64,000 nt of DNA from Lota lota. Taxonomy: Eukaryota; Chordata; Actinopteri; Gadiformes; Lotidae. How positions within the stretch are numbered: the stretch's first letter is position 1; every line of letters begins with the position of its first letter. The notes under the pieces are model-generated. The model did not search any database. It was not told where the DNA came from and worked only from the letters and a program-made list of their open reading frames with translations. Of this stretch, positions 1 through 64,000 are shown in pieces. Made by a program: the position numbers and the translations under genes. The DNA lies in NCBI GenBank assembly GCA_026745465.1, contig JACYXH010000104.1:124001-188000 (forward strand). Reading direction: 5' to 3'.

Positions 1-1596
1 GCCCTGTCCAGCCTCAAAGGACACATCGACAAGCTGGACCAGAACCTCCTCAAACAGCAGGAGATCATCTACAACCAGGTAGAGACATGCTGTATATCTC
101 CGGGGAAAACACTGTTGCTATTGATTGCAAGCCTTTATTATTTTACTATAACTATTCAGTTACTTGCTTTTATCCAAATGCGACTTACAGTGAATTGAGA
201 AATGAAATACCTGCACCGAGTTGAATTCCTTGTACTATGTGCTTTGACAAATACATTATCTGATTCAGTTTCAGATTGTGATACATGTCATTAAAGGAGC
301 AGGGTGGGGTTTAGGGAATCTTGCCTACGGTTGTCTACAAGTAGACTGTGGACAATGAGGATTGAACCCAGTATCTTCCTCCTGGGAGTCAAACACCCTG
401 TCCACGAGACTATCATGCCTCCATATCATTTTAATAGACTCACAAAATACCAGACCAAGTCTACACAGAGTCAGTCAATTGATCTGCCTCATCGCACCTT
501 CCATCAGAACCCAAGGCGCTTGGTAAGTGACAGCAATTAATCGGTTATAGAAAGTAAACATCATTCTCTGCTCCCCTTTCCCCAAACCCAGAACATCCAG
601 ATCCAGCAGCTGGAGAGTAAGACGGCTCGTCTGCTGGGGGAGGTCAACGTGGAGGAGAAGCAGGCCCTGGAGCAGAGGACCGCCCAGCTGACCAGCACCC
701 TGGAGGAGAGGACCAGGACCGCTCAGCTGCTCAGCATCCAGCTCAAGGAGCTAGAGGTTCTTCCCTTCGTCTGTCCTACACACACACACACACCCTCCCA
801 CCCTTCCACCCTCAACTGATCTGGCAGAGTGGCCGAGGACGTCCATTGCTAGCGCTTGAAAACCACTGCTAATGCTACTACTTTGATTGTGTAATCAAAA
901 CAATATCGAAAGACGTAGCTTGATGACGTTGTGAAGTAGCTTGGGAACATGGGAGTGGTTGTCTTCACCACGTTGCAAGTGAAAATCGATCTGACGTGAT
1001 TCAGGCAGAAATCAAGTTCATGGACGAGTTAATGTATTCAAGTTTTATTCACGTTATGTTTAGTCACGTTGTGTCATTTCATTCTAATGAAATTGCCGCA
1101 AGGAACATAACGTTCACTTGCTAACTCCCCATTAGATGAGTCGACTACCCATACAGCTGAAGATAATGTTATGTGGGGTAGATAACAGCTGAAGATAATG
1201 TTATGTTTCTCCGGAAGTTAGGGGTCATAAGGGCATATGACGCCATTGACATGTGACCAAATGTAATGGACCATTACAGTAAGTAAAACTATGAATTTCT
1301 CTGGGTTTGAACATTGTTGGAAACAATTGGGATGTGTAAGTACACAAATCAACAAAATATATAACATAGTCGTTTGAAGATATTTTAATGCAGAAATGTT
1401 ACATATCATACCTTTACAAAAAAACATGCACAAGAAAGGCCATACTACCACACCTGAAATGGCATTCAGCTTTACTTCTGTAATGTGACGGATTTCATTA
1501 AAAAAATTAAAAGAAGATATCATGGTGATACAACCTTTTTGTTGATTTTACATACTTTAAATAGATTAAATCGCTTATTCAGTGAACGTGTTTATT

Positions 1597-1632
<36 letters not shown>

Positions 1633-4600
1633 CACTTTGTGCAAGTGATGGATACTATTATTAAATTAATGAGTTCAGTGAATAATTCTGAAAAATCATT
1701 TCCTTTTTAAGTTTTTACGTCTGGAGCCGTTGCTTGTTATTGTATCGCTGTCAGGACGACATCCGCTGTGTGAGGAAGGAGGCGGAGAGAACCGCAGCCG
1801 AGAACCGAGAGATGACAGCCAAGATGGACGAGCTGCAGCTGTTCAACGACGCCTCGGACAAGGAGCTGAGGAAACTCAGGACAAGCAAGCAGGTGCGCTG
1901 ACCTGCTCCCCTGATGCTCCAAGTCAAAATCTCTCTCCTGCCATTTGTTTAACGCCTACGGCAGCAGCCGCTACGTAATGGTCCATTTCCACCTCTGCTT
2001 CCCGAGAACTTAACGCACAAGTAACATGTAAAAAGGATAATACATTTATCAGCTACAAAATAGCACGGCTTAAAACCAAACCGAAAGCACAACATTGCTG
2101 AGATGGAGGTGACAGCTGGTCACTGAACGAGCGATTTACCGCAGTTGTTGCAAAACACAAAACACACACATGATCGACATGGCAAAAAGGCAAATGTCTA
2201 AACGTGTGCGGGGTCCTTTCTCTCGGCGCCAGGACGCCATGGTCGAGGAAAACATCCTGAAGCTGGAGCTGCGGCGCCTGAGGGATCTGCTGTACAGCAG
2301 GGCGGACGGCGTGCTGTCCCAGGAGAAGAGGAGGCTGGAGCTCCAGACGGCCATGAGGGAGCGGGAGGAGGAGATCAGAGTCCACCGGGAGATGCTGGGC
2401 AAGGAGGTGAAGATCGCCCAGCAGGAGAGACAGGAGCTAAGGTGAGAACATGCGATGCAATTTACGGTGACCTTTCCTATTTATTCATTTAGCAGACACT
2501 TTCACCCTTCGTGACTTGCTGTTAGTTGTTGTTCTTTTGAACAGACGGTAGCAATTACCATGCCTAGGTGGGTGCCACACTCCACCTAGGTGGCTTTTAC
2601 TGGGCTCCTCCAGACACAAGGACGCAGGGTGGTGGTGTTGAAAGCCGGTTTATTGTAGAGTTTGATAGACAACGATACATGAGATGGTGATTCATGCCGC
2701 CATGTAGGAGAGCTTCCTGAGTGTATTGTGATGGCTGGTTAACCTGTGTGCATTGATTAGTCCATGCACAACAGGTGTGCAGCCCCACCTAGCCCCAGAG
2801 TCCAAACAGTCTGACTCGGGCCGGGTGAGACTGCTTAAACCAGCCATCAGCCACACACACACTCCACACAGACGTTGCGGTTTGAAATGAGAACCCTTCG
2901 GCTGGGAGTCAGAACACCCTAGCGCTGTACTCAGGCTCTCATGGCATCGCTCCTAATGTTAGTGACTCCTGGTTTCTAGACAGGATGACAGAACATAATG
3001 CTGTGTCTCTGATTGTGTGTCAGTTTGGAGGTGCACGAGAGGCTGTCCAAGATCGACATAATGAGGAAGCGCTACGAGGTCTTGACCATCTCCATGGCGA
3101 CACCCGAGGGAGAAGAGGACAAATCGCAGGCTTACTACGTCATAAAGGTCAGGGTTCTAGCTGCACCATCTCATCACAACCAGAGATACGCTCAATGAGA
3201 TGGGTTCTCTGGCTGTACGTGAGCGGGTGCAACTAGATGGACTTTCCCCGTTACTTATGCCCATGATGCTTTGCTTTTAACCGAGACCTAGACCTTCACA
3301 GCTAACCTCGTAAGTCTCTAACCCTCTGTAATGGTAAATTTGAGGCATTATAGTATCTGAACATAACCATCTGTACCCTAATCCCTAAAGTTGACCATAA
3401 CTAAAGATGGATACATTTCGGTATTAGATTACAATTGATTCATAAATGTAGATATTATAATTCTTAAACTATCATCTACCAACTACCATCCCTTACAAAC
3501 TCTGGTTACTTTATACCCCCCCCCTTCCCCCCAGGCTGCCCAGGAGAAGGAGGAGCTCCGGCAGAAAGGGGACAACCTGGACGCCAAGATCCGCAAGATG
3601 GAGACGGAGATCCGAGCGCTGGACAACACCATCCAGCTGGTCAACAACTGCAACTCGTCCTACCGCAAGTCCTTCCACAAAGTCCCCGAGTCCAGTGAGT
3701 TAAGATGAATGACTGTGCCGGCGTCGAATGGTCTTCTCCTGGCGATCATCTAGAATCAGCTACTACGTCAGGGCTTCGATTTAGCCGCGCTCCGTCTGCT
3801 TCAGTGACCGGGCTGAGCAGTTGGTCCGGTGAGGTGTAGCAACCTGTATGTCCACCCTACTACCGGATGAAATCTTAATAGAAAAGGGTTTTCCCGTCAA
3901 CATACACCTTTCGAGGTTTATCCAGTTTTCCACAGCCGTATATTGACAGAAGATCAAACGATTTGTGCCACATTTACATTTCAGTCACTCTTTCACCCAA
4001 AGCAGCTCACAGTGATTTTGTTTTAGATACCACTGAGTCATTATGGAGCAGGTAGATGTGTTGGGGCATCTTGGTCAAGGACGCCTATACTGCGGACGTT
4101 CAGGGTTTGAACCTAGACCCTTTCGCCTGGGAGTCAAAACACCCTAACACCACTAAGACTATCCTCCGCAGCAGTGGTCTCCGCCTGCTACGTTTGCAGG
4201 CAGTGAAAGATGCACACTATGAATGGACTTTACCTATTTTTTTACCTTTTTTCTTCACCGAATATTCTGATATAAGTTTGGAAACCTAAAGAATATCCGA
4301 AGCTTGAAATGATGTATTCGGGCCAGCCCAAGTGTAGACCCAGTGTGGTGTGGTGTAGACCCTGTATGACTCTGGTGTGTAGACCCAGTGTGACTCAGTA
4401 TGGTGTGGTGTAGACCCAGTGTGACTGGTGTGGTGTAGACCCAGCGTGGTGTAGACCCAGTGTGGCTCAGTGTGGTGTGGTGTAGACCCTGTGTGACTCT
4501 GGTGTGGTGTAGACCCAGTGTGACTCAGTATGGTGTGGTGTAGACCCAGTGTGACTGGTGTGGTGTAGACCCAGTGTGGTGTAGACTGTCGAAGCAAATT

Positions 4601-7600
4601 ATACAACTCGTGGCTGGGCTGATTCAAAAGGCTAAGACAAATGGATATCCGTAGTTATTTTATTTCATACGCTGCAGCATACAAAAGACGCAGTTTCAAA
4701 GGCAACTCCACACTGGGCAGAGTTCTCGAGAAAAGGCGCGCTGAGCAAAGGAAGGAAGGTCTTTTGTAGGGTAAAACAAACAATCATTTAAACGTAACAC
4801 TAGATGGCGCCCTGTACCATCTATAACTGGTTCAATGCACAGCTAAAGCCAGACCCCTGGTTGTAGCTTAACATATATGGCGCAATCTAGGATTTATGGC
4901 GGGTCCTCTGTGCGGTCAGGGCAACAGGCACATAATAGGTGAGAGAAACTTGCTCTGGAGTTTCTCACATAGAACAAAGCACCATACAGGAATGCAAGGA
5001 ACAGGCAACTGTGAGGAGGTAGATAATGAAAAGAAAACAAATAGGACACTATAGCGTGCTCACAACAACTTGAGTGCTTAAACCAAACCAACTAGTTTAG
5101 GCGAGTTAACTTTGGAATAGGGCCTGAGGTCATTTTCCACCACAAGACCCAGTATGACTCTGGTGTGGTGTAGACCCAGTGTGGTGTGGACCTAGTGTGA
5201 CTCAGTATGGTGTAGACCCAGTATGACTCTGGTGTGGTGTAGACCCAGTGTGGTGTGGACTCAGTGTGGTGTGGACTTAGTGTGGTGTGGTGTAGACCCA
5301 GTGTGACTCAGTGTGGTGTAGACCCAGTGTGACTCAGTGTGGTGTAGACTCAGTGTGGTGTAGACCCAGTGTGACTCAGTGTGATGTAGACCCAGTGTGA
5401 CTCAGTGTGGTGTAGACCCAGTGTGACTCAGTGTGGTGTAGACTCAGTGTGGTGTAGACCCAGTGTGGCTCAGTGTGATGTGGTGTAGACCCAGTGTGAT
5501 GTGGTGTAGACCCAGTGTGACTCAGTGTGATGTGGTGTAGACCCAGTGTGATGTAGTGTAGACCCAGTGTGACTCAGTGTGATGTGGTGTAGACCCAGTG
5601 TGATGTGGTGTAGACCCAGTGTGACTCAGTGTGGTGTAGACCCAGTGTGACTCAGTGTGGTGTAGACTCAGTGTGGTGTAGACCCAGTGTGGCTCAGTGT
5701 GATGTGGTGTAGACCCAGTGTGATGTGGTGTAGACCCAGTGTGACTCAGTGTGATGTGGTGTAGACCCAGTGTGATGTGGTGTAGACCCAGTGTGACTCA
5801 GTGTGGTGTAGACCCAGTGTAACTCAGTGTGGTGTAGACTCAGTGTGGTGTAGACCCAGTGTGGCTCAGTGTGGTGTAGACTCAGTGTGGTGTAGACCCA
5901 GTGTGACTCAGTGTGGTGTAGACTCAGTGTGGTGTAGACCCAGTGTGGCTCAGTGTGGTGTAGACTCAGTGTGGTGTAGACCCAGTGTGACTCAGTGTGA
6001 TGTGGTGTAGACCCAGTGTGATGTGGTGTAGACCCAGTGTGACTCAGTGTGATGTGGTGTAGACCCAGTGTGATGTGGTGTAGACCCAGTGTGACTCAGT
6101 GTGGTGTAGACCCAGTGTGACTCAGTGTGGTGTAGACTCAGTGTAGTGTAGACCCAGTGTGGCTCAGTGTGATGTGGTGTAGACCCAGTGTGATGTGGTG
6201 TAGACCCAGTGTGACTCAGTGTGATGTGGTGTAGACCCAGTGTGATGTGGTGTAGACCCAGTGTGACTCAGTGTGGTGTAGACCCAGTGTAACTCAGTGT
6301 GGTGTAGACTCAGTGTGGTGTAGACCCAGTGTGGCTCAGTGTGGTGTAGACTCAGTGTGGTGTAGACCCAGTGTGACTCAGTGTGGTGTAGACCCAGTGT
6401 GGCTCAGTGTGGTGTAGACTCAGTGTGACTCAGTGTGGTGTAGACCCAGTGTGGCTCAGTGTGGTGTAGACCCAGTGTGACTCAGTGTGGTGTGGTGTAG
6501 ACCCAGTGTGATGTGGTGTAGACCCAGTGTGACTCAGTGTGGTGTAGACCCAGTGTGACTCAGTGTGGTGTAGACCCAGTGTGACTCAGTGTGGTGTGGT
6601 CCAGGCCCGGAGCAGGAGGAGAAGGCCAGGCTGGAAGAGCAGCTGCGGGCGGCGGAAGAGAAACACCGGTACAGGAGGAGGCAGATCAGAGAGCTCCAGG
6701 ACGACATTCAGGTTGGAACGCCTCCCCCACATACTTCAACATGTCTTTTTTTCATTAGGTGAGTGCTGCAGGCAGCGCTCAAACATTTTTATTCTTACCG
6801 TGCGTTCACACCAAAAGCGAAGGTGCCGCGCCATTCGAGCCATCCGCGAATAGATGCGAAAACATTGCATCTATTCGCGGATGGCTGGAATGGCGCGGCG
6901 CCAACAACGAGGTTCACGCGAATTTCGCTATTCTACTCCCGCAAACGACGCAAATTCACGTGTTCGCTCGAGTTGAAATATTTTAACGAATTTCGCTTGA
7001 TGCTGAATCACTCGCCCGAGTAACACTAGTAGAACATTTGCTTTGCTTTTGGTGTGAACGCACCTTTAGGCTTTATTCTTTCTTTCATATGCTCTATAAA
7101 CTTTGGGACCCTACTCCATCCACAGTTTTTCACATAGACTCTTTTCCAATTTTGAAATGTTCATCTTTGCTTGAAATCGCGTGCTAGGATTCATATATTT
7201 GATACTTAAAATATTTTAACTTTTAAAATATTATATTTTCTTCCCATTCTCTGAAACTTCAACTTCTTCAGACTTCACAACTCTGTGATTTTTTTTAACC
7301 TTTAAACTTGGTTCAAACATTGAACAAATCATCACATTTAGATCTTTACACCGATCAAAACACATTTAGATCTTTACACCAATCAAAACACATTTAGATC
7401 TTTACACCGATCAAAACACATTTAGATCTTTACACCAATCAAAACACATTTAGATCTTTACACCAATCAAAACACATTTAGATCTTTACACCAATCAAAA
7501 CACATTTAGATCTTTACACCAATCAAAACACATTTAGATCTTTACACCAATCAAAACAGATTTGATGTAATCTACACTTTTTGAGATGCAACACTTCCCG

Positions 7601-10600
7601 CTTTGTATATTTTCGCTTAGTCTCATTGACTTCCATTGAGCTTTGTTTAGAGTGTGATGACGTCGCCCTGCTTTACATGTTTACAGCTGAACATTTCGGA
7701 CATTGTGGGGCCTTACAACGTCAATATTTAACCTAGTAACACAATGTAAAGATTAAACTGTTACGGTTCTTCTTTCTTTCAAAATGATTAATAGATTGGA
7801 AATATACTTGTTGAGTATGGGGCGTTTGTGTTTGGCGACCCTCGTTTATATTACAATGGGACCTATTGGAGACTCTCCTTTCTTGACAGTCTCGTCTTGC
7901 CATTTTTAAACTCACAATTAAACGGACATACTTGAAGGGACAGACACATGTTGGACATCCACATGTTCGTCTACTTCTAGTGAGCATGACCATGTCAACA
8001 TTTTAGAAGTCAGAGTTATAGTTCTTGAGAATGAGTCTACGGTTTGAGGCTGGGTTCTTCATACATTGCTGGTTGTCTGCTTCCGGTAGGAGCTAAATGT
8101 TAATGTAATAAAGAGATATATTTTTCACGTCATGCTATCAACACAAACAGTATGTCATAAACTGAGACTACACAGTCCAACAATATAAGCCTTCTCATTC
8201 TGTAACCTAATCTCGACAAACTAGAACCCTTTTTCTTTTAAATTGCAACCACAAATGATTTCTTACCTTATGTTATTATCATACCAATACTACTGTGTAT
8301 AGCACTAATACTGTCACAGCCAGTGGGAGCAGGGCAGCAGGAACAAAAGGGATAGGACCCAAAGGCAGACGAGAACTCTGGGAAATGTAACAAAAAGGCT
8401 TCTAATAAAGACAACTCTGAAATCTCAGTTCCGTGAACCAGCATAGAAAATACTAATAACTAGAGAGCACCAATGACAAGGGGACATGACAAATATAACG
8501 AACCGACAAGGGAACAAAGGAAGTGACCTGGTGTATATAGGGAGAGACTAATGGGGGAATAAGGTGCAGGTGGGAAGATTGACTGACTGGGGACAAGGGG
8601 AAAAGTCTAAGGACATCTGGTGGACAGGTGGAGAATGGAAACTAAAAAACAGTCAGACTATGACAAATACTGTATCATACTAATACTTCTCATCATACCA
8701 ATACTACTTTGTATAGTACTAATACTGTATCATACTAATACTTCTCATCATACCAATACTACTTTGTATAGTACTAATACTGTATCATACTAATATGTAT
8801 CATACAAATACGATGTATTGTACTATTGTATCATACGAATACTACTTATACCAATACTACTATGTATCATACTTTTACTACTTATCATACTAATACTACT
8901 AATTATAAGTTGTCATACCAATACTACCAATACTACCATGGGGTACCAGGGGTTAAATACTGCAAAAAGATGATGAACCGCAGGTGTGTAGACCGAGCAG
9001 GTGGAGTGGAATGCAAGAACTGGATAGCTGGAGTCTGGCCACGCCCACACACATACACACACAGACACACACACACACACAGACAAATGGAGACAAACAG
9101 GGGAGAGAGACTGGCCCGAGCTAGGTAGGAATGGAGAGCGTGACACTAGGCCTAGGTTCAAACAGTTTCACTTCAGAATAGTATAACTTTTGATTTGACA
9201 TTATTGAAATGGTTTGTATGTTTATACTGCTAGGAATACTCCATTCGGACTCAAGTACAGAACTCTGTTCAAATATTTCACTTGAGTTCAGCTTTTCAAC
9301 TTTTCTATACGTCTTAAACTGTGTAGCTTTATAAAATATATTTTCAACCTCACTTTACACTACAGCACTCACCGCATTTTCTACATTAAATGCATTTTAT
9401 AGTTATTAGATATGAACCTACAAGAACTTGCCTTAAACAGCTTTTCAACCATTTTTAAGACATTGAGGGCTTAGCCCAGAATCTTAATAAATAAGAAAAT
9501 ATTGATCTCTGTGGGTGGTACAGTCAAGAGCCGAAAGTACGAGTGCCTATTCTGAAACACATAGACACACCTGCAGTATTTTGCTAAATAATCGAGACGA
9601 CTCAAAATCGTTTCCTATTCTTAAGTGAGTAGGCCTATGCTTTGACAAACTGGAAATATATAATTTTCTTCAAGAATGGGCTAGTGAAGCCATGGGTATT
9701 AGATTTTTTTTAAATGCAGTTCTTGAAAATGTATTTTTCAGTTCTTGAAAATGCAGGACCCTATTTGCCAGACTCTGTACTTGTATGTACTTGAGATCAG
9801 GTTGGTTAGGCTTGTCCCAAACAATAATCACATCGTCACTAGTACACTGAACTGCATTGACAATCTCACTGTCACTGTCACTTGTCATCTACATCCTTCC
9901 TAGCATGTGGACCTGTACCAATCTCCTTCGGAAAAAAACCATTATAAATGTAGCTACCCTGTATAATGCCATTCAGTGGACTCTTATCATCAAAAGCACC
10001 TTACAGTATATGAGCTCAAAACGTAGTCTACTACACTGTTATAACTACTAAACCATTCTAAGACCCCACCTGTGGCCCTGTTCCTCCACCTGCCTCTCTT
10101 GCCTCTGTCCTGCTAGCACCTACTGGTTGTATAACATCCTTCTCCTAATAAAAAGATAAGTTGATGCATAAAGAGAAAATATATATGCTAGCTTTGCTAG
10201 TTTGCTGAATATTACTATAATGAAATCAACCTACTATCTCAATGTGTCCAATGTAGCTATGACAATAACATTGTATATTGTATAAAAAAAGTATATATAT
10301 ATATATATTCTGATCTGTTATCAACGCATGTGGTCTTAGTTTACTTACAGGTCCGCACAAATAAGTCCTTATCTTAATTTTTCTTCTCTTGGGAGGCATT
10401 TTTAACTGTATATAACCTAGTGAACAAGATGGATGGCAATTTCAAAACAAACGTTAACTTAGCTAGCCGGTGGGTAACCGGTAACGTTAAGTCATTGTGG
10501 CCCTTGTGGACAACGATATACATTAGGCAACAGAGCTGTGCTCCATTTGTTGAGGTTATCTGTTGACAATATTTATAATATGATGTTAATGTTTAAGATA

Positions 10601-13600
10601 TTGCTTTCCTAATCACCTGCTCCAAGGAAAGGGCTGCGTGGCACTACTGCACGTTTGTGATCAAATTGTGCCGCCGTTTATTAGAATTGTTTTGGCTGAG
10701 TTGAGAGTTAACCCTTTGTGGATGAGTGGACGAAATTGCATAAATGACATAAGACGTTCTTCAGATTGATTACAACTATTGATAGGGACATTCCGATCGT
10801 TTCTTGACATTGGAAGGGACGTGACCTACGCCAATGACCTCAATCAACATGGCTGTGATGGTGCCTCATATGGTGTTGTTTTTAGGTCTGCATTTCACAA
10901 CTGGTTTTGCATCCAGACAAGCTGCCTCTGTCCCTTCGCTGATCCTGTGCTAGAATGATTCTTATCTGGTTCGCTTTTGTTGTCTTTGAAAAGTCAGTAA
11001 AGAGTACAACGATTGTGTTACTCGCACTCAAAGGTCAGCCCATACTTCCTGAGCCACCTATTCAGCTGCTGTTGTGTTGTGAGCCTGTGCACTCTGAACA
11101 GTGTGTGTGTGTGTGTGTGTGTGTTTTTATTTAACTGGGTGTGTGTGTGCGCGTGCGTGTGTTCTATCACCAGGGAATGAACAAAACCATGGAGATGCTG
11201 AGTCAGGAGGAGCTAGCAGAGCGTGAGCGGGCACAAGACGTTCATTCACACATGGCTCAGCTGAACAAGGAAGTGGATTCCCAGAAGGAAAAACTCGATC
11301 GAGTCACTAAACAGGTCTGCTGTTTAGCCCCACCTTTGTTGTTGCACGGCCTCAGTAAAGCTATCATGGAAGGATATTGGACTCTTTAAATCTGTGTATC
11401 ATATTCACATATCAGACAAACACACACACACACACACATGCCTGTGTTTGTGCGCGTGCATGCTTGTGCGTTTTCTTTGTGTCGCCTCAAGTTGTCTCTT
11501 CGTGTTACTCACCCCCAGTGCTCCAAGTTGACCAGAGAGATCCGGTCGGCCAATAAGAGCGGGGCGGGGCGGAGCTTCGAGGAGCGGGACATGGAGCTGA
11601 GGGAAATGAGGGACTTTAACAGGAGCGTCAACCGCATGCTGCTGGAGGTGATGGAGGACCAGCCCCACCTCCGGGCCTCCATCCAGGAGTACTTTCTGCA
11701 GGTAGCGCCACAGCGGCAGCATCTGGTTCTCACGGCATGTGTCGTTGTTCTTTAGTTTGTGTTTCATGAATGAGTATGTGAAAGAGATTCAATCATTCAT
11801 TCATAAGTCATTATTAAGTATTATGGTGTATGAAAAGGTTTGAGCAGATCGCAGCTCCGATTGAAAAGGTAAAGGAACAGAGTGGGTTCCACCATTTGCT
11901 TTCAACAGTGGCTAGGCAACAAGATGCCCCAACATTAGATCTAAGAAGCTGATCGTCATGGCGATAAGACCTCTGGGTGTTTTAATCCAGTGTTCTGTCC
12001 CCATCAGGCCAACCTGTCCCTGCCCTCCCCCTCCTCCACCCCCACCAGCCGCCAGAGCTCCAAGGCCAGCTCGGCTCGCAGCTCAGTCTCCCTCAGGTGA
12101 GACTCCAGCACCACCTCATCATTACCTCCCCCTGCACCACCTCATCATTACCTCCCCCTGCACCACCTCCCCCTGCACCACTTCTGCACCACCTCATCAT
12201 TACCTCATGCACCACCTCATCGTTATTGCACCACTTTGCACCACCTCATCATTACCTTGCACCACCTCATCATTACCTCCACCTGCACCACCTCATCATT
12301 ACCTCCACCTGCACCACCTCATCATTACCTCCACCTGCACCACCACATCATTACCTCCCCCAGCACCACTTCCCCCTGCACCACCTCATCATTACCTCCT
12401 CCTGCACCACCTCCCCCTGCACCACCTCATCATTACCTCCTCCTGCACCACCTCATCATTACCTCCTCCTGCACCATCTCCCCCTGCACCACCTCATCAT
12501 TACCTCCTCCTGCACCACCTCCCCCTGCACCACCTCATCATTACCTCCTCCTGCACCACCTCCCCCTGCACCACTCATCATTACTCCTCCTGCACCACCT
12601 CATCATTACCTCCCCTGCACCACTCCCCCTGCACCACCTCATCATTACCTCCACCTGCACCACCACATCAACCCCTCACTTACCTCCCCCTGCAGCACCT
12701 CATCATTACCTCCACCTGCACCACCTCATCATTACCTCCCCCTGCACCACCTCATCATTACCTCCACCTGCACCACCTCATCATTACCTCCACCTGCACC
12801 ACCTCATCATTACCTCCCCCTGCACCACTTCCCCCTGCACCACCTCATCATTACCTCCCCCTGCACCACCTCATCATTACCTCCCCCTGCACCACCTCAT
12901 CATTACCTCCACCTGCACCACCACATCATTACCTCCCCCAGCACCACCTCATCATTACCTCCACCTGCACCACCTCATCATTACCTCCCCCTGCACCACC
13001 TCATCATTACCTCCTCCTGCACCACCTCATCATTACCTCCCCTGCACCACCTCATCATTACCTCCCCCTGCACCACCTCATCATTACCTCCCCCTGCACC
13101 ACCTCATCATTACCTCCCCCTGCACCACCACATCATTACCTCCCCCAGCACCACCTCATCATTACCTCCACCTGCACCACCTCATCATTACCTCCCCCTG
13201 CACCACCTCATCATTACCTCCCCCTGCACCACCTCATCATTACCTCCCCCTGCACCACCTCATCATTACCTCCCCCTGCACCACCTCATCATTACCTCCC
13301 CCTGCACCACCTCATCATTACCTCCCCCTGCACCACCACATCATTACCTTTTCATCATTTGCATAAAGTTAACTGAAGTTCAACTTTTGTCCCGCCCCTT
13401 CAACGCCCCGCAGTCCCCCGCCTTCCCACAATCCCTCGCCCCACGCGATAGCGCGTCCAATACAAAGTGAAAGGCAGGCGTTTGGTGGGGCCGGCCGGTG
13501 ACAGTGTTCATGCGACGGCTCGGCCACACCAAACGCATAGTCTCGATGAGACAACAGACAATGACAAGCACGAATGAGAGATGTTTATAAACGCTGCGCG

Positions 13601-15391
13601 TTGGCGCGCAATTGTACCCCTGTTAATGCATGAGGTCCTGATTGGCTGAGAGATGAAGGGGAGGGAATTTAGAACCCAACATAGAGCGATGAGAAATGGA
13701 AGGGGACTCTTCATCTAAATGATTGAACTTTTGCTTTAGCTACATTACTACCTCCTCATCACCACCACTTCCACCAGAACCTCACCCATCCCTACCTCCT
13801 CATCCTCACCTCCAGCTTCACTACCACCTTTATCAACGTCCTCACCACTACCTTCCACCTCCAAAGTTAATCCAACATTTTCTGGGATTTTGCATGAGTC
13901 ATAAAGCAGCACAGATGGTGCAGTGTGCGGCCTGTTTAGATATTATTAGATGTGACATAATGTTGCGTGACGTGTGCTCTCACACTACAACCTTTGTGTA
14001 ACACTTTGATTTGCTTTGAACAATGGATGCCTCGCGTGATGACCACACATGCTTTTACCATAATATAGTCTGTGTGGGAAGGATAGGATGGTCTAGACAG
14101 TGGTTAGGGTGCTTGACTCCCAGCCAGGATGTTCTGCTTTCCCAGCATCCTTGAGCGAAATGGCCCATCGCCGGCTCTTATTACATGTCATGAATGACCT
14201 GAAATAAGAGAAGAATATTCATGCTTGACTAAACAGTAATCTGTTATCTGTAGATTTGTGACCTTTTGTGTCTTCACTCAACCTTAATTTGACTTCAAGT
14301 GATGGAAAGCAGGGTCTAAAACCTAAAATGACCATAAAATATCACAGAGGGATGTATCCACTACACACCCACCAAATATCATATTAAATATGTCAAAAAG
14401 TGTATGAATATACATCTCAAAGTCAGCTAATATACTCAGTCTCCGTACCCATAATGCGAGTGGCCTTGCTTGGCCACGTGAGTGTACGGTTATTACACGC
14501 TACCAGACTGAAATTACCTGACATTTCATAGAACATCATTGTAGCAGACGTCCAAGCTACAGGCCAGGGTAGAAAACCACACAACGAGGGTTAACGCAAA
14601 GAAATGTCCTTTTTATTTTCCTTTTAAATCAAAACCCAAAGTTCACCGTCCTTCTTGGACGAGCATGTTTAACACTAATCACGTCTCCGGACTTCGAGCC
14701 GGCACAACAAAGAAACCTCCGAACCGACCTCACTGTGGGGAGAGCACAACACATGTTAGTCTTTTATAGTAAATTACCTAATTGCGCTCATCCCCTACAG
14801 CTGCGTCTGTGACCCCAATTGAGCCGCTCCGCCCCTTCTGTCTGCAGCCGGCGCTGAGCCACGCCCCCCTTACCACAATCCTCTTCAGATGCTTAATGCA
14901 CACCTTGATACAACTTAATAACATAATTAGAAGTAAATCATGGATTTCTACATTTAAGTTAGTTAAACAATCTTAAACAATCATCGATTTATTTCTGGTG
15001 TAAATCCCCCATTTTCTAGCGAACATGAGCATTATTTACCTAGCGCCCATCTAGGTGCTTAATGCTAGCTGGGTGATGGAACTGAATGCAGAATGACGCA
15101 CTCAGTTAGCATTTAGAACCATGTTTATTTTGGAACTCTTTTCACCCTCATATTCTCCACCTATTGTTCACCCCATCCACCCTATTGCTACGTCCTAGGT
15201 CCTCCGCCTCCTCCTCTGCCAGCAGCAGTCCCAGGGGCTCGACACTGCGCTCCCCCACCACCAGGACCATCGAGCTGGGCCTGGGTCTGTCTGTCACCTC
15301 CCCTCCTCTGGCCCTGTCCCCGCGCCCAGGCAGCACCAACAGCAGCAGTGGTAGTAGTGGCAATCGCAGCAGCCAACGCAAGAGCCCCTAG
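1..15391 (+). CDS. ccdc39: Coiled-coil domain-containing protein 39, C-terminal part (11 exons)
   Basis: Exons read at 1-78, 592-756, 1755-1892, 2233-2441, 3024-3147, 3535-3694, 6605-6711, 11174-11314, 11519-11701, 12008-12096 and 15199-15391 (stop TAG). All junctions are GT/AG and the phases join without a break. The product is almost all heptad-rich coiled coil (for example [52 protein letters not shown]) and ends in a Ser/Pro/Thr-rich tail. It aligns exon by exon with the second half of vertebrate CCDC39 as I remember it. CCDC39 pairs with CCDC40 as the 96-nm ruler on axonemal doublets that positions inner dynein arms and nexin links in motile cilia; loss causes ciliary dyskinesia. The window opens inside a coding exon, so the N-terminal half is upstream. 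The donor at 757 (GTTCTT) is weak. The last intron but one is a 26-bp minisatellite starting at the donor, and the acceptor of the 6605 exon directly follows a 2.3-kb minisatellite. Confidence 0.95.
160..425 (-). mobile_element. tRNA-derived SINE copy, antisense, in ccdc39 intron
   Basis: Read on the minus strand, it begins with a tRNA-like head whose B-box-like word (GGGTTCAATCC) lies near 360-370 and ends in the tail related to TTTATCCAAATGCGACTTAC at 170-190. The same head and tail recur near 2478, 3983, 14080, 22820, 56325 and 58072. The middle (about 200-290) differs from the other copies and may be an insertion. Confidence 0.6.
2478..2935 (-). mobile_element. SINE copy split by a later insertion
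   Basis: The tail part (ATTCATTTAGCAGACACTTT) lies at about 2483-2543 and the head part (CGGTTTGAAATGAGAACCC, then CTGGGAGTCAGAACACCCT) at 2871-2930. They belong to the same SINE family and orientation and are separated by a foreign 323-bp block with a 4-bp duplication at its edges. Confidence 0.5.
2548..2870 (-). mobile_element. Probable solo LTR nested in a SINE
   Basis: The block is flanked by the direct repeat GACG (2544-2547 and 2871-2874) and interrupts a SINE. Read on the minus strand it starts TGTGTGG, has an AATAAA at about 2650 and a CpG-poor body, as LTRs do. A diverged relative of part of it lies at 33090-33203. No internal retroelement region is present, so it is a broken remnant. 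LTR class is not settled. Confidence 0.45.
3983..4175 (-). mobile_element. SINE copy, antisense, in ccdc39 intron
   Basis: Minus-strand tRNA-like head with the B-box-like word GGTTCAAACCC near 4108-4120 and a tail at the low-coordinate end (CACTCTTTCACCCAAAGCAG). Same family as the other SINE copies in the window. Confidence 0.6.
4334..6600 (+). repeat. 2.3-kb GTGTAGACCCAGTGTGACTCA minisatellite
   Basis: Tandem variants built from GTGTAGACCCAGTGTG, GACTCAGTGTG and ATGTG blocks fill almost the whole ccdc39 intron between the exons ending at 3694 and starting at 6605. Higher-order units of several blocks recur (compare 5460-5620 with 5690-5790 and 6000-6090). A solo LTR (4587-5144) splits the array. 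The last repeat ends about 5 nt before the CAG of the acceptor, so the array itself supplies the region where branch point and pyrimidine tract should lie. Confidence 0.95.
4587..5144 (-). mobile_element. Solo LTR inside the minisatellite
   Basis: A 558-bp block starting TGTCGAAG and ending CCACCACA (TG...CA ends) is flanked by AGAC at 4583-4586 and 5145-5148. Minus-strand reading has an AATAAA-type signal near its end, so the LTR is antisense to ccdc39. No internal region remains, so it is a broken remnant. AGAC also occurs in every minisatellite unit, so the duplication alone is weaker evidence than it looks; the sharp edges and TG/CA ends carry the call. Confidence 0.7.
6798..7065. mobile_element. 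Harbinger-like MITE with long internal hairpin
   Basis: The ends are inverted repeats (GTGCGTTCACACCAAAAGC at the left; its complement at the right) with a TTA duplication at 6795-6797 and 7066-7068, as PIF/Harbinger elements leave. Inside, 6828-6857 and 6867-6896 form a nearly perfect 30-bp stem with a 9-nt loop. It has no transposase and lies in a ccdc39 intron. Confidence 0.75.
7333..7556. repeat. 28-bp tandem repeat, eight copies
   Basis: The unit CATTTAGATCTTTACACC plus AATCAAAACA repeats eight times with only A/G variation in CCAATC/CCGATC. It lies in the 4.5-kb ccdc39 intron. Near-identity of the copies suggests recent expansion. Confidence 0.95.
8312..8665 (-). mobile_element. Solo LTR (Gypsy-like) in ccdc39 intron
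   Basis: A 354-bp block runs from TGTCACAG to CTATGACA and is flanked by identical AATAC at 8307-8311 and 8666-8670. The minus strand reads TGTCATAGTCTGACTG..., with a TATATA motif (TATATAC, complement near 8530-8540), like many fish Gypsy LTRs. No internal region is present, so it is a broken remnant. The intact 5-bp duplication suggests moderate age. Confidence 0.75.
8671..8940. repeat. AT-rich degenerate tandem repeat (ATACTAATACTAC)
   Basis: Short degenerate repeats of CATACTAATACTAC type. The same motif flanks the solo LTR on its left (8278-8311), so the LTR inserted into this array. Confidence 0.8.
8941..11173. other. ccdc39 intron stretch without recognised elements
   Basis: I see no exon here. 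It contains a short (CA) tract at about 9048-9082, ordinary AT-rich intron sequence and a (GT) tract at 11101-11125 that continues GT-rich to within about 15 nt of the acceptor of the exon at 11174. Confidence 0.6.
12110..13347 (+). repeat. 1.2-kb 26-bp minisatellite in the penultimate ccdc39 intron
   Basis: About 47 units of CACCTCATCATTACCTCC plus CCCTGCAC, starting some 14 nt after the donor at 12097. Unit variants (CCTCCACCTG, CCTCCTCCTG, CACATCATT) are arranged in blocks. 26 is not a multiple of three and no frame of the plus strand has a stop, so the array is open in all three plus frames, but it is intronic. Confidence 0.95.
13380..13720. other. CpG-rich intronic block of unknown origin
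   Basis: Between the 26-bp minisatellite and AT-rich intron sequence lies a block with many CpGs and words such as GGCCGGCCGG and GCGCGTTGGCGCGC, unlike its surroundings. It may be an undated insertion or a small CpG island. I found no terminal repeats or coding content. Confidence 0.3.
14080..14170 (+). mobile_element. SINE head fragment
   Basis: AGTGGTTAGGGTGCTTGACT followed by CCCAGCC matches the tRNA-like head of the SINE family seen elsewhere in the window, in plus orientation. The tail is missing. Confidence 0.45.
14540..14979 (-). mobile_element. Solo LTR in the last ccdc39 intron
   Basis: A 440-bp block from TGTAGCAG to CTTAAACA is flanked by identical ATCAT at 14535-14539 and 14980-14984. 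On the minus strand it starts TGTTTAAGATTG, has a TATAAAA box (complement near 14763-14769) and an AATAAA (complement near 14615), in the order U3-R-U5. It is antisense to ccdc39. No internal region is left, so it is a broken remnant; the intact duplication suggests it is not very old. Confidence 0.8.
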
Positions 15392-15808
15392 TGTCGGTTC
15401 GAGACTGGCATCCAGACAATTGACCCTTGACTCTCCGATTCTGGCATGAATACATTATACGCCTGTGTTTAGATGATGGAAGTGATTGTGTAATGTTGCT
15501 TGGTAAAGGATTCTTAAAGGAAATGTTTTGCCTGTGATTTGCCTTCACACAGTGGGGGATATTCCGAATATGTTTGTTCAATTTAATCTAATTTAGAGGT
15601 TCCAGAAATCATCCCACATCTTGTTGGATGTTGACATTTTCCGATGCAGCTAATGAGTCTGGGAGCTGGGGAAAGGGCGTTGTAGGTCCCTGTAAGATTA
15701 AGCCATCATGTCACATGATACCCCATTCACAGGCTGTCAGTGCATCGCATGTTTCTGTGGTCAAACACAACTGGTTAGACAAGGGGGAGGTTCCTAGTCA
15801 CCAGAGTA

Positions 15809-15814
15809 AATAAA
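15809..15814 (+). terminator. Likely ccdc39 poly(A) signal
   Basis: AATAAA lies about 420 nt after the ccdc39 stop and before the next plus-strand gene. It is the first good hexamer in this 3' flank. Confidence 0.5.
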
Positions 15815-16010
15815 GTCAGTGGGCTGTTGCAAACTTTCCCTAGCAGTAACTCTCGATTTGTCACCTCACCCATGTCTTGAGGGAATCCAAGGAGGGAATT
15901 GGTATTTATTCTGACAGAGACCACGTCCGCATTCGTTCACATCCAGACGAGACGGCTATTTTTGTCTCCCAAGTTCAAACTTTCTGGGATTTCTTTTGAA
16001 CCAAGACAAC

Positions 16011-16853
16011 ATGTTGCTCGTTGTTTTCTGTGCGTGTTGGTTGGCACTATCTGCTGCGCAAACTACAAGTAAGGAAAGTTTGGATATATATCATATTCCA
16101 GAATAATGAAATAGGCCTACTAGTGGATACAAATGTATGAATATATTTTTTCTAAATCATTTCATGTTGTAATACACTACAATTAAATATTGCCATAAGT
16201 GGAATCATTCAGTTAAACAGTTTTTTGTAATAGCTATTTTAAATGTTTTGTTAGTGTTTTCTGAATCATCCCTGACATGAGATCAATCTATTCTCCATAC
16301 CTTTCCCTATTAGTACAGCCTACCTTACTTCCTCCCACTACGACACCCATGGAATCATCAGAAGCGCCTACTGGCAAGGTTTTTGCAATCCTACGAGCGA
16401 CCGTTCAGTCTCGGTCTTCGTCGTTATTTGATCGAGACATTAAGCTACTTTTGGACAAGGTATGTGTCTTATAGCACTTCAGTAAGCATTTTATGTCTTA
16501 TTCTAGATTGAAGTCCCTTTTCTCTGTGTTCGTGTCAATCTCCATGCATGCCCGTAGCCACCCAGGTCCGGCCCTCTTCATTTCTTTAGAGCTTAAAAAA
16601 TAATGAGTAGTGTATAAAATAATCTGCGATTGAGAACTTCTCCGAGATGAGTGCATGCTTAATTTAGTTTGGACCTGTTGCTTTGTGTCCAAACCCTGGC
16701 TACGGCCCTGTCTCCGTGGTCTTTAATAGGCGTATATACATAAAGGACTAATGTATGGCCGTTCATTTTATGTTTCAGCTCTCTGAAGTCATCCTTAAAC
16801 ATCATCCAGACCTGAAGATTCATTTAACTACAACATACGTCCCTGTGGTCTAA
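16011..16853 (+). CDS. Small predicted secreted protein, 92 aa, unknown
   Basis: Three exons, 16011-16068, 16314-16459 and 16779-16853 (stop TAA), join in phase through GTAAGG, GTATGT and AG sites. Residues 1-16 (MLLVVFCACWLALSAA) look like a signal peptide with cleavage near AAQ. A Pro/Thr-rich stretch (LLPPTTTPMESSEAPTG) follows, then a predicted alpha/beta segment containing KVFAILRATVQSRSSSLFDR and DIKLLLDKLSEVILKHHPD. I do not recognise the family. A signal peptide plus Thr/Pro stretch would fit a small secreted or mucin-like protein, but this is inference. Three compatible splice junctions make a chance ORF unlikely. No clear poly(A) signal is seen nearby, so the gene may have further exons or isoforms. 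It lies head-to-tail with ccdc39, 620 nt after its stop. Confidence 0.55.
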
Positions 16854-19330
16854 ACCAGGGGCCAGGAGCCAAGTGACATTTTTAACAATTGTATAAATGT
16901 ATAAAGTCTTCCCGGGATGCCAAGCTAAGTTTTCATTTGACAAAATCCAAATGCTAGGGTAATTTACAGGTCCAATTCAACGTATTTTTACCACAACACC
17001 ATAATCTACAATCAGATTAGATCATGAAATGCCAGAAAGGGAATATGATAGCCCAACAGGAAGTGATGGAATTGGTGGGTGAGCACACTTATTAATGAGC
17101 TAGAGACATGGGTTCTTTTTTTTCTTCTTTTTTTTATGAAAGAGGGCCTAAAGGACATACAAGTTGGTGATTGTAGCCCAACTGGAAGTGATGCAATCCC
17201 TCCCTGAGTTCATCTGAAGATTTTTTATTTTTTAATACACCGTTAATGGGAGCCTAGAATGACTTGTGAATAAGATAGACGTTTGGTCTCTTTTATATGA
17301 ATCAGGGCATTATGGTCTACTAAAATGACTACCATAAACTACTATCAAATTTGGGGCTCTAGCCATTCAGCACAAAGCATTATCAAATGCTCCCAAGGGT
17401 GTTTCTATAAATTAATCTACATTCGTAGACAACAGATAGAAACTTGAGATGGAATCAACCTTGGGATCGCTCTGTGAAAACCTAGAGTCTCTGAGCGAAG
17501 AGACGGCAGTGCGCAGCAGCGTTACCCTAACCCTAGCCCTAAACGGTTTGGCTTCAGTGTGTATTCCCGAGCCAGCGGAACCTAGTTTGCGCCAAAAACA
17601 AAACAATTCACGGCAGCTCAGCTGCCATCACGTAGCGTTGTTATGGCAACGAGTGCGCTATGGTTTGGCGTAAAGCCGGCTAATCGTTTATCTTTAAATT
17701 AGTAAATGGCTGAAGTGCACTATCGAGGTAATAAAACCTAATCTTGGTTTGTGTAAATGATAATTTACACAGAACTATATTGGGGACATATTTCAGTGAT
17801 AAAATGGCATAGATTACCATGTTGACGATCATATATGACTAATTACCACGTGTAATAACTGGCCCACTGGCTCTTTAAACAGAGCATAGCCTATCCCCAT
17901 TATATTCCCTCAAAACACCAAAAGAGCAAAACCACACACATATGTATGCATATGGTACACTAGAAACGTTGATATAGACCGTATGTCTGGTGCAGAAACG
18001 TTGAGATTCAACGTATCCGTGGTTTGTAGAAACGTACAACTACGTTTCATTCTGGCGAATGAACACTGAATGAATGAATACTGGGTTGGTTTCCAATAAC
18101 CCTTAATTACATTGACAATCGTAAGCTGTTCGTAAGCTTTTCACTCATCTGGATCCCACATTCCACTAAAGCGATTATCAACAGACTCCTATTTCACTGT
18201 CTGCACAATAAAAGGAAACATAGGCCTACAGATAACTACATGATACTAAGTAGCTGGACTGTGGTCTACGGGAGGACCTACACAAAGTAGAAAGCTAGTG
18301 TGTTATCTTTGTGACATTGAACTGCCTTTGACACTTTCAGTATAGCTTGTCTGGAAAACCCTATACAGAGTATGGAAGAATAATATACAATACTTGAATG
18401 TGGTATTTTTATTTATTTATTTGAACATGCATGTCTAAGTACAAATAGAAGACAATGTTTGCTTTGGAATCCAGCAGTATTTAATTAATTTTAATTAGCA
18501 GTATCTTAATTTTGACTTGATTACAGTACTTGAGTGAAAGCAGCCTTTACCCATTACATTGTACCGACATTTCTCCTGCTCCCTCGATTTTCGCAGCGCC
18601 GTTGGGAGGGAGAACCCTACCAACAAGGGAGGTCAAAGGGAGGTTTGTGACCTCTTATAGTAGCTGTGCTGTTGCGCTCTCTAGTGGCACCATGACAATA
18701 TTATATGAAAGTTTAAATTAGTTTATTACCTATTCCATAACTATATAATTCCTGGTATGGTTCCATATTACTGTGGTTCTATACAACTATCATATTTACA
18801 CCAAAACCTTTCACTACCAATACTATTATTTTCACGTACTGCATTTTAGGTGCATAGAAGATTATCTCAATGGCATTGTTTTTTATGTATGGATTCATGC
18901 TTGCTTTAAGAAAACCGCTGTATTACTACTGAAGAACTGCGTATTGAACTGAAGAATGGATTTCGGTGGCAACGTTCTCGCTCAGTACTGGACCAATTTC
19001 AAAAATGTTGTCAGCATTAGTCCGTTAGACCCAAAATGAAGGGAAATATCCCGAAGGTATCCTTTAATGAAACATAATCACGATTCTGCTCCTCCTCCTT
19101 CTCTAGATGGCAGTGCGTTTGTTTTGTTCATGTTCATCAGGTCACACAACTGAAAACTTGGCCAGACATTGTGCTGCCATCCCTCACCCATTATCATGAT
19201 GATGATGATGATGATGATGATAGCACCCTCAGGTCCTCTCTATGCTCTGAGCGTGTCCGTGCCCAGGCACAGCGGATGTTTTGTGGGGTGCTGCCAAATG
19301 GGAGGGTGGGGGGAGGATGTGTTTTGGAGC

Positions 19331-19331
<1 letters not shown>
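16854..19331. other. Intergenic region with no recognised gene
   Basis: AT-rich sequence between the small secreted gene and the 3' end of the slc7a6-like gene. Short simple repeats occur (TTTATT run near 18405-18422, ATG/GAT run at 19195-19221). The TTTATT run could supply a minus-strand poly(A) signal for slc7a6, but this is uncertain. I see no exon, RNA gene or complete mobile element. Confidence 0.5.

Positions 19332-19366
<35 letters not shown>
19332..19366. repeat. 35-nt poly-C run just after the slc7a6 stop
   Basis: A pure C run on the plus strand, so poly-G in the slc7a6 3' UTR, starting 10 nt after its stop codon. Confidence 0.95.
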
Positions 19367-19367
<1 letters not shown>

Positions 19368-19375
19368 TCACACCC

Positions 19376-19566
19376 TCACTGTGTTTTAGCAGCCAGTGGG
19401 GCCCCGGTCTCTGTGTCCAGCTCCGTGAGGCAGCAGTAACACAGCATCTGGGAGTACCTGGTGAAGGAGGCTGGGGTAGGAAAACATACGTGAGAATGAG
19501 TTGTTTTTCATGGAATACTATTTACGCACGAACACGCAAGCACACACACACACACACAAGCACGCA

Positions 19567-19613
<47 letters not shown>

Positions 19614-22600
19614 AAGGCTGGGTTTTCCATGTAAAACAAACCGTTCATTCTGCCGATGAGTTTAGGCCTCTTGTCCTCAGGCAGGTAAATGGCCACATAG
19701 TAGACGGGGATCCCAGAGAGAGCTATCCCTATCCCTATGAGGGAGTTAATGGTGTCACTGTAAAGTGGAACCACCACCAGGAACAGGCTACACAGACAGT
19801 AGACGATGGGGAAGACCAGAGACAGCTGGTGGGGAGGGATAGGAAAAACAGGCACTGGTAAGGCTGGGTTCACTCTGGCTACCAAAAACATCCATGTGTG
19901 TGTGTTTGTCTTTCTGTCCTATCCTAAATGGTCTATCGTCCACCCCTATGTCCCTCCATCCATCAGTTTTATGTCTTACTCAGACCAGTCTGTCTTTGCT
20001 ATGTCTGTCTGCCTTTCTGTCTGTCCTACCTTGACGGGTCTGTGTATGTCTGTTTGTCTGTCTACCTGCCCTCCTGTCAGCCTGTCTGTCCTACCTTGAT
20101 GGGTCTCTGTCTGTCTGTCTGTCTCTCTGCCAGCCTGTCTGTCTATCTGTAAGTCTGTATGTCTGTCTGTCCTACCTTGACAGGTCTGTCTTCTGTCTGT
20201 CCTACCTTGACGGGTCTGTGTCTGTCTGTCTGTCTACCTGCCTTGACGGGTCTGTGTATGTCTGTCCGTCTACCTGCCTTCCTGTCTGTCTATCTTCTAA
20301 TCTCTCTACCTGTAAGGCTGTATGTCTGTCTGTCCTACCTTGACGGGTCTGTGTCTGAGCGGCTGGGTGTAGCGCAGGTAGATTAGGCCAGCGACGGAGA
20401 GGCCTACGTAGAGCCAGTAGCTGAAGCTGAAGTAGTTGATGAGCTGGAAGACGTCCTCCACGCACAGGAAGATCAGGCCCATCAAGCCCTGCAAACCCCA
20501 ACACGTTTACCCCATAGAAACACACCGACATCCGAATCCACTACCATACACGATCACATGGGAAGTGTCCATGTTGAACCTTGTATTTCATTTGACCTCG
20601 TTTCTTCTGTGGGTGCCCCCGCATAAACACACACACGCACACACCCACACACACACAAATAGTTTCCAATTTTTATATTCTATTCTTATTTTTATCTTCA
20701 CCTGATTTGCACTGCCTATTTTTCTGTTCTCACACCTGAATGGACCTATATATAATCACATCTAAGTTGATGTTATAGAAGGCTAGTATAAGTGCAAAAC
20801 TCTGTGGTGTTCTCATTCAGGGGTGCAAATTCTGTGTGACAGGTGGGGGGGGGGGGGGGGGGGGGGGGGAACCAATGGCAAGGGTTGGCAGTGACTGACA
20901 AATAAGGCCTTTCATTAATGCATTGTTTACAATTGTAAACAATGTACGAGTTTTTAAGGGACTGCAGGCACCGTGACTCATGTTGTCACGGTGAGGACTC
21001 TCTCTCTCCCTGTCTCTCTCTTGCTCTCCCTCTTTCCTCTCTCCCTCTCTTTCCCTCTCTCTCTCGAAAAAGAGAAAAGGTATGAACATTTGTATTGAGT
21101 TGGCTATTAATGTTAAATAATTCGATCTGTAACTACAGTGTGATAATACTGAAATATTTCTTTATCATCGCCTTATTTAGCTTTCCTTTCGTCTGACCTG
21201 CTATATTATACGCTGCCCATATTTGAGTGTCTATGTGAATGGTTTTGACGGCAAAGACCCCATGTTGAAAATGTGTAAAATGACATGCAATATATTACAT
21301 TTCACAGTATAGTAATTATTGTTTGTGATATTCACATTTTTGATTACTGAATGTGCTTTTGCCATACCCTGCATGTACCAAATCCAAAACTGCACATTTC
21401 GCCACCTTGCAATAAAAACATTGAAACATTGGTAAAAATGGATCAATGCTCACATTGAACAGCAGTGCAGGAATCGGTGTGTATCGCTCCATGTGGATCA
21501 GACTCAGACTGTTTGGAAGGTGGCCCTCTCTGGCCCCGACGAAAAACAACCTGGATTACAACATTACATTAGCGTCATCATCGCAGAGTTATCACAGCTA
21601 TAGATCCTCAAATGAATGCATGACTACACATGTGTTTACTACAGTATAGCCTAATGACACATTGATTCTGTGTAAACAGATAAAGGCATCAATAAATATG
21701 ATCGTTAAACATTCGCATGGTGATCACCGCGAGGCAGCGATGACGGACGCGTTGAGTCCTCCGTAGCAGGACATGGCCACCGAAACTGGAATGATCCAAC
21801 TGAAAGGGCCCAAGACGGCATTCCCAAAAGTCTGCAGGTCGGATACAAAAGAGCCGTTACACTAAAGATCAGGGTGGCTCAGCATTTGTTTATGCTAGCA
21901 AGGAGATTTTGGAACATTAATTTGAGAAATAATAAATTTTAAAGTAAAAACACGCATCTTTAATTTGCACTGGGTCATCTATCTTTAGAAAGAGGCCAAG
22001 GTGTGTTTTTTTCTTTCAGGGTTACAAATGCTTTATGAAGTTTAACGGTTCTAAGTAAAGCCGTGCTAAATATAGCCTAGCAACATACCACAGCCACCGC
22101 ATCGCTAGCCAACAGGGACGGCATGTCCAAGACCACATAATACGCCACATTGGTCAACAGGTAGATTATGGTCACTATGGGCATAGAGACAGCAATGGCC
22201 AGTGGCAGGTTCCTGAAACCAAACAATGACTACTGAAAAGAATTACCATTAACAGTTTTCAAAAGCCAACTGCAACAGTTTATCCAGACAAAATTATTTC
22301 ATTTATTGGCCTTGTGTTTTGAAAGTCATATGCTGGGAATGGAAAAAGGCTATACAATAAAATAAATTATTGAATGTGGCTTTTCTGCTATCAGTTGTAA
22401 AATTAGCAGTCAGGTAAGCCATATACTACACTTAACAAAGGCTTATAATACTATGGGTAAAAATACGGAACTTTATTTATCATGTCAGCACCTATTCAGT
22501 AGAACACAGTTTTAGGTTTCACATCATTCTCCAACATATGTAATCAAACCCACAGCTCATTCGGAAATTACTCATCTGTTTTTTTGACAGTTAAAAACAG

Positions 22601-22730
22601 GGAACAGTGACCAAGCTGCATGAGATATTTAGGTCAGAGGTTAGGTCAGGGTATGTAAGTAAACCGTTAGCTTCAGAGTGTAACTGAGCTACAAATAGTA
22701 TAAATGAAACCATGCAGACTGCACGCTTCT

Positions 22731-22772
<42 letters not shown>

Positions 22773-24099
22773 GGCGTATGTGCTTGTGTGTGCGTGCGTG
22801 CCTGCATGCGAATGCGTCAGGACGATATAGTGTAGTGGCTAGGGTGATTCCCAACCGGAAGATACTGGGTTCAATCCCCAATATCGGTAGCTCAGCCTAG
22901 CCTGTAGGAATCCTTGTGTAAGATGCCTAACCCCTAAACGTGCTCATTAATCCCTTGTATCTAAAGTCAATGGAAGTTGCTTCCTGACTAAATAGTAGCG
23001 TAAACAGTGTCAAGCTGGCGGTGGGGGGATGGGGGGTGGGGGGGGGGCAATATGCTACCTCTCTGGATTCTGAATTTCCTCCGTGACAAAGTTGAGCGTG
23101 TCCCAGCCCGAGTAGGAGAAGAGAGCCGAGTACAGAGCCAGGGCAATGGCTCCGGGGTTCGTCGAAGACCCTTCGAACGGAGCGTCAAAGTTCCTCGTCT
23201 CCCCTGGAAGGAGACCAGAAGACGACCGTGGCATTAGCAAGATGTGCTTTCACAGGCACCGCTTGGACGTCAGACGCCTTATGGCACTTTGGTTTCCGCG
23301 TCTCGGTTTTGATCTCACCCGAAGAGATCTTGAGGATCCCCATGATGATGACGAGGATGAGCGCCATGAGCTTTGCGTAGGTGAAGATGTCCTGTACGAG
23401 CGTGCCCCACTTCACATACGCACAGTTGATGAAGATCAGCGCACCTGGATTTGGATCGTCATCGATCCCAAGCAATAGCGTCAGAACATTTGAGACAAGC
23501 AAGAGGGCAGTTGATAACGTCAGACGGGTTCTAAAACCACCCTCCGTTTTACCTGTTATTTGGGACCATGAAAGTCAGTTCCACTGTGGAGGAGAGGGGC
23601 ATGGCACACATGTACAACACAATTATTAATAAAAATTCAATTTGTAGAGGGATGTGGCTCAGCTCCACATTGTCCTGTGTGTGAGTTGTCTGCGTGTTGC
23701 GTGCATGAGCGGTAGATAAGAGATGCGTTACCATCTTTGGGTGTGGCGCTGTTGGAAAATAGAATGATATCATATTCATATTCTTAGGGGTCGGTTCAAC
23801 ACCTTGGCTCTATAAGTGGCGACCTATTTTACAACTGCTAGCCCTAAATGTCTATGCAGACGGTCAAAAAAGAAAAAAACTCATGGCTCAAAATCTTGTT
23901 TCATGTAGTATGTTTGCTCGCTGGAGTAAATATACTCATGGCTCTTAGCCTAACACACAAGAACATATTTACGCATGCAAAAGAACTCCAACGCTAAAAT
24001 ACAGTTAGCAAAATATGACATGAAGAACATGCTTGTTTTATTTCTCCGCGTATATTCTAGGTCCTAATTTCTCTAATGTCCATGACTACCTTTAAGCCA

Positions 24100-24158
<59 letters not shown>

Positions 24159-24686
24159 TGTGGTGGGGTTGGTGTCCTTACAGAGACAAGCAGCAGCGAT
24201 GAGGCGGATGGCATCGTAGGGGGGCTGGCAGGTGGGGTACAAGGCCTCCACCAGGTAGTTGGCGAAGGTGAGCGAGATGACCGCCTGACTGGCGGGCTCG
24301 ATCAGCAGGATGGACGTCCACAGGCGGATGAACGCCGGGAAGCCGCCGAAGGACTCCAGGATGTACGCGTAGCTGGCGCCCGACTTGGTGACGGTGGTGC
24401 CAAGCTCGGCGTAGCACAGCGCGCCGAACACGGAGAAGACGCCCCCCAGGCCCCAGATGACCAGGGACAGGCCGTAAGAGCCACTGTGCATCAGGACCCC
24501 CTTCGGCGACACGAAGATGCCTGAGCCAATCATGTTGCCGACGATGAGGCATATGCCGTTGATCAGCGAGATCTCCCTCTTCATCTGCATCTTTTCAACC
24601 TTCCCGCCCGTCGCCTTGAGGTCCTCGTCGGAGGGCGCCTGCGCGTGGGTACATAGTGCCCCCAACTTCTGTCCCCCTTCCCCCAT
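19376..24686 (-). CDS. slc7a6: y+L amino-acid transporter light chain (SLC7A6/SLC7A7 type)
   Basis: Nine coding exons (minus strand): 24182-24686, 23319-23444, 23059-23203, 22089-22212, 21728-21831, 21454-21550, 20339-20488, 19642-19825 and 19376-19470. They join in phase to 509 aa, close to the human lengths (511-515). Family marks include [15 protein letters not shown] in TM1, [61 protein letters not shown] and [16 protein letters not shown]. Twelve membrane segments are expected; the Cys in YPTCQPPY fits the residue that links to the 4F2 heavy chain (SLC3A2). The family exchanges cationic amino acids for neutral ones plus Na+ at the plasma membrane. [28 protein letters not shown] and the LTELD tail favour SLC7A6 over SLC7A7. 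The ATG at 24686 opens the longest in-frame start; an acceptor-like site at the GCGCAG before APSDED leaves a shorter first exon possible. Confidence 0.93.
19545..19612. repeat. (CA)n microsatellite in slc7a6 intron
   Basis: Interrupted (CA)n on the plus strand, about 30 nt beyond the donor of the exon ending at 19642. Confidence 0.95.
20022..20345 (-). repeat. GACA-rich minisatellite containing copies of an exon end and its splice donor
   Basis: The genuine slc7a6 exon ends at 20339 as CACAGACCCGTCAAG with donor GTAGGACAG. The intron carries five more copies of this exon-end/donor word, with exon-end equivalents at 20242, 20206, 20176, 20095 and 20030 and CAGA/GACA spacers between. Four keep CAAG followed by GTAGGACAG; the one at 20242 has GC instead of GT. 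Reading past the true donor gives a stop within about ten codons. Confidence 0.9.
20845..20869. repeat. 25-nt poly-G run in slc7a6 intron
   Basis: Pure G run on the plus strand (poly-C in the gene sense), mid-intron, followed by a degenerate CT-rich tract at 20998-21064. Confidence 0.95.
22820..22995 (+). mobile_element. tRNA-derived SINE in slc7a6 intron, antisense to the gene
   Basis: A-box-like TAGTGGCTAGGGTG near 22833 and B-box-like GGGTTCAATCCC near 22866 lie about 35 nt apart as in tRNA-derived SINEs. The tail AATGGAAGTTGCTTCCTGAC matches the conserved tail of the family. A (GT) microsatellite (22735-22771) lies just upstream. Confidence 0.65.
24103..24153. repeat. (GA)25 microsatellite beside an slc7a6 donor
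   Basis: Pure AG repeat on the plus strand, (CT)n in gene sense, about 30 nt inside the first coding-exon intron. Confidence 0.95.
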
Positions 24687-26221
24687 TCCCTTACACCCAC
24701 AGCACTTCTGTTACCGAGACGACAGAGCCACAGTTCAGAAGTATTGCGTTGTCATTCTTTTCAATTGGCATGTGATTGTTTTCAAACGCAGACTGTCCTT
24801 GTTCAAGTGTGTTCCTTTAAATTGTGACTGAACACTTAAGCGTGTGAACGTCAACCCAACAGTTGGCCTATATACACTCCATATACCTTAAAGAAACACC
24901 CACAAGGGTGAGTCAAAAAATATGTTGATTTATTAACACTTTTGTATTTTTGGTGATCATTATCATCAAAAGTTGCGTGGTTGCAAACCCTTTAACACGT
25001 ACATGAAAACAAGAGTGAACTCACCCTGTGTGTTCACCATAAAAAATGAAATCAAGGAATCCTCTCACACCAATATCACACTGGAAGGTTTTGAAGTAAA
25101 ACTGAGCAAGGCACCACAGGAAACATATCTGAGGGAGTAAGCAACAAGCCTACCAGTGTTGCAATCTCTGCCTCCCAGGACTAGCCAGGAGTGTTTTTCC
25201 TACACCACATACTACTCACGTGCAAACATCCCATCCCCCTCACCTTCTATTTTAAGAGTAAGCAGGGCCCCCTCCTTTTCTGCAGTGAAGCCTTACAGTG
25301 CACTGGGGCACAATTATAGGGCTGATCGTCATAATGCATTATTAGTATTCCCATATCTGCAGCATAGCATAACACAGTATCACCATGAAATACCCAGAGA
25401 CAAAACCTTTGATCTACAAGAACTAGGGTTAGTACAGATTTTGTTTCAGGCATTGTAATGGCTGAAATATATTTGGAGGAAACAAACAGAAACCCAATGG
25501 CTTACGCATCTGAGCCAGCGAGGAGAGAAACAGTAATCAAACATGTTTGTACAGAGGAGCAGGCGGAGCAATCTGTTCCCAGGTGAATCTTTACTTGTGT
25601 TTTTACTGTATGAAATGTATTGCTGCATCCAGAGGCCATACAAAAACGACCCCCCTTGCATCACTTTTTAGTTGGGGGTTCCTCATTTTCCATTTGAGTC
25701 AGATGTCAGCTAATGAACACAATTAACTAATTAACAACGTAGGACTTTTTTTTTTATCACATTTTCCAGGTTTAACCTATAGGAGATTGAATTAATTTAA
25801 ATCAGCTGTTCTGACAACGAAAACACTGACAGTCCAGGGAAGCGCTAGCTTGAGTCAGAGTTCTTGTTGAAGCGCTCAAATATGCCAACCTGCTACTTGA
25901 AACAGGGCCTGGTAGTCAAATGTGTATGAGGCAGCTCTAAAAATGTGATAATAGACTAAACGGGAAACAGTCACCTTCAGTACAAAGGAATGTCACCACA
26001 ATATGTTGCATGTTACATGGTTGCTACCTGTAAAATGAAGGATTCAACACTATCAGAAACAAAGAAGACAAGGCACAGTAGACGAGGCCATACAAGTCGC
26101 GATGGGTTCTGAACCATGTCATCGTCCATCTGTGAAGAAACAGTCATCAACCTTCACAATACAAATATTAAGGGGATAAATTGATAAGTTAATTAGTTAA
26201 TCAATCCTGGCACATCTGCCC

Positions 26222-26750
26222 CTAGGGTGACCAGATCTCAACAAACCAAACGTGGGACAGAGCATGTTTGTGTGGGACACTTTACCAATGCTGAGAGGTA
26301 GTCTAAAAAAGTTTTGTTTTCTTTCTTGTTTTGTTGTCTTTCTAACTTTAAAAAAAAGTAACATTCTCAAATCCATCTCACACACAAACATTGAGATTCA
26401 CCTTGTACCGGCTTCAGAGTTCAAAGTAGTTTCACCGTGTTTGTTGTAGCTGCATATTGTTTTCTTTCTGGTAGTTTCCATCATATTCCGGCTTAATCAG
26501 CAGAACAATAAAGTTAACCTGCACTTGACCCACATGACATCAAACATTGCGCCATGATGAGAGCCTTTCCTGCTTTCTTCACAGCAATTGGAAAAAAGCC
26601 AGATTTTAGAAAAGCGAACGTCATGCAGAGGTTTGACTTTTGAAAACTTGAGCCAATCAAAATGCGGGACATGGTCTCAAAATGTGGGCCGCAGGACAGT
26701 GGATACAAATGCTGTACAGTCCCGCATAAAGCAGGACACCTGGTCACCCC
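26222..26750. mobile_element. Non-autonomous hAT-like DNA transposon, 529 bp
   Basis: Ends AGGGTGACCAG and CTGGTCACCCC are inverted repeats. The flanks ATCTGCCC (26214-26221) and ATCTGCAC (26751-26758) are an 8-bp duplication with one mismatch, the length hAT elements make. It has no transposase. Confidence 0.65.
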
Positions 26751-26855
26751 ATCTGCACCTACAGCCCCCCCCATCTGCACCTACAGCCCCCCCATCTGCA
26801 CCTACAGCCACCCCATCTGCACCTACAGCCCCCCCATCTGCACCTACAGCCACAG
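26751..26855 (+). repeat. 22-bp minisatellite, about five copies
   Basis: Units of CATCTGCACCTACAGCCCCC. The first unit begins with the target-site copy of the hAT-like element, so the array grew from its flank. Confidence 0.85.
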
Positions 26856-27336
26856 TCTGTTTTAAAGATGCAGGGTGAACAGTTTAGAGTACCGCAAATT
26901 CAACACAGATTAAAAAGAATATATACTACATCCTATGTTTTTATTCATGTGTGTGAAAACATATGATTTTCTTAAAATGAAAAGAAAAAAAAACCTTAAA
27001 CCAATAACTAAAATTAGCTACAGAGTAAAGACAAAGCAAGTTTGATCCTGTCTGCCTAATGTCTCCAACTGAAGTAGCTAAACAGTTCTACTCTTATTCA
27101 ACGGTTCCATTAAGGAAAGGAATGCTTACTATGTCAATGGTAAATACATAATTTTCCAGTGAAATATACTTCAATACAAACACACGACGTGACAGCATTC
27201 CCGTAGCGCTACACTTAATAAAAAAACACAAACCATTAATAGGCTATATGTAGAACTGCAATGAGATGCAGTTACAGAAGACCAAGAAGAGGAAGACACG
27301 GCTACTATTGTTCTTCCATTCATACCTCACACAACT

Positions 27337-27342
27337 TTTATT
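27337..27342 (-). terminator. Likely ripk2 poly(A) signal
   Basis: TTTATT on the plus strand (AATAAA in gene sense), about 475 nt after the ripk2 stop codon. Confidence 0.4.
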
Positions 27343-27817
27343 CGTATCTAATTTAGAACAACTGAAAATACTTTGCATTTTTATAAATAAATGGCCATAC
27401 AAAAAGACTCATACAGTTATACGTAACTGAACCTCCACATAACCTTTTTTTACAATAACATATAACCAACATTGAACAAAGGATGCAGTCCACAGTATTC
27501 AACGCCAATTCCAAATAATTCATCATCTCCCTTGTGACTATTTCCTACCACTGGGCAACTTTATGAATTTTGTACTTTTGTTTTGAGCTTGTCCCCATAG
27601 TGTGTGTGTGTGTGTGTGAGAGAGTGAGTGTGTGTGGATGAATAACACAACAAAAAAACACCAGATGAACAGAAACCAAGATGTCCCCAGAAGTCTCCTT
27701 ATTTGATCCATTTGTGTGGAAAGCTCCCTCAGTTAGTTGCCCCATCAGTCCACTTGCCCCGGCTTCAAGGCAGCCCTGCATCTTCTTCTTCTTCTTCTGC
27801 TGCTTCTGCTGCTGCTG

Positions 27818-38936
<11,119 letters not shown>

Positions 38937-40560
38937 CCTCTTTAAAACGTCCAGCCGATACTCATTCCAACCGAGTAACAACCTAGCTGCTGAATGCGGT
39001 ATTGGATATTGCGGTTCCACTTAATACGCCGTTTTTAAAAACCGAGTCCGGTTTCAGCGCTCGGCGGGTCCACAGTTAAACGGGGAAATCAGCCTCTCAA
39101 TTCCAGTAAATCCCGTGTGCTTCGTTCAGGCGTCACCAAACCACTTGTTGATCAGTGGCTTTGGTGCACAGTGCAAGGCTGACCAAACGTCAGACGACAG
39201 AAGTGAAAGCCGCCGAGAGGGGGGTGTTGTCTGATGATGTTCGACTCTATCTTCCGGTGTTTTGACGCGGGCCCTGTCATTATATATATATAGATCTATA
39301 TCTAGATCTATATCTAGATCTAGATCTAGATATATATAAATATATTTAAAAAATATATTTATTTATGGATATAAAAATATGAATAATACATGTTTTTAAA
39401 TATATATATATATTAAAATATATATTTTAAGTAGCTAATTATGTAGCTGTTAGTGTAGCTCTAATTTGGCTTATTATTAATTTGTTGTGCGCTATATTTA
39501 TTTGATGAGTATTTCGATGAATGTATTACAAAAAGGAACAACTACTACTACTACTGTCGTACATTTACGACAAGCAAACGCTGTTCAATTTAAGGAGGTG
39601 TAAAATTCCACCGAATTGTACAGCTTGGTATAACGAGAAAAGGAGGTGTGAATTCCAACCGAACTTGGGCGTGTGACCGTTGAATCAACTTGATTCTTAC
39701 ATATTGATAAACGGAAGCTTAACAGGAATCGATCTTTCATGCTTTGACTGAATTGACTCATACGAACCTGAAGTCAGCTCCCGGTTCGTAGCTCTCTATA
39801 CGCAGCTAGTGATGTGCGACCAGGAAACGAGTCGAACTTTTGTTCGAAAACAAATCGACTCGTTTTCGGTCGAACAAGCGTATGCTTTACTGTGGCAAAT
39901 ACGTGCTTCTTTGAGTATGTGAGTCACCGCACAGTCCAGTCAATTCATGATAGTCCACGAAAAAGCTAACAAACACCGTTAAGCACCTTTTTAACAACAA
40001 CATCAACAACAACAACAACCACAACACCAACAACATTGCTGTTATTTGTGAATGAGTGTTCATCCATGTGTTGTGTATTTGAATGTAGTTATCATTTAAG
40101 TTTGACAGACATTTATAGGCATGGAATTATAGCCTTTGTGTGTTCATCCAATTTGGCCGCTTCTTGAAGATAATAATGAAGATAACATTTTGACTTTATT
40201 TTCTCCAAAGGACATTTCCTTTGAGAGCTGATGAAAAGTACCTATAAGAATCCGCCCATGGTTTTAAACAATCCTTTGGCTAGTTAACGTAATTGATAGT
40301 TCTCTCCAACTTGTTGGGGAATTCATTCAGTATACTGTTGAACCTATAGTCAACACCAGGTGGCGCTGTAATATCAGTTTCCCCGGTTACAAGAAATACA
40401 GCAACACTGTATTTGTTTGACAACAAATCACAGTGCAATCCCCTCAGGTAAAATAAATATATATGACTTTCCTCTTACATGTTGAGTCGTAAAATGGCAT
40501 TTAGAGCTAGACTTCAAATTAAATTAAATGTACAGTTCTTGCTGGATTATTTAACGGCTG
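38937..40560. other. ripk2 5' flank and intergenic sequence
   Basis: The ripk2 5' UTR and promoter must lie here; no clear TATA box is seen. A palindromic (TAGATC)n/(TA)n tract lies at 39281-39340, a run of AAC/ACC triplets at 39997-40033. No gene is seen. Confidence 0.45.
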
Positions 40561-40699
40561 GAGGAATGCTAACGGTATATATTGAATATTAAATCAAATA
40601 CATTTAATATTAAAATAAATAAATTATACATGACTAAATAAATATGGCTATGAAATAAATAAATATGGCTATTAAATAAATCCTGAAATAAATAAAGAA

Positions 40700-41860
40700 G
40701 GCAATACATATAAATACATAAAATAGTCAATATAGTTTGATAAATAAATACGTTTATGTGTTACAAACGTACGTTTTTTTAAAGTACTACTTTTATTTAT
40801 TCATATTCATATTTATTTTAGGGGACTTTTACATAATATTTATACTTTTATTTATTTCAGGGGACTTTTATTTCATAATGCCACATTTATTTCATAATGG
40901 CGCATTTACTGCCAAGCTCTTTTTATTTCCATGTTAAATTCAAATGAGTGGGGCGTGGTTATCTCAGACCAAAGCAACAGCACCAGAACAGCATTGAATC
41001 ACTGCATTTACTGCAGCACTGAATGAACGAGAAGCAGAAACGTTGACATTAGTAGAGTTAACACAGCTATTGCAGAATTAGACTCAATAACAAATATTAA
41101 ACAAGAACATGAGTAAATACCAGAATTTCTCAGAGAAAAAAACTTTTTCGGTCTCCAGGCTACTACTACTACAGGCATACTACTGGCGCTGCAACAGATT
41201 TAGACCAGAAACACATGACGCCGTCAGGAAACCAGGACGTTGGCGATTTACAATAACGCACTCTTCATCTCTTTGTGTAATGGTGGGTGGTGCTCCTGTA
41301 CACTAGGCGACTTTTAAAGATGGGCCGACTTCAACGGTACACATTACAAGACGATCAGTCTTGCTTTCTGTCGGGTCAGTGGTCCACAGGTGACTGGGAA
41401 AAGAAGTGGGGTTCACACATGAAGAATTTACCAGCCGATTCAAAGCAGTTTTCAAAAATCTTTGCACTCCCAGCAAAAATGCACCCCCACACTACATGAC
41501 AACGAGAGCCGAAGTCTGCCCCGATCGCCCGCCTAGTAGGGCCACGTGCATTACCACTATGCTGGAGTTGTGGGTAAAATGGCCAGTCTGTTCTGGTGCT
41601 GTTGCTTTGGTCTGAGATAACCACGCCCAACTAATTTGCATATAACAGATGGAAATAAATAGAGCAGGGAAATATATGTGACATTATGAAACAAAATTTC
41701 CCTGGAATAAATAAATGTGGCTTTATGAAAAAAAAAAGACCCCTCAGATGCCACATTATAGATATTATAGAAGTCCTTTTGAAATATGTCATTTTGAAAA
41801 TAAATAACTATTTAATGATTTATTAAACTATACTGACTATTTATTTATGTATTTATTTAA
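40700..41860. mobile_element. Foldback-like element with about 280-bp inverted arms
   Basis: GGTTATCTCAGACCAAAGCA with flanking bases at 40945-40992 is the complement of the block at 41587-41633. The similarity continues outward through AATAAATA-rich sequence to TAGTCAATATAGTTT at about 40728 and ACTATACTGACTATTTA at about 41827. The centre (40993-41586) is unique sequence with no transposase I recognise. Exact ends are uncertain. Confidence 0.6.
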
Positions 41861-42419
41861 TATTGACTTAAATGGGATTCCATAGTGTAGGATACATTCA
41901 CTTTATAGCCCCCTGATGTAGTGGATCGTTTGTCTAAAATAATTTCCATCACCTTCTGTTCTTCTTTTGAGCTCAATAATGTATCACATAATAAGTGTAG
42001 AACAATATAAGTAAAGAGGAATATAACAACATATATCAAGGTTCTCAAAGAAAACATAAGTTTAGCACAAAAATAATCAAAAACCATTGTGGCGAGAAGG
42101 TAGTCTGGTGGTTACAAGGACGATTGCCCACATGCCCTGAAAACAAAAAACGCCCAACTTCTTCATCTGGCTCACTTCAAACTGTTTTACATTTACTACA
42201 CTAAGGAGTGGAAAACGTCTTTTAACCTTAATATATGTTCCTGTGAGTGTTATATGTTCCTATTATTTTATACATTTTAGTTTATTTATTCTCTGGAATT
42301 GTTACCTTGATTGTTGATGGATTTGGACGCAGAATCAACATCAACAACAGCAACATAAAATAGTTTCAGCCAACTTGTATTCTTCAACAGTTGGCAGCCA
42401 GCCCAGATGTGCCAAGGCT

Positions 42420-43315
42420 AGATACATTTACATTTTACAATTAGCAGGTGCTTTTATCCAAAGCGACTTACTAATAAGTACATTTGTCAGAAGAAAGAGA
42501 AACAATAAATCACTGTCGGTACAGTAAGGATGTTCATAGAACCAGTGCAAAGCACTTACAATTGCTTGTTTAACCCACTCCCCGTATTCAACAAAGATAG
42601 CTAGGATAAGATGTTACACAATGCTAAGTACTATTTTTAAGTGCCAGGACGTACAAACATACAATAAGTGTGTGCATTAAGTGCTAGGGTGTACAAACAT
42701 ACAATAAGTGCGTAAGGGTGGTGGTTTTAGGAGAGTAAGGGAAGAGGGGGGTAAGGAGGGAGGTTATGCAGAGTCCAGGTGAACTCTGAACAAGTGAGTC
42801 TTGAGTCTCTTGCGGAAGCTGGTGAGTGACTCTGCAGTCCTGACATCGGCAGGGAGTTCATTCCACCTTTGGGGTGCCAAAACAGAGAAGAGTTGTGACT
42901 TTGTTGTGCGACCTTTGCTTGCTCTTAGCGATGGCGGTACCAGGCGTCCAGCTGAGGTAGTTGAGCAGGGTGCTTGGGCTGGGGTGTGCGGTCTGACTAA
43001 CGCTTGGAGGTAGACAGGGGCAGTTCTGTTGACCGCCTTGTAGGCCAGTACCATTGTCTTGAATCTGATGCGAGCTACTACAGGGAGCCAGTGGAGGTCA
43101 CGGAAAAGAGGGGTCACATGGGAGAATTCTGATAGGTTGAACACGAGGCGTGCTGCAGCGTTCTGGATACCCTGCAAAGGTTTTATGGCAGAGGCAGGGA
43201 GTCCAGCCAGGAGCAAGTTGCAGTAGTGGAGGAGGGAGATGACGAGTGCTTGGACCAAGAGAGGTTGGCTAGACTGAAAAAGTATGCAGCTGGATGCTAT
43301 TCCGCTTTTCAGCAA
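42420..43315 (-). mobile_element. 3' end of an L2/CR1-type LINE
   Basis: Minus-strand 183-codon open frame (43315-42764) reads the familiar C-terminal tail of fish L2-like LINE ORF2: NAAARLVFNLSEFSHVTPLF, RDLHWLPVVARIRFKTMVLA, then WNELPADVRTAESLTSFRKR. It runs into a 3' tail with the GCTTTTATCCAAAGCGACTT word shared with the SINEs. 5'-truncated; the fragment itself is well preserved and so fairly recent. Confidence 0.85.
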
Positions 43316-45589
43316 TCTATAAATCGTTCAATCACCGCAGAACACTGAAAAATTTAACACTTTACTGACTTACAGTCAAAACGTTGCTCATACATGACAA
43401 ACATGGATTTTTGTGAAACCAAAGGCATGTCGATACATAGAGGATGACCCAAGCTGTCCATGGAGATGCAATATTGATGAGTTTATCACCATTAAATACA
43501 ACCAGATTAAACACATCTTTCACGAATAGGGCACTCCATTGAGGAATTGCGACTAAGAGGTCGCAATACAAACGTCCACTTAGTCGCTTGCAGCTAGGCT
43601 GATGCTATTGTGCTGTCGCTTGCAGCTAGGCTGATGCTATTGTGCTATCAATAATGTTTCACCAACTTCTCCATGCCTGATCTATCCAAGTGTGTTTGTG
43701 TGTTTGTGTGCATGCGTGTAAGAGAGTGCGTGTGTGTGTACAGAATGTATCTGTTTGTGTATCTGTTCTCCATGCCTGACCATTCATCATTCATCAAAAA
43801 CACACTCTCCACGTCCACATTGTACAACAAACACAGAAGCATTGTATTTGTATTGGTTCTTACGTCCACGGGGAATTTTTGGTTTAATAGGACTAAACAG
43901 CCAAGAGGAAATAGCTGTGGAAGAAGGAGGACTCTGAATTCAGCTGATCCTGTGCCATCTCTCAAAGACATCCCTCCGACACACACAACAGTTTTGTTCC
44001 TCCGCTAGTGGCCATCATGTCCTGCTGCTCTACAAAGACTAGGCACATTATTGTTGTATTTTAGATCCTACACTGCGTGCTACGATCTGAAAACAAATAG
44101 TATGAAAAGTTGGGCTCTAATTAAACGATGTGTCGATTATCAATCGCTGTACTGGACCTCAAATAACTCGAGGGGCTGGTTTTGGTAGGGGCCCCCTAAT
44201 CTGTAACTGCTTAAGTGACATATGGCTCCCTTCACTTTGCACAATCAATGGGCCTTATTCACCTATAGCATCCATCTTGGTTCTAACCGTGAGCTGGGTG
44301 GTGGGCTGGACTTTCCAGGGATAATAAACAGTTGGGCTGCACTTGAAGTGCTTCACCATAGAGTTTAATTGTGTGTTTAGTGGGCTACCGATGAAAGAGC
44401 CCAGGTAGGATATTGCTTTCCCTTTTTAACACGTTAAAGTTTGGCCCTCTGTTACAAATATATGTGCATAAGAGTGCTTATACAGGCATTTTGTTATAGG
44501 CTATACAACAATAACAACAACAAAAGCATAAACAGGACAAATACCGTTGAATGCCAGATAACAAAGCTCAATCTGAGAAAATAACGCATCTATCTGGTTG
44601 CTGCAGGCCTGTAGCATCCCCGGCTGAATGATGGTCTGACTCTCTAACTGATGGTTCAAAAGTGTTTATTTTTTAGCAAACAGACGATACTGTAGCTCCG
44701 AGATCCGTGAACACACATTGAACACAACGTAAGAGCTACGAAAGAAAACAAAAATAAACGTATTACCATCTATTCGCATTCTGATAATAGGCTTCATGTA
44801 CTACTGCCTTACAATATTCTCCAACTAAAATAATGCATTAACCTCTTAATAAGTCATAAGTCATTGACATGAATTGAACAAATACAGCGGTCTTGCTCGC
44901 CTAAACACAATCAAATTAAACTCAGCAAAACTATATATATAAAAAGACCACAATATGACTAAAACATTAAACACCATAGGAAACGAAATAATGACAAACC
45001 TTGTGCCCTTATCAGCCAGGTGGCTAAATGAACAAATGGCCAACAGTTGAAGTTGACGACCTACCGTCGTTTTATTTTTTTCCGTTTTCTGAAAGCCTTA
45101 CTTCAAAATAAAAGCCCCATCCTTAATAACAAAAATAACGAGCCAAATTATAACCTTAATACTTCTACGATTAATAAACATAATAAACAACAAATGATTG
45201 AAGAATGCTGGGCCATACTCCATATTCCATGTTTCATTATTACTATACCATTGTTTTCAGGTACTTCAAAGGGTTCCAAAAAGAGTATATCCAATAGGAA
45301 AGCTGTAACCATAGCCTATTTCAATAGTGTAGACCTATTACATTGCTATTCCTAATCTATTGTAACATATTTATTTGTTATGAGGAGGGAATTTCAACCC
45401 GCTTTATACAGTATTTAGTCAATAGTGAGGAAGAGCTGTCTATGTTCACATCACGTCGGATCTATGGGCGATGGAGGAGCCACACCATAGACCACCACGC
45501 GCAAAAACACACAACAACACATGCGCGACTAGATGCGCGCGAGCACACGGTCAGGCTAGGACCCACGCGCAGAACTACCACCCACTTGC
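43316..45589. other. Intergenic region upstream of the agouti gene
   Basis: AT-rich sequence without recognised exons. A 30-bp direct repeat (GTCGCTTGCAGCTAGGCTGA with flanks) lies at 43580-43645. The part next to the gene (45430-45590) is richer in CpG and probably belongs to the promoter. Confidence 0.45.
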
Positions 45590-45597
45590 TATTTATA
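45590..45597 (+). promoter_or_regulatory. Putative TATA box of the agouti-family gene
   Basis: TATTTATA lies about 115 nt before a GTAAGG donor (45713) that would end a noncoding first exon; the coding exon then begins after CAG at 45793. Promoter and 5' exon are inferred. Confidence 0.4.
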
Positions 45598-45803
45598 CCC
45601 TCCCAACAATATCATAAGATCACAAGATAACCCGGATCCGAGGTGGAGCGGTTTTTATTACGTTTGAAGAGACCCACTACAGGGATAAAGGACTATTGCA
45701 AAGACCAAATATGTAAGGTTTATACTTTAGCAGCTCGCTACCTGTTGAGTTTAATAAACCGTTAAACGTTTATTGTACTCTCTCGTCAACAGATTTCCTC
45801 AAA

Positions 45804-47721
45804 ATGTGGACTAAAAAGGATAAATACTTACTCTTCATTTGCCTTTTATTCATTCCATTGTCTTGGGCAGAGGACATGAAGAAAAATACGAGTAAGAAGG
45901 AGAATGATGCAGGTAACAGTATGTTCGTTTTACTTAGATTTTCACGCAAGACTTAATTTTGTAAACACAATTACTTCTGAAAATCCGTTTTTTTTTTACG
46001 TGCAGATTATTTGCCATCTGGATGATTGATCGATTCAAGTCAACTATAGTTATTGTGCGTCAGTAAGCCTACATAAACATCATCGATCACTTGATTGATG
46101 AAGTGATTGAATGATTGGATACAGCGTACACTGATCCCGGACATCATAAAACATCCCATAATAAGCGTGTATGATCTTGTTAACAAATGCTAACAAAACA
46201 TCTGTGCAGGTTGGATATATATCGTCACTTGGCTTCGAATTAAATAATGGATTCGCTAGTATTGATGATATCAACCTACTACTCATCTTTGTGCTCCATT
46301 CATCCAACTTCTCCGATTGTTATTGAGTCAAATTATACAATATGCAAATAAATAGTTGACTAAATTGATTAGGATAATTCAATTAATAATAATTCAACAT
46401 CAGATGATGTGGGTTTTTTCCTGTACTATAATGCAATTAGAAACTAATTAGAAACGAATTGCGATGCTTGGTAATCTTAAAATCATATTAAGTAAGTGTT
46501 AAAGGTTAAATTCAATAGAAATATTACAAGTTTGGTCAAATGTAGGCCTAAATTGAGATCATATGGAATTAATTGCAGAACTTTATTTTCATTGGCAGTC
46601 CTACTGGTTTTCAACGCATGCACATGTATAGAGTAACTTTTTTTAAATAATAACCAAACATACATTTAGAAGCCTGTGAGTTGTCCTGAATAACAGAACC
46701 TGATGAGTCTGTGCATTTAAACATCTAGCCTACCACATGTGAGAGATCAAAGAGCCGGACAGTCTTTTTGGAATTATTGAATTGGGTCCACTTTCATATT
46801 TTTTTGATTCACATTTAATCGAATGTGAATGCTGTATTCACATTTAATTAAATCTTAAGTGAATAAATTCCTCAAAATTAAATTAAATTAAATTTAATCT
46901 TAAGTGAATAAATACCTAAAAATTTAGATCTCTCTGCGATGATGTGCAGGGGGGTACATTTGAGGTTTAAAAGGCTCGTATAATGATTACTTTTCCCTAT
47001 ACAAGCCTCTTACTCATTCAATAATAAGCTGTAATTACAGTTGGGGGTTAAGGCCCAAAGCTATTGGACTGTGTATTCAATATACATTAGTAACCACAAA
47101 CCACATGGACTGTGTTTAAGGCATAACATTACCTGAAAAGAGTTTGACATTGACACACAAAGAACAATATACTGTTAACATTTTACCACATCCTCAAGTA
47201 AATCAACCATTGCATTCTTTCAAATAGCCTATTTAGTAAAAAGAAAAGAAAAAAGTATATTTAAAGACAGTTTAAATGTGTATTGTGTATTATTATGTCC
47301 CTCTGGTGCAAATATTCCCCAAAAAAGAATGAGTCTCTTCGTAAAGACTTTGTAGTTAGCCAAACCATAGCTATTTGTTAATGTATATACCTTCACCTCC
47401 TAACTGTATCTATCCAAAGGTGGGTCAAGAAATATGCGTTATACATTTTGAAGAAAACCATAATCTGAAAACAACATTGAATATTGCTGTCATCGTTCCT
47501 CCTAGACTTGAGCCATGGAAAGCAGAGACTGTTTGCCCGACGAAGGATCCCAATTGGCCAAGGAAATCATCTGCCAGTAAGGCCCCCTTTTAAAAAGACC
47601 TGCATGGATGCATACATGCATCCATCCATGCATGCTGTGTAAACACACACACACACACACAAAAAAAACACCATATATGTATGTGTGTATAATTGTTCCT
47701 ATAATTGTTCCTATTATTGTT

Positions 47722-47805
<84 letters not shown>

Positions 47806-48080
47806 AACACTCTCTCTGTCTCTCTCTCTATCTTGTATCTCTATCTTATAACCTCACAATCACTCTCTCTCTCCCTGTGTGTGTGTGCGTGTGTGTGTGT
47901 GTGCGTGTGTAGAAGCTGAAGGCAGGAAGCGTGATGCCAGTGCGTCGCTGCAGCCGCCTGATGGAGAACTGCTCCACCTACGTCCCCTGCTGCGACCCCT
48001 GCGCCTCCTGCCGCTGTCGCCTCTTCAACACCATTTGTCACTGCTGGAGGATGAGCGAGCAGTGCAGCCGCAACACCTGA
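45804..48080 (+). CDS. agrp2: Agouti-family peptide, most likely agouti-related protein 2
   Basis: Three coding exons, 45804-45912, 47506-47576 and 47913-48080 (stop TGA), give 115 aa. Residues 1-22 (signal peptide, FICLLFIPLSWA) lead to a basic middle (KKNTSKKEND, GKQRLFARRRIPIGQ) and a C-terminal agouti knot with ten cysteines: RRCSRLMENC, YVPCCDPCASCRCRLFNTIC, HCWRMSEQC. The active loop reads RLF where AGRP/ASIP have RFF. Agouti peptides are secreted antagonists or inverse agonists of melanocortin receptors; agrp2 in fish is linked to pineal control of pigment and endocrine function. VPCCDPCA favours the AGRP branch over ASIP, and neighbours slc7a6 and ripk2 fit the agrp2 paralogy region. 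asip2-type naming cannot be excluded. The acceptor of exon 3 ends a (GT)n tract (GTGTGTAG). Confidence 0.88.
47725..47795. repeat. (CA)35 microsatellite in agrp2 intron 2
   Basis: Pure CA run between exons 2 and 3; a second, GT-rich run at 47874-47911 ends at the exon 3 acceptor. Confidence 0.95.
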
Positions 48081-48098
48081 GGCCAGAGAACCAACGCA

Positions 48099-48231
48099 TC
48101 ACACACACACACGCACGCACGCACGCACGCACAAACGCACGCACACACGCACGCACACACACACACGCACACACACACACACACATGCATCATACACACG
48201 CACACACAAACACACACACGCATGCACGCAT

Positions 48232-48290
<59 letters not shown>
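48099..48290. repeat. (CA)n/(CGCA)n tract in the agrp2 3' UTR
   Basis: Mixed CACG and CACA repeats starting 19 nt after the agrp2 stop, pure CA from about 48235. Confidence 0.9.
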
Positions 48291-48291
<1 letters not shown>

Positions 48292-48367
48292 TTGACTTAT
48301 ATCTAAGTGCAAAACCACACATGGATAGGCATGCAGTACATACTTCTGGAGTTAAAGGAAAATACAA

Positions 48368-48373
48368 AATAAA
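48368..48373 (+). terminator. Likely agrp2 poly(A) signal
   Basis: AATAAA 288 nt after the stop codon, just past the CA tract. Confidence 0.5.
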
Positions 48374-48395
48374 AATGCACTGGCCAACGTAGAAA

Positions 48396-48530
48396 TACAT
48401 ACACAGACAGACAGCTAGATGGCTAGATGGACTGGTAGACAGATTACTAGACCGGTTGACGAATAGACAGCTAGATGAACAGACAGACAGACAGACAGCT
48501 AGATCGGCTGACTGATAAACAGCTAGACGA

Positions 48531-48566
<36 letters not shown>

Positions 48567-48662
48567 CTAGACCGGCTGTGACAGACAGCTAGATGGACTG
48601 ACAGACAGACAGACAGACAGACAGACAGCTAGACGGACTGACAGACAGACAGACAGTTAGAT
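48396..48662. repeat. GACA-type (Bkm-like) satellite tract
   Basis: Runs of (ACAG)n alternating with AGCTAGATGG/AGCTAGACGG words, e.g. 48602-48660. It lies just downstream of agrp2. Confidence 0.85.
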
Positions 48663-49758
48663 AGTATTGAAACCCTCACAATTACAATACTGTTTGGATT
48701 GTATGCCTACCTCTTCTTTACGGGAATGAAAAACAAAAGACTCAAAGCTTACAGCCAGATCAATTACGTTTCCATGGTTACGTTCTGATTCTCACCTGTT
48801 TGCCTTTACCCGCCCACCCAGCTAAATGAAGACAAATATAAAGAAGAAAATATAATGGAATATAAACGCTACTATAGCGAAACAGCCCAATGTCTTTAAG
48901 CATTATTATTATAGTGTTTTCTGCACTCCATTTCTTTCTCTCAGGGTAGGCTTGGTGATCGAATCTACACAAATATATATTTTTGTTTGTTTCATGTTAT
49001 GATGTAGATCTATTCAGTATTAAAAAAAAGTATATTGTATTTGATCTGAAATAAATACTTATTGGCATACTTTACTCGCTCTTCTTGTCTTGTTGTTAAT
49101 CTCTGCATGCAAACATGAGACAGAGGACTTCTGAAAGATTACTGAACTGTATGAATGTAATATAGGGGCTGATTCCCAATTCGCTCTAATGCCATCCAGA
49201 TCTTGTTTTCATTATTATGGGAGTTTTGCGAACCTGTGAACTGTGGTTTAAGGAATTGGAGTCTGGGATTTCAAAGAGAGCTACATGGTCTCATGTGATA
49301 CACTCAGGGCCCAAGGGGTACAAACATCGCTCAGTAATTCTGATGACATTCTTCCCTATGTATCAGTCCATTCCGATGGGCTACAGCCATACCTGATTTG
49401 CTTGAACCCATACGTTGATGTTGCTGGGATTGCATGCATTTTTATGTTTCATTTTCTTTTGACCAAACCATACGTATTTTTGCCAGCAGTTATTAGTTGG
49501 CTCCTTACCAATTAATTCGTTTTTTTTTTTAATATATTATATATTCTGAATATTGTAAGCATTATCGTGATTATGCATACATATGTTGTGTGTAGTGTGT
49601 CTGTGTCTGTGTGTGTCTGGTCTTAGTCAAGTCCAGCTGTTTTATTCATTGGCTGCCCACAAATTTAGCAGTATTTGGTATTGATACACATAATTAAAAT
49701 ATTATGTATTTCGATTATGCATCAGCTTGATCATGCAAAAACATGTGTGTGTGTCTAA

Positions 49759-49807
<49 letters not shown>

Positions 49808-52800
49808 TCCTAGTCAAAACCAGCTGTTTTATAACAATCCAAAAATGTGGTTTCTGGGGTGAGTAGAGGGCTAGGGTGAGGGCAAGGGGCTACAGATATT
49901 TGACAGCTTAGCATTTCTGAAATGAGGAACAGAGCTTAGCTTTCTGAGCTCTGAACCTGATGAGTGACAGGCCTACAGAAACCTGTTCACGTCACGATAT
50001 CTGAATGGACCCTAGCGGTTTCCTCTGCTTAAAGGAGCTTTGTAACAAATACTAGCTTATTTGACAGCAATGCTACAGCCAGTACATTCACCTATGCAAT
50101 TTCAGTTCTGGGTCGGAAAATTCGTTTTTCTTTTGGCCTGTGTGCTATGATTCACTTTTCTCGTGGCACTCCTGGGATGCCAGATGTGAAACAAATTGGC
50201 ATACAAACACAGCATGCTGCAGCAATGGAAACAAGCAAACAAATTAACTGAGATTTTAATCGATTCTAAGCGACCTTAAAAGCCTCGTCCTCTTTTGAAA
50301 ACGCTCCATGACCAGAGCCGTGGTAAATATTGGAGTGGCATTTGAAGATGGAGACCGCTTGGAGTCCAGAAGGATAAAGGACAGATGTCACATGATCAGG
50401 TTTATGATTTGCAAACAATAAATACATTGCAAACATAGACCTGTACCTGGCAACCCGAGTCTGGGGAGGAGGGGGCGGACGGAAACAACTCTCTCCAATA
50501 TTGTGAATTTGGACTGCAGTACCCATTTAAAACGCTCAGTGTCAATGTTACATATTGTACCCTTAATGTCACAGGGTGACCGACATTCTGAAGGTTATTT
50601 ATGTTTGTAATACCTTACATGATGAGTGAGCTTGTTGTTTCTAGAGAGGTTGAAGATAGAGGCCAGACCCAGGCCAGAGGATGGCCTGTGACAAGATAAA
50701 TGTACGGGAAAGGCCTTAACAAAATATGAAGTGATCTGCTCTGAGTGGAAAACTCGGTCAAGTGTGGCCTTTTGCTGGAGTGATCCAGTATCTGTGTCCT
50801 CCAGTAACCACACAAGCAGTGGTTTGCTGCTTGTGTGGGCGCAGCACAGTCGGCAAGTCGGTTGTTTTACATTTAAAGTGCATTCTTTCGTTTGCACGTT
50901 CGAAAATGCACTCTGGAATGAGGTGTATAAGGTTGGGTTTAAACAGTACCAACTGGTATCATTATTGTTCTCTGGTCTTTGGCCTCGGTTACACCCGTCT
51001 TTTCCAGAAAACTTTTGTGATAAGATCTGTATTTGGATCTCACAGATGTTGCACACCTGACCTTGGAACGCAAACGCTGGCCACATATGTGATTGGATCT
51101 CTTGTTCTTGCTTACTATTTAAATTATTCTAAAATGCTGTTCATTACAAAGGTAGAGGAGTCTTTCTTTTTAGCTGAAAATATAATGTAGCTAAAGCAAA
51201 AGTTATATCAGGAGACGACATTCCCCTTCTATTTCTCATTACATCTATGTTATTCTAGTTCCCGAGCTGTCATTGCAGATCCCGCCCCCTGTTCTCTCAA
51301 CCAATCACAAACCTTTTTCGCATTCAAACAGGAGCAATTGCGCCAAACTAAGCATATATATACACCTCTCAGCCTTGCTCATATCTGCTGTTTGTGACTT
51401 GTTGCAGCCCTCCTCCATCCCCTTCACCTCCGGCTTAGCTCCATCCCTCTCCCTCAAGAGGGGATCATATCCTTCAAGGCAGGATCTCCAGCCATAGTTA
51501 CCATCACCACCAGCGTCTAGACACCATCAGGGGGCGGGGGGGGGGGGGGGGGGGGGTGGGGGGGGTGGGGGGATTCATCTCCCAGTAGACTTCATGGATC
51601 CATCATCCCCATGAAATATTTTGATGGTGTCTAATAATATGTTGTTGTCAATAAATGTTGTGGTTCATTTTAAATACTAGTCTCTCCTGATTTAAATGTA
51701 TTTGTAGCATCTGAAAGCAACAAACGCGCAGTGTTCAGAGCCTACGCCTACATGCCTGGTTCAGGAGTGAATATCGGATGTGACTAAAGTTAGTTTCATA
51801 TTAAACATTAAATTGTCACTGCTTCCTCTTTGTCTCTTCGTCCATATTGAGAAATATCTCCTTATCCTCCTATCTTGCATGCCAATGGGGTGCATTCAAA
51901 AACCCAGATCATCACAAATGAATGGCAGAATGTCATGAATCTCAACGATCGCAAACCTTAGGAGATCAAAACTCAGAAACAGAGAATCCCTCAAAGGAAT
52001 ATCTAACAGAAACACACTCCTGCACCTTGTCCTTTGTGTACCGTTGTTGCCATTGCAACATCTACCTCGAGACGGAACGTCATCGTTGTTATGAGTAATT
52101 TTTTTTAACTCCTAGACATTCAATCAATGTGGACATTGTTTACATGTCTACGGATGGCACAAAGGTTCAAGACGTCAGTCAGAATTTGGTTGAAGCCTTC
52201 TCGTTAAGGTATGTTGTCTTCTTTCACATACGTGAGTTTAACGAGTAGGATGGATTCACATGGATTCAATGCCAAGGTTTGGAAAATCTGCCCCATTATG
52301 TTTGTCTGCCTGCAATTGGTTGCAATTTGGAAAATCTCTCATTTCTCGTGGTCGTAAACAGAATGAATTTATGCTGCAGTTCCATTCCTAATTTACAGAC
52401 AATAAACCACCCTCTTGTAGTAGTAGAGCTATCTCAACATTGAGAGCATTTGCTTAGTGTTCTGGTCACCTGGCATTCATAGAAGCATCTCAAGCTTAAA
52501 TGATGGCACTCTACTTTGAGAGGTTTTGAAAATAGGATAGTTGCATGACAGTCTTCTGATCTATTGTACAACCAAAGAAAAACAAACACTTTAAGTTATA
52601 ATAAAGCATAACACACTTTGATGTCAGGTCCTAGTTTTCCAATATGTGTAATATTGCAATTTGTCACAGGCTGTTGTGTCAGGCTTCCCGTGATCTGCTC
52701 CAGTGTGAGATTTGCTACGCTACCCTGGATGATTTACGCTTCCCCCTCTCAACATCACAAGGCAACATTCTATAAATTGCAACTTTTATAAATTGAATAA

Positions 52801-53945
52801 ATGAATCAAATGAATTATAGCGATATGGATAACAGGCTTTATTATAAAAAAGTTTAAAGTTAGAGATTTGGCAGTTTGCTATGATACAATATGCCACATG
52901 GGCAATCAAATATTGATGGCCGCGAAATTAAGAGAGCTAGGATAGCTAGCCTGGCAACGCTAACTTTAGCTGAGCAAGTGGCGCATTCTAGCACACTCAA
53001 AAGCAGTTTCTTTGGTGCTGAATTTTGATCCTGTACCCTTCGCATTTGGTATAAAACTCCCAAAACATCCCAAACAGAAAAAAAGGAACCTTACACAGAG
53101 TTGTAGCCAATATGTTGGTGAACATTTCAGTAGGCAGCTATCGCTGAGGCTGACACGTTTATGTTACAAGAAAAAAGAAAAAGGGGGATCTGATGACTTG
53201 CTGGACGTTTTACGTCACTTGTTTCTTTAAAACAGTTTTTGAATTTTGTGGTTTGTTTTGTTTCTAAAATACTGAAAATCTCAATAAAGCTATGCAGTTT
53301 CTGTGTGAGTGTATGAACACAATGATTGGTGGTGAAATTCGCTGTGACATGCCATAGGAACCAATCAGTGTTTGGGTTTTCCTTTACATAAATCAAACCA
53401 TCAAAAATCTTGCAGAGGGCAACAAATTGTTCAGGGCCGGCCCTGCGTAGAAGCATCTAGAGAAATCGAGTTCAGCGGCGACAAAGAAATAATACTATAT
53501 AATAATAAGAATCAGAATAACAATACACAAAAAGGTAAAATAGGACCTGGGGTGTGTTGTACATCAGATGTTTTATAACAATGTTAAATTGTTGCGTATT
53601 ATTCCTTTAACAAAAAACCCTTTCTGTATTCCCAGATGGAAAGACAATGACAATTAAACAACATCAATGATCTGTGTTACAGACACTTTTCGCCACAAAT
53701 TATTGCTCACATTATATGCATTGACACATTAGTTAAAACACTGTACACAACAAATGGGAAAATACACAATCTGTTACTCAAATCAGTTACACAAACACGG
53801 GAGAATCAAATCACAAATTCCCCAATGTGCATAGCAATGGTTATGAAGAAGGAGTGGTATAGAGCAGAGAGAGAGAGCGAGAGAGAGAGAGAGGACATTG
53901 CGTCAGCCCCTGTAGAGGTGATCTCCAGACCCAGATCCCTCCCCT
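48663..53945. other. Intergenic region between agrp2 and the lipid transfer protein gene
   Basis: No gene recognised in 5.3 kb. It holds (GT)n at 49761-49804, a G-rich run at 51536-51570, a promoter-like block at 51280-51680 and a (GA)n tract at 53867-53893. The rest is AT-rich. Confidence 0.45.
51280..51680 (+). promoter_or_regulatory. Promoter-to-poly(A) block of unknown origin
   Basis: CCAATCAC (about 51300), CATATATATACA (about 51351) and AATAAA (about 51650) lie in transcription order with a G run between. This could be a noncoding transcript or an old LTR-like remnant; I found no terminal duplication. Confidence 0.25.
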
Positions 53946-63819
<9,874 letters not shown>

Positions 63820-64000
63820 ATAAATACCACCATTATGCTGAGGTCTTGTCCCACAGAGGAACAAAACAGATTATTTATTTTGTGTTGCTGTTGTTTTGAT
63901 ATTCAAATCAAAAAGTGAATTCCTCCACGACTCTGGCCACAACTGATCAAATCCTGACAGATGAACTCCATTTTCAACGTTCCCCTATTTTCCCTGGCTG

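Follow-up and report, generated by a model that had tools for sequence, protein, structure and literature searches.

In humans, the minisatellite of IFI6 (6-16, G1P3) reportedly supplies multiple splice donor sites, according to the title of Turri 1995, and a 31-bp VNTR of CBS is said, in the title of Lievers 2001, to be associated with reduced activity. As given in the relevant sections of the published accounts, downstream repeat units of IFI6 serve as donors (PMC4526556), the CBS repeat, c.1444_1467+7(16_21), comprises by its coordinates coding bases plus 7 intron bases (PMC2630376), and a 25-bp VNTR in intron 18 of ABCA7 contains the exon 18 donor, with one retained unit resulting in a frameshift and a premature stop or decay (PMC5954066). 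Within human segmental duplications, internal tandem repeats at exon-intron boundaries alter gene structure and can activate cryptic sites (PMC2812944). The system most like the one described here is that of the amphioxus 'mirages', minisatellites that span exon-intron boundaries in Adh3 and in the globins BflGb6 and BflGb9; these involve either side of the exon, have many units with AG/GT signals, are length-unstable and are possibly general in the lineage, and regular splicing seems, from the Adh3 data and from RT-PCR of the globins, to be undisturbed by AG/GT mirages (PMC3087553).

Among fishes, the codfishes are described as having an extreme density of tandem repeats (PMC5894186), and in the text of a paper on Atlantic cod repeats (PMC5241972) the terms 'splice', 'splicing' and 'exon' do not occur at the start of any word. 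Among the papers found for SLC7A6 with tandem repeat and splice, none concerns such an array by title, although a description may still exist in papers beyond this coverage. We also considered myostatin-2 of the gilthead seabream as a fish precedent, but set it aside, as the portion of its description used here gives intron duplications with predicted extra sites and no exon-edge array.

We analysed a stretch of 64,000 nucleotides of Lota lota DNA (the window), in which an exon end and its splice donor are present in tandem within the following intron (Table 1). The array is real and had been correctly described by an earlier note on this DNA, and it is a further case of the known exon-edge repeats. 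The host gene is likely to be slc7a6, judging from the predicted protein. The 111-residue stretch encoded by the exon at 20488-20339 and by the following exon, which begins at 19825 (LSLVFPIV...), has y+L amino acid transporter 2 (SLC7A6) as its top solved-structure match with an E value of 2.8e-46; thus, the name slc7a6 used in the earlier note agrees with the best match, but is not proven, since the match of the same two-exon stretch to y+LAT1 is nearly equal (E 8.4e-46). On the minus strand, the 3' end of the exon at 20339 reads CACAGACCCGTCAAG/GTAGGACAG (exon/intron), and the repeated word is the final 14-19 nt of this exon. The exon junction RPVK/LS(L) aligns with RPLK/LS(V) of human y+LAT1 and y+LAT2, and this match implies an ancestral coding origin of the exon word, with the intron copies derived from it. 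The exon-to-intron direction of copying rests on conservation of the protein.

Table 1. Coordinates of the slc7a6-like exon edge and its copies in the window, and of the other exon-edge repeats in the same assembly (a slash marks the exon/intron boundary)
Feature	Position	Strand	Description
Coding exon, slc7a6-like gene	20339..20488	(-)	150 nt, 50 codons, ...LRHRPVK; from translation and homology to y+LAT1/2
Authentic donor AAG/GTAGGA	20333..20341	(-)	Score 8.28 (donor matrix); U1 duplex -9.2 kcal/mol
Host intron	19826..20338	(-)	513 nt
In-frame TAG	20306..20308	(-)	Reached on use of any of the five distal sites and on intron retention
Copy 1	20234..20256	(-)	Exon word CACAGACCCGTCAAG intact; donor now GC, CAAG/GCAGG
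Copy 2	20192..20224	(-)	33/33 nt identical to 20357-20325, the real exon end and donor; offset 133
Copy 3	20138..20189	(-)	48/52 nt identical to 20352-20301; offset 163
Copy 4	20082..20113	(-)	30/32 nt identical to the real exon end, donor intact; offset 244
Copy 5	20016..20045	(-)	30/30 nt identical to the real exon end, donor intact; offset 309
L025, Asc-1/LAT2-like gene, homologous exon end and donor	1620-2405 (G000:C659)		57-bp unit, 13.8 copies, 99% matching, 14 donors
L028, y+LAT-like paralogue, exon 6 end and GTGAGT donor	6743-7201 (G000:C35)		33-bp unit with poly-C, 14 donor words
L036, exon 2 acceptor and exon start	3816-4041 (G000:C659)		38-bp unit, 5.9 copies
L035, exon 7 acceptor	1541-1672 (G000:C705)		67-bp duplication across the acceptor, 2 copies
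L046 and L049, sugar-transporter introns	(G000:C427, C412)		Minisatellite starting at the donor itself, like human ABCA7

The exon-intron boundary with its donor has been copied in tandem, with 14-19 exon bases and the donor present five times in the intron, four of the donors intact and one changed to GC, and the array, bounded as 20016-20338, takes up about 63% of the intron. The earlier note had given the real exon end as 20339 and five equivalents at 20242, 20206, 20176, 20095 and 20030, with the donor kept in four; as last exonic bases these coordinates are right, and positions +1 to +6 are indeed unchanged at 20206, 20176, 20095 and 20030. Its naming of GACA repeats as the spacers is broadly right, although these are degenerate GACA-like sequence, and its view of the exon end as the repeat seed is supported by the conserved coding word (RPVK/LS), which among the matches listed for the assembly is found only here. 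Positions +7 to +14 are unchanged in three of the four copies with an intact donor, the copy at 20095 having one change. In an ungapped self-comparison, the first copy is 20/21 identical to the real exon end over 20257-20237, and the identity of the third copy across 20352-20301 means that 38 nt of intron past the exon end were copied too. Upstream, exon bases -40 to -20 were not copied (11-15 of 20 mismatched). Duplication of the exon is ruled out, since only 14-19 of its bases were copied.

A 24-base word, searched for with up to 3 mismatches, occurs at five places in the window (three identical, the real one included, and two with 2 differences), compared to 0 matches in 100 dinucleotide-preserving shuffles of the window; the site at 20242 (CAAG/GCAGG) lies outside this 3-mismatch threshold. 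When the 575-Mb assembly was searched for this pattern at up to 2 mismatches, the same five places and nothing else were among the matches listed, although such a search can skip simple repeats, its counts may be lower bounds, and absence from them does not prove rarity.

The array does not have one fixed period throughout, as a regular minisatellite would: the spacings between successive exon-end equivalents are 97, 36, 30, 81 and 65, and Tandem Repeats Finder returned partial rows only, with periods of 4, 20, 30, 36, 65 and 81. The self-comparison matches to the real exon end start inside the GACA-like CAGACACAGAC (20357 to 20352). Offsets of 176, 111, 36 and 65 tie the intron copies to one another, and thus several of the copies are probably secondary; the nested blocks (offsets 163, 176, 111 and 36) likewise suggest that the array may have grown stepwise. 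Elsewhere in the window, there are two minisatellites of 26 bp, at 5168-6597 (about 55 copies) and at 12108-13349 (about 48 copies), and minus-strand open frames at 28610-29498 that, by eye, we take to resemble a Tc1-type transposase in pieces.

The fish array shares with the amphioxus mirages the presence of tandem copies across a true exon-intron boundary, as far as the mirages are described in the sections cited here. It differs from them in its units, which are about 150-160 bp in the amphioxus globins and 10-72 bp in Adh3, where splicing in amphioxus was checked by RT-PCR (PMC3087553); in the fish, 14-19 exon bases are separated by irregular, GACA-like spacers. The CBS repeat is similar in that its unit, by the published coordinates, is an exon edge with a donor, but it is a regular 31-bp unit, polymorphic at 16-21 copies, rather than five irregularly spaced copies (PMC2630376). 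The ABCA7 VNTR also includes an exon donor, but its unit, as described in the account cited, begins at the GT and is without exon bases, with 23.7 units in the reference (PMC5954066). The IFI6 minisatellite likewise provides extra donors, some of which are used (PMC4526556), but there, as far as the account goes, the used units yield coding isoforms. Finally, minisatellite expansion across exon-intron boundaries, as in the fish array, has been described in human paralogues, but those paralogues are recent primate ones and the repeats treated in the cited portion are contained in exons (PMC2812944). The view that a coding exon edge as minisatellite seed is unusual is thus not upheld, given the amphioxus mirages, the human donor or exon-end repeats in IFI6, CBS and ABCA7 and four other slc7 exon edges in this genome.

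These four edges are among those of a survey of slc7 paralogues in the same assembly, extended by 20 further stretches, in which exons were called by tblastn with slc7a6 and L025 (the Asc-1/LAT2-like gene with an array) as queries, such that exons that these queries did not reach are missing. The 88 exons called gave 77 donor-side and 77 acceptor-side ends that could be tested, and an end was counted as recurrent if a 20-base word across the junction was found again within 2.5 kb with at most 1 mismatch. Five of the 154 slc7-family exon ends recur (3/77 donor, 2/77 acceptor), a count that includes the index case by design and L025, which had prompted the survey; without both it is 3/152. A separate scan of slc7 edges at up to 3 mismatches gave six ends, including the exon 5 donor of L035 at 3 mismatches; the test word of the five-end scan was mirrored on minus-strand loci, and we use the count of five. 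At the exon end homologous to that of the index case, exact recurrence is seen in 2 of 12 (slc7a6 and an Asc-1/LAT2-like gene, L023, the one with the 57-bp unit in L025). The edge survey found no recurrence at the exon donor of L032 (the same exon as in L019).

As with the mirages, several genes of one lineage are affected, on both the donor and the acceptor side. The four other slc7 edges share this layout, each with an unrelated unit, and one is only a duplication of two copies. The unit of the Asc-1/LAT2-like gene is 19 codons without a stop, and the frame is open through all units, such that each copy included through a distal donor would lengthen the protein by 19 residues. In the y+LAT-like paralogue (L028), the second of the 14 donor words has lost its GT, and distal use would lead to one common stop, which for the nearest usable copy lies 32 nt ahead of the junction and for the others at least 60 nt. 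The AG has been lost in two of the six copies of the array at the exon 2 acceptor (L036), and this exon probably belongs to the same gene as L025, in an adjoining stretch; words similar to this array are also present upstream in L036, at 2175-2327 and 3276. In the stretch with the two-copy acceptor duplication, there is in addition a 22-bp array of 54 copies at 8502-9700 (G000:C705) that begins a few bases past an apparent exon donor.

Across the 274 kb examined, minisatellites with a period of at least 12 account for 9.8% of the sequence; in single stretches their share ranges from 0.1% to 50%. Of 1500 non-exonic positions drawn at random from these gene spans, 181 recur with at most 1 mismatch; the total includes 145 positions without a testable word, and some uncalled exons may be among the 1500. 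Within exon interiors, the corresponding number is 3 of 400 (positions drawn with replacement). Exon edges are thus under-represented compared to non-exonic positions (5/154 versus 181/1500, Fisher p 0.0004) and over-represented compared to exon interiors (5/154 versus 3/400, Fisher p 0.04), p-values that are rough, since the Fisher tests assume independent positions and positions in one array are not independent. Edges that are rarer than non-exonic positions and commoner than exon interiors are what one would expect if the arrays were a by-product that selection had filtered. Arrays would, on this evidence, arise everywhere, and those that touch exons would survive when only the intron grows.

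Two other transporter families were sampled. For SLC6, the donor sides of 20 of the 118 matches listed were taken as 341-nt stretches, 18 of them with a convincing donor; 0 of these 18 donors recur at up to 1 mismatch and 1 (L059) at up to 3 mismatches. In L059 (1-160, G000:C531), an SLC6-family exon end is followed by (TAGGAGC)8.6, which starts in the donor, and about 119 nt downstream the exon end is present once more, diverged and followed by a donor. For sugar transporters, 4 of the 10 matches listed were examined, and in two of these four an array starts at the donor (L046, 3 mismatches; L049, 2 mismatches); on the acceptor side, no tested AG recurred (best 6 mismatches). Both samples agree that exon edges can be involved, but they are too small for a rate.

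We consider it highly probable that the slc7a6 array is a minisatellite anchored at an exon edge, of the amphioxus mirage kind and nearly neutral; it is most likely tolerated rather than selected. With its CAGACACAGAC..., the exon end is similar to a (GACA)n run that lies just within the intron, and slippage driven by this microhomology, or unequal exchange between the exon end and the GACA run, may have put the last 14-19 exonic bases and the donor into the intron. Later duplications within the array would have brought the number of copies to five, as its block structure suggests. Purifying selection on the protein would hold the exon at one copy, such that the array could grow only into the intron. 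Most splicing probably still takes place at the authentic site, with exon definition as an aid; an mRNA spliced at any distal site would carry a premature stop and then be degraded.

The consequences of distal use can be predicted in some detail. With a donor matrix, the score is 8.28 at the authentic site and at each of the four intact copies, and all five have equal U1 pairing, although identical 9-mers at five donors indicate equal intrinsic strength only. The array contains four weaker CAG/GTAGA(C/G) sites as well, at 20310, 20274, 20238 and 20066, which are absent from the earlier note. Use of the distal sites would extend the exon by 97, 133, 163, 244 or 309 nt, and by frame analysis all five extensions add 10 codons and then reach the common TAG at 20308-20306, so that the early stop proposed for distal sites holds for every one of them. 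This TAG precedes the new junction by 64 to 276 nt. By the usual distance rule, an mRNA becomes a decay target when a stop is premature and lies over 50-55 nt ahead of a junction, and in the predicted frames of all five sites the stop is farther away than this; the distal-site products are thus predicted decay targets. Within positions +1 to +6 there are 0 changes in four copies and 2 in the fifth, compared to changes at 4 of 75 exon-word positions. Four intact donors of five may point to constraint, but these numbers are too low to carry the argument, and we rejected selection for donor retention.

A tentative alternative, to which we give some credence, is a modest and constant use of distal donors that is not regulated, with output falling as copy number rises, an effect that is reported or suggested in the case of human ABCA7 and CBS repeat length. 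It is favoured by the equal intrinsic strength of the five donors and by the reported tie between the CBS 31-bp VNTR and reduced activity (title of Lievers 2001). Splicing of ABCA7 is, in addition, affected by the length of its VNTR (PMC5954066), but the amphioxus RT-PCR points the opposite way (PMC3087553). Such a leak is compatible with the nearly neutral, exon-anchored minisatellite that we favour, and differs from it in the size of the effect.

The earlier note had proposed instead a possible decay-linked switch, in which U1 would be divided among five equal donors and regulated distal use would lead to decay of the slc7a6 mRNA and so set the level of the transporter. Four donors identical to the real one and a TAG at least 64 nt upstream of the junction in all five distal isoforms would fit such a switch, as would the parallel with ABCA7, where a donor-containing VNTR with one retained unit gives a frameshift (PMC5954066). 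However, almost any read-through into an intron is expected to meet a stop, and the arrays differ in their outcome, with a stop in slc7a6 and L028 but an open frame with 19 more residues per copy in L025. Moreover, exon edges are not enriched over random non-exonic positions, being below their rate, and regular splicing is apparently undisturbed by the amphioxus mirages, in the data cited (PMC3087553). These observations do not sustain the proposal, and we regard regulated switching as very unlikely.

That the copies were stacked by a faulty assembly is more improbable still: assemblies are error-prone at repeats, but the copies differ in their spacers and substitutions, and hence are not one sequence stacked, and a second contig with the word is absent among the matches listed for the assembly. 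Least credible of all is that a dispersed satellite or transposon with the word was inserted beside the exon and gave rise to the exon end, since, although other ACAG/GACA arrays are present in the window (48479-48656 and 58949-59055) and an assembly pattern search may skip simple repeats and give lower bounds, the 24-base word (up to 2 mismatches) is listed in this intron only and the exon word codes for conserved residues.

The slc7a6 array as an exon-anchored minisatellite repeats, taken singly, a known pattern, and its wider value is in the set around it; the recurrence of exon-edge arrays in the genome is a more interesting lead than the single case. We also advance, as a suggestion that we think rather unlikely to hold in full, that exon edges are a recurrent minisatellite seed in this fish genome, as has been proposed for amphioxus, at about 3% of the tested slc7-family exon ends, such that many genes would have their donors and acceptors multiplied, by up to 14-fold. 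Decay isoforms that depend on copy number would then come from some arrays (slc7a6 and L028); in others (L025) the frame would stay open, and each copy could add 19 residues to a transporter loop, with isoforms of different length arising from a single allele. One gene family in one genome offers donor arrays of 6, 14 and 14 sites, the last of them with one site that lacks its GT, and acceptor repeats of 6 and 2 copies; paralogues whose homologous exon end is unaffected can serve as controls. The arrays thus form a natural vertebrate series for the choice of the spliceosome among identical tandem sites and for the cost of such repeats, and if alleles differ in copy number, these loci are candidates for expression variation.
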